Shown here: positions 1 to 40,193 of the stretch, piece after piece
Layout: each line of letters starts with the position of its first letter
Numbering within the stretch: the stretch's first letter is position 1
Virus record (IMG/VR): IMGVR_UViG_3300022745_000011
Location: 1-40,193 of that record
DNA from: a virus
Strand: one strand, 5' to 3'
DNA length: 40,193 nt
Notes under the pieces: model-generated
Databases searched by the model: none
What the model saw: only the letters and a program-made list of their open reading frames with translations
What the model was told of the DNA's origin: nothing
Translations under genes and position numbers: made by a program

Positions 1-58
1 AGCCTTGTCCACCACGCTTCCATCTTGGTACTTGTAGTCACCACGTTCACGCGCACCA
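1..58. repeat. Terminal direct repeat, left copy
   Basis: These 58 bases are identical to 40136-40193. A leftward gene reads through the join in frame, so the repeat is best explained as the overlap of a circular or circularly permuted assembly rather than a biological long terminal repeat. The unique length would be about 40,135 bp. Confidence 0.95.
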
Positions 59-252
59 AGCCACAATCCAATCAGAGTACTTAGGTGCTCATGTGTTTCT
101 GTGTTCCGGTTTTCAACATTGCCCAGCCTCTCAATCACAGCGGCTTCGATGGCGCGGGCGAAATGCATCCAGTTGCCGGTCTTGTTGCCCAGCGTCGATA
201 TTTCTGCGTCAGTGAGCAGCCGCTGTGCCACTGCTTTTGCTTGTTCAATCAT
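1..252 (-). CDS. Hypothetical early protein, N-terminal part (gene continues across the contig join)
   Basis: This is the first 84 codons of a gene that continues at 40135 and stops at 39536, for a predicted total of 283 residues. The ATG at 252-250 overlaps the TGA of the upstream gene (ATGA), typical of translational coupling in this array. The N-terminus reads MIEQAKAVAQRLLTDAE, resembling the start of the neighbouring protein at 249-695 (LDQARAVAQRL). The predicted protein is soluble and largely helical. I recognise no catalytic motif and assign no function. The in-frame continuation was worked out by hand from the 58-bp overlap. Confidence 0.85.
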   Translation of the reverse strand, partial: MIEQAKAVAQRLLTDAEISTLGNKTGNWMHFARAIEAAVIERLGNVENRNTETHEHLSTLIGLWLGARERGDYKYQDGSVVDKA

Positions 253-695
253 GTTTGTTCTCCTTTAATTACTTCGATCACGTCACGAGCGCGTTCAGCG
301 CACTGCCACAGCGGCGGTACAGCGTCGAGTAGTTCTTCCGTAACATCGAGTAAGGTAACGAGGGTTGCGTCTTTCTCTCCAAGCAATTTATGAAAGTGGT
401 TGCAAGTAGACATAGATGCATGGATTTGAATCTCTGCGTCAGACAGCTTGGATTCCAACACAGCAGTATCAATCAACCGCTCGTTGTGCACACGACACAA
501 ATCAGAGTTAATCTTGGTAAGCCTCTCCACTTCTGCCACCAGTGCGTCGATGGTGACTGCCCCTTGGTCTGTGTAGTCGTGCCCCCATTCAGCGCCGCAA
601 GCGCATTCAGTTGGGCCGTAAGCCATGCAGGTGCATCCTTCTCCGTTCTTGCGCAGCCGCTGTGCCACGGCGCGGGCTTGGTCTAGTGTGTTCAT
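249..695 (-). CDS. Hypothetical early phage protein with Cys-rich N-terminus and coiled coil
   Basis: The product is 148 residues from the ATG at 695, which has GGAGAAG just upstream; longer in-frame starts overlap the previous gene and lack a ribosome site. The N-terminal 35 residues contain a Cys cluster (CTCMAYGPTECACG) that could bind a metal. The middle (about residues 45-110) is predicted coiled coil (LVAEVERLTKINSDL), and the C-terminus is helical. The stop overlaps the ATG of the next gene. Small phage proteins with this build (Cys patch, coiled coil, 'AVAQRL' start) are common in early regions, but no function is known to me. Confidence 0.8.
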   Translation of the reverse strand: MNTLDQARAVAQRLRKNGEGCTCMAYGPTECACGAEWGHDYTDQGAVTIDALVAEVERLTKINSDLCRVHNERLIDTAVLESKLSDAEIQIHASMSTCNHFHKLLGEKDATLVTLLDVTEELLDAVPPLWQCAERARDVIEVIKGEQT

Positions 696-696
696 T

Positions 697-1008
697 TCAC
701 TTCTCCCACTGCGGCATAAAGCCTTGTGCATGTTGCAAACCTTGCTTGAACTTCTCCCGTGCAAAGTCCGCATACTCTTGCTGTGTCAGCACAATGATGT
801 CTGTACGCATAGTGCCGTAGCCATTCTTGTCAACATGCAGTTCAAAGAACTTGTCCTCTCTCACAATCTTCTCTGCAAGTTCACGCGCAATCCTGCCGCG
901 AACCATGTGCATGATTTCACCAACGCTTTCATGCTTATGAGCGGCGAACTGTTGCACACAGCCCAAGCGCAGCGGAGGTAGGTTGTCGGTGTCTGTAATT
1001 GGTGTCAT
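697..1008 (-). CDS. Hypothetical early phage protein
   Basis: The product is 103 residues from the ATG at 1008, chosen for its AAGGAGC ribosome site and ATGA overlap with the upstream 30-residue ORF. It begins MTPITDTDNLPPL. The central part (VRGRIARELAEKIVREDKFFELHVDKNGYGTMRTDIIVLTQ) looks like a small alpha/beta domain with no visible active-site motif. The stop lies one base before the next start codon, within the same leftward polycistron. Function unknown. Confidence 0.8.
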   Translation of the reverse strand: MTPITDTDNLPPLRLGCVQQFAAHKHESVGEIMHMVRGRIARELAEKIVREDKFFELHVDKNGYGTMRTDIIVLTQQEYADFAREKFKQGLQHAQGFMPQWEK

Positions 1009-1097
1009 GTCTGCTCCTTTTGCGATTGGATTGCGGCAGAAAGCATGATGGAAACCATACTCTGCGCTGGCGTTTGTGGTTCGTCTGGTGTGGTCAT
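1005..1097 (-). CDS. Very small hypothetical protein (30 residues)
   Basis: This ORF encodes MTTPDEPQTPAQSMVSIMLS followed by AAIQSQKEQT. The ATG at 1097 has GGAG about 6 bases upstream and overlaps the stop of the preceding 39-residue ORF (ATGA). Its own stop overlaps the next start in the same way. The tiling on both sides is the main argument that it is translated. The sequence is polar with a short amphipathic stretch. No function can be assigned. Confidence 0.6.
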   Translation of the reverse strand: MTTPDEPQTPAQSMVSIMLSAAIQSQKEQT

Positions 1098-1213
1098 TGC
1101 ATCGCTCCAAAGATGAGGGGCAGCAAGATTAGCCACACAGCGTTGTCCGTTACAACCAGTGCAACTGCGGCGGCGATTATGGCTACACCTACGATTGCTT
1201 CTTGCGTGGTCAT
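1094..1213 (-). CDS. Small single-pass membrane protein (39 residues)
   Basis: The ORF starts at the ATG at 1213 after a GGAAGGAA ribosome site and ends with a TGA overlapping the next ATG. It is almost entirely hydrophobic: residues 6-21 read AIVGVAIIAAAVALVV and residues 26-36 read VWLILLPLIFG. They are separated by TDNA, so it could form one long or two short membrane segments. Small early membrane proteins in phages can affect host membrane functions or superinfection, but here that is only a possibility. Confidence 0.7.
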   Translation of the reverse strand: MTTQEAIVGVAIIAAAVALVVTDNAVWLILLPLIFGAMQ

Positions 1214-1341
1214 TTCTGTTCCTTCCGTTGCATGAAATAGAAGTGCTTGACCCAGTGCGTATCACCGTTGGCAATGGTCACAATGCGGTCTTCAAAATCT
1301 AATTGTTCAACGGGATCTGAGATATTCTGGTATTGGATCAT
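1210..1341 (-). CDS. Small hypothetical protein (43 residues)
   Basis: The ORF begins MIQYQNISDPVEQLDFEDRI and ends FMQRKEQK. It has a strong AAGGAG ribosome site 9 bases before the ATG at 1341 and an ATGA overlap with the membrane protein that follows. The sequence is mixed and soluble with a Trp/His/Phe-rich centre (THWVKHFYF). No family is recognised. Good initiation signals and tiling make it likely to be a real gene. Confidence 0.7.
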   Translation of the reverse strand: MIQYQNISDPVEQLDFEDRIVTIANGDTHWVKHFYFMQRKEQK

Positions 1342-1359
1342 TTGCGTTTCTCCTTGTGT

Positions 1360-1617
1360 TTAGAACTTCAGTGCTGGCTTCAAGAAGACCGGTGTATCTT
1401 CAAGAGACTTCATCAACTCGTCACGCTCACGCGAATTGCGCAGAATACAGAACCGTTGGTGAAGACGCTTGGTAACATCCTTGCGTCGATTACCAACCAG
1501 TTCACGATTCAATGCATTCTTCACATCCATCTCGCTCATACGTGCAATGGTCTTGTTGAGCACTTGCCAGTTGGCAATCGCTGCATCTAGCTCGTCATCG
1601 GTCATTACAGATTTCAT
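1360..1617 (-). CDS. Hypothetical helical phage protein
   Basis: The product is 85 residues from the ATG at 1617, with TAAGGAGTT in front of it. It is helical and rich in Arg/Lys (residues 40-70: GNRRKDVTKRLHQRFCILRNSRERDELMKSL), so nucleic-acid binding is possible but unproven. It sits just downstream of the SNF2-type helicase gene, separated by 35 bases. It resembles generic early phage proteins; no named family is recalled with confidence. Confidence 0.8.
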   Translation of the reverse strand: MKSVMTDDELDAAIANWQVLNKTIARMSEMDVKNALNRELVGNRRKDVTKRLHQRFCILRNSRERDELMKSLEDTPVFLKPALKF

Positions 1618-1652
1618 TTGAACTCCTTAAAAAGTGTTTGAAGTATAACTCA

Positions 1653-3080
1653 TTAATTGAGAACTTCAAGAACTTTTTTCTTGTTCTCACGATAATTTTT
1701 CACAGCGTTGCGCAGAGCAGTCTGATCAGCAGCCTTGGTGTCAAGTGCTTCAGCCTGGGCTTGATCAAGTGTGTCCTTGGTCAGAATACGGTGACAGATG
1801 ACCGGTTGACCCTGCCCCTGGCGATGCAGGCGAGCTACCGCTTGGTCATAGCTATCTAGGCTCCATGTGAGTCCGAACCACACCATCGTGTGTCCTGCCT
1901 TCTGAAGTCCATCGATGCCATGTCCTGCGCTCAATGGATGACTGATCATCAGTTGGCAGTCACCAGTCTTCCAGCGGTGCATAGCCATATCTAACGCGTG
2001 TTGACTCTTACACTCAGTCAGGTTGATGGGGTTCAGATCCTTGAACTTCTCCATGATGCGCTGTGCGTCACTACGGTACGCATACCAGCAGAGCACCGGC
2101 TTGCCAGCAGCCTCTTCGATAATGTCCTCAAGAGCTTCCAGCTTGAGGGTGTGTATCGGCTCCCACAGTGGCAGTCCAGCTACTGGGTAGATCGCACCAT
2201 TGGAGAACTGAAGACATGCGTTCATCAGTGATGCTTGGTTGAACATCTCTTTCTCAGCACCACTATCGAGCTTCAAGAAGAACTCCTTCTCCATCTTCTC
2301 ATACCGTGCTCGGGTCACGTCATCGAACTCAACCACCACATTATTGACAATGAGGTCAGGCATCTTGAGATAGTCAGCAGCACTCATCTCAATGGTCATG
2401 TCACCAATGAGGTTCTTGATGGTTGTCTCAGTGTCTTCGTAGGCCACTTCTTTGTATGGTCCCACCTTCTTGTAGAAACGGGTTCTGAAGGCCGTTTTGC
2501 TGGTGCCTAGACGCTTACCCTCATCAAGCACTAAAAACTGCCCATGTAGGTCTTTGTAGCCATTGGATGCAGGTGTACCGGTGAGTCCTGTCTTCCACTT
2601 GAAGTGGGGTAGGATCTTGCGAACAGACTTCACACGTTGCGTGGTGCTATTCTTGCACTTGCTGATCTCATCCCATACCAATCCATCGAAGGGAAGTGGG
2701 CGACCCTTGGAGATGAAGTAGGTATGCAGAGTCTCAGCAAGCCAACCAAGGTTCTCGTAGTTCACTATCCAGATGTGTGTACCTTCCTTCAAGAGAGCGC
2801 GGGTACGCTGATCCCTGCTACCTGTCATCAGCATGAACTTGAGATGCTGAAGGTGTTTCCACTTCTTTGCTTCTTGTGCCCATACGAGTCGGCATACACG
2901 GATCGGTGCTACTACAAGCACACCATGTAGAAAGCCGGTGTTGAGCAGGTGTGCTGCACTGGTGAGCGTAGTAGCAGTCTTCCCCAAGCCCGGATCAAGC
3001 CAAAGGGCAGTCTCAGGATGAGAGCACTGGAACTCAACTGCTCTCTTTTGATAGTCATGGAGTTGGCTAGGAGTAAGCAT
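1653..3080 (-). CDS. SNF2-type DEAD/DEAH-box helicase / DNA translocase
   Basis: The product is 475 residues, a compact superfamily 2 ATPase. Visible motifs are a Q-like start (QLHDYQKRAVEF), Walker A DPGLGKT at 29-35, the box DEIS at 137-140 (a DEAH variant), TGTP at about 167-170, and a C-terminal domain with SHPLSAGHGIDGLQ and QAVARLHRQGQ (motif VI). Phage proteins of this group are placed with SNF2 translocases and accompany replication modules, probably remodelling DNA or protein-DNA complexes. The ATG at 3080 follows GGGAG and overlaps the VRR-NUC gene by 14 bases. Helicase and nuclease are thus translationally linked and may act together. The substrate is not evident from sequence. Confidence 0.93.
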   Translation of the reverse strand: MLTPSQLHDYQKRAVEFQCSHPETALWLDPGLGKTATTLTSAAHLLNTGFLHGVLVVAPIRVCRLVWAQEAKKWKHLQHLKFMLMTGSRDQRTRALLKEGTHIWIVNYENLGWLAETLHTYFISKGRPLPFDGLVWDEISKCKNSTTQRVKSVRKILPHFKWKTGLTGTPASNGYKDLHGQFLVLDEGKRLGTSKTAFRTRFYKKVGPYKEVAYEDTETTIKNLIGDMTIEMSAADYLKMPDLIVNNVVVEFDDVTRARYEKMEKEFFLKLDSGAEKEMFNQASLMNACLQFSNGAIYPVAGLPLWEPIHTLKLEALEDIIEEAAGKPVLCWYAYRSDAQRIMEKFKDLNPINLTECKSQHALDMAMHRWKTGDCQLMISHPLSAGHGIDGLQKAGHTMVWFGLTWSLDSYDQAVARLHRQGQGQPVICHRILTKDTLDQAQAEALDTKAADQTALRNAVKNYRENKKKVLEVLN

Positions 3081-3342
3081 CTACCATCTCCCGACCCATC
3101 TGAATTGAGTCAATCACATGCACACGACAGCCTTGATTCTGGAGCTTGATATGCTCACGAATCTGACCCGATGTGGGTTTCTTACCTTCAGCTTTGAACT
3201 CAACAAAAATTACTCGACCACTAGGGGTAATGAATATCTGGTCAGGTACGAACATATGACCCGGTGAAGTCCACTTACGAGTCAACCAACCTTTAGATTC
3301 AGCATACCGTTTAACTGATTTCTCAATCTCTTTTTCCAGCAT
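3067..3342 (-). CDS. VRR-NUC family nuclease
   Basis: The product is 91 residues from the ATG at 3342, preferred over an upstream TTG because GGAG lies 9 bases before it. It has the restriction-endonuclease-like VRR-NUC layout: an N-terminal helix with Glu, MFVPDQIF (Asp34), FVEFKAEGKKPTSGQ (Glu48, Lys50, Gln60), then IREHIKLQNQGCRVHVI. These residues are the metal-binding core of the family. Stand-alone phage VRR-NUC proteins are known as structure-specific nucleases acting on branched or flap DNA. It is flanked by the DUF3310 and SNF2 genes and overlaps both, consistent with recombination or replication processing. Confidence 0.92.
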   Translation of the reverse strand: MLEKEIEKSVKRYAESKGWLTRKWTSPGHMFVPDQIFITPSGRVIFVEFKAEGKKPTSGQIREHIKLQNQGCRVHVIDSIQMGREMVDAYS

Positions 3343-3547
3343 TTCGTGTCTCCAATTCAATCAGTAACTCAATGTAGTGTTTAGCTTTCTCAAGATCAGC
3401 AATTCCATTCTTCTTGCGCCAGCGGGAAACATACTTGATTACGTTCCCTTCAAAATACCCAATAGCATTAGCATGGATATACTCAACTGGTTGTATTGCT
3501 TGGTCTTTGTAATGATCACCAGCCACTTGCTTATCTAGTGCGCTCAT
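3323..3547 (-). CDS. DUF3310 family protein (putative nucleotide-kinase-related)
   Basis: The product is 74 residues and matches the DUF3310 pattern closely: GDHYKDQAIQPVEYIHANAIGYFEGNVIKYVSRWRKKNGIADLEKAKHYIELLI. The family includes small phage proteins related to part of T7 gp1.7, a nucleotide kinase. Whether this short form has that activity is unknown. The ATG at 3547 overlaps the stop of the preceding 53-residue ORF. The C-terminus overlaps the VRR-NUC start by 20 bases. Confidence 0.88.
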   Translation of the reverse strand: MSALDKQVAGDHYKDQAIQPVEYIHANAIGYFEGNVIKYVSRWRKKNGIADLEKAKHYIELLIELETRNAGKRD

Positions 3548-3705
3548 TTAGCTTTCTCCATCCACTTCAAAGGTAAGTACTTGCTGCTATTGGGTAACGT
3601 GATCGGATTCTGTTTCTCAGGGCGCTTATGAATCACTTTAGGGAACATTCGCTTATCAGTTGTGACGCTGGATTTTTCAGGAATAGTAAATGCGTTAGGT
3701 TTCAT
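3544..3705 (-). CDS. Small hypothetical protein between DNA polymerase and DUF3310 genes
   Basis: This ORF encodes 53 residues (MKPNAFTIPEKSSVTTDKRM...LPLKWMEKAK). Its ATG overlaps the polymerase stop (ATGA) and its TGA overlaps the next ATG. No separate ribosome site is visible, so translation would depend on coupling to the polymerase gene. It is basic, proline-rich and soluble. The double stop/start overlap and the absence of any gap support it, but no family is recognised. Confidence 0.55.
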   Translation of the reverse strand: MKPNAFTIPEKSSVTTDKRMFPKVIHKRPEKQNPITLPNSSKYLPLKWMEKAK

Positions 3706-5528
3706 TTCATTGCAAGCGTCAGCTTCTCCACTTCGTTGATGTAATACTCATAGTTGATTGGTTCAAACGCATCACGTATGTCGTTACACACCTGAACCGT
3801 CCAACCCTTCTCTACTGCAAACTCACGCCACTTCTCAGGGTTCTTAGCAAGTGGTGGCATGACCTTCACCAGTTCGGCACCAGCAGTGCTCACGTAGTAG
3901 CGAGTGGTGTTCTGCACCTGCCTACCACCCCACTTCAGGTGACTGCTACGTGGTACTTTGATACGCAGAAAGAAGTCATACTTATCAGGCCAGTTCATCA
4001 CTGTCTCACGGATCGGTACACCACGCACAAGAACCTGCTCTGCCACCTTCGGTACGACCAGGGCGCTGTGGTTCTGGTGCATCTCACGATCCCACTCATA
4101 ATCGCCCTTGAGCTTGGTAGTGCCATCAAGCTTCACAGCGATGTAGTTGTTCACATCACGTATCGCCATCTTCTTGTACTCAACTGACTCAAGCTGGAGC
4201 TTAGTCAAGCTCTCCCAAGCATCGCATACCAACTGGATCTCCATACGTCTAGCACGATGAGCATAGACCGTAATACCGTCCGTATTAGCCTGGATGATCC
4301 TGAGTCCAAAGATACCCAGCAGCTTCTCCACCAGCATAGCGATCATCAGTTGACCTGAGAGTGTGATCTTCATGGTGAACTGTGGATCGTAAAAGACGCT
4401 GAACTGATCGTTACTAGCCCCGTACGTACCATTCAAGGCCAGTTTGAGCATGGCATTCTCGGCAGTACCTTTCTTGTAGCTCACTCGTTGCTCACGCAGC
4501 TTACGGTATATGTCCACAAACGTAGGTCCAAGATGTTCTGGATAGTAGCCCTGTTCAATGGCAATGGATGGGTACAGTGAAGTCACATCAAGGTCGAGGA
4601 TCATGTGATCCTCAGTGGCTTCAAAGACTTGATTCTCTACAGAAGCATGGATACCACCAGTGCCGAAAACAAAATCAAGACCACGTATGTTGGCAGACAG
4701 ATCATTGAACACTCCCTTTGTTTCAGTGATGACTTGGGACTTGAGATACTGATGTACTCGATCAAACTCATCGTACTCAAAGTTAATGAACGATGGGATG
4801 CAGTCAGCGAGTCGGATAGATGGTCGTTTGGTCTGCATTGGTTCACGACCATTGGGGCCGTACTTGTAGCACTGCACTCCCACCTTCTCTAGCTCCATCT
4901 GGAAAATCTCTTTACCGATCTTCACATCGTTGTGATTTAAAAAATCTCTACCATGCTTCTCGGTCAGTGCAGTACGAAAGTCAATCTGTTCTGTCATCTT
5001 GTGATAGAACATCTTGGTGGCAGTTACATCGTGTGCGTTGTATTGCTTGAGAATATTGGTCTGCTCTTGTGTGAGAAACGTACCCACTGGGAAAGGTAGG
5101 TCTTCAATGTTGTCCATCTTCATCACAAACTCAAGAGCCTTTAAACTGGTAGCCCGAGCCTTGTTGTCAAAGTGTGCAATCTTGAATAGATCAATCTGAT
5201 CCACATAACGATCACTTGGGTACACAATGGATGCGAATCGGTTAGAGTCCTGAGCCTGAATGATGCTCATGGCTTTGTTGTAAAGGATTGGAGCAGTAGC
5301 CTTACCCATCTGAAGCAAGGTATGCAAAACAGGGTAATCGAATCCCACATTATTGAATCCCACCATCTGTGCATCTTGGTTGGCTAACCACTGGCACCAC
5401 TCTACAATCGCACGACTATCATCTTGCCAAGGGCTAATCTCAAATGACCACTTCAGAGGATAGTCAGCATGTTCTGCGGCTAGTGTGAAGACATTTGGAA
5501 ATGTCTCAAGGTCATAGATGACGCGCAT
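3702..5528 (-). CDS. Family B DNA polymerase with 3'-5' exonuclease domain
   Basis: The product is 608 residues. The exonuclease domain shows Exo I DLE (Asp6, Glu8), Exo II VGFNNVGFDYP (about 57-66) and Exo III YNAHD (163-167). The polymerase domain shows motif A DVTSLYPSI (Asp314), motif B KLALNGTYGASND (362-374) and motif C ANTDGIT, where the usual DTD is NTD; Asp417 should be the catalytic carboxylate. Only about 40 residues separate motifs A and B, with no obvious protein-priming insertion, so RNA/DNA priming by the prim-pol protein is plausible. The protein is short for the family. A GGGAGAAGT site precedes the ATG. It is the core replicase of this phage. Confidence 0.93.
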   Translation of the reverse strand: MRVIYDLETFPNVFTLAAEHADYPLKWSFEISPWQDDSRAIVEWCQWLANQDAQMVGFNNVGFDYPVLHTLLQMGKATAPILYNKAMSIIQAQDSNRFASIVYPSDRYVDQIDLFKIAHFDNKARATSLKALEFVMKMDNIEDLPFPVGTFLTQEQTNILKQYNAHDVTATKMFYHKMTEQIDFRTALTEKHGRDFLNHNDVKIGKEIFQMELEKVGVQCYKYGPNGREPMQTKRPSIRLADCIPSFINFEYDEFDRVHQYLKSQVITETKGVFNDLSANIRGLDFVFGTGGIHASVENQVFEATEDHMILDLDVTSLYPSIAIEQGYYPEHLGPTFVDIYRKLREQRVSYKKGTAENAMLKLALNGTYGASNDQFSVFYDPQFTMKITLSGQLMIAMLVEKLLGIFGLRIIQANTDGITVYAHRARRMEIQLVCDAWESLTKLQLESVEYKKMAIRDVNNYIAVKLDGTTKLKGDYEWDREMHQNHSALVVPKVAEQVLVRGVPIRETVMNWPDKYDFFLRIKVPRSSHLKWGGRQVQNTTRYYVSTAGAELVKVMPPLAKNPEKWREFAVEKGWTVQVCNDIRDAFEPINYEYYINEVEKLTLAMK

Positions 5529-5563
5529 ACTTCTCCCTCAACTGAATGATTCTGGTTATAAAT

Positions 5564-5613
5564 GGGGCTGGTGTACTTTAGCTGTACCCGTATTAATGAG
5601 TACCACCAGCCCC
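5564..5613. promoter_or_regulatory. Long inverted repeat between ssDNA-binding and DNA polymerase genes
   Basis: The arms GGGGCTGGTGTACT (5564-5577) and AGTACCACCAGCCCC (5599-5613) pair with one bulged base around a 21-base loop. The structure lies in the 92-base gap after the DUF2815 stop and before the polymerase start. On the leftward transcript there is no good U-tract, so it is more likely an attenuator, RNA-processing or stability element than a simple terminator. Confidence 0.6.
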
Positions 5614-5620
5614 GAAACAC

Positions 5621-6271
5621 TTACATGAATCTAGGGAGTCCCGGCATAGCGAATGCAGGAGCAGCTTGTGGTGCAGCAGGAGCAGCCACAGCACCAAACA
5701 TATTGCTCAGGTCAGGAGTGCCAGCAGTGTCACCAAACGGTGTGCCATCCTTGGCAAACTGAATCGCTACAAAGTCGCAACGGATACCACGACCAAAGGA
5801 GTTATCCTGCAACCAAGGGCGCAGGGCTACGTTGACGTAACAGCCACCATACATCTTACGAGCAAATGTCTGATACTCCATCACGTTCGACGGATCAACT
5901 GGGGAACCATCAGGACGGATCATCTGCGGCGCATTCTCACGCGATGCAGCGATGAAGTAGTTACCATCGTAGCCAGCATAGGGCTTGAAGGTCTTCTTAT
6001 CGATCTTCTCGCTACCTGGGCCGAAGCAACGCAGCTTGCGATCCGATTGGATCATCTGCATCACAACACCAGCGTTCTCAGCCCACTTCTGTTGCGCCAA
6101 TTCAGCGTAACGAGCCATGAACTCTTTAAGTGCAGGATGGTCGGGTGTAAAGATAAAGTCTGCCGAGAACTTGGCAACAGCGGTAGGTGCTGCCATCTTG
6201 CCTTTGTAGGCTTCGACAATGTGAGGGAAGGACAGTTGCACGCTCTGTGCGAAGATGATTTCTTGAGCCAT
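5621..6271 (-). CDS. DUF2815 family protein, probable ssDNA-binding protein
   Basis: The product is 216 residues from the ATG at 6271 (GGAG upstream), five codons inside a longer frame. It matches the DUF2815 group in order: SVQLSFPHIVEAYKGK near the start, SADFIFTPDHPALKEF, DKKTFKPYAGYDGNYFIAASR, then GGCYVNVALRPWLQDNSFGRGIRCDFVAIQFAKDGTPF. These phage proteins are regarded as OB-fold ssDNA-binding proteins. The C-terminus (about residues 180-216) is an Ala/Pro/Met-rich flexible tail rather than the acidic tail of classical SSBs. It lies between the DUF2800 nuclease and the DNA polymerase, as in many phage replication modules. Confidence 0.85.
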   Translation of the reverse strand: MAQEIIFAQSVQLSFPHIVEAYKGKMAAPTAVAKFSADFIFTPDHPALKEFMARYAELAQQKWAENAGVVMQMIQSDRKLRCFGPGSEKIDKKTFKPYAGYDGNYFIAASRENAPQMIRPDGSPVDPSNVMEYQTFARKMYGGCYVNVALRPWLQDNSFGRGIRCDFVAIQFAKDGTPFGDTAGTPDLSNMFGAVAAPAAPQAAPAFAMPGLPRFM

Positions 6272-6287
6272 TTTAGGATTCTCCAAT

Positions 6288-7556
6288 TCAAAGTAAGAAA
6301 GACGGAAGTTCAGGAGTCACAGGTGCTTCAATCGCTTGGAACATCGGTGCGGCTGACAGTGTAACAGCGGGGCGTGGATCTGATCTAGGTGCGATAGTTA
6401 ATTTTCCTTCTGAAATTTTGGTGTACTCGGATTTCAATGTCTTGAGTTGGCGATCAGTGAGTTGAACTTTGGTGCCATCACGCTTCTGCCATACAGCTTT
6501 CTCAGCCTTGGCAACAGAAATGAGTTTCGTTTCCCAAATCGCATCCTTGGGCATACCAAACTTCTTCAGCTTCTCAGCCATCTCTTGCTCATCATCAATA
6601 GCCCATGCACGGCTACCACGGCCACGTACAGCCTTGATGCCATCGATGACAGCACCAGCTTGCAGTCGGCGTAGAGCTTCAGCTTCAGCAGCCTCAATCA
6701 TCTGACGCACGAGTGGTGCTGCTTCAATGATCTCGCGCAACTGCTGGTCAGTCATGCTCGTAGGCTCTTTGTCAGCAGCTTGTTTGGCTACATCCAAGTT
6801 ACTGAACGTGATACCAGAGTCGCCTAGTGCCTTTTGACTCAGTGCAGAGCAAGCACCCTTATGAGCACAGTATTTGCACTGTGACTCACCCGGCACGAGT
6901 GGCGCATTAGGGTCATCAGTCGCAGCAGCTTCCGCGATCATCTTGTTCTTGATCTCCATGAGATGACCAAGGGTGATCGTATGGGTGCTGATACCACTCA
7001 TGCCCTTCATACGCAGCTTAGGCTGGATGATGGTCATGCGGATATACAGAGGTTGGAGTCCATGCATCTCAGCAATCACACCAAGAGCGTACTGCTCCAT
7101 CTGATGATTACCAGCAGCATCCACTGGGTTCATGCCATCCTTGTAGTCGATGATCTCCAGTGTGTTATCACTGATGATCTGAACGTCCACAGTACCAGAC
7201 ATATCGGGACGCTTGACTAGAGCTTCAGGATTCACTCGCTTCTCAGCAATGACCTTGGTATCCTGACCCAGTTCAGCTACACGCTTTTCAATATAGTCAA
7301 GAGCGAACTGCACACGTTCAGCACGATCTTCATCCACCATGAACTCACCATCATGGTCTTTGAGAATCATGCCCACGTAGGTCTTGGCATCGTGATACTC
7401 GTTGATGCACTTCTCAAGTAGCGTATGACTATGTGTACCATCGATAGCAGCAGGGCCACCCGGACGCTCAGGGTACTTCGATTCCTCACGCACACTGCCA
7501 GGGCATACAGCCCAGCGGTGACGCGCAGATGGGGACAGTTTGGAATGGGTGCTCAT
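6288..7556 (-). CDS. DUF2800 family PD-(D/E)XK nuclease with probable Fe-S cluster
   Basis: The product is 422 residues. The N-terminus LSPSARHRWAVCPGSV is typical of DUF2800. The nuclease core is SGTVDVQII (Asp124), LEIIDYKDG (Asp137, Lys139) and QMEQYALG (Gln152, Tyr156), a RecB/Cas4-like arrangement. Cys18 together with Cys227, Cys230 and Cys236 (QCKYCAHKGAC) fits a 4Fe-4S cluster as in AddB/Cas4-type nucleases. It probably acts as an exonuclease in replication-linked recombination. It starts four bases inside the MazG-like gene (ATGA) and is followed by the ssDNA-binding gene. The C-terminal third is helical and basic. Confidence 0.9.
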   Translation of the reverse strand: MSTHSKLSPSARHRWAVCPGSVREESKYPERPGGPAAIDGTHSHTLLEKCINEYHDAKTYVGMILKDHDGEFMVDEDRAERVQFALDYIEKRVAELGQDTKVIAEKRVNPEALVKRPDMSGTVDVQIISDNTLEIIDYKDGMNPVDAAGNHQMEQYALGVIAEMHGLQPLYIRMTIIQPKLRMKGMSGISTHTITLGHLMEIKNKMIAEAAATDDPNAPLVPGESQCKYCAHKGACSALSQKALGDSGITFSNLDVAKQAADKEPTSMTDQQLREIIEAAPLVRQMIEAAEAEALRRLQAGAVIDGIKAVRGRGSRAWAIDDEQEMAEKLKKFGMPKDAIWETKLISVAKAEKAVWQKRDGTKVQLTDRQLKTLKSEYTKISEGKLTIAPRSDPRPAVTLSAAPMFQAIEAPVTPELPSFLL

Positions 7557-7864
7557 ACATCATCCTTTACAAACGTGCCATTAGGTAGCAGCGTACCCTT
7601 GCGGTCTTTGATCTCGTCATATGCTGCATACAGGCATGAGGTCATGTTCAGGTCATGCAGAGCACAGTAGATGATGAGGCATACCAGTACATCACCCACA
7701 GCATCGATGCGACCTGCTACATCACCCTTGATCTCAGCATCAGCCAGTTCACCAAGCTCTGACACAGCCTTGAGCAGTTGGGTGTAAGGCTTCGCATTGG
7801 GGATGATTTGGCGGGCTTCAGCCCACTGAATCACCTTCATTTCAACTTCAGCATAGCTGCTCAT
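7553..7864 (-). CDS. MazG-like nucleotide pyrophosphohydrolase
   Basis: The product is 103 residues with the all-alpha NTP pyrophosphohydrolase signature. SELGELADAEIKGD carries an ExxE pair (Glu36, Glu39), and RIDAVGDVLVCLIIYC carries Asp54 and Asp58 for Mg2+ binding. Family members hydrolyse (d)NTPs to monophosphates; phage versions may adjust nucleotide pools or alarmone levels. Both ends overlap neighbours by four bases (ATGA), linking it to the Ala/Pro-rich gene and the DUF2800 nuclease. Confidence 0.88.
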   Translation of the reverse strand: MSSYAEVEMKVIQWAEARQIIPNAKPYTQLLKAVSELGELADAEIKGDVAGRIDAVGDVLVCLIIYCALHDLNMTSCLYAAYDEIKDRKGTLLPNGTFVKDDV

Positions 7865-8313
7865 TTGATTGCCTCAATTCCAGCCTTCAGAGCACCCCAC
7901 TGAGCAGGCACCACATCGTTGATGTTCTTGTAACCGAGGGACTCCAGCACACCTTGGATCTGAGCACCCTTCTCAGGGCCAAGCTTACGGTAGCTGTTGA
8001 TGACGAACTCAGTCATGACCTCTTTGGATGGAAACGCAGCAGGAGCTTCAGCAGCAGTTACTACCGGAGCAGCTACTACCGGAGCTACATCAGTGAACAC
8101 AGGTGCAGGCGGCATCACCGACTGTACAGCCACAGGACTGACAGTGACCACAGGAGCAGCGACAAGAGTGGGAGCACTAGGCGCAGCAGGAGCACTCGGA
8201 GTGTTGACTTGAGCAGTTGGTGTGGATTGAACATTTTGTGTCGTAGTCAGATAAGTGGCAATGATCTTTAGGGATTCAGCAATAGAGGTCAGGTTGGATT
8301 CAATCGAGGGCAT
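7861..8313 (-). CDS. Hypothetical protein with Ala/Pro-rich linker and helical C-terminal module
   Basis: The product is 150 residues. Residues 1-30 form a helix (IESNLTSIAESLKIIATYL). Residues 31-95 are an Ala/Pro/Val/Thr-rich linker (APVVTVSPVAVQSVMPPAP). Residues 97-150 form a compact helical module (EVMTEFVINSYRKLGPEKGAQIQGVLESLGYKNINDVVPAQWGALKAGIEAIK). I recall similar short C-terminal modules on other phage replication or recombination proteins, which points to protein interaction; this is inference. It overlaps the end of the RHH gene and begins after AAGGAAA. Confidence 0.8.
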   Translation of the reverse strand: MPSIESNLTSIAESLKIIATYLTTTQNVQSTPTAQVNTPSAPAAPSAPTLVAAPVVTVSPVAVQSVMPPAPVFTDVAPVVAAPVVTAAEAPAAFPSKEVMTEFVINSYRKLGPEKGAQIQGVLESLGYKNINDVVPAQWGALKAGIEAIK

Positions 8314-8494
8314 ACAAAGTTTCCTTTACAGTCTTGGGTTTACTAACGGTCAAACGGTTTTCTACAAAAGCAGCGACTAACTCCCTTAGCACTTCTGAAG
8401 GCCCACCGTAACGGGTGGACTTCTTCTTGAAGTTGCCATACAGTTCGGCGCTGACCCGAACTGATAGGGTTGGTGAGACAACTCGTTTTGTCAT
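8300..8494 (-). CDS. Ribbon-helix-helix (CopG/Arc-type) DNA-binding protein
   Basis: The product is 64 residues: a beta strand SPTLSVRVSAELYGNFKKKS followed by helices RYGGPSEVLRELVAAFVENRL, the CopG/Arc pattern in which a strand dimer enters the major groove. It is the first gene of the leftward early operon. It lies directly downstream of a promoter embedded in a 14-base inverted repeat, so autoregulation and control of the divergent rightward operon are likely. AAGGAAATAG precedes the ATG. Confidence 0.8.
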   Translation of the reverse strand: MTKRVVSPTLSVRVSAELYGNFKKKSTRYGGPSEVLRELVAAFVENRLTVSKPKTVKETLYALD

Positions 8495-8508
8495 CTATTT
8501 CCTTTCAA

Positions 8509-8536
8509 GTTGTTTGCAACTGTGTCAAAGTATAAT
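8509..8536 (+). promoter_or_regulatory. Rightward promoter for the PAPS-reductase-like/prim-pol operon
   Basis: A perfect -10 TATAAT (8531-8536) is present, but the -35 is poor (GTTGTT at 8509-8514 with a 16-base spacer). It overlaps the leftward -10 on the other strand. Start would be near 8543, giving a leader of about 34 bases with no Shine-Dalgarno site. A weak -35 within an operator suggests dependence on, or strong competition with, the RHH protein or the leftward promoter. Confidence 0.55.
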
Positions 8537-8556
8537 ACACTGCAAACCGTTGTCAA
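8529..8556 (-). promoter_or_regulatory. Leftward early sigma70-type promoter
   Basis: On the minus strand a perfect -35 TTGACA (8556-8551) is followed by a 16-base spacer and -10 TATACT (8534-8529). Transcription would begin near 8522 and read the RHH gene and the long early operon. The -35 lies inside one operator arm. Confidence 0.8.
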
Positions 8557-8576
8557 CAACTTTTCAAAAAATTTCT

Positions 8577-9326
8577 ATGGAAAAGAAACGCAGACTAATC
8601 TCATGGTTCTCATGTGGCGCTGCTAGTGCTTACGCTACCTATCTGGCAGTCAATGATGATCGTGGAGAGGCTGTTTATTGCAGGGTACGACAGGAACATG
8701 AGGACAATTTACGATTCATGGATGACTTCTCCAGAGTCACAGGAATACCTGTGAAGATCATCACCAATGAACAGTTTGATGGAGACATCATTAGTGTCTT
8801 CTTGAAGCGTGGGTTCATCAAAAATCAGTATGGTGCTCCTTGCACAATGGTCTTGAAGAAGGACATGCGTAAGGCATACCAGCTACCCACCGATGTTCAA
8901 ATTTTCGGATACACATCTGAAGAACAGGATCGGGTAGATCGATTCATCGATTCCAACAATGATGTTGATGCTTATTTTCCACTGATGGATCTTGGCATCA
9001 CAAAGGGTGACTGTTACTCATTTGTCCGTAAGCTGGGTATTGAACTGCCTGTCATGTACCGCCTTGGATACAACAACAACAACAACTGCATTGGTTGTGT
9101 CAAGGGTGGAATGGGTTACTGGAACAAGATCAGAGTTGATTTTCCTAAGCAGTTCAAACGCATGGCGCAACTTGAACGCCAGATCAATCACGCTATCAAT
9201 AAAGAAGGATCAGGAAAGACCATGAAACCTGTATTCCTTGATGAGCTAGACCCTACCCGTGGTCGTATGTCACTGTTTGAAGATATGCCTGCCGATTGTG
9301 GCTTTATCTGTGAGACTACCAAATGA
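8577..9326 (+). CDS. PAPS-reductase-like / adenine-nucleotide alpha-hydrolase fold protein
   Basis: The product is 249 residues from the ATG at 8577; an upstream in-frame start would run through the operator and into the RHH gene. Residues 12-17 (SCGAAS) are the PP-loop-like ATP-binding motif of the PAPS reductase/ATP pyrophosphatase superfamily. Other features are YGAPCTMVLKKDMR (Cys89), FGYTSEEQDRVDRF, and NNNNNCIGCVKGGMGYWNK with CxxC at 171-174 after five Asn. C241 and C245 lie near the end. Such phage proteins are annotated as PAPS reductase-like but probably catalyse an ATP-dependent sulfur or modification reaction on another substrate. It overlaps the prim-pol gene by ATGA, so a link to DNA metabolism is suggested. 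It has no visible ribosome site. Confidence 0.87.
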   Translation: MEKKRRLISWFSCGAASAYATYLAVNDDRGEAVYCRVRQEHEDNLRFMDDFSRVTGIPVKIITNEQFDGDIISVFLKRGFIKNQYGAPCTMVLKKDMRKAYQLPTDVQIFGYTSEEQDRVDRFIDSNNDVDAYFPLMDLGITKGDCYSFVRKLGIELPVMYRLGYNNNNNCIGCVKGGMGYWNKIRVDFPKQFKRMAQLERQINHAINKEGSGKTMKPVFLDELDPTRGRMSLFEDMPADCGFICETTK

Positions 9327-11869
9327 ACGCACTGCCAAGTTCTGTATCCCCTTTGACCAGCATGTATGAGTCGTACATCCGAGCAGGGTTCGCATTAGTA
9401 CCGATCACAGAGGGGAAGGGGCCGAAGTCAGCAGGGTGGAACAAGCGTGAGAACTGCATCACCAGCGTTGACAAACTCAGCCCCACTACGGGTTATGGAC
9501 TGGCCCATGCGTACAGTGGTACGATGGCCTTGGACATTGACCATTGGAGCGAAGCAGTGTCGATCCTGGCCGATCATGGCATCGACCTCAAGGCACTGAC
9601 CGAAGCACCTGATGCCGTGATGATTGACAGTGGTAACCCCGGTCATGCCAAGCTGCTCTACCGTGCTCCGCTGGGGCTGGTGCTGCCATCCAAGAAGATC
9701 AGCTTCACAGCGCCTGACAAGTCGAAGCAAGTGGCATTTGAACTGCGATGCGCTACCAACAATGGCCTGACCGTTCAGGACATTCTACCGAGTGCGCTGA
9801 ACCATCCCCGTACTGGTAGGCCGTACCGTTGGGCTGGGGCTGGGCACTACACCAAGCTACCTGTTCTACCTACCGAACTGCTCACACTCTGGCAAGAGAT
9901 GACTAGGCAGGATAGTGAGCGCAACATCAGCACGGATACGGTTGACGCGTCGTGGGATGACATACGCGCAGCACTCTACACCATCCCTGCTGACTGCTCA
10001 CGGGAGCAGTGGCTCACCGCACTCATGGCCCTGCACCACGCGGGTACACAGGTCAACCAGCTTGATCAGGCTGAGGCACTGGCGCACGAGTGGTCATCGA
10101 CTGCCACGACCAAGTACCAAGGGCCTAGGGACTTCGCTAACGTCTGGTCGAGTCTCAAGGTTGACACAGCGAACAGCATCAAAGTAGGTAGTCTCTTCCA
10201 CATCGCAGTGGAGTACGGCTACCGCAGACCTACTCCTGATGTGTCGCAACTGTTCAAATCAGTGACACCGATGGAGCCGGTCAAGCTCATGGAGGGTATG
10301 CGCATCCCCCCGCCTGATATGGATATGCACCTATGGCCTGACATTCTGCGCATCAGGGCATTGGAGGTATCGGAGTCAGTCGGTTGTGACCCACTCGTAC
10401 CACTCTACGCGGGGCTGGCAACAGTATGTGCAGCAGTCGATGCACGTACACGCCTGGAGCTTGTACCGGGTTATCAGGTGCCACCGGTACTGTGGTTGAT
10501 GACCATTGGCGATCCAGCGGATAAGAAGACACCTGGAGCACGGCCTATGATGGGTGTGCTCAACCAGATTGAGCGTGAGGATCGTCCCCGGTTCGAACGT
10601 GCGCTCTTGGAGTGGGAGGCACTTGACAGTATCCACCAGCAGTCCAAGAAGGCCTATATCCTGGCTGCTGGTCAGAATACCGAGAGCATCATCAGTGGCA
10701 AGCTCGATAACGATGTACTGCCACCAGTCGCACCAGCACCTAATACCAAGCCAGTGGATGTGAAGCTGGTGGTGAACGATGTGACCAGTCAGAAGTTAGT
10801 GCGGATAGTGGCTGATCGTCCTCGTGGTGTGATGTGTCACTTGGATGAGATGAAGTCATGGGTACAGAAGCTGTCCGATCCACGCTCGGGTGAAGACCGG
10901 TCATGCTGGACAAAGTCCTATGAGGCTGACCCATACAGTATGGATCGGGTGGGTGAGCAGAACACGATCTATGCCGAGAATATGGCTGTAGCGATCTATG
11001 GGAATATCCAGCCAGTGGTGTTCAAAGACCGACTGCGTTCTATGTCAGACGATGGACTACTCCAGCGGTTCATACCGGCTATCCTGCGGGAGAATTTCAC
11101 CAAGCGTGGTGAGCCTATTCCCGATGCGTTCTCTACGCGCCAGCAGTGGGAGATGCGTATCAGAGAACTGTATGCGTTACCGGCTATGACCTACAAACTT
11201 GATTCTGAAGCATATAAAGCGTTTCGTGATTTCCAGCTATGGTATGAGCAGACCAAGCGGGATGAGAGGATTCTCAAAGCAGATCCAGTGTATATGCAGG
11301 CGTTTGGTAAGCTGGAAGGCACTTGTGGACGCCTCATATTACTGGTGCACCTTCTGGAATCGCCCTATAACTTGACTGTAAACCATAGTGTGACCAACAG
11401 GGTTATACAACTGATCAAGAGCTATGTGGTGCCAGCATATCGCTATGCACTGGGTGAAACAGCCGGGATGATCGATGATGGACTAGAACGCTGGGTTGCA
11501 GATCGTATGATCCAGCTATCGGGTAATACCCCTACAGTGACGCTATCCGAGCTTAGGCGCAGTGCACAACGGAAGTTGGAGGGTATGCCGCGTCATAGTG
11601 CGAACATGGCTCTATGCGATGCTATGGAGCCACTGGAAGACGCTGGGTGGGTGACGCTGATCAATGACCACAAGGACAAAAAGCAGTGGGCTATCAATCC
11701 GAACCTAGCAAAACAGAATGAGCAGTACCACATAGAGATTATCAAGGCCAAGCAAAGGCGACAGGATGCATCAACGGCAATAGTGCGGATGCGCGGGCAT
11801 GATGTGCCGCGAAAGCTGGTCAAGGGCTATGACCCGGCGACTATGGATACGCAAAAGTATCCGGATTAG
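9323..11869 (+). CDS. Primase-polymerase fused to DUF3987 helicase-like domain
   Basis: The product is 848 residues. The N-terminal prim-pol domain (about 10-190) includes AGFALVPITEGKGPKSAGWN, GYGLAHAYSGTMALDIDH with the metal-binding pair Asp71/Asp73, and a C-terminal part ending HPRTGRPYRWAG. A linker with DDIRAALYTIPAD...REQWLTALMALHHAG (about 211-300) resembles the domain joining primase and helicase in related proteins. The DUF3987 region (about 335-730) has Walker A-like GDPADKKT at 396-403 and Walker B-like CHLDE at 505-509. It is likely the primase/helicase partner of the family B polymerase. It is the second gene of a two-gene operon on the strand opposite the other replication genes. 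Confidence 0.92.
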   Translation: MNALPSSVSPLTSMYESYIRAGFALVPITEGKGPKSAGWNKRENCITSVDKLSPTTGYGLAHAYSGTMALDIDHWSEAVSILADHGIDLKALTEAPDAVMIDSGNPGHAKLLYRAPLGLVLPSKKISFTAPDKSKQVAFELRCATNNGLTVQDILPSALNHPRTGRPYRWAGAGHYTKLPVLPTELLTLWQEMTRQDSERNISTDTVDASWDDIRAALYTIPADCSREQWLTALMALHHAGTQVNQLDQAEALAHEWSSTATTKYQGPRDFANVWSSLKVDTANSIKVGSLFHIAVEYGYRRPTPDVSQLFKSVTPMEPVKLMEGMRIPPPDMDMHLWPDILRIRALEVSESVGCDPLVPLYAGLATVCAAVDARTRLELVPGYQVPPVLWLMTIGDPADKKTPGARPMMGVLNQIEREDRPRFERALLEWEALDSIHQQSKKAYILAAGQNTESIISGKLDNDVLPPVAPAPNTKPVDVKLVVNDVTSQKLVRIVADRPRGVMCHLDEMKSWVQKLSDPRSGEDRSCWTKSYEADPYSMDRVGEQNTIYAENMAVAIYGNIQPVVFKDRLRSMSDDGLLQRFIPAILRENFTKRGEPIPDAFSTRQQWEMRIRELYALPAMTYKLDSEAYKAFRDFQLWYEQTKRDERILKADPVYMQAFGKLEGTCGRLILLVHLLESPYNLTVNHSVTNRVIQLIKSYVVPAYRYALGETAGMIDDGLERWVADRMIQLSGNTPTVTLSELRRSAQRKLEGMPRHSANMALCDAMEPLEDAGWVTLINDHKDKKQWAINPNLAKQNEQYHIEIIKAKQRRQDASTAIVRMRGHDVPRKLVKGYDPATMDTQKYPD

Positions 11870-11877
11870 ACAAAAAG

Positions 11878-11900
11878 AAGCCCCAATGAAGGGGCTTTTT
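11878..11900. terminator. Bidirectional rho-independent terminator
   Basis: The stem AAGCCCC/GGGGCTT (11878-11884, 11891-11897) has a six-base loop and runs into T's on the right and is preceded by A's on the left (11872-11876). It can end both the rightward prim-pol operon, eight bases after its stop, and the leftward small-gene cluster. Confidence 0.9.
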
Positions 11901-11947
11901 AACTAGCGGGATCAACTCTAGGTAGGGAGACAAGAGCAACTAACGGG

Positions 11948-12097
11948 TCAGAGTTTAACACCTAATCGACGCAGTGCCACACCATGCAGCAAAATGTGAA
12001 TCTTGCTCATATGCTCAGTTGGATAGCTCATCGATAGAGCTATTTCCGCAGGTGTCATTAGTTCCAACAGTTTAGCCAAGTAAGCTTGTTTAGTCAC
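11948..12097 (-). CDS. Small hypothetical protein (49 residues, GTG start)
   Basis: The ORF begins at the GTG at 12097, which has GGAG eight bases upstream and overlaps the stop of the preceding 22-residue ORF (GTGA). The product MTKQAYLAKLLELMTPAEIA continues LSMSYPTEHMSKIHILLHGVALRRLGVKL. It looks helical and amphipathic, a small soluble protein of unknown role. It is the last gene of the leftward cluster before the shared terminator. Confidence 0.65.
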   Translation of the reverse strand: MTKQAYLAKLLELMTPAEIALSMSYPTEHMSKIHILLHGVALRRLGVKL

Positions 12098-12162
12098 AAT
12101 CCATTCTCCAATACAATCAAAAATAGCATCAAAAAGAAAAATACAAATCCGATCCAGTGCAT
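12094..12162 (-). CDS. Tiny hydrophobic peptide (22 residues)
   Basis: The candidate peptide MHWIGFVFFFLMLFLIVLEN-GL is one membrane span. GAGG lies 8 bases upstream and its stop overlaps the next gene's GTG. Evidence is limited to position, initiation signal and hydrophobicity, so it is tentative. Confidence 0.4.
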   Translation of the reverse strand: MHWIGFVFFFLMLFLIVLENGL

Positions 12163-12163
12163 A

Positions 12164-12322
12164 TCATGCCTCAGGGTGGTTAGTTGTCCAGCACTCCCGG
12201 CCAATGGATAGCAGGTCGTGGGCTTGTTTTTCAGTCAATCCGTGATCTTCTGCATACTTTGCATAGGTCAAATAGTTGTTTAGGAATTCAATGTATGCAT
12301 CGATTAGCTGTTGTCTGGTCAT
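12164..12322 (-). CDS. Small hypothetical protein (52 residues)
   Basis: The product MTRQQLIDAYIEFLNNYLTY continues AKYAEDHGLTEKQAHDLLSIGRECWTTNHPEA. The segment EFLNNYLTYAKYAEDHGLTEKQA looks like a helix-turn-helix-sized helical unit seen in many small phage proteins ('YAEHNGLTEEQA'-like). A DNA-binding role is conceivable but not shown. AAGGGA precedes the ATG at 12322. Confidence 0.7.
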   Translation of the reverse strand: MTRQQLIDAYIEFLNNYLTYAKYAEDHGLTEKQAHDLLSIGRECWTTNHPEA

Positions 12323-12334
12323 GATTAATTCCCT

Positions 12335-12541
12335 TCAAAGTGGTTTGTATGAACGTGCGAACCGGCGTGCACCGCTATAACTGTGCCATGTGCGAACATC
12401 TCCGCCAGTAGTGTGAATGTGACCGTATGCTGTACCAATGACGATATAACGATAGTCAGTACCAGATACGCGGAACCGTGCCACTGTAGGTTCGCTTTGT
12501 TGATGTGTGCGTATGTCTAACCCATTCTCGAACGTAATCAT
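12335..12541 (-). CDS. Hypothetical protein (68 residues)
   Basis: The product MITFENGLDIRTHQQSEPTV continues ARFRVSGTDYRYIVIGTAYGHIHTTGGDVRTWHSYSGARRFARSYKPL. The pattern suggests a small beta-rich fold with a basic C-terminus. An AGGGG ribosome site precedes the ATG, which overlaps the stop of the 28-residue membrane peptide upstream. The family is not recognised. Confidence 0.72.
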   Translation of the reverse strand: MITFENGLDIRTHQQSEPTVARFRVSGTDYRYIVIGTAYGHIHTTGGDVRTWHSYSGARRFARSYKPL

Positions 12542-12624
12542 TTAATCAACCCCTTAAAAATCTCCACAATAAACGGCGTTGCCAGTATCAAGCCCACTAG
12601 CAGGGCTTCGAATAGGTCACGCAT
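12538..12624 (-). CDS. Tiny membrane protein (28 residues)
   Basis: The candidate MRDLFEALLVGLILATPFIV-EIFKGLIK has one hydrophobic segment (residues 8-20) and charged ends. Its ATG is two bases after the upstream gene's stop, and its own stop overlaps the next ATG. AAAGG lies 11 bases upstream. It fits the dense gene tiling but is short. Confidence 0.5.
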   Translation of the reverse strand: MRDLFEALLVGLILATPFIVEIFKGLIK

Positions 12625-12626
12625 GG

Positions 12627-12911
12627 TTAGATAGCCTTTCCATTAAGGTAAGTTACTCCGGCTTTAGTTGTCACATTGACGCCTAGAGCGCGGAGCCGGG
12701 ACTTAGTGGTGAGTGTAGGCCAGTGCTTCAGTGTGTACTCATTGACGCGCACTACGTCGTTTTCCACGCTGGCGATATGGTTACCGTGTAGGAAAATGTT
12801 AGGGATAAGAAACCCCCTAGCATCGACGTGCATGGATACTGAAGTGTTGGAGCCATGCCAAGTAGTCTTAGCTTTAACGGCATCAATCATCTGTTTTTCA
12901 ATTTTACGCAT
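12627..12911 (-). CDS. Hypothetical phage protein (94 residues)
   Basis: The product reads MRKIEKQMIDAVKAKTTWHG, then NTSVSMHVDARGFLIPNIFLHGNHIASVENDVVRVNEYTLKHWPTLTTKSRLRALGVNV. It matches a common type of small phage protein in which a 'NTxV...vyLHGnxIa...W.T.TT..RL' core follows a helical start. I know no function for that type. GAGGAATAATC precedes the ATG. Confidence 0.82.
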   Translation of the reverse strand: MRKIEKQMIDAVKAKTTWHGSNTSVSMHVDARGFLIPNIFLHGNHIASVENDVVRVNEYTLKHWPTLTTKSRLRALGVNVTTKAGVTYLNGKAI

Positions 12912-12913
12912 GA

Positions 12914-13129
12914 TTATTCCTCGCTTTCTTCATCTTCGAAGTGCTCTAAGAGTTCATCCCAGTTAATGTCGGTGTCTACAAAGTCTTTCAAGAAGTCCGG
13001 TAGATCATCAATAGCGCTTTCGAGTGTTTCCCGCGCCATCTCCACATCGGAGCGCGATTCAGGGTTAAACCATACATTGACTAACCATGTAGCGCGGTTA
13101 GTCCATCCGTTGTAAGTGTTGTCGGTCAT
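12914..13129 (-). CDS. Small acidic phage protein ('NGWTNRATW' type)
   Basis: The product is 71 residues from the ATG at 13129 (GGAG seven bases upstream). It contains NGWTNRATWLVNVWFNPE, a signature repeated in small proteins of many phages, followed by a strongly acidic helical C-terminus (DDLPDFLKDFVDTDINWDELLEHFEDEESEE). The acidic tail could imply DNA mimicry or protein binding, which is speculative. The stop is two bases before the next ATG. Confidence 0.8.
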   Translation of the reverse strand: MTDNTYNGWTNRATWLVNVWFNPESRSDVEMARETLESAIDDLPDFLKDFVDTDINWDELLEHFEDEESEE

Positions 13130-13159
13130 AGTAGTTCTCCAAAGGGTCAAGGGAAGGGT

Positions 13160-13258
13160 TTAAAGGCCCATAGCAGCGCGGATGCGTAGCCATTGGTTGT
13201 AGGTGAGGGGACGAGCGTTTAACGCTTCGCAGTGGGCGATGTGGTGTAGGTAGTGCAT
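13160..13258 (-). CDS. Very small hypothetical protein (32 residues)
   Basis: The ORF MHYLHHIAHCEALNARPLTY continues NQWLRIRAAMGL. The start at 13258 follows GGAAGA. The 'CExLNARPLTYNQWLRI' build looks like a structured mini-protein rather than random translation. It sits between two well-supported small genes in the same direction. Function unknown. Confidence 0.55.
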   Translation of the reverse strand: MHYLHHIAHCEALNARPLTYNQWLRIRAAMGL

Positions 13259-13286
13259 GGTGGTGTCTTCCAGTTGAATAGCGCAA

Positions 13287-13493
13287 TCAAACCAATGGTT
13301 TGAACAGATCGCGTAATTGCTGCACAGTGTCTTCCAGGTGGCGCAAACTAGTTTTGTCGCAACGATGTAGGAACCATGCAAGGCGCGAAGCCTCTTCGAC
13401 CTGCTGGTCGGTGTACTTTGCAATCGTTGCACGTGCGTCAGCGAATCTCTTATCCATGCTATTGAACACAGCAGTCATGTTGATCGTTTGCAT
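13287..13493 (-). CDS. Hypothetical helical protein, first gene of the leftward small-gene cluster
   Basis: The product is 68 residues (MQTINMTAVFNSMDKRFADA, then RATIAKYTDQQVEEASRLAWFLHRCDKTSLRHLEDTVQQLRDLFKPLV), all-helical by inspection. CGGAG is 8 bases before the ATG. Its promoter must lie in the repeat-rich region to the right, but I could not identify a convincing -35/-10 pair there. No family is recognised. Confidence 0.72.
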   Translation of the reverse strand: MQTINMTAVFNSMDKRFADARATIAKYTDQQVEEASRLAWFLHRCDKTSLRHLEDTVQQLRDLFKPLV

Positions 13494-13565
13494 TCCAGTT
13501 CTCCGGTAGGTTTGTCGTTGCCCGAAGGCGAGCTGAGCTTATCACAAATTCTTTGAAACACAATA

Positions 13566-13605
13566 TTTAGGATGCAGAAAGATCAAAGATTCTTTGTTTA
13601 GGATG
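13566..13605. repeat. TTTAGGATG direct repeat with CAAAGATTCTTTG palindrome
   Basis: TTTAGGATG occurs at 13566-13574 and 13597-13605, 31 bases apart (about three helical turns). Between them is the perfect odd palindrome CAAAGATTCTTTG (13584-13596). The arrangement resembles a protein-binding array at an origin or promoter. Confidence 0.6.
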
Positions 13606-13673
13606 TTCTTTGGTGCTTTCCAGTGCATTGCAAAGGATTCTTGATACAAAATGTCAATTAAACTTTTCATTGT

Positions 13674-13918
13674 AAAAAGTGCTGCAACTGCACTAGGGAA
13701 TTGGGAGAGTGGGTTGGAAATGTGCAAATTTAGAAAATGGTTTTAAAAACATACAACGTGGAAAGCACAGGTGCTGCACTTTTTACCCGGAATGTTTGAG
13801 GATTCAAAGAGACCAGGAGAAAAGTGCAGCACTTGCACAGAATAATCTTTGACTTCTCAAACATTCTCAAAGTGCTGTTTAAAGATTGTTTGACACGTTT
13901 TTGACCCATTGCTGCACC
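13674..13918. repeat. GTGCTGCA / AATGTTTGAG repeat cluster
   Basis: GTGCTG-type boxes occur at 13679-13685, 13771-13783, 13820-13832 (inverted), 13872-13877 and 13909-13918. The pair 13771-13783/13820-13832 forms 13 perfect base pairs. AATGTTTGAG lies at 13791-13800, its exact complement at 13856-13865, and a third copy just outside at 13936-13945. The two families are interleaved, like iterons. Confidence 0.7.
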
Positions 13919-14011
13919 GCAACATCCACTTTGAAAATGTTTGAGTTCTCACTGTTTCTCTGATTACTCACGCTTTCATTGAGCACCATTGTCGCAACTA
14001 GAACAGACCCA

Positions 14012-14052
14012 GGTGTCATGTGTCTGATATATCCATCCAGACATAAGACACC
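14012..14052. repeat. Strong inverted repeat (15-base arms)
   Basis: The arms GGTGTCATGTGTCTG (14012-14026) and CAGACATAAGACACC (14038-14052) match at 13 of 15 positions around an 11-base AT-rich loop. There is no U-tract on either strand, so an operator or RNA structural element is more likely than a terminator. Confidence 0.65.
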
Positions 14053-14215
14053 GGATTGTTAGATTCAGGATTCCGAAATTACTTAACATAATGGACACTG
14101 TATTAAGTATGGAGCTTGAACTATGTCAGACGGTGCCAGGGGTCCACCAGCCCTACTACTTACTGACCAGTCAGTCACTAGCACTTGCACTTGACTTGAT
14201 TGACCGTGATTCAAA

Positions 14216-14336
14216 GGGGCGGGGGGAGGGTGCTCGCGGATTAATAATTATTTTTACTACACATCCCCGCTCAGGAAACCCAAATTTATGATTCAAAAGA
14301 ATCTTTGAAACCCTCCCCTTGACCCTTCCCTCCCCC
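14216..14336. other. G-rich tract paired with two C-rich tracts upstream of terminase
   Basis: GGGGCGGGGGGAGGG (14216-14230) can pair with CCCTCCCC at 14311-14318 or CCCTCCCCC at 14328-14336. The G tract could also form a quadruplex. The intervening DNA includes an AT-rich palindrome (AATAATTATT). GC-rich clusters next to small terminase genes are common at cos or pac sites, so this is a candidate packaging site, by inference. Confidence 0.4.
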
Positions 14337-14345
14337 AATAGATTC

Positions 14346-14939
14346 ATGTATCCTCCACACATGGAAACTCCAACCCCTGTACCAAGCTGGTTAGAACCCA
14401 GCCCCACAGTGGAGCAATCTCCGACACCGCTGGTTAAGTACCCACGGACAACGCAAGAGATGACGCTCCGTGAACTGACCTATGAGAACTTCTTTGAAGC
14501 CTCATTGGATAGACTTGCCCTTGGTCATCCACTCAAGGACATAGTGGACGATGATCCACGTGGTATTGATGCTGCTGACTTCTTGAAGTGGATCAGGAAA
14601 GACAAGGAGCGTTATAGCCGCTTCAAAGAGTCTCAGGAGGTCGCTGCTGAGTTCTTGGTCTATAGCGCAATCAAGGCAGCAAACGGCACAGACTCCATGA
14701 ACGATGTGAACCGTGACAAGCTGATCGTGGACACCTCACTGAAGGTGGCGGCAGCTTGGTCGCCTAAACGCTATGGTAAAGAAGTGGGGATCGTTGGTAA
14801 CTCGGGGAACCAGCCGATCACGATCAACATTGGTCAAGTGGAGAGTCCTTATGCCGTGGTGGATGTGGTTGGCGATAGTGGTGTTCTTACTGGCCCCGAT
14901 ATGGGACGAGTGAGTATCAGTGATGTGGAGATCAAATGA
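14346..14939 (+). CDS. Terminase small subunit
   Basis: About 197 residues if begun at the ATG at 14346; ATGs at 14361 and 14460 and a TTG at 14319 are alternatives, and none has a good ribosome site. After a Pro-rich N-terminus, the recognisable domain runs from MTLRELTYENFFEASLDRLALG to DFLKWIRKDKERYSRFKESQEVAAEFLVYSAIKAANG and LKVAAAWSPKRYGKE, a helix-turn-helix-type small terminase of many phages. It should bind the packaging site and direct the large subunit. Its TGA overlaps the terL ATG, and non-coding repeats lie directly upstream. Confidence 0.85.
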   Translation: MYPPHMETPTPVPSWLEPSPTVEQSPTPLVKYPRTTQEMTLRELTYENFFEASLDRLALGHPLKDIVDDDPRGIDAADFLKWIRKDKERYSRFKESQEVAAEFLVYSAIKAANGTDSMNDVNRDKLIVDTSLKVAAAWSPKRYGKEVGIVGNSGNQPITINIGQVESPYAVVDVVGDSGVLTGPDMGRVSISDVEIK

Positions 14940-16192
14940 GTACGCTCGACTTTCGACTCCTTCGCTGGCAACGTGAGGTGATGACTGACAAGACCCGGTT
15001 CAAAGTGGTCGTAGCTGGTCGTCGGTGTGGTAAGACACGGTTCTCAGCGATCGATATGATCGTCAAGGGACTGGAGTGCGTACATACCGATGCCACCGTT
15101 CTATACGTAGCCCCCACGTACGGCATGGCGAAGACTTTGATGTGGGACTTGCTCAACCAGTTGGCACAGCCGGTGATTGCCAAGGCGAACATCAACGATG
15201 GGGAGATCACACTGGTCAATGGTGTGAAGCTGCGCATACGCGGCTCGGACAACCCCGATGCGCTGCGAGGGTTCAAGCTGTTCCATGTGGTGACAGATGA
15301 AAGTAAAGACTTCAAGTTGAACGTGTGGCCCCTGATCATCCGACCCGCACTGTCTGACTTGAAGGGTACGGCACTGATCATTGGTACGCCTGAGCCGGGT
15401 GAGAGTGAGTTTCGTGACCAGTACGAGTTGGGACTGGGTGGTGATCCTGAGTGGAGATCATGGCACTTCACCACGCTAGACAACGAGCTTATCGATCCGA
15501 AGGAGATCGCTGCTGCTCGTAAGACACTCAGCACTGCTCACTTCCAGCAGGAGTACATGGCCTCGTTTGACACGATGGGTGAGAACATCTTCAAGGAGTC
15601 ATGGCTGCTGTACGGAGAACATGCACCTGCTGATGGTACGACCTTCATAGCCGTTGACCCGGCCGGGTTTGAGTCAGTAGCAGACAGCAGTAAGAAGAAG
15701 CACCTCGACAACACCGCGATAGCTGTGGTCACGGTGAGTGACGATGGTAAGTGGTTCGTGAAGAAGATCGACTACGGACGCTGGGATGTCAGGGAGACAG
15801 CGGTCAGGATACTGATGGCGATCAGAACGCATCGACCCATGATGGTCGGTGTGGAGCGTGGGTCACTTGCCAGAGCACTGATGCCCTACCTGACCGACCT
15901 GATGCGTAAGAACCACGTCTACGCTCACATCGAGCAGATTCAGATCAGTGGGTCCAAGGAGAACCGGATAACGTACAACCTCCAGGGTCTGTTCGAGCAT
16001 GGACGCATAACCCTGAACTCCAGAGAGAAGTGGGACCAGTTCTTGAAGGAGTACATCAGCTTCCCTTCCAAGAAGTCCCACGATGACCTGATAGATTCAC
16101 TATCCTTGGTAGCTAACCTAGTGACAACTACTTATGCCAAGCTGGGTGATGACGAGGATTGGGAGCCTCTGGATACAGTTTCGGGTATATAA
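14936..16192 (+). CDS. Terminase large subunit
   Basis: The product is 418 residues. The ATPase domain has Walker A GRRCGKT at 28-34 and Walker B-type HVVTDES with Asp121-Glu122. The nuclease domain has AVDPAG (Asp241), VGVERGS (Glu307) and SHDDLIDSLS (Asp383, Asp384, Asp387), the RNase H-like metal ligands. It pumps DNA into the prohead and cuts concatemers. It starts by ATGA overlap with the small subunit gene. The last codons overlap a TATAAT-like element preceding the homing endonuclease gene. Confidence 0.97.
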   Translation: MSTLDFRLLRWQREVMTDKTRFKVVVAGRRCGKTRFSAIDMIVKGLECVHTDATVLYVAPTYGMAKTLMWDLLNQLAQPVIAKANINDGEITLVNGVKLRIRGSDNPDALRGFKLFHVVTDESKDFKLNVWPLIIRPALSDLKGTALIIGTPEPGESEFRDQYELGLGGDPEWRSWHFTTLDNELIDPKEIAAARKTLSTAHFQQEYMASFDTMGENIFKESWLLYGEHAPADGTTFIAVDPAGFESVADSSKKKHLDNTAIAVVTVSDDGKWFVKKIDYGRWDVRETAVRILMAIRTHRPMMVGVERGSLARALMPYLTDLMRKNHVYAHIEQIQISGSKENRITYNLQGLFEHGRITLNSREKWDQFLKEYISFPSKKSHDDLIDSLSLVANLVTTTYAKLGDDEDWEPLDTVSGI

Positions 16193-16219
16193 TCGAAGCA
16201 CACACGCGCCAACGTGTGT
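16188..16219 (+). promoter_or_regulatory. Possible promoter -10 and 5' stem-loop before the HNH gene
   Basis: A perfect TATAAT (16188-16193) lies across the terL stop codon, but I see no good -35. A start near 16200 would put the hairpin ACACACG/CGTGTGT (16200-16206, 16213-16219) at the very 5' end of the RNA. The motif GGTATATAAT closely matches GGTATATAGT on the other side of the HNH gene. Confidence 0.4.
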
Positions 16220-16251
16220 ACCTCTAACCTCTTACATATGAAGGATGTAAT

Positions 16252-16752
16252 ATGGCTTCTTCGATTCTAACTCAAGCACGTTTGCAATACTTGTTCACTT
16301 ATGATAGTGCTACAGGTATATTCACGAGAAATGTTGATTGCAACAACACAAAAGCAGGTACTAGCGCCGGATCACCCTCAAATAAAGGGTATATGCGAAT
16401 CATGGTAGACAACCGTCGATATCTATCTCATAGACTCGCGTGGTTGTATGTTCATGGTGAGTTCCCCAAAGACCAGTTGGATCACATCAATGGTGTCAAG
16501 TCCGATAATCGTATTGCCAATCTCAGACTTGCTACGAACAAGGAAAACTTTCAGAATTTCAAAGATCGTAACGGAAAACTTGGGACGTACTATCATAAGT
16601 TGACAGGTAAATGGGGAGCGCAGATAGGGAAAGACTACCAACGCTGGCACCTTGGACTGTTCGATTCTCAAGAAGAAGCTCATAATGCCTATAAAAAGGC
16701 CAAACAACAACTTCATGAGTTTCAACCAACATTGATAGTGCTTTCCTCTTGA
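16252..16752 (+). CDS. HNH homing endonuclease with AP2-type DNA-binding domain
   Basis: The product is 166 residues. The HNH core is LSHRLAWLYVHGEFPKDQLDHINGVKSDNRIANLRLAT, with His60, Asp77-His78 and Asn86/Asn90 in the usual positions. Residues 109-153 (KLGTYYHKLTGKWGAQIGKDYQRWHLGLFDSQEEAHNAYKKAK) form an AP2 domain that would contact DNA. Such free-standing endonucleases invade phage genomes between conserved genes. This one sits between terminase and portal and is flanked by similar TATA-motif/hairpin sequences. AAGGATG precedes the ATG at 16252. The gene appears intact and probably spreads by cutting genomes that lack it. Confidence 0.95.
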   Translation: MASSILTQARLQYLFTYDSATGIFTRNVDCNNTKAGTSAGSPSNKGYMRIMVDNRRYLSHRLAWLYVHGEFPKDQLDHINGVKSDNRIANLRLATNKENFQNFKDRNGKLGTYYHKLTGKWGAQIGKDYQRWHLGLFDSQEEAHNAYKKAKQQLHEFQPTLIVLSS

Positions 16753-16766
16753 CGAGATTGCTGGTA

Positions 16767-16801
16767 TATAGTACATAGACTACAATTCACATGAATTGTA
16801 G
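16767..16801 (+). promoter_or_regulatory. Possible promoter and 22-bp perfect palindrome before the portal gene
   Basis: GGTATATAGT (16763-16772) resembles a -10 region; TTGACG at 16749-16754 is a possible -35 but only fits TACATA at 16772-16777 with a 17-base spacer. Bases 16780-16801 are a perfect palindrome (arms CTACAATTCA/TGAATTGTAG) that would form a hairpin at or near the 5' end of the portal mRNA. Confidence 0.45.
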
Positions 16802-16809
16802 GACTAACT

Positions 16810-18852
16810 ATGCCCATTACCGAAGGCTACTCTAATAGTGGTGAGATCGTTGATCTAACCCTAGACCCGACACCGAAGGAATATTTTGAGCCTTCTGAGC
16901 TTGAGAAAGAGCTTATTGGGTTCATTGTGTCACACACAGATCGGTGGCGCGACTATCGGGACCAAAATTACTCTGACCAATGGGCCACCTACGAACGGAC
17001 CTGGCGCGGCATCTGGTCCAACGAGGACTCCAACCGTGCATCTGAGCGTTCCAGAGTCATTTCGCCAGCTACGCAGCAGGCGATTGAGACTCGACACGCT
17101 GAGATCATGGAGGCGATCTTTGGTCAAGGTGAATTCTTTGATATTGACGATGATCTTGGTGATAAATCCGGCAGATTGGACATTGAGCAGTTAAAAAATA
17201 AGCTCAAAGAGGACTTTGCACAGGATAAAGTTCGTAAAAGCATCGACCAAATTGCACTACTGGCTGAGATTTACGGCACTGGCATCGGGGAAGTCGTTGT
17301 TTCAAGTGAGAAACAGTACAAACCGATGAGTGTGCCTATGGGTGGTGGTCAGATTGCCTACGGAACGGGTGAAAAAGACCGGATTTCTGTCAAGATTAAC
17401 CCGATTAACCCGAAGAACTTCCTATTCGACCCCAATGGCACCGATGTAAATGACTGCATGGGTGTGGCAATCGAGAAATATGTCTCTATCCACAAGATTG
17501 CAGCCGGTATCGCTGATGGGAAGTACAAAAATGTCGATATTTCCTCGCTTTATGAGGATGAATCGCTAGAACCTACCCAAGAATCCCGCAATTATGAGGA
17601 TGACAAGGTACTTTTGCTCACTTACTACGGTTTGGTGCCTCGTGAGTACCTGACCGCCGGTGAGGAAGTGGTAGACCTGTTCAACGAGGGTGAGATCGAA
17701 GACTACCGTGACATGGTTGAGGCCATTGTGGTCATTGCCAATGGTTCGCTGCTTTTAAAGGCTGAAGAATCGCCCTACATGATGCAGGATCGCCCGATCC
17801 TGAGCTACCAAGCTGATACGGTGCCGGGTCGCCTGTTGGGGCGCGGAACTGCTGAAAAAGCGTTTAATATGCAATCGGCAGTCGATGGTTCGATGCGCTC
17901 CCACATGGACGCACTGGCCCTGACCGTAGCCCCAATGGTGGGGCTGGATGCGTCACGGTTGCCCCGTGGTGCGAAGTTTGAGGTCAAGCCGGGTAAGGCA
18001 TTCCTGACCAACGGTGCACCATCCGAGATCATTTTTCCGTTCAAGTTCGGCACCAACGATGGTCAGGCGATGCAGACCTCCAAAGAGTTCGAGCGTATGC
18101 TGCTCATGGCAACTTCTACGGTTGACTCTGCGGGTGCACCGTCCCAGGTGTCCCGTGACGCTGGTGGTATTGACATGGCGACTGCCACCATGATCAAGAA
18201 GTACAAGCGGGTATTGGTGAACTTCCAAGAGGACTTCCTGATCCCGTTCATCTACAAGGCTGCATGGCGTTTCATGCAGTTTGACCCGCAACGCTACCCC
18301 GCAGTCGATGTGAAGTTCATCCCCACAGCCACTTTGGGTATCGTGGCGCGTGAGTATGAGCAGAAGCAGTTGGCATTCCTGATCCAGACTCTGGGCGCTA
18401 ACTCGCCTCTGACTCCGATCCTGATGCAGTCGGTCATCAAGAATAGCTCTCTGAGTAACCGTGAGGAAATGTTGGTCCAGTTGCAGAAGGCTGCACAACC
18501 CGACCCACAAGCTCAACAGGTCCAGCAGCAGGCTGTGATGCTTGATGATGCTCTGAAGCAGGCTCAGGTTCAGAAGACCCAAGCGGAAGCTGCCAAAGTG
18601 CAGGCTGAAGCTCAGGTTACACCTCAGTTGGCCCAGGCTAAATTGGTAGCGGCTTTGAGTAATAATCTCACCAATGGTCAAGAGGAATCCGATTTTCAAA
18701 AACGTGCTCAGATTGCTGATCTGATGCTCAAGGAGAAGGATTTACACTTGAAAGCTGAAGATATTGCTTCCAATGAACGTATTGCAATGGCGCAGATGCA
18801 TGACAAGAAGCAATCTGAAGCGGATTACCTGAAAACCGCATCAAACGCATAA
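16810..18852 (+). CDS. Portal protein
   Basis: The product is 680 residues, in the range of podovirus portals. The N-terminal part ELIGFIVSHTDRWRDYRDQNYSDQWATYERTWRGIW and SRVISPATQQAIETRHAEIMEAIFG is typical, as are GTGIGEVVVSSEKQ, PINPKNFLFDPNGTDVNDCMGVAIEKYVSI, RPILSYQADTVPGRLLGRGTAEKAFNMQSAVDG (wing/stem) and a Gln/Ala-rich coiled C-terminus (about 560-615). It forms the dodecameric DNA entry ring and head-tail junction. AGGA lies six bases before the ATG. It is placed after terminase, with only the HNH insertion between. Confidence 0.93.
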   Translation: MPITEGYSNSGEIVDLTLDPTPKEYFEPSELEKELIGFIVSHTDRWRDYRDQNYSDQWATYERTWRGIWSNEDSNRASERSRVISPATQQAIETRHAEIMEAIFGQGEFFDIDDDLGDKSGRLDIEQLKNKLKEDFAQDKVRKSIDQIALLAEIYGTGIGEVVVSSEKQYKPMSVPMGGGQIAYGTGEKDRISVKINPINPKNFLFDPNGTDVNDCMGVAIEKYVSIHKIAAGIADGKYKNVDISSLYEDESLEPTQESRNYEDDKVLLLTYYGLVPREYLTAGEEVVDLFNEGEIEDYRDMVEAIVVIANGSLLLKAEESPYMMQDRPILSYQADTVPGRLLGRGTAEKAFNMQSAVDGSMRSHMDALALTVAPMVGLDASRLPRGAKFEVKPGKAFLTNGAPSEIIFPFKFGTNDGQAMQTSKEFERMLLMATSTVDSAGAPSQVSRDAGGIDMATATMIKKYKRVLVNFQEDFLIPFIYKAAWRFMQFDPQRYPAVDVKFIPTATLGIVAREYEQKQLAFLIQTLGANSPLTPILMQSVIKNSSLSNREEMLVQLQKAAQPDPQAQQVQQQAVMLDDALKQAQVQKTQAEAAKVQAEAQVTPQLAQAKLVAALSNNLTNGQEESDFQKRAQIADLMLKEKDLHLKAEDIASNERIAMAQMHDKKQSEADYLKTASNA

Positions 18853-18861
18853 GGAACTGAG

Positions 18862-20400
18862 ATGCAAGCACCAATCACCCTAACTTCTGGGTCTACGACT
18901 GACCCTTTCCTCGTAAATCCAGATGGTTGGGTGCTGATTGAGGCGGGTTCCTCGACAGTCACACTCCAGTACACCACCGGTACAACTACAGATATTGCCG
19001 CCGGTACTGCGACTTGGATCACTGCTGGCTCCTATACGGGCTTCACCGCTGTTCGTGCAGATGAAGAACTTGCAGATACATGGGTAAAACTAACAGCATC
19101 CGGTGGTTCTGCTACATACCATGTCGAAGGTGAGCTTTCCAAAGCTGATCGTCTAACTGTTCGTGGATACAAGAAGTCGGGTATTAACAACTTCGGTGCC
19201 ACCTACTCCACAGATACCAGCGGCAACGTCACAGGCTTGGTGGGGCCGGGTGGGGGTGTGATTGGGTTTGCACAAAATGCCCAAGTAGCGGCTCAACTGC
19301 CTCTGTACAGGGCAAAGTTGGCAAAGATTCGCGCAGGTCTTACCACAGGCACAAACGGCATTGACGGTCAGCTAAAGCTCGGGATCATTGGGGACAGCAC
19401 CACTATGGGCGCTGGTGCTGGTACGGGCGGGACTACTAACACAACAAACGCAAGACCTAAATGCGTTGCGCGTCAGCTTGTGGGTCAGTTCACTCAGCTA
19501 GGTATTGCCGCCCGTGCGGATAGCTTTATGGGCGATCAAGGGTATTTCAATGTTGGTGGTTCGCTCACCGGATACCCATCCTATGACCCGCGAGTTGCGT
19601 TTACAGGAACAACTGGTATCTATCCAAATGGCGCATATCGCTCACTTGGTGGAATCTACTTCCAACTAAAAGCTGCAAGCGATACGCTTACGTTCACACC
19701 CGAAAACTCGTGGGACACAGCGGTAATCTATTATGAAAATGGGGCAACCGGCGTTGCAACCATGTCGCTAGGCAATGCCGGAGCTATCACGGGTGGCTCT
19801 ACCGTCACCACGACCAACTCCGGCAACGCATTCTCTTTCGGCAAACAGACAATCACGATTGCTAAGGCGGCTACGTCTCTGATCTTCACTCAGACGAGTG
19901 GAACTCCGGTGATTCGCGGCGTGTGGTGCTACGACTCGACAACCCCGTCAGTCAATATCTTCAATCTGGGCATCTACGGTGAGCAGTTGAACGTAATTCA
20001 GCCATTCACGACCAATGCATTCGCATCTGATCTGTATGACGTGGTGCTTATTAACATGTCCATCAACGACATTGGAGCCAGCGTATCTGATTCGTCTTAC
20101 ATCACAGCACTTTCTGCATTAGTTTCTAGCGCAAGGTCTGCTGGCACGGATGTAATTGTTGCCACTACTCAGCCAACTCAAACAACTGCTATTCGCACCG
20201 CTGCGGTTGTGAATGCGTATTGGCTTGCCATTACAAACTTTTGTGCAAGCAGTGGAATTCCTGTTGTTGACCTAAACACGCGCATGGGCACCTACGTTTC
20301 CAACAACACAAACGGGCTGATGTTTGACGCACTGCACCCGAATGCGGCTGGTTATCAGGACATTGCAACCGCGTATGGCAATTTGCTGATACGTCCATAA
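18862..20400 (+). CDS. Tail-associated SGNH/GDSL-type hydrolase (probable receptor-binding or depolymerase protein)
   Basis: The product is 512 residues. The N-terminal 115 residues are beta-rich and repetitive (SSTVTLQYTTGTTTDIAAGTATW), suggesting a virion-attachment part. Residues 172 on show the SGNH hydrolase blocks: GIIGDSTTMGAG (Ser179), SINDIG (Asn402), and DALHPNAAGY (Asp489, His492). Such domains deacetylate or de-esterify surface polysaccharides. It lies directly after the portal gene and ahead of a collagen-like protein, within a block of probable adhesion proteins. AAGGAACTGAG precedes the ATG. The substrate is unknown. Confidence 0.85.
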   Translation: MQAPITLTSGSTTDPFLVNPDGWVLIEAGSSTVTLQYTTGTTTDIAAGTATWITAGSYTGFTAVRADEELADTWVKLTASGGSATYHVEGELSKADRLTVRGYKKSGINNFGATYSTDTSGNVTGLVGPGGGVIGFAQNAQVAAQLPLYRAKLAKIRAGLTTGTNGIDGQLKLGIIGDSTTMGAGAGTGGTTNTTNARPKCVARQLVGQFTQLGIAARADSFMGDQGYFNVGGSLTGYPSYDPRVAFTGTTGIYPNGAYRSLGGIYFQLKAASDTLTFTPENSWDTAVIYYENGATGVATMSLGNAGAITGGSTVTTTNSGNAFSFGKQTITIAKAATSLIFTQTSGTPVIRGVWCYDSTTPSVNIFNLGIYGEQLNVIQPFTTNAFASDLYDVVLINMSINDIGASVSDSSYITALSALVSSARSAGTDVIVATTQPTQTTAIRTAAVVNAYWLAITNFCASSGIPVVDLNTRMGTYVSNNTNGLMFDALHPNAAGYQDIATAYGNLLIRP

Positions 20401-20449
20401 CCCCATCCCGCCACACCCATACCGGCACCGAGGGTGCTTAAGGAAGCAA

Positions 20450-20944
20450 ATGATCTCCGAAACACTCAAGAAACTCATTACTCCGGCAGTAGACCCATCG
20501 GTCAAACTGACCGGTGTGGGGATGTTCTTGGGTAAACTTCTGGACAAATTCGACTCTCGGGTGACTGAATTAGAGGCTCGACAACTTCAGAAGGGTGATA
20601 AAGGTGATCGTGGAGAGCAAGGACCAGCGGGTAAGGACGGGCGTGACGGTAAGGACGGAAAAGACAGTACCATTGCAGGCCCGAAGGGTGATAAAGGTGA
20701 CCCTGGAAAAATGGGACCTGCGGGACCGAAAGGGATTTCCGTTGTCGATGCCGAAGTCGCTCTTGATGGAAACCTTGTCCTAAAGCTCTCCGACGGAAAC
20801 ATCATAGATGCCGGTGAAATCGTGCAACAAGTAGCTAAAAATAGCTACTTCCACTCGAAACAGTTGGCAAATTTTCAGATCGTAGTATCATCCACAGCAC
20901 CGTCGAACCCGTCAGTCAATGACTTGTGGTATGACATAACTTGA
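20450..20944 (+). CDS. Collagen-like structural protein
   Basis: The product is 164 residues. Residues 1-48 form a coiled-coil-like start (LLDKFDSRVTELEARQLQ). Residues 49-100 are Gly-X-Y repeats (GDKGDRGEQGPAGKDGRDGK and GPKGDKGDPGKMGPAGPKG), interrupted once by DSTIA. The C-terminus is a small globular domain ending in TAPSNPSVNDLWYDIT, a motif common at ends of phage fibre proteins. A trimeric collagen-like fibre or tail spike neck is likely. AAGGAAGC is the ribosome site, next to a small hairpin (GCACC/GGTGC). Confidence 0.88.
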   Translation: MISETLKKLITPAVDPSVKLTGVGMFLGKLLDKFDSRVTELEARQLQKGDKGDRGEQGPAGKDGRDGKDGKDSTIAGPKGDKGDPGKMGPAGPKGISVVDAEVALDGNLVLKLSDGNIIDAGEIVQQVAKNSYFHSKQLANFQIVVSSTAPSNPSVNDLWYDIT

Positions 20945-20953
20945 GGTTAATTC

Positions 20954-21364
20954 ATGCCTACAGTAGCTTATACGAAATGCACAGCCGCAATTGAGCCTTT
21001 GCTAGAAGGTATCAATGTTGGATCAGATACTTGGAAGATTGCCTTATCAAATGCTAGTGCTGTTGCTAAGGCTAGCTTTGTTGCAGGTACTGATGATTTG
21101 GCTACTGGTAATGGCTATACCGCTGGTGGTAATGCTTGCACGGTCACGACTGCAGCGCAATCGGCAGGGACATACACCTTCACGTTAGGTAATCCGGCTG
21201 CATGGACTGCTTCGGGTGCAGTTGGACCATTCCAATACGCAATTCTGGTAGATACAACCACAGGCGTTCCCGTAGCGCAGTGGGATTATGGTGCACCTGT
21301 GACACTTGCTAGTGGTGATACTTTTACTTTTACTTTTAGTGGTAACGTCTTCACGGCAGCATAA
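20954..21364 (+). CDS. Beta-rich probable virion protein
   Basis: The product is 136 residues (MPTVAYTKCTAAIEPLLEGI, followed by TWKIALSNASA...YTAGGNACTVT...GPFQYAILVDTTTGVPVAQWDYGAPVTLASGDTFTFTFSGNVFTAA). It has alternating beta strands and Gly/Ala/Thr-rich turns. Similar proteins occur in phage structural modules, often as small fibre or decoration proteins; I cannot say which. GAGG precedes the ATG, and its stop overlaps the next start (TAATG). Confidence 0.75.
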   Translation: MPTVAYTKCTAAIEPLLEGINVGSDTWKIALSNASAVAKASFVAGTDDLATGNGYTAGGNACTVTTAAQSAGTYTFTLGNPAAWTASGAVGPFQYAILVDTTTGVPVAQWDYGAPVTLASGDTFTFTFSGNVFTAA

Positions 21365-21657
21365 TGGCTAATGGAACTGGCACTGCGACGATTGACTTCG
21401 GAGCTTTCCCTGGAAAGACTGAAACATCCGTTGCTGTTATCGGTCAGGTGACGATCAGCGCCACAAGTAAGGTAGAGGCGTGGTTCATGGGTGACGACAC
21501 ATCCACAAGCCACACCGCAGCAGATCACAAGTATGTTCCATTATTCATGGCTCTCACTTGCGGTACACCTACTGCGGGAACAGGATTCACAATTTATGCG
21601 CGAGCACGAGACAAGTTACAAGGTACTTGGACGGTTCGTTGGGTATGGTCGGACTAA
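21364..21657 (+). CDS. Small beta-sandwich-like phage structural protein
   Basis: The product is 97 residues: TATIDFGAFPGKTETSVAVI, GQVTISATSKVEAWFMGDDT, HTAADHKYVPLFMALTCG, TGFTIYARARDKLQGTWTVRWVWSD. The pattern 'VEAW...D.TADHK...GFTIYAR...L.G.W.V.WVW' is a recurrent small phage virion protein type, function unassigned. It is translationally coupled (TAATG) to the preceding gene. The conserved Trp/aromatic C-terminus suggests a stable beta fold. Confidence 0.8.
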   Translation: MANGTGTATIDFGAFPGKTETSVAVIGQVTISATSKVEAWFMGDDTSTSHTAADHKYVPLFMALTCGTPTAGTGFTIYARARDKLQGTWTVRWVWSD

Positions 21658-21667
21658 GGAGTAAGTT

Positions 21668-23176
21668 ATGGCAATGGATACCGCAATCGTCGGTGGAACT
21701 ACTGGAAATAAGGTAGAGGCTGACGCAAACAACAACCTGAAGGTTAACCTTCCGACAACCAACACGCAAGCAGGGTTCACACGCCTGACAGCACAGGCCG
21801 CAACGGGTGATATGCGCGACTTGGTTATCAGTGATGAAGGTCACGCCTATGTTGCTCAGTCGTATCAGGTGTGGGAAAAGCAGTGGAACAGTGCTGCGAC
21901 CAACTGGGCAAACTCGATTGGCACAAACGCCACGACCATGACCAAGATTCAGCAGAACGGCTTTCTGCGTTTGAATGGTGGTGCGGTCACGACGATCAAC
22001 ACTGGCATTGCCGTTTACTCAAACCGCACATTCAACTTGGAAGAGTCTGTTGAATTGCGGGTTCGCATGTATGTGCGCCATACAAATGCAACGGTTAGTA
22101 ATAAACAGTGCGACATTGGACTAGGCTATTACGCTTTTGCTGCTGGTCAGGCTGCTGCAATGAATGAATTCATCGGCTTCCGCTGGACAACGGCGGCAGG
22201 CTTGCAGGCTGTTCTTGGAACTTCCGCTGGTGGCGTGGCGACTGAGCAGACAGTGAACATTAACGGCAATGTGCCTTACTCTGACAACGTGACCCGTGAG
22301 TATGAGTTGCTGGTGCTTGAGTCTGAGGTGTACTTCTATGTGAATGGTGTATGGGTTGCAACGATTGCACGTGATCCTGCGGTGTGGGCAACTACGAAAG
22401 CAGTAAGCCTGCCATTCATTGCACGACTGTTTAACGGTGGTGTGGCTCCTACTCTTGCGCCTGTATTCGACATTGGTGAGGTATCAATCCGCCGTGTGGG
22501 TGGCAATGACACGCTGCCTTTCTCGTATATCAAAGCGGCAATGGGTAACAGTTCGTACCACTTCCAGCCGGATTTGGGTGCTTCTACTGCTACGCACTTG
22601 GTTCCTGCATCTGGAACGGCCCCTACGGGCGCGGTAGGTTCTAACACCGCTGCGGCCTTGGCGACGACCTCCATGGGTGGCTTGGTTCGTAATACCTTGA
22701 CTGGTGTGACGATTACCTTGTCCACCAACATTCTGTGGACTGCGTACACAAATCCTGCTTACCCGACTGTTGCAGGTCAGGCGACAAACGCTCGGGTGTT
22801 CTATTGCACTGGTATCACTATCAGCCCCATGATTGTGACCACGGCGCTCACTGGTGGAGGCTTCACTGCGGCATGGTTTGCAACGATTGGCTCAACTGCT
22901 GTTTCTCTTGCTACTACTGACGCTGACGGTACAACGGCTGTTGCACAGCGGGCACCTCGCTTTGTCCCGCTGTCATTGGTACAAACGCTTGCTGCTACTG
23001 CTGCATTAGGTGTTGTGAGTACAGACGTTGGTGACCACCAGTACACATTCCCCACGCCTCTTGTTGTGAATCCGGGTGAGGTGTTGTCGATTGGTATGCG
23101 CACGATTGCTGTGACTGCTGCGGTAACTGCAGGCTCGGCAGATTGCATGATCGGAATCAACGGCTACTGGGAGTAA
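21668..23176 (+). CDS. Large beta-rich tail or virion surface protein
   Basis: The product is 502 residues. The N-terminus (AIVGGTTGNKVEADANNNLKVNLPTT) resembles 'GN.VEVD...N..V..P' starts of fibre-like phage proteins. Residues 70-270 could be a jelly-roll/lectin-like domain (FNLEESVELRVRMYVRHTNA; DNVTREYELLVLESEVYFYVNGVWVATIARDP). The C-terminal half is Thr/Ala/Gly-rich beta structure (TGVTITLSTNILWTAYTNPAYPTVAGQATNARVFYCTGITISP). It sits within the adhesion-type gene block between portal and scaffold. The exact role is not determined; receptor binding is the simplest guess. Confidence 0.75.
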   Translation: MAMDTAIVGGTTGNKVEADANNNLKVNLPTTNTQAGFTRLTAQAATGDMRDLVISDEGHAYVAQSYQVWEKQWNSAATNWANSIGTNATTMTKIQQNGFLRLNGGAVTTINTGIAVYSNRTFNLEESVELRVRMYVRHTNATVSNKQCDIGLGYYAFAAGQAAAMNEFIGFRWTTAAGLQAVLGTSAGGVATEQTVNINGNVPYSDNVTREYELLVLESEVYFYVNGVWVATIARDPAVWATTKAVSLPFIARLFNGGVAPTLAPVFDIGEVSIRRVGGNDTLPFSYIKAAMGNSSYHFQPDLGASTATHLVPASGTAPTGAVGSNTAAALATTSMGGLVRNTLTGVTITLSTNILWTAYTNPAYPTVAGQATNARVFYCTGITISPMIVTTALTGGGFTAAWFATIGSTAVSLATTDADGTTAVAQRAPRFVPLSLVQTLAATAALGVVSTDVGDHQYTFPTPLVVNPGEVLSIGMRTIAVTAAVTAGSADCMIGINGYWE

Positions 23177-23181
23177 GTTGA

Positions 23182-23844
23182 ATGTCCCTGCTGCTTGCCC
23201 TCATACCGAGTGGCGGTGGTGGGGGTGTCAATTACACATTAACTGGTCTAGCGGGTTCCTACTCGCTAACCGGTGGTACAGCTACTCTCAAAGTAGGTAG
23301 AAATCTAACCGCTAGTGCAGGTACTTACACCTTAACGGGTAATACTGCAATACTAAAGCGAGGGTATACCCTTACAGCTTTAGCCGGTACTTATAACCTC
23401 ACCGGTGTTGCCGCTACTCTGAAGCGTGGTTATAACCTCACGGCTTCTGCCGGAAGCTATTCCCTCACTGGTGGGTCTGCTACTCTCAAGGTTGCTAGGC
23501 AGATAACTGCGTCTGCGGGTAGTTATTCGCTAAACGGAGGATCAGCTACCCTTACGAAAACCACTGGAGGTACTGCATACTTCCTAACAGGTCTTGCGGG
23601 GAGCTACTCTTTAACGGGTGGTAACGCATCGCTGTTTGTATCGAGAGTCTTGACTGCTTCAGCAGGAAGTTATCAGATTACCGGTAAAAATGCGACTCTT
23701 ACATATACACCTTTCGGTACTCCTACTTCACGACTAAAATACTGGAACGGTATAGCATGGGTGCCGAAGACTCTGAAGGAATGGAATGGGTCTACTTGGG
23801 TGACAAAACCACTTAAATATTGGAACGGAACAACATGGATCTGA
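23182..23844 (+). CDS. Tandem-repeat protein with seven 22-residue beta repeats and C-terminal YWNG repeats
   Basis: The product is 220 residues. After MSLLLALIPSGGGGG there are seven units of about 22 residues, consensus LTASAGSYSLTGGSATLKVGR, from about residue 17 to 176. One unit is lengthened by TTGGTAYF. The C-terminus has three short repeats: LKYWNGIAWVPKT, LKEWNGSTWVTKP, LKYWNGTTWI. The regular period and alternating hydrophobic/Thr pattern suggest a beta-solenoid or stacked hairpin shaft, with an aromatic tip for binding. Codons differ between repeats, so it is old or strongly selected at protein level. Likely a surface fibre. Confidence 0.82.
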   Translation: MSLLLALIPSGGGGGVNYTLTGLAGSYSLTGGTATLKVGRNLTASAGTYTLTGNTAILKRGYTLTALAGTYNLTGVAATLKRGYNLTASAGSYSLTGGSATLKVARQITASAGSYSLNGGSATLTKTTGGTAYFLTGLAGSYSLTGGNASLFVSRVLTASAGSYQITGKNATLTYTPFGTPTSRLKYWNGIAWVPKTLKEWNGSTWVTKPLKYWNGTTWI

Positions 23845-24071
23845 TACTTCAAAAATATTATGAAGACCGACTCTCGATGTGCTCTACAGATGCATGGAAA
23901 GAGTTGATGAAGGACATTGAGGGAATGCTCAAGGCGACTGACACCCTCTCATCTGTCTCAGATACCCACTCCTTGGACTTCCGTAAGGGAGAAGTATCAA
24001 TGATGCGCTGGATGCTTTCTATTGGTCGCATGAGTGAAGATGCGTATGAACAACTCAAAGGTGAAGCATGA
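23835..24071 (+). CDS. Conserved small helical protein
   Basis: The product is 78 residues from the ATG at 23835, overlapping the repeat protein end by 10 bases. It is helical: DLILQKYYEDRLSMCSTDAWKELMKDIEGMLKATDTLSSV and HSLDFRKGEVSMMRWMLSIGRMSEDAYEQLKGEA. Proteins with 'W..L..DI..M...D....FRKGE...M.W......AYE' patterns recur in podovirus head gene clusters ahead of scaffold genes. An assembly role is possible but unassigned. Its stop overlaps the zinc-ribbon start (ATGA). Confidence 0.75.
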   Translation: MDLILQKYYEDRLSMCSTDAWKELMKDIEGMLKATDTLSSVSDTHSLDFRKGEVSMMRWMLSIGRMSEDAYEQLKGEA

Positions 24072-24298
24072 GGGTGATAAACGACTTTATCTGTGGTGAC
24101 TGTGGAACGGTCACTGAGAAGCTGGTAGACAGTGAGTTTAGGACCATTGAGTGCCCCGAATGCGGTGGTAATGCCACTCTGCTCCAAGCGATGCCGACTG
24201 TCAGGCTTGAGGGTGTGACGGGCGCATTCCCTGGTGCCGCTGACCGCTGGGCACGAATCCGCGAAGAAAACGCTAGGATTAAGGGAAAGAGGGCTTGA
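24068..24298 (+). CDS. Zinc-ribbon (FmdB-like) protein
   Basis: The product is 76 residues. CGDCGTVTEKLVDSEFRTIECPECGG provides two CxxC pairs for one zinc ion, as in FmdB-type zinc ribbons. The C-terminus (GVTGAFPGAADRWARIREENARIKGKRA) is basic and helical. In phages such proteins occur near head genes; function is uncertain. It overlaps the upstream gene by ATGA, and its last codons contain the -35 of the scaffold/capsid promoter. Confidence 0.85.
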   Translation: MRVINDFICGDCGTVTEKLVDSEFRTIECPECGGNATLLQAMPTVRLEGVTGAFPGAADRWARIREENARIKGKRA

Positions 24299-24358
24299 CT
24301 CTCAGTAAGTTTGTGATATAAATTGAAGTACGACCCACTACAACCCTAGAGGCAGTGG
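24295..24358 (+). promoter_or_regulatory. Late promoter for scaffold/capsid with 5' stem-loop
   Basis: TTGACT (24295-24300), a 16-base spacer and TATAAA (24317-24322) form a good sigma70-like promoter at the end of the zinc-ribbon gene. RNA would start near 24329. The stem CCACT/AGTGG (24335-24339, 24354-24358) would be at its 5' end. A dedicated promoter fits the high demand for capsid protein. Confidence 0.7.
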
Positions 24359-24397
24359 ATTTAATTAACCGACAACCCATTTGGGCCGGAGAGAAGT

Positions 24398-25156
24398 ATG
24401 GCTGATCTTGAAGATGTGAATGATGGTTTGGAGATGGGTGAACTAGAAGCTGTTGAACAACAGATTCAAGAAGAACCCAAGCAGGCAGTACCTGAGCTAC
24501 CCGAGAAATATCGCGGCAAGAGTGTCGAGGATGTTGTCAAGATGCACCAAGAGGCTGAGAAGCTGATTGGACGCACCATGAACGAGGTTAGCGAGGTCCG
24601 TAAACTTGCAGATGAACTGATCAAGACACAACTGACACCGAAGCCAAAAGTCGAGGAAGCGAAGCCAGTAGATTTTTTTGAGAATCCACAGGAAGCGATT
24701 CGGCAGCAGATTGAAAATAATCCGCGAGTGCTACAAGCAGAGCAGTACGCTCGGCAGGCGCAAGCGGAGCAGGCGAAACAGCGATTGAGTCAACTCCATC
24801 CTGACGTTCAACAGATCGTTCAGAATGAAGACTTCAGGAACTGGATTGCCGCTAGTAAGGTCCGTCAGCAACTGTTCCAACAGGCTGATTCTTACGACAT
24901 TGATGCTGCTAATGAACTGCTTTCGACCTACAAGGAACTGCGCTCTGTGAAACAGCAGCGTGAAGCGGCAGTAGACAATACTGTTCGTGACGCGACTCTG
25001 AAGCAGGTAGCAGTTGATACCGGTGGGTCAGGTGAGAGTACCAAAAAGGTTTACCGTCGAGTAGACCTCATCCGTTTGAAAATGCGTGATCCTCAGAAAT
25101 ACGCATCCATGCAGGACGACATAATGTCCGCGTACGCTGAAGGTCGGATTAAGTAA
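24398..25156 (+). CDS. Capsid scaffolding protein
   Basis: The product is 252 residues: acidic N-terminus (LEDVNDGLEMGELEAVEQQI), the SVEDVVKMHQEAEKLIGRTMNEV segment typical of podovirus scaffolds (related to LADKFKSVEELEKAY-type motifs), a central Gln/Ala/Glu-rich helix (NNPRVLQAEQYARQAQAEQAKQ), and a basic C-terminus (KKVYRRVDLIRLKMRDPQKY) likely to bind the coat protein. Position immediately before the capsid gene supports the call. GGAGAGAAGT precedes the ATG. Confidence 0.88.
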   Translation: MADLEDVNDGLEMGELEAVEQQIQEEPKQAVPELPEKYRGKSVEDVVKMHQEAEKLIGRTMNEVSEVRKLADELIKTQLTPKPKVEEAKPVDFFENPQEAIRQQIENNPRVLQAEQYARQAQAEQAKQRLSQLHPDVQQIVQNEDFRNWIAASKVRQQLFQQADSYDIDAANELLSTYKELRSVKQQREAAVDNTVRDATLKQVAVDTGGSGESTKKVYRRVDLIRLKMRDPQKYASMQDDIMSAYAEGRIK

Positions 25157-25174
25157 ATCTTTTAGGAGTTAATC

Positions 25175-26209
25175 ATGGGTCTTGGTACCAATCACAGCAC
25201 GACTACCACCAGTGCTAAGTTTATTCCCCAACTGTGGTCTGATGAAACGCTTGCCGCGTATAAGCAGAAGTTGGTTCTGGGTAACCTCGTTACCGCTATT
25301 TCCTTCAAGGGTAAGAAGGGCGACACGCTGCACATTCCGGTGCCTGCACGTGGTGACGCTTCGGCTAAGGCTGCTTCCACTCAAGTTACGCTGATCGCTG
25401 ACACGGCTTCTGAAGTCCAAGTCCTGATCAACCGTCACTTTGAATACAGCAAACTGTATGAAGACATTGCTGCTATGCAAGCTCTGCAATCCATGCGTCA
25501 GTTCTACACTGATGACGCTGGTTATGCTCTGGCAAAGCGCATTGACCGTGACCTGCACCTGTTGGGCGCTGGTGTTCAAGGCGGTAACATCTCCGGTGCT
25601 ACCAACTCCTATGAGCAGGCAGTTATCGGTGGTGACGGTGTGACCAAGTTCTCGGGTGCTACTCCCGGTAACGGCACTGCTCTGACCGACGCTGGTATCC
25701 GTCGCATGATCCAGACTCTGGAAGACGCTGACATGAACAGCGACGAACTGAGCTTTGTGATTCCCCCGGTGGAAGCTGCTGTTCTGCGCGGTATCGCACG
25801 TTTCACTGAGCAGGCGTTCAAGGGTGACGGTGAGACTCTGAAGACCGGTCGTTTGGGCAACCTGTACGGTGTGGAAGTTTATACCTCCACCAACTGCCCG
25901 TTCATCCACGTTAACAGCATCACCTCCACTCAGTCCGTGACCTTCTCGGCTACTGCACCTACCGGTGCAGCATACGTGGATGAACTGGGTAACACTGTTG
26001 ACTGGTCTACTTCCAGCCCCACCGATACCAAGTATCGCGCTTGCTTGATGCTGCACAAGGATGCGTTTGCTCTGGCTACCCAGCAAGACATTCGCACCCA
26101 GTCGCAGTACAAACAAGAGTACCTCGGTACTCTGGTTACTTCCGATACCATTTACGGTACGAAAGAATTGCGTGACTATGCGGCAGTAGCTTCGATAGTT
26201 CCGGCTTAA
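25175..26209 (+). CDS. Major capsid protein
   Basis: The product is 344 residues. The start FIPQLWSDETLAAYKQKLVLGNLV, then GDTLHIPVPARGDASAKA, LINRHFEYSKLYEDIAAMQA, YALAKRIDRDLHLLGAG, SFVIPPVEAAVLRGIARFTEQAF and GRLGNLYGVEVYTSTNCP is the HK97-fold capsid pattern of many podoviruses. TTTAGGAG precedes the ATG. It sits between the scaffold gene and a strong UUCG terminator, consistent with the most highly expressed late gene. Confidence 0.95.
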   Translation: MGLGTNHSTTTTSAKFIPQLWSDETLAAYKQKLVLGNLVTAISFKGKKGDTLHIPVPARGDASAKAASTQVTLIADTASEVQVLINRHFEYSKLYEDIAAMQALQSMRQFYTDDAGYALAKRIDRDLHLLGAGVQGGNISGATNSYEQAVIGGDGVTKFSGATPGNGTALTDAGIRRMIQTLEDADMNSDELSFVIPPVEAAVLRGIARFTEQAFKGDGETLKTGRLGNLYGVEVYTSTNCPFIHVNSITSTQSVTFSATAPTGAAYVDELGNTVDWSTSSPTDTKYRACLMLHKDAFALATQQDIRTQSQYKQEYLGTLVTSDTIYGTKELRDYAAVASIVPA

Positions 26210-26223
26210 AACTTTCTTTGACT

Positions 26224-26247
26224 TAGGGGACTTCGGTCCCCTATTTT
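26224..26247 (+). terminator. UUCG-tetraloop hairpin after the capsid gene
   Basis: TAGGGGAC and GTCCCCTA (26224-26231, 26236-26243) flank the ultrastable loop TTCG, followed by TTTT. The T-run is short, so termination may be partial, setting the ratio of capsid to downstream transcripts. Confidence 0.85.
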
Positions 26248-26258
26248 GAAAGCTCAAA

Positions 26259-26405
26259 ATGATCCCAAGCAAACACTCATCTCACCCTCAAAAGTGGGAA
26301 TCGTCCAAGATGGACAAAGAGGCTAAGGGTTACGGAAAAGAAGGTTCCAAGAAAGAGGAACTGATGGACCGTAAGCAGATGCCTAAACTCCCTATGAAAA
26401 AGTGA
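26259..26405 (+). CDS. Small Lys-rich protein (48 residues)
   Basis: The ORF MIPSKHSSHPQKWESSKMDK continues EAKGYGKEGSKKEELMDRKQMPKLPMKK. It is very basic, with many Lys and Met, and low complexity, so probably disordered and nucleic-acid associated or a minor virion component. The ribosome site is weak (GAAAG). Position between capsid and another probable head gene in the same direction supports it. Such short Lys/Met-rich proteins next to capsid genes occur in other phages. Confidence 0.6.
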   Translation: MIPSKHSSHPQKWESSKMDKEAKGYGKEGSKKEELMDRKQMPKLPMKK

Positions 26406-26416
26406 GGAACTAAATT

Positions 26417-26755
26417 ATGGCGTTCACAACTTCGACCGTTACCCGGGTAGAACAGGGTAATAAGCAACTGCAAGGCGCATTCAGCGAAATGTGGTTTGTC
26501 ACTGCAACCGTGGACCCTTCTTCTGTCGCCGCTGGTGCTGAAGATACGGGTACTCTGACTGTCCCCGGTGTTGCACTGGGCGACATGGTTGTGGGTTTTG
26601 CACCCGGTGTCAGCTTGACCGTTGACGCTGATGTGAATGTGTACATTTCTGCCGCTAATACTCTGACTATCCGTCTGAGTAACCTGAACGCAGCATCTGC
26701 ACTCGACCTTGCATCTTCCACTTGGAAGGTCATGGTAGCTCGACCCCTCTGGTAA
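26417..26755 (+). CDS. Probable minor capsid/decoration protein
   Basis: The product is 112 residues: MAFTTSTVTRVEQGNKQLQG, FSEMWFVTATVDPSSVAAGA, TGTLTVPGVALGDMVVGFAP, and VSLTVDADVNVYISAANTLTIRLSNLNAASALDLASSTWKVMVARPLW. It is a beta-rich small protein next to the capsid gene. The 'VPGVALGDMV' and 'ISAANTLTIRLSNL' segments are typical of phage structural proteins that I have seen annotated as virion or head proteins. GAGGAAC precedes the ATG. A UUCG terminator follows immediately. Confidence 0.75.
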   Translation: MAFTTSTVTRVEQGNKQLQGAFSEMWFVTATVDPSSVAAGAEDTGTLTVPGVALGDMVVGFAPGVSLTVDADVNVYISAANTLTIRLSNLNAASALDLASSTWKVMVARPLW

Positions 26756-26765
26756 TTAACCGGAT

Positions 26766-26790
26766 ACCCCACTTCGGTGGGGTTTCTTTT
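26766..26790 (+). terminator. UUCG-tetraloop terminator abutting the next start codon
   Basis: ACCCCAC/GTGGGGT (26766-26772, 26777-26783) with loop TTCG is followed by TTCTTTT. The next base begins the ATG of the following gene. The only ribosome-site-like sequence for that gene (GGTGGGG) is the right arm of the hairpin. Confidence 0.9.
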
Positions 26791-26994
26791 ATGACTAAAG
26801 TAACATTTCAGTGCGTTCGCTCGGGTAATCGTGTCTCGTTTACCAATGAGAATGATATTGCCGGACTGCGTAAGCATGAAGGTTATCGTGAAATTTCTGA
26901 TGTGACTCCGGTTGTTGAAGAATCGGTCAAGGAAATGCCGAAGCAAATGAAGCGTGGAAGACCATCTAAGATTCCAGCGTTTCTACAGGAATAA
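26791..26994 (+). CDS. Small hypothetical protein starting at a terminator
   Basis: The product is 67 residues from the ATG at 26791; a longer in-frame start would overlap the previous gene. The N-terminus (MTKVTFQCVRSGNRVSFTNENDIAGLRKHEGYREI) is a compact 'TF..v.SGN.V.F....DI..mR.H..Y.E.' domain common in phage structural regions. The C-terminus is basic (MPKQMKRGRPSK, AT-hook-like GRPSK). Translation would require the hairpin arm to be free. Function unknown. Confidence 0.78.
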   Translation: MTKVTFQCVRSGNRVSFTNENDIAGLRKHEGYREISDVTPVVEESVKEMPKQMKRGRPSKIPAFLQE

Positions 26995-26997
26995 GTC

Positions 26998-28707
26998 ATG
27001 GAACAAAACCCATTTGAACCAATTATCTATACAGATCCTTCTGTCCCTGTAGGGGAAGCTCCTGCTGCTGGCTGGACATGGGCACCGCATACGGTTGGAA
27101 GTCAAAATAATGAAGTTTGGGGTTGGCAAGCCCCATATGATCCAAATGGCAGTAGCGGCGGTTGGCTAGGTGGTCTATTTAGCCCTATTACCCAAGGTAT
27201 TCAGTCTACTCAGCAAAACTTAGGTTCCAGCATTTCTGATGCTTTGAGTGATCCCAACTTTGCCAAGTTCGCGTTGGGAGCGACTGCGATGTATGGCGGT
27301 GCGGGTGGGTTTGATGGTTTATTTTCAGGTTCTGCTACCCCTGCTACATCAATGACCGGTGATGCATATTTACCGGGCGCTCTGGGTAGCGGTCAAACAG
27401 GAATGCTTGGCACTATGACTCCTGCACAAATTGAAGCTATGACCAACGCAGCCGGTTACGGTACTACTGCACTAGGTGGTGGAGCTAATGCTTACCCTTG
27501 GTCTAGTCTATTCAGTAATCTGGGTTCCGGTATTTCCGGCTTGGCTGATTCTGTTGGAACAGGACTTTCGGGATTCGGTAGTTCTTTGTCTTCTGGTCTT
27601 GGTAACTTCGGAAACGGTTTATTTTCAGGACTTGGTAACTTCGGGTCATCTTTAGGATCTGGCTTGGCATCCGGTTTTGGTAACTTAGGATCATCTTTAG
27701 GATCTGGCTTGGCATCCGGTATGGGTTCTATTGGTTCCGCTTTGAATGGTATGAATCAAAGTCAAATGTGGTCTGCTGGTTTGAATGCTCTCGCCGGTCA
27801 AGCTCAAGCAGATGCTGCGCGACAAGCAGCCCAAACCCAAGCTGACGCACAGATTCGTGCTGCTCAGATCGCCGCAGATGCTGCCAAATTCAAACCTGTA
27901 GGTGTCACCACCGGATTTGGGTCATCTCAGTTTGGATATGATGCTAACGGGAATTTGACTTCTGCCGGTTACAACCTGAGTCCTGAGATGAAGGCGCAAC
28001 GTGATGCGTTGATCGCTCAGTCCGGTGGACTGTTGAATCAGTTCCAGCAATCTCAAGCTGCTACTGCACCCATGAGTGATGCTGCTCAACGTGCTATGAC
28101 CTTGGGCAATCAGTATCTGGCAACAGATCCACAAGCTCAGGCTCAGAAGTATTACCAAGATCAGATGAAGCTCTTGGAGCCGGGTCGGGCTGATGATCTA
28201 GCCCAACTACAAGCTCAAATGCAGGCTCAAGGTCGTGGCGGGTTTGCTATCGGTGGTGGAGTAGGTGGTATGGGTGCTGCTAATCCACAACTGCAAGCTC
28301 TCTATAACGCACAACTCCAACAGAACAATCAACTTGCCGTTAATGCTACGCAAGGTGGTATGGACTACGCTAAGTTCGGCGCAGGACTCGTAGGTACTGG
28401 TGGTGATCTATTGTCCGGTATGTATAACACTCAGGTCAATGCATTCAACCCGTATAAGACTGCTTTGGGTGGTGCTCAGACTGTTGAAGGTCTTGGACAG
28501 AATGCTCTGACACAAGGTATTAGTTTAGGTGGTACGACTAGTTCGGCTAATGCTAACGCTGGTAATCTACTGGCTAGCGGTATGACAAGTGCTGCGAATA
28601 CAATGGCCCCTGCCAATGCTTATTCACCGTGGGCTAATCTACTGGGTCAAGGTGCCACTGCATTGAGTAGTTACAAGTACGACCCAATGACAGGAAAGGC
28701 ACTGTAA
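26998..28707 (+). CDS. Probable internal/ejection virion protein, Gly/Ala-rich
   Basis: The product is 569 residues. Residues 55-270 are very rich in Gly, Ser, Leu and Phe with amphipathic repeats (SGLGNFGSSLGSGLASGFGN), which could form membrane-active helices. Residues 265-300 are Ala/Gln helix (AQADAARQAAQTQADAQIRAAQIAADAA), followed by Gln-rich helical segments. Low-complexity proteins of this type, followed by two other large helical proteins, are characteristic of podovirus ejection proteins that form a DNA channel. CAGGAATAAG is the ribosome site. The stop overlaps the next ATG (TAATG). Confidence 0.75.
   Translation: MEQNPFEPIIYTDPSVPVGEAPAAGWTWAPHTVGSQNNEVWGWQAPYDPNGSSGGWLGGLFSPITQGIQSTQQNLGSSISDALSDPNFAKFALGATAMYGGAGGFDGLFSGSATPATSMTGDAYLPGALGSGQTGMLGTMTPAQIEAMTNAAGYGTTALGGGANAYPWSSLFSNLGSGISGLADSVGTGLSGFGSSLSSGLGNFGNGLFSGLGNFGSSLGSGLASGFGNLGSSLGSGLASGMGSIGSALNGMNQSQMWSAGLNALAGQAQADAARQAAQTQADAQIRAAQIAADAAKFKPVGVTTGFGSSQFGYDANGNLTSAGYNLSPEMKAQRDALIAQSGGLLNQFQQSQAATAPMSDAAQRAMTLGNQYLATDPQAQAQKYYQDQMKLLEPGRADDLAQLQAQMQAQGRGGFAIGGGVGGMGAANPQLQALYNAQLQQNNQLAVNATQGGMDYAKFGAGLVGTGGDLLSGMYNTQVNAFNPYKTALGGAQTVEGLGQNALTQGISLGGTTSSANANAGNLLASGMTSAANTMAPANAYSPWANLLGQGATALSSYKYDPMTGKAL
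27646..27720 (+). repeat. 45-bp period tandem repeat inside the Gly-rich protein gene
   Basis: A 30-base unit is identical at 27646-27675 and 27691-27720, within a 45-base period encoding GSSLGSGLASGFGNL and GSSLGSGLASGMGSI. Exact DNA identity contrasts with the rest of the gene and suggests recent duplication or slippage. Confidence 0.85.
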
Positions 28708-29942
28708 TGGCAACGGATACTTTAGACGGTCTTTTCGGCCCTACTCCTGACCAGTTGCAACAGCAGATGTTGCAACAGCAAGATCAGTCTGCATTGATGA
28801 CTGCTAAACTCAACCCGTGGGAACGTGCTGCCTATTACACCGGTCGTGCAGGTTCTGGACTGGTGAATGCTGTTGCCCCTGCCCTTGGTCTAGTAAATCC
28901 CATGCAGCAACAGGCTGCTCAGATGCAGGGTGCCATGCAGGGTGCTGATCTTCAGACTCCTGAAGGTCTTCGTGCTGCTGCCAAGAAGATGCTTGATGTG
29001 GGTAATCAGAAGTCTGCTTACTTGCTGGGACAGAAGGCTGCTGAGTTGGAGAAGGAGCAGGCCGCTACTGCACTGGCTGAGAGAAAGCAGACATTCCAAG
29101 AGAATGAAGCACTACAGTTGAAAAAGGATCAGTTAGCTCAGGCTGCTGAACTCAAGAAGGCTCAACTTGAACAGGCTGCTGAAGCGGCTCGACTGCGTTC
29201 TGAGGATCGTCAAGCAAGCACTCAACAACGTGCTGACGCAGCGGCAGAAGCCAATGCTACTAAATTGCAAATAGCTCAACTCATGGCTGAAATGAAGCGA
29301 ATGGGTATTGAAGCAAAACAATCTGCTCAGGGTGTAATGACCCCCGCTCAAGCATTCAAGCAGAAACAAGCGGAAGCCAAGTCTTCCGGTCAACTGCGCG
29401 GTATGGATAACTCCTTTGAGAATCTGACAAGTGCTGCCAACAAGATTGTGAATCATCCGGGGCTTGATGCCGCTACCGGTCTATCAAGCTTGGTGTGGTC
29501 GCGACCCGGAGGTGAAGCATCCCAAGTGGAGAATCTGCTATCTGAATTCAAATCAGGTGTCAAAAAGACCGGTCTTGATCTTGTGCGTCAAGGCGGTGGT
29601 ATTGGCGCTATGTCTGAAAAAGAATGGCCCATCGTTGAAGGTATGGTTGCTGAAATTGATCCAAAAGCCGGTAAGGATGCCGTAGTCAGTCAGATCAATA
29701 AGGTTCTCGCTAAAGTTGATCAGGTGCGTCAAAATGCGTATCAGACCCACAACGAGGGATTTGATGCTCAACTGGCTCCGAAACCAATTAGTACACCCCC
29801 CGCAGCCCCTGTTCCAGGTAAACCGGTTGCTCCTGTTCCAGCGCAGGCAAACGGAAAACCCCCCATCTATGCTACCAATGGTAAAGTTAGAATCATGTCT
29901 ACCGATGGTGGTGTGACATGGGTTCCAGCAGGAGCTAAATAA
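28707..29942 (+). CDS. Probable internal/ejection virion protein, coiled-coil rich
   Basis: The product is 411 residues. The N-terminus is DGLFGPTPDQLQQQMLQQQDQSALMTAKLNPWERAAYYTGRAGSGLVNAVAPALGL. Residues 80-220 are a long Ala/Glu/Gln/Lys coiled coil. A helical domain follows (GMDNSFENLTSAANKIVNHPGLDAATGLSSLVWSRPGG), and the tail is Pro-rich. These features match podovirus internal core proteins ejected with DNA. It is flanked by TAATG overlaps on both sides, indicating coupled translation with its two neighbours. Confidence 0.78.
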   Translation: MATDTLDGLFGPTPDQLQQQMLQQQDQSALMTAKLNPWERAAYYTGRAGSGLVNAVAPALGLVNPMQQQAAQMQGAMQGADLQTPEGLRAAAKKMLDVGNQKSAYLLGQKAAELEKEQAATALAERKQTFQENEALQLKKDQLAQAAELKKAQLEQAAEAARLRSEDRQASTQQRADAAAEANATKLQIAQLMAEMKRMGIEAKQSAQGVMTPAQAFKQKQAEAKSSGQLRGMDNSFENLTSAANKIVNHPGLDAATGLSSLVWSRPGGEASQVENLLSEFKSGVKKTGLDLVRQGGGIGAMSEKEWPIVEGMVAEIDPKAGKDAVVSQINKVLAKVDQVRQNAYQTHNEGFDAQLAPKPISTPPAAPVPGKPVAPVPAQANGKPPIYATNGKVRIMSTDGGVTWVPAGAK

Positions 29943-32062
29943 TGGCACTACCCGCAGGTTTCACATTTGAACAACCTGAGACAGTATCTGCGAGCGGATT
30001 ACCTCCAGGATTTGAGTTAGAACAAACTCCGAATCAAAAAATGCAGCAACTTGGTGCTAATGCTGCGATGATTACACCAGTTGGTGCTGCTGAAGGAGTG
30101 CTAAATGCTGTTAGTGGTCTTGGTTCTAGTGCTGTGGGTGGGCTTCGAGGTCTTGGAAAACTTGTAACAGGGTCTTCCTTGGATGAGGCTGTGAATGCAA
30201 TAAACCAGACACAGCAAGCAGGAACATACCAGCCTCGAACCCAACAAGGTTCAATGGTTGCCCGAATTATGGGGCTTCCTGTTGAAGCTCTCGGTGCCAT
30301 CACTAAACCGGGTGGTGCATATCTTGACCAAGTGTTGGGTAACAAAACACCAATTCTTGAGTCAATGGGTGAAGCATATCCCGCAACTTTGGCAACTATA
30401 CTTGGTGGTGTGAAACCGGTGCAAAGTATTGCCACCACTAAGTACACCGGAATGGGTATCGCATCCCCGTCTACCGCTTTAGCTAATGCTCGGGCTGTTG
30501 GTGAACGTGGATATGAACCAATTGTCGCTGAACGTGCAGCAGAGGCTTCCGCAGCAGACTGGCAAAATTCTGCAAAGATTGAGGCAGCGAAGGCAGCTTC
30601 GGAGTTACCGCATCCGATCAAATTGAATCCAGCAATGTCAAATCCGACCATGCCGAATAAGGTGAAGTCGATTGTTGCTGGTAATGATAAGTTGAACAAC
30701 CAGTTGAGTCAGGATAACCTGATGAACTGGGCAAATAATGCCAAGGCTGATATGGGTCTTCATCAAGAAGTCCCATTGACTTCAGAAGCACCTTTCAAGG
30801 CAGTTCGTGACAAACTAGCAAAACCTTACGAGGATGTGAAGAATATCGGGAAGTTGAATCCTGATGAGTCAGTGATTACTGCTCTCGATTCCGTGAGTCC
30901 TCCTGATATTGCTGTGAACGCTGGTGCTGCACCTAAAGTTCAATCTGTGGTTGACAACATCAAAGCAAAGATTGAAGAAGGAATGACCAGTGCTCAGGCT
31001 CTTGCTGAAGTACGGGGTCTACGGGCTAGTGCTCAATCACTTTATGATGCGAACAAACTCGGCAAGCCTGATCCTGTAAGTGTTGCTGTTGCTGACAGTC
31101 ACATGAAGATTGCCAACACTTTAGAGCAGTTGATCGAGTCGAATATCCCGAAAAACAATCCAACATTGCTTTCAGATTTTCGTGCTGCTCGTAAGAAGAT
31201 GGCTACGACCTATCTGTACCAGAATGCAACAGATTTCAACACTGGGTTGATTGATCCGAATAAGATTGCGCGACAGACTGCATCGGATACCAGTGTTACC
31301 GGAACTGCTGCTGATCTAGGAAAGATCGCCGGTAATTTCCCCGAAATCGCCAATATAGGTGCTGATATTTCCGCACCTGTTATGACCAAGATTAGTCGCG
31401 CCGGTTTACCCGGAAGCCTGGGTTTTGCAGTGGCGTCTGGTTTGACAATGAATCCATTCGTAGGTGCCGCTGTTGGTGCTGGTGTGGGTTCACTTGCGAG
31501 TATGTTGACGGGTAAACGTATTCGATCCACAGGTTATCAAGCTAAAAATGCTATTCCTTTGGATCGTCGGATTCAACCTGCTGAAGCACCTGTACCGACT
31601 CCTGAACCACAGGGGTTATTAGGTGCTAGTGGTTACGTTGAACCTACACCTTTCCGTGAAACTCCAAGTGCCGGACCTGCGGCGCCTAATTTCACAATGG
31701 GTCCAACAGCAGAACCTGCACCGTATCTTCAATCCTTACCTTACAATCCAGAAGTGGGTCGGGTAACACCTCAAGATATAGGTAATACGGTTCGTGTTCC
31801 TAATGATAAGGTGATGGCTGAGTTTGTTCGGGCACAAGAAGCCGCTCGTATTGCTGATGAGAAAGTTGCAGCACTTGCTCAACTTGGTAGTAGAAATGCG
31901 AAAGCCGCAGCAGCCCGAGAAGCAGCGGTAGCTAGAGAGAAACTATTGGATGCGGTAGAGCAGTTACAGGAAAGATTGGGTGCACGACCAAAGTCATCTG
32001 GTACTCAGGGACCGAAAACCCGAGCATTCCAGCGTGGTATGCTAACTGGTGAGAATCAATAA
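29942..32062 (+). CDS. Large internal/ejection virion protein
   Basis: The product is 706 residues. The first 30 residues include a duplicated peptide, LPAGFTFEQPE and LPPGFELEQTP. A Gly/Ala-rich hydrophobic region (about 38-70; ITPVGAAEGVLNAVSGLGSSAVGGLRGLGKLV) and a second hydrophobic segment (about 500-522; GFAVASGLTMNPFVGAAVGAGVGSLASML) could insert in membranes. The middle is helical; the C-terminus is Pro-rich then a basic helix. Such membrane-active proteins encoded after other core proteins are typical of DNA-ejection complexes. No lytic transglycosylase motif is visible. Coupled by TAATG on both ends. Confidence 0.78.
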   Translation: MALPAGFTFEQPETVSASGLPPGFELEQTPNQKMQQLGANAAMITPVGAAEGVLNAVSGLGSSAVGGLRGLGKLVTGSSLDEAVNAINQTQQAGTYQPRTQQGSMVARIMGLPVEALGAITKPGGAYLDQVLGNKTPILESMGEAYPATLATILGGVKPVQSIATTKYTGMGIASPSTALANARAVGERGYEPIVAERAAEASAADWQNSAKIEAAKAASELPHPIKLNPAMSNPTMPNKVKSIVAGNDKLNNQLSQDNLMNWANNAKADMGLHQEVPLTSEAPFKAVRDKLAKPYEDVKNIGKLNPDESVITALDSVSPPDIAVNAGAAPKVQSVVDNIKAKIEEGMTSAQALAEVRGLRASAQSLYDANKLGKPDPVSVAVADSHMKIANTLEQLIESNIPKNNPTLLSDFRAARKKMATTYLYQNATDFNTGLIDPNKIARQTASDTSVTGTAADLGKIAGNFPEIANIGADISAPVMTKISRAGLPGSLGFAVASGLTMNPFVGAAVGAGVGSLASMLTGKRIRSTGYQAKNAIPLDRRIQPAEAPVPTPEPQGLLGASGYVEPTPFRETPSAGPAAPNFTMGPTAEPAPYLQSLPYNPEVGRVTPQDIGNTVRVPNDKVMAEFVRAQEAARIADEKVAALAQLGSRNAKAAAAREAAVAREKLLDAVEQLQERLGARPKSSGTQGPKTRAFQRGMLTGENQ

Positions 32063-32736
32063 TGGCTACATTTCTATCAATGATCAATGAAGTCCTCGCC
32101 CGTCTGCGTGAGGACCAAGTATCGTCGGTCGATCAGTCTGCATACTCGACCATGGTTGGTATGTACATCAACGATGCCAAGAAGCAAGTTGAGGAAGCAT
32201 GGGACTGGGATGCACTGACCTCCACCATCCCAATCACTGTGGGTGCCGGTCTAGGGTATGGTGGATCATCGACTCGGTATCTTATACCCGGCATCGGTAC
32301 ACGGTTCAAGAATGCATTTATCAACAACATTAGCAACGGCTTCAAGCACCCCGTTCGCCTTGTGGCTTACGGTGATCTTCTCACTCGTGAACAGATGGCG
32401 ACAAGCGTTGTAAGTGCGGCACCCGCATGGTACTCATGGTACGGTAACGACGGTACGGATGCTATTGTGGCAATCTGGCCTACACCGGCAGCTACCTATA
32501 CTCTGGCAGTCAATGCCAACGTACCACAAGTCGATCTGGTCAACGGTACAGACATTATTCTAGTACCCTCGGAGCCGGTGGTAGCCGGTACCTTTGCCCG
32601 TGCCTTAGTGGAGCGTGGTGAGGACGGTGGACTTAGCTCCAGTGAGGCATATGGCCTCTATAAAGGCATTCTGGCTGACAGAATAGCTATTGAGCAGTCA
32701 CGTTCCACTGAGTACGATGTTTGGGATGTTGTCTGA
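32062..32736 (+). CDS. Head-tail adaptor / tail tubular-like protein
   Basis: The product is 224 residues: FLSMINEVLARLREDQVSSVDQSAYSTMVGMYINDAKKQVEEAWDWDAL, then beta-rich GTRFKNAFINNISNGFKHPVRLVAYGDLLTREQ, and SEPVVAGTFARALVERGEDGGLSSSEAYGLYKGILADRIAIEQSR. The helical 'Y...V..YINDAK..VE.AWDW..L' element is typical of phage proteins that join portal and tail (gp4/gp11-like). The position between ejection proteins and a large tail hub protein supports this. Confidence 0.82.
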   Translation: MATFLSMINEVLARLREDQVSSVDQSAYSTMVGMYINDAKKQVEEAWDWDALTSTIPITVGAGLGYGGSSTRYLIPGIGTRFKNAFINNISNGFKHPVRLVAYGDLLTREQMATSVVSAAPAWYSWYGNDGTDAIVAIWPTPAATYTLAVNANVPQVDLVNGTDIILVPSEPVVAGTFARALVERGEDGGLSSSEAYGLYKGILADRIAIEQSRSTEYDVWDVV

Positions 32737-34277
32737 TGCAGCCGATTCGCACCTTCTCGATCACAGCACCAGGGTTTGCGGGACTCAACACCCAAGACTC
32801 ATCGGTGGACATGGCTTCGCAGTTCGCACTGGAAGCGTACAACTGTGTCATTGACAAGTTTGGTCGGGTTGGATCGCGTAAGGGTTGGACCTCAGTAGCT
32901 ACTGGTGCAGCACTTGGGTCTGCAAATATTGACACTATTGGCGAGCTAATTGAGACTAATGGTACGGGAACAATCATCTGTGCCGGTAACAATAAGCTGT
33001 TCAAGAAGTCGGGTAGCTCCTTGGTTGAGATCACCTATGGTGGTGGAGGTGTAGCCCCAACCATTACGGCAAGTAACTGGCAGACCTGTGTTCTTAATGG
33101 TGCGATTCTATTCTTCCAAGAAGGATACGATGCGCTGTTGTACGACCCTTCGCTTTCTACCACCCAGTATCGTAGGGTAAGTGAGCATCCCACAGCATCT
33201 GGAACAGTTCCTAAAGCTAATTGTGCTATTGCCGCATATGGACGTATCTGGGCAGCGCGAACAGATACCGACAAGATCACGGTTAGCTGGACCGATACCC
33301 TAACATACCAAAAATGGACTGCCGGTACTGCCGGATCACTCAACCTATACGGTGTATTCCCGCAAGGTGGAGATGAGATTATAGGACTGGCTGCTCACAA
33401 CAATGAGTTGATCATCTTCGGTAAGAAGCAGATTCTGATCTACACCGGAGCCAAAGACCCTAGCACCATGACTCTCTATGATGCCATCGGGAACTGCGGG
33501 TGCGTGGGTCGGGATACGATCCAAAATACCCCGACTGACATTATCTTTTTGTCCGATGGTGGTGTAAGAGCACTGAGTCGCACGATCCAGGAGAAATCTG
33601 CACCACTGTCTGTCGTGAGTCGGTCAGTCAATGACGATGTGATTCAGTATCTGGCGAATGAAGCATCAAGCTCCACAATGAAGTCGGTGTACTCACCCGC
33701 TGACTCATTCTATCTGCTGGAGTTTATTACCAGTGGTACAACATACTGCTTTGATATGCGTACCCCGATGCAGGATGGGTCGTATCGTGCTACGGTGTGG
33801 AACGGGATCGCTCCACGGTGCTTCTGCTACTCCAAGGATCGTGTACTGTATATCGGCAAAGCCGGTGCACTGGGTCAGTATTCGGGTTACTCGGACAACG
33901 GTTCGCAGTACCGCATGACCTACTACACAAGCTGGTTGGACTTTGGTGATCCGATCCGTACCTCGATCCTGAAGCGGATCAATATGACGTTGTTTGGCAC
34001 GATCAATCAGCCGATTGTCTACAAATGGGGGTTTGATTACCAGTCTGCCACCAAATCGCAGTCCAATACGATCACTGATACATCACGGGTAGCTGAGTAT
34101 GGGATCGGTGAGTATGGACTGGCTGAGTTTAATCGCAACTTGGTTATCAAGTCCCTCAGTTCTCCGGCAGCGGGGATTGGAAAAGTGATTCAAGTCGGCA
34201 TGGAATGCCAGATTGTCGGTTATCCTATCTCGGTTCAGCGGATAGATGTTTACACTAAAGATGGAGCGTACAAGTGA
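32736..34277 (+). CDS. Tail hub / tail tubular-like protein (beta-rich)
   Basis: The product is 513 residues from the ATG at 32736 (TGATG overlap with the adaptor stop). The N-terminus IRTFSITAPGFAGLNTQDSSVDMASQFALEAYNCVIDKFGRVGSRKGW is the typical start of podovirus tail proteins with a propeller-like body ('PGgiN..dsP..l....a.d..N...d..Gr..kR.G'). IWAARTDTDKITVSWTDTLTYQKW and GDEIIGLAAHNNELIIFGKKQILIYTG are further family marks. It probably forms the tail tube hub (P22 gp10/T7 gp12-like role). Coupled to the fibre gene by a GTGA overlap. Confidence 0.88.
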   Translation: MQPIRTFSITAPGFAGLNTQDSSVDMASQFALEAYNCVIDKFGRVGSRKGWTSVATGAALGSANIDTIGELIETNGTGTIICAGNNKLFKKSGSSLVEITYGGGGVAPTITASNWQTCVLNGAILFFQEGYDALLYDPSLSTTQYRRVSEHPTASGTVPKANCAIAAYGRIWAARTDTDKITVSWTDTLTYQKWTAGTAGSLNLYGVFPQGGDEIIGLAAHNNELIIFGKKQILIYTGAKDPSTMTLYDAIGNCGCVGRDTIQNTPTDIIFLSDGGVRALSRTIQEKSAPLSVVSRSVNDDVIQYLANEASSSTMKSVYSPADSFYLLEFITSGTTYCFDMRTPMQDGSYRATVWNGIAPRCFCYSKDRVLYIGKAGALGQYSGYSDNGSQYRMTYYTSWLDFGDPIRTSILKRINMTLFGTINQPIVYKWGFDYQSATKSQSNTITDTSRVAEYGIGEYGLAEFNRNLVIKSLSSPAAGIGKVIQVGMECQIVGYPISVQRIDVYTKDGAYK

Positions 34278-35794
34278 GTACCTATACCAAAATCACCGAT
34301 TTCGCAGCAAAAGATGCACTACTTACCGGCAATCCGTCGAAGATTGTCAAGGGTACTGAGATCGGTGCTGAGTTTGACTCTATTGCTGTAGCTGACGCAT
34401 CGAACGTTAAGGGTCCGACTGTCTCAGTAACCGACAATGCAGTGGTACGGTGGGACACGACTACGGGGCGTATTGTCCAAGGTAGCTCTGTAACGATTGA
34501 CGATACTGGGAATATTGCAGGTACAAGCTTCACTGGTGCCCACAATGGTACTGTAGGAGCCACCACCCCCAGCACAGGCGCGTTTACTACGCTGAGTGCG
34601 AGTGGAGCAATCACCGCTAGCGGGCCACTGGTTACAACGTCTGCCAACCTTGCTCACCAAGCTGATGCGGCAAAGCTCAGTTACGAAGGGTCTAGCGTTT
34701 CGCAGTTGTCAGCGTACGGGGTGAACACCTCCACGCAGGGTGTGCTAAACATCGTATCCAAGTCGTCTAACGGCAGCTTGACTACGGTTGTGGGCACCTT
34801 TTCCACCACCGGCCTCGCAGTAACTGGTGCGCTGAGTGCGACGGGGAACGCAAGTGTAGGTATCGCTTCTGCGGTCAGCTTGGGTGCTAATGTATCGACA
34901 CTTGATATTGCTGGAAGTGCTGGCGGCGGCTTGCGCTTCCGTACCTCTGGCGCAGGCAACTCTGGCTATCTGCAAGCTATCGCATCGGGCATTGACTTCG
35001 GCACAGCAGATGCCTTGCCGATACGGTTTATAACAAACGCAACCCCCCAAGCCACCATCGACACCTCCGGCAACCTCGGCCTCGGTGTTACGCCGAGCGC
35101 TTGGGACTCAATCATTAAGCCGCTGGAATTCTTCGGTAGTGCGTATGTAGGGGGCCAAACATCTGGCGTTCCATCTGTGTACGTTGGGGCCAATGCCTAC
35201 TACTCAGGCGGCGCATGGAAATACAAGACGACCAACCCTGCTACAAACTACATATCAAGCAACGGCGCCCATAATTGGTACACCGCACCCTCCGGCACCG
35301 CAGGCAACGCGATTACGTTCACGCAATCCCTCGCAGTAGGCCTCGGCACAACCCTAGCCCTTGAAGGCGCAACGTCTGCCGCAGGTACGGGCATCGCATT
35401 CCCGGCAACGCAGTTGGCAAGCTCCAACGCCAACACGCTGGATGACTATGAAGAGGGGACTTGGACGCCAGCAGACGGAAGTGGTGCAGGGTTGTCGTTT
35501 TCAAGTGCATCCGGTACTTATACAAAGGTCGGGAGACTTGTCACAGCAGCTTTTTCGGCGGTATATCCGGCCACGGCAAACGCTAGTGCTGCAAAGATTT
35601 CCGGTCTACCTTTTAGCTCAGGTACGGGAAACCTGTCTTCCGGGTTCACGCTCACATACACAACATCGGCATCCCTATTTACGGGCATTACCGCAACAAC
35701 GACCCTCAACTTTTATTCAACCGCTGGGGCAACGGTTGCGAATTCAACGCTTGGTGGCGCAGATATTCGCGGCGTAATTACCTATTACGTTTAA
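34274..35794 (+). CDS. Tail fibre protein
   Basis: The product is 506 residues starting at a GTG that overlaps the preceding TGA. The N-terminus (TYTKITDFAAKDALLTGNPSKIVKGTEIGAEFDSIAVADASNVKGP) is a virion-anchoring type common to podovirus fibres. The shaft carries repeats such as IAGTSFTGAHNGTVGATTPSTGAFTTLSASGAI and STTGLAVTGALSATG. NTLDDYEEGTWTPADGSGAGLSFSSASGTYTKVGRLVTAAF is a receptor-domain motif widely shared among phage tail fibres. It probably forms a trimeric fibre. Base composition of the distal half differs slightly (more C-rich codons), hinting at domain exchange. Confidence 0.9.
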   Translation: MSTYTKITDFAAKDALLTGNPSKIVKGTEIGAEFDSIAVADASNVKGPTVSVTDNAVVRWDTTTGRIVQGSSVTIDDTGNIAGTSFTGAHNGTVGATTPSTGAFTTLSASGAITASGPLVTTSANLAHQADAAKLSYEGSSVSQLSAYGVNTSTQGVLNIVSKSSNGSLTTVVGTFSTTGLAVTGALSATGNASVGIASAVSLGANVSTLDIAGSAGGGLRFRTSGAGNSGYLQAIASGIDFGTADALPIRFITNATPQATIDTSGNLGLGVTPSAWDSIIKPLEFFGSAYVGGQTSGVPSVYVGANAYYSGGAWKYKTTNPATNYISSNGAHNWYTAPSGTAGNAITFTQSLAVGLGTTLALEGATSAAGTGIAFPATQLASSNANTLDDYEEGTWTPADGSGAGLSFSSASGTYTKVGRLVTAAFSAVYPATANASAAKISGLPFSSGTGNLSSGFTLTYTTSASLFTGITATTTLNFYSTAGATVANSTLGGADIRGVITYYV

Positions 35795-35809
35795 TTTAGG
35801 AGTATTCAA

Positions 35810-36019
35810 ATGGCACTCACAGAACAAAGCATTCTCAAACAAGTATCAATCCTTCCAGCTCAAAACGCAGTCAATGTGCAATGGGCTAATCAAATCCTGC
35901 GCGACGGCGAAGTCATCAGCGAAACCTACGAGCGCAAAGCCTACACCGCAGAACAGAAGGATGAGTTCAGCGCAGAAGTGGAAGGCGCGGCCAACTACAT
36001 CTCTGCGCTTGGCTGGTAA
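35810..36019 (+). CDS. Small protein downstream of the tail fibre
   Basis: The product is 69 residues (LKQVSILPAQNAVNVQWANQ, then ILRDGEVISETYERKAYTAEQKDEFSAEVEGAANYISALGW). The 'L.QV.v......v.V.W...I..DG.vi......R..Y....' pattern is common in small proteins directly after phage tail fibre genes and probably represents a beta-strand fibre-associated or assembly protein. TTTAGGAG precedes the ATG. The stop overlaps the following small ORF (TAATG). Confidence 0.75.
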   Translation: MALTEQSILKQVSILPAQNAVNVQWANQILRDGEVISETYERKAYTAEQKDEFSAEVEGAANYISALGW

Positions 36020-36102
36020 TGCCTAACCACATCGTATGGCGCTGCCTGATTGCAGGCTGCTTTCTGTTCTGGGGCATTGCCCTTGCTCTCATCTGGTTCT
36101 AA
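36019..36102 (+). CDS. Tiny membrane protein (27 residues) at the start of the lysis region
   Basis: The ORF MPNHIVWRCLIAGCFLFWGI-ALALIWF has one hydrophobic span and a short basic N-terminus. The ATG overlaps the previous stop and its TAA forms part of the next gene's AAGGAG site. It may assist lysis or holin timing, but this is inferred only from position and hydrophobicity. Confidence 0.5.
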   Translation: MPNHIVWRCLIAGCFLFWGIALALIWF

Positions 36103-36111
36103 GGAGTCAAC

Positions 36112-36306
36112 ATGCCCACACTCATTCAGTTCGTCAAATCCAAAACCATCCTGTTCAGCACAGCGCTGACTCTGCTGGGTCTTGCACAAGGCTCTCTTGG
36201 TGTGTTCAACCTTGACCCCATGCAGCAGTCCTACGCACTGATGGGCATCGGCATCGTGTCTGCGGTGCTGCGCTTTCTGACCACGGCACCGTTGAGTGAG
36301 AAATGA
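36112..36306 (+). CDS. Putative holin (two membrane segments)
   Basis: The product is 64 residues. Residues 12-34 (ILFSTALTLLGLAQGSLGVF) and 40-58 (SYALMGIGIVSAVLRFL) are hydrophobic with a short polar link, and the ends are charged, a class II holin-like topology. AAGGAG is 7 bases before the ATG. It is followed by another membrane protein and the endolysin. Holin function is inferred from size, topology and position. Confidence 0.72.
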   Translation: MPTLIQFVKSKTILFSTALTLLGLAQGSLGVFNLDPMQQSYALMGIGIVSAVLRFLTTAPLSEK

Positions 36307-36677
36307 TGCATCAGGACGACTTCACACCATCGCAACAGTTTGTAGAGAGGCGAGGGCGCACTGACGATGCCATCCTGCTCCACATCAAAGAGCTTCAAGC
36401 CAGCCACAAAGAACTCACGGCCAAGATGAACTACCACCACGCGGTCTTCCGCGAGGAAATGGAAAAGTCGGTGGAGAGGGTGTTTGAACGGGCATTCCCT
36501 GAAGGTGACCCAGAAGGGCACAGAGCACATCACGAACTGGTAATCAAGCGCGAAGAAGAACGACTGGAGTTCTGGATGTCGATGCGCAAGGAGATCGGCA
36601 AGTGGGGGCTGATCGGCATTCTCGGATTCATCGTCGTGTCTGCATGGCAGGCGTTCTTGCTGGGACCTAAGAAATGA
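36303..36677 (+). CDS. Coiled-coil protein with C-terminal membrane anchor (lysis accessory)
   Basis: The product is 124 residues: a charged helical N-terminal two thirds (DDAILLHIKELQASHKELTAKMNYHHAVFREEMEKSVERV) and one membrane span near the C-terminus (about 101-119; WGLIGILGFIVVSAWQAFLL) ending GPKK. Overlapping the holin-like gene and the endolysin gene by four bases each, it belongs to the lysis cassette. It could modulate the holin or act as a spanin-like component, but it lacks a lipoprotein signal. Role uncertain. Confidence 0.75.
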   Translation: MMHQDDFTPSQQFVERRGRTDDAILLHIKELQASHKELTAKMNYHHAVFREEMEKSVERVFERAFPEGDPEGHRAHHELVIKREEERLEFWMSMRKEIGKWGLIGILGFIVVSAWQAFLLGPKK

Positions 36678-37102
36678 CTAACTTGAGCGCGCACTTCACC
36701 TTAGAGGAGGCGGTCCTGTCCCAGACAGCCGCACGACTTGGTATCCCTAATGATCCAGACCTCAACACGGTCAGGAACATGAAGCAGGCGGCTCTGGGTA
36801 TGGAACTGGTGCGCTTGGAATTGGGCGGTCTGCCAATCAACATCAACAGTTGGTATCGCAGCCAAGACCTGAACCACGCTGTTGGAAGCAAGCCCACATC
36901 AGATCACCCCACCGGCTTCGCCATTGACTTCACCTGCCCCAAGTACGGCAGTCCTGAAAAGATCGTCCGTGCGATCAAGGCGTCCAACATTCAGTACCAG
37001 CAGTTGATTTGGGAATTTGCATCATGGGTACATATTTCCTTCAATGGCATGAAGCGTCAGACATTGATCATTGACAAGCAAGGTACGAGGGAGTTCACAT
37101 GA
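36674..37102 (+). CDS. Endolysin, M15-type peptidase (D-Ala-D-Ala carboxypeptidase family)
   Basis: The product is 142 residues. SDHPTGFAIDF carries the zinc ligands His78 and Asp85 of the 'SxHxxGxAxD' motif. LIWEFASWVHISF provides the catalytic Glu114 and zinc ligand His120. The start HFTLEEAVLSQTAARLGIPN and NSWYRSQDLNHAVG are also typical. It cleaves peptide cross-links of peptidoglycan. There is no signal peptide or transmembrane segment, so it needs a holin for release. ATGA overlaps on both ends tie it to the membrane proteins. Confidence 0.94.
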   Translation: MTNLSAHFTLEEAVLSQTAARLGIPNDPDLNTVRNMKQAALGMELVRLELGGLPININSWYRSQDLNHAVGSKPTSDHPTGFAIDFTCPKYGSPEKIVRAIKASNIQYQQLIWEFASWVHISFNGMKRQTLIIDKQGTREFT

Positions 37103-37497
37103 CCGATATTACTGGTGTAGGTGCAGTAGCTGATCTAGCCAATACGGTGATCAACAAGATCTGGCCTGACAAGTCTGAGCAGGAGAAGCAAGAAATTGCT
37201 GCTGCTGTAATGGTGATCCAGGGGCAGCTAGACGCTAACAAAGAAGAAGCTAAGTCTCCTTCAATCTTTGTAGCTGGTTGGAGACCTTTTATTGGCTGGG
37301 TATGCGGTATGGGTTGTGCTTGGAACTGGGTAGGACTACCTGTTGTCGTATCCATAGCTACTTACTTCAATCATCCGCTACCAGTAAAGCCTGCTGATCT
37401 GACTGAAATGCTCCCATTGCTCATGGGTATGCTGGGTATGGGTGGACTGCGTACAGTTGAAAAGCTCAATGGTGTAGCAGCAGTCACCCACAAGTAG
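37099..37497 (+). CDS. Putative holin of the 3TM/GTA type
   Basis: The product is 132 residues. After a soluble N-terminus (LANTVINKIWPDKSEQEKQEIAAAVMVIQGQLDANKEEAKSPSIFVAGWRPFIGWVCG) there are hydrophobic segments at about 63-90 and 107-120 (LLMGMLGMGGL). The 'S.fvagWRPfigWvcg...aw' motif is the hallmark of the phage/GTA three-TM holin family. It ends the rightward late operon, and its stop codon directly abuts the stop codon of the converging gene. Confidence 0.85.
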   Translation: MTDITGVGAVADLANTVINKIWPDKSEQEKQEIAAAVMVIQGQLDANKEEAKSPSIFVAGWRPFIGWVCGMGCAWNWVGLPVVVSIATYFNHPLPVKPADLTEMLPLLMGMLGMGGLRTVEKLNGVAAVTHK

Positions 37498-37674
37498 TCA
37501 CTTCCAATCGTCTTGGTACTTGCGAAGCTCCTGCATCGCAGCCTTGAGATCCAGTCGAAGCTGTTCAATAGCAGCTTCTTGCTCTTGCATTCGAATGTAA
37601 GAATCCCTGGCAAAGTTGCTTAGGTTCTCTAGCGACCACGCTGCAAAGTTTGGTGTATCACCCATCTCACTCAT
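37498..37674 (-). CDS. Small coiled-coil phage protein
   Basis: The product is 58 residues from the ATG at 37674 (CGGAG 8 bases upstream); a GTG three codons earlier is possible. The sequence PNFAAWSLENLSNFARDSYI followed by RMQEQEAAIEQLRLDLKAAMQELRKYQDD is a recurrent phage early-protein type: a short head and a coiled coil. Function unknown. It is the last gene of the leftward early region. Confidence 0.8.
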   Translation of the reverse strand: MSEMGDTPNFAAWSLENLSNFARDSYIRMQEQEAAIEQLRLDLKAAMQELRKYQDDWK

Positions 37675-37874
37675 TTCAGCCACTCCGGTTTTTTAGGTAA
37701 AGGTGCCCATGCTTGCCAGAATCGGTTGCGTCCATCCCATTCGCCGTAGGCTGCGACGCCACCGATTCCGAGAAGTTGGATCTTAACCCCACGTGGGGTA
37801 TTTTGGTTGATAGGTAGCCACCAGTAGTCAGGTGCCACCGCTACTGTTTTGTCAGAGTTCAGTGTATAAGTCAT
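37671..37874 (-). CDS. Hypothetical phage protein (67 residues)
   Basis: The product MTYTLNSDKTVAVAPDYWWL continues PINQNTPRGVKIQLLGIGGVAAYGEWDGRNRFWQAWAPLPKKPEWL. The central motif 'P.g.K.QLL..gGVA.yg.wdG....w.gWaPLPk.P.WL' is well known among hypothetical proteins of many phages. A small beta-rich fold is likely; no function is known. It is bounded by ATGA overlaps. Confidence 0.85.
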   Translation of the reverse strand: MTYTLNSDKTVAVAPDYWWLPINQNTPRGVKIQLLGIGGVAAYGEWDGRNRFWQAWAPLPKKPEWLK

Positions 37875-37999
37875 TTCTTTTCTAAAATAAGTTGACGATA
37901 TTTAAGAGCTTGGTACTTCCACTCATCACGTTGTTCAGTGAGTTTTTTGATCTTACGTTCAAGACGAAGCATCTCATTGTTTCGATCTTTCAGGATCAT
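37871..37999 (-). CDS. Small coiled-coil protein
   Basis: 42 residues from the ATG at 37999, preferred because AAGGAG lies about 9 bases upstream; an ATG at 38050 would give 59 residues but has no ribosome site. The product MILKDRNNEMLRLERKIKKL continues TEQRDEWKYQALKYRQLILEKK, a basic coiled coil. It overlaps the next gene by ATGA. Function unknown. Confidence 0.65.
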   Translation of the reverse strand: MILKDRNNEMLRLERKIKKLTEQRDEWKYQALKYRQLILEKK

Positions 38000-38037
38000 A
38001 GTGCGCAACTCCTTAAACAACGCTTGTTCCCTAATGC

Positions 38038-38202
38038 TTACATTTTCCATACAGTTTTATTCATTTGGTTTTTACGATAGAACTTTATGAGGTACTGCAA
38101 TACCTGGGCATAAGACATTCGTACACCTAGTTCATCTTCCAAGTGGGTCTTTATGTGGTCAATAATGTCATCCACAGGTAATGTGATTCGTTTAGTTGTC
38201 AT
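38038..38202 (-). CDS. Small putative ribbon-helix-helix-like protein
   Basis: The product is 54 residues from the ATG at 38202, after GGAGGAATTGAA. KRITLPVDDIIDHIKTHLEDELGVRMSYAQVLQYLIKFYRKN has the strand-helix-helix order of RHH proteins, with a T-[KR]-R-I-T-L strand and a 'SYAQVLQYLIKFY' second helix. DNA binding is a reasonable guess. If so, it is a second RHH-type regulator in the early operon. Confidence 0.65.
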   Translation of the reverse strand: MTTKRITLPVDDIIDHIKTHLEDELGVRMSYAQVLQYLIKFYRKNQMNKTVWKM

Positions 38203-38405
38203 TTCAATTCCTCCTTCACCAGCGGAACATCGCGCCATTCTTCTTTTCGTCCACCGCTGTATGTGTCAGTGCCTGCCCACTTCTGCTGCAACACCCTGTA
38301 AGTTCTGGATGCGTTTACCAGATTGCCTTGTTCATCTCTTGTCAAGTAGAACGGGCCGAGTTCAATCGTGCGCTCAACAAAGCGCAACTCATTCGTAGGT
38401 GTCAT
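38199..38405 (-). CDS. Hypothetical early phage protein (68 residues)
   Basis: The product begins MTPTNELRFVERTIELGPFY and contains RTYRVLQQKWAGTDTYSGGRKEEWRDVPLVKEELK. The 'LR.v.r.......t..t.rvLQQ.w.......W.DVPlv.ee' build is common in phage hypothetical proteins, likely a beta-strand rich fold. GGGAGGAAGC precedes the ATG at 38405. Its final codons (KEELK, stop) supply the ribosome site of the next gene. Confidence 0.78.
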   Translation of the reverse strand: MTPTNELRFVERTIELGPFYLTRDEQGNLVNASRTYRVLQQKWAGTDTYSGGRKEEWRDVPLVKEELK

Positions 38406-38629
38406 GCTTCCTCCCAACCCCAGCCGAGCAGAGTTTCTGTGTTCTTGATCTGCTCATCTGTTGGTCTGACGTACATGGTGAACTTGGTTTTCCATGTGTT
38501 GCTGGGATACAGCACCCAGTAGCCAACCGGCTCAGGCGGTTTTGCAAACGTTACGTTGTATTTCCAGTCGAGCGGCTCTCCGCTATTGAAACTCGATTGG
38601 TCTATGGTGAACTTATTTGTTGGTGTCAT
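38402..38629 (-). CDS. Hypothetical early phage protein (75 residues)
   Basis: The product is 75 residues from the ATG at 38629, with GGAGGAATTGAA upstream. It begins MTPTNKFTIDQSSFNSGEPL and contains Trp/Tyr-rich segments (WKYNVTFAKPPEPVGYWVLYPSNTWKTKFTMYV) and ends GWGWEEA. The MTPTN start is shared with the next gene, suggesting shuffling or duplication around the translation start. No function is recognised. Confidence 0.72.
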   Translation of the reverse strand: MTPTNKFTIDQSSFNSGEPLDWKYNVTFAKPPEPVGYWVLYPSNTWKTKFTMYVRPTDEQIKNTETLLGWGWEEA

Positions 38630-39096
38630 TTCAATTCCTCCTTGATTGCGGCGATGGCTGCATTGAATTGCGCTAGGCATGTGTCGCTGTATGTTGTATC
38701 GGCAGCCTTCTCCAACGCCTCCAGCGCCTGACGCAGTAGCGCGGTGTGGTCTGGCTTGGGTGCGGGGTGGGTGTGGAGTGGCGTAAGCGAATCCAAGTCA
38801 AGCGCCAAGAACTTTGCACGTTTTGCGCTGTAGAAAAGGAACTGCTTTTCATCAACGTAATAGGTAGGCTCCGCTGACTTGATGGCCTCAAGCTCTGCGC
38901 GGAGTTTGGCAGTCTCTGCCGCCACGCACTTGCTGACGTAGTGGTCAAGCATTGCCGTGTCTTTTGCTTTCAACCTCTCAATCTCAGCCGCTTGTGCGCG
39001 CAGGAGTGATGCTGCTTCATGGTTCAGCATGTCACGGCGCACGGTGTCAATTTGCTCTTTGTCCAGCCCCTGCGCCAGTCGTTCTGCTTCAGTCAT
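38626..39096 (-). CDS. Hypothetical early protein with coiled coil and 'THPAP' linker
   Basis: The product is 156 residues from the ATG at 39096 (GAGGGG upstream). Residues 25-80 are coiled coil (LLRAQAAEIERLKAKDTAML). A linker follows that reads LTPLHTHPAPKPDHTALLRQALEALE, the 'PLYtHP' motif seen in many phage proteins. The C-terminus is a helical bundle (ALEKAADTTYSDTCLAQFNAAIAAIKEELK). Composite architecture; function unknown. Confidence 0.78.
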   Translation of the reverse strand: MTEAERLAQGLDKEQIDTVRRDMLNHEAASLLRAQAAEIERLKAKDTAMLDHYVSKCVAAETAKLRAELEAIKSAEPTYYVDEKQFLFYSAKRAKFLALDLDSLTPLHTHPAPKPDHTALLRQALEALEKAADTTYSDTCLAQFNAAIAAIKEELK

Positions 39097-39373
39097 ATTG
39101 CCCCTCGCATTCGCAAACAAAGTTGTAACAAGTAAGGCAATAGCCAGTCTGAATCATCTTCATTCGGCAGTCATGCTGAAGGTTGCGATACGAATTAATC
39201 TTGAAAAAATCGTCATCTTTTGGAAGGGATGCATCAAGTAACCGAGCAAAGGACTCGAATAGTTCGTTGTGCTGCGTCCACATCGTGTTTAGCGTTTCAT
39301 TGCCACGCTCAATCTGGTTTTTCAGGCTATCAATCGTTGCCTGTTGGTCTGCAATTACTCGTTCCAAGCTCAT
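39089..39373 (-). CDS. Hypothetical coiled-coil protein with C-terminal Cys cluster
   Basis: The product is 94 residues. Residues 1-47 are coiled coil (MSLERVIADQQATIDSLKNQ). The C-terminus has CRMKMIQTGYCLTCYNFVCECEG, with five cysteines that could bind zinc. GGAGAAGCCAGA precedes the ATG. It overlaps the next gene by eight bases and the upstream gene by four. Function unknown. Confidence 0.75.
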   Translation of the reverse strand: MSLERVIADQQATIDSLKNQIERGNETLNTMWTQHNELFESFARLLDASLPKDDDFFKINSYRNLQHDCRMKMIQTGYCLTCYNFVCECEGQYD

Positions 39374-39543
39374 TCTGGCTTCTCCAATTCAGCGGTCAGC
39401 ACTTTCTCAAGCCGACCTAGTTCTTTCATGTGCGCCACAGCTTCTTTGCTTTCTTGGCACTTGGCTCCGACCAGTGCAGCGGCATAGGCAAACCGTGCGC
39501 CACCAATAACTTCTTTGAGCGAAAGTAGGTCAGCCTTAGTCAT
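39370..39543 (-). CDS. Small hypothetical protein (57 residues)
   Basis: The product MTKADLLSLKEVIGGARFAY continues AAALVGAKCQESKEAVAHMKELGRLEKVLTAELEKPE. It is helical and amphipathic. The start at 39543 has GGAGG six bases upstream and lies within the end of the junction-spanning gene. No family recognised. Confidence 0.72.
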   Translation of the reverse strand: MTKADLLSLKEVIGGARFAYAAALVGAKCQESKEAVAHMKELGRLEKVLTAELEKPE

Positions 39544-40193
39544 GTTTGGCCTCCAGCGCTGCACGGGCAGCGTTTTGTTGCTCAATGATTGTGTCGATGT
39601 AGTCACGCAGATCGTGCAGGCGTTTCTGCTCGTCGTAGCCACATTGGTTTGCGTGTGGCTCTTTGCGGAGCATGAAGCGGTCATAGTCGTTGCAGTTGAA
39701 CTTCACGCTGCTTCGGCACTCGATCAGCTTCTCCCGCAGCCGATCGTTCTCAGCGCGGAGTTCTTTGGCTTGCGCCATGAAGAAGTTCTGGTTCTCGCAA
39801 TGCTGCCTGTCCATCTCTATGGCGTAGGCTTTCATTTCGTCCAGTTGCTGCTGGAGTGCTGCGAGTGCGGAGGCGGGTACAAGTTCGTGCATTCGTTTCC
39901 ACAGTCGCCGCATTCTCGGCGGCAAAATATGGAACTCATCTTGTGCCGCATATTCCATTTCTTTGGATAGTTCCGGCTCCACATCCACCTTCAGGTGCGG
40001 GCAGTTTGGATACGGGTCTGCAAAACAGTTTGTGCCTGCTTTCCAGTTTGCGCAGCACGGCTCAACATCCACCTTGGTCAGCCTCTCCAGCTCAGGGAAG
40101 GGCCAGTCTTTCAAGTGCTCGATGGCGGCTTTTACAGCCTTGTCCACCACGCTTCCATCTTGGTACTTGTAGTCACCACGTTCACGCGCACCA
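39536..40193 (-). CDS. Hypothetical early protein, C-terminal part (continues from the other end of the window)
   Basis: This is the remainder of the gene that starts at base 252 and reads through base 1. The full protein is 283 residues. Visible features are a Cys-containing segment (CCANWKAGTNCFADPYPNCPHLK), a helical region (MRRLWKRMHELVPASALAALQQQLDEMKAYAIEMDRQHCENQNFFMAQAKELRAENDRLREKL, coiled coil), and FNCNDYDRFMLRKEPHANQCGYDEQKRLHDLRDYI. The Cys/His residues may form a metal site. Function unknown. Any annotation treating the window as linear would cut this gene in two. Confidence 0.82.
   Translation of the reverse strand, partial: GARERGDYKYQDGSVVDKAVKAAIEHLKDWPFPELERLTKVDVEPCCANWKAGTNCFADPYPNCPHLKVDVEPELSKEMEYAAQDEFHILPPRMRRLWKRMHELVPASALAALQQQLDEMKAYAIEMDRQHCENQNFFMAQAKELRAENDRLREKLIECRSSVKFNCNDYDRFMLRKEPHANQCGYDEQKRLHDLRDYIDTIIEQQNAARAALEAKHD
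40136..40193. repeat. Terminal direct repeat, right copy
   Basis: Exact copy of bases 1-58, marking closure of the molecule. Confidence 0.95.

Follow-up and report, generated by a model that had tools for sequence, protein, structure and literature searches.

A candidate Xer-type recombination site beside the terminase genes of a tailed phage and its recurrence in other phages

Plasmids carry Xer sites, at which XerC/XerD, the chromosome-separating recombinases of bacteria, act, and so do filamentous and other small phages. For tailed phages, the general view is that they supply recombination functions themselves or circularise by homologous recombination; the DNA of phage P1 is circularised by Cre-lox recombination, and P1 encodes Cre. 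At the plasmid sites cer and psi, the accessory proteins are PepA together with ArcA or ArgR, according to the sections of PMC5357621 consulted, and gokushoviruses integrate at dif (PMC7062461, in part). Sections of PMC8026635, PMC5964084 and PMC7399989 were drawn on as further literature. In a literature search that covered open-access full text, with subscription papers and preprints outside its scope, no tailed phage with a site for host XerCD was found. The locus described here, from a tailed phage, has the 11-6-11 anatomy of these sites, conserved arms that match those of dif, a centre that differs from that of dif and a position next to the terminase genes, and no tyrosine or serine recombinase gene was found in the phage.

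The non-coding gap and its repeats

We analysed the record IMGVR_UViG_3300022745_000011, which is a tailed phage; the window denotes this whole stretch of 40,193 bp. It is classed with the linear records and has a 58-bp direct terminal repeat (1-58 = 40136-40193). The ends of the record overlap by these 58 bp, so that the map is probably circular and complete. The plus strand encodes, at ~14.35-37.5 kb, the small and large terminase subunits, portal, major head protein, amidase and endolysin; a Prim-Pol/DUF3987 protein is also encoded on the plus strand. DNA polymerase, exonuclease, an Enc34-like ssDNA-binding protein and an SNF2-type helicase are encoded on the minus strand. We also noted a phosphoadenosine phosphosulfate reductase-like gene at 8415-9326 (phrog_424), possibly having a role in DNA modification. 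The gene content is partly similar in phage DSL-LC05, and a search for DNA similarity of positions 12000-17000 to 50,697 phage records gave no match. The features of the locus are listed in Table 1.

Table 1. Features in and around the gap upstream of the terminase genes
Feature	Position	Strand	Basis or remark
Small ORF, left edge of gap	13287..13493	-	no family match
Non-coding gap between minus-strand small ORFs and terminase operon	13494..14345	.	largest gap; inverted-repeat excess
Iteron-/operator-like box cluster: TCAAAGATT, CAAACATT (GAATGTTTGA), GTGCTGCAC, both orientations	13541..13945	.	words enriched also in L003, L005
Candidate Xer-type core site 11-6-11, ACTTAATACAG-TGTCCA-TTATGTTAAGT	14081..14108	-	L003/L025 conservation, dif-arm matrix, viral recurrence
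XerD-type half TTATGTTAAGT	14081..14091	-	identical to published Rhodoferax ferrireducens dif half
Centre TGTCCA (host dif centre TGTATA)	14092..14097	-	centres vary among phages
XerC-type half ACTTAATACAG	14098..14108	-	matches phage consensus and dif arms of bacterial clade
G-rich/C-rich inverted pair I5 beside terS	14214..14327 (14214-14231 and 14310-14327)	.	GCGGGGGGAGGGT block common to L003
Terminase small subunit, Sf6 type	14346..14939 (start 14346 or 14361)	+	PF20901, phrog_1482
Terminase large subunit (TerL type A)	14936..16192	+	phrog_2

An initial annotation of this DNA had described the region as its largest non-coding one, repeat-dense and placed where gene orientation diverges. 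When computed with a plausible gene set, the gap at 13494-14345 (852 bp) was indeed the largest, the second being of 465 bp at 11870-12334, and the minus-strand ORFs end at 13493, with terS starting on the plus strand at either of the two positions given in Table 1. The repeat density was confirmed for inverted repeats. We observed five inverted segments with scores of at least 11 in the gap, compared to a mean of 0.13 and a maximum of 2 in 100 dinucleotide shuffles, and none of the 91 other 836-bp segments of the genome reached this number. Word counts were weaker: single 8-mers were not above the shuffles (10, shuffle maximum 13) and 10-mers were borderline (7, shuffle mean 3.2 and maximum 8). 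The GTGCTGCA and AATGTTTGAG boxes form the inverted pairs I1-I4, and direct copies of TTTAGGATG are located at 13566 and 13597. The motif said to recur three times, GATTCAAAG, is exact at 13801 and 14208, whereas the copy at 14290 reads GATTCAAAA and is inexact. The Rfam scan gave no match, the tRNA scan detected none, and the promoter and terminator scans gave counts at the shuffle level.

The CAAACATT and TCAAAGATT words occur 7 and 8 times, respectively, in the window, 9 and 4 times in L003, and 7 and 4 times in L005, against shuffle means of ~1.5-2.5 and 0.1-0.5. Conservation of the boxes among relatives had been suggested as a check, and it held for these two close relatives, where the enrichment is at the same place, but not for most of the other relatives tested. 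The boxes resemble binding sites for a single regulator or initiator belonging to this subclade. Since L005 carries the boxes without the Xer site, the two are separable.

Anatomy of the 28-bp element and its recurrence among phages

The element at 14081-14108, which the initial annotation did not include, participates among the inverted repeats only in a weak pair (I12). It is built of two 11-bp halves and a 6-bp centre, the core architecture of XerCD sites. In L003, whose TerL is 89% identical, 27 of its 28 bases are the same while most of the gap has diverged; in L025 (TerL 53%), 26 of the 28 are the same. A matrix made from 21 published beta/gamma dif arms gave it 15.6 bits, the best score in the genome, compared to 7.7-11.7 bits in five shuffled genomes. 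We estimate the probability that this element is an Xer-type (dif/psi/pdif-type) site, as judged from its sequence, to be about 0.88. As an imperfect palindrome that lies in a control region ahead of late genes, it could also be an operator or promoter for a conserved phage or host regulator, its likeness to the dif arms being convergent. We regard this as very improbable: its two unequal halves correspond to those of dif for XerC and XerD, in the correct order and with the correct spacer, the direction relative to TerL varies between lineages, and a sigma-70 scan gave nothing at the 28-mer.

At ~197 other viral loci, which have terminases of four types, we found these arms again around 6-bp centres that vary; the element there lies in the gap next to the terminase genes. 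The pattern with the TGTCCA centre had at least 105 matches in the viral collection, many of them with unrelated flanks; the set of 107 sequences compared includes the window, and two of its members, L025 and L146, seem to be a single contig. The arms with a free centre gave at least 120 viral matches, a few of which, with unusual flanks, may have arisen by chance. Twenty-two different centres were present in 92 newly taken free-centre loci, CGACCA (25) and TGACCA (21) being the commonest. As a spacer control, setting the spacer to 7 or 8 bp left 23 matches in the whole collection. In a set that mixes the TGTCCA and free-centre scans, the rates of change of centre and flanks were similar, and faster change of the centre, which would have favoured the proposed reading, was not found.

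TerL was found in 168 out of 196 site loci (the window, L003 and L025 excluded), distributed as type B (103), A (50), D (11) and C (4); the remaining 28 had no TerL within the sequence piece examined. Orientation of the site relative to TerL differs by type (that of the window's type versus that in 18 of 20 type-B sites). The presence of the 28-mer in four terminase types argues against its recognition by one terminase. This bears on the proposal that the gap holds a packaging site, pac or cos, for which its position directly upstream of terS and the G-rich/C-rich pair, partly common to L003, might speak. We consider it improbable; the contig closes elsewhere, by the 58-bp overlap.

As the arms were fixed by the search pattern in these earlier sets, loci were picked by TerL alone for a test. 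Eighty loci were chosen by type-B TerL, of which 54 with at least 2.6 kb upstream were kept and 26 dropped. Twenty of the 54 match at least 18 of 22 arm positions at a spacer of 6, and with spacers of 4, 5, 7 or 8 none of the 54 was above 17 of 22. Both spacer controls show the 6-bp length to be specific. Positions 15-28 are 90-100% constant in the 20 sites, and the XerC-side half of the centre is the most variable. The other 34 loci are without the site, some of them retaining only the TTATGTTAAGT half. Upstream of TerL in L374, L384, L387, L389 and L391, we noticed an intact TTATGTTAAGT half next to a different, non-canonical left half.

For type-A TerL relatives, the site was present in three of 22 terS-upstream regions (the window, L003 and L025) and absent from 19; L004 and L005 are without it, though as close as L003. 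The expectation that dif-like sites would occur in isolates with related terminases did not hold: none of five (MEP301, BcepC6B, ctNMl277, Ab9 and DSL-LC05) had one scoring above the shuffles. A match to Cronobacter phage CSP1 was rejected because the arms are missing in its sequence. In ctNMl277 (L296), several TGTTTAYRTAA..TTATGTAAACA palindromes lie just upstream of the terminase genes, at 28264-28450. Curvibacter phage P26059B is T7-like by annotation.

Of 199 site loci, 118 have a TTATNCACA DnaA box in the 60 bp that follow the XerD half, at +9 in 86 and at +50 in 86, and seven have one before the XerC half; the background is 0.004 per 60 bp. The loci with DnaA boxes, such as L064 and L274, are mostly of type B (87 of 103, counted on the forward strand only). 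Shared descent of the flanks explains part of these fixed offsets.

The DnaA boxes that many type-B phages have at fixed offsets from the site (+9 and +50), and the enrichment of the box words at the same place in the window, L003 and L005, are consistent with the whole gap being a replication origin, in which the boxes would be iterons for a phage initiator and the Xer site an added module. The window, however, has no exact TTATNCACA box, the gap boxes are irregular and unenriched in most relatives, and the cumulative GC-skew, which had been proposed as a check for the origin, has its minimum near 7.5-8.5 kb, outside the gap. Since the skew follows the gene strand, this last evidence is weak. 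The minimum (7500-8500) falls at the other divergent junction, near 8313-8415. An origin in the gap is possible, though less likely than not, and this reading does not exclude the Xer reading. From the earlier proposal of an origin or packaging region, a functional cis-acting region is well supported, and what the relatives single out within it is an Xer-type recombination site rather than an origin or a packaging site.

Host dif sites and integration

Among the entries considered from the published dif table (PMC2731167), Rhodoferax ferrireducens alone has arms of this type. In one bacterial clade, dif has XerC and XerD halves that both match those of the phage site. By way of a TctC-rich genome, we reached one order, apparently the Burkholderiales, where the arms were found in two of 300 genomes; within the genera of those two, six of 7 and 10 of 53 genomes had them. 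All 16 host-type sites were single copies with the centre TGTATA, and in two of them the XerC arms, ATTTTATACAA and ACTTCATACAA, are practically the phage arm. The TGTATA centre was present in none of the 158 phage sites examined. The match of the arms suggests that this clade provides the host of the phage. The arms with a free centre were absent from all 398 genomes of the phylum of L169.

These data bear on the main rival to recombination in cis, namely that the site is an attP through which XerCD would passively integrate the phage at host dif, the tailed phages being temperate without an integrase. In agreement with this, tyrosine (PF00589) and serine (PF00239) recombinases were each found in none of 25 site-bearing records, and the phage of the window has neither. 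Furthermore, in gokushoviruses, too, it is in the spacer that the phage dif motifs depart from that of the host (PMC7062461), and TGTCCA has TGT and the last A in common with host TGTATA, so that integration is possible for the TGTCCA phages. However, TGT was present on the XerC side in only one of the 92 newly taken free-centre loci, the TGTCCA loci being outside this count, and the host-type dif sites are all single copies. A scan of 84,980 genomes for TGTCCA gave 32 matches: 30 ordinary dif-like sites, one in a Rickettsiales MAG, and one phage arm, L183, on a 9.9-kb contig of an Acidimicrobium MAG. Integrated TGTCCA copies at dif were found neither in this collection nor in the 16 host-type genomes; integrated copies with other centres were searched in the sets of 300, 7 and 53 genomes only. 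The partition ATPase PF13614 was absent in all 25 site-bearing records, thus plasmid-type lysogeny is not supported. We regard integration at dif as unlikely.

Eight viral contigs (L286-L293), most of them of 6-8 kb, carry a host-like TGTATA dif, in several cases near the contig end, and may represent inovirus-like elements at dif. No TerL of the four types was found on any of the eight, which also speaks against integration of the tailed phages. Many of the 30 dif-like sites with the centre TGTCCA, out of the 32 in L162-L193, are in MAGs of Bacilli or Erysipelotrichaceae.

Proposed reaction and known Xer systems

Arms equal to those of dif, together with a differing centre, would allow recombination between copies of the site but not with the chromosome, and this favours circularisation or monomerisation by XerCD. 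We consider it fairly probable that the element is a psi/cer-like site at which host XerCD would recombine the phage genome in cis and so turn it into circles or monomers. The ACTTAATACAG half would be the binding site of XerC and the TTATGTTAAGT half that of XerD, and recombination between two copies of the phage site in terminally redundant, dimeric or concatemeric DNA would yield circular monomers. A centre unlike that of host dif would mean that the phage is not readily recombined into the chromosome. Neighbouring sequences, which are DnaA boxes in one lineage and other repeats here, may act as accessory or timing elements. We infer this reaction, its purpose, the host, the binding of XerCD and any accessory role from comparisons of sequence.

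The recurrence of the site suggests that, in many unrelated tailed phages, circularisation or separation of the genomes is left to the host enzyme. A more specific proposal, which we hold tentatively and at somewhat less than even odds, is that several unrelated tailed-phage lineages each placed a psi-like XerCD site by their terminase genes, with the arms fitted to host dif and the centre kept off it, so that the chromosome-dimer machinery of the host would circularise or monomerise the genomes without integration; host DnaA, at +9/+50, would be a new accessory or timing factor in one lineage. If true, a host-dependent site across terminase lineages would constitute a short sequence mark of host range, the arms following dif, and phage growth would depend on XerCD, which is directly testable. 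The fixed DnaA boxes pose the question of whether Xer recombination is tied to DnaA.

The site of pSC101, psi, has a 6-bp centre within an 11-6-11 XerC/XerD core, as does the phage site, while the centre of cer of ColE1 has 8. Both psi and cer resemble the phage site in having a centre unlike chromosomal dif and no recombinase of their own; they reside on plasmids, whereas the phage site is on a tailed phage. We take the core GGTGCGCGCAAGATCCATTATGTTAAAC to be psi. This core, as printed in the section of PMC8340030 consulted, shares CCA-TTATGTTAA and the same arm/centre design with the phage site. Unlike psi and cer, with their PepA and ArcA/ArgR, the site in one phage lineage has DnaA boxes as its neighbours. 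A BLAST search of the phage consensus against plasmids gave 118 records, 101 of them from Acinetobacter, and the two Acinetobacter plasmid sites examined are pdif-like, with the centre TATCCA and the shared CCA-TTATGTTAA. The pdif sites of Acinetobacter plasmids have the same architecture, but flank movable modules in pairs, in contrast to the one copy per sequence piece examined in the phage records. The attP of IMEX (CTX, gokushoviruses) is likewise a phage site for host XerCD without an integrase and with a variable spacer; IMEX, however, integrate at dif and are small or filamentous phages, whereas our searches gave no integrated copy of the present site, most centres of which are unlike that of the host. 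The proposed recombination of redundant ends or dimers resembles that of loxP by Cre in P1, with the difference that the enzyme would here be supplied by the host.
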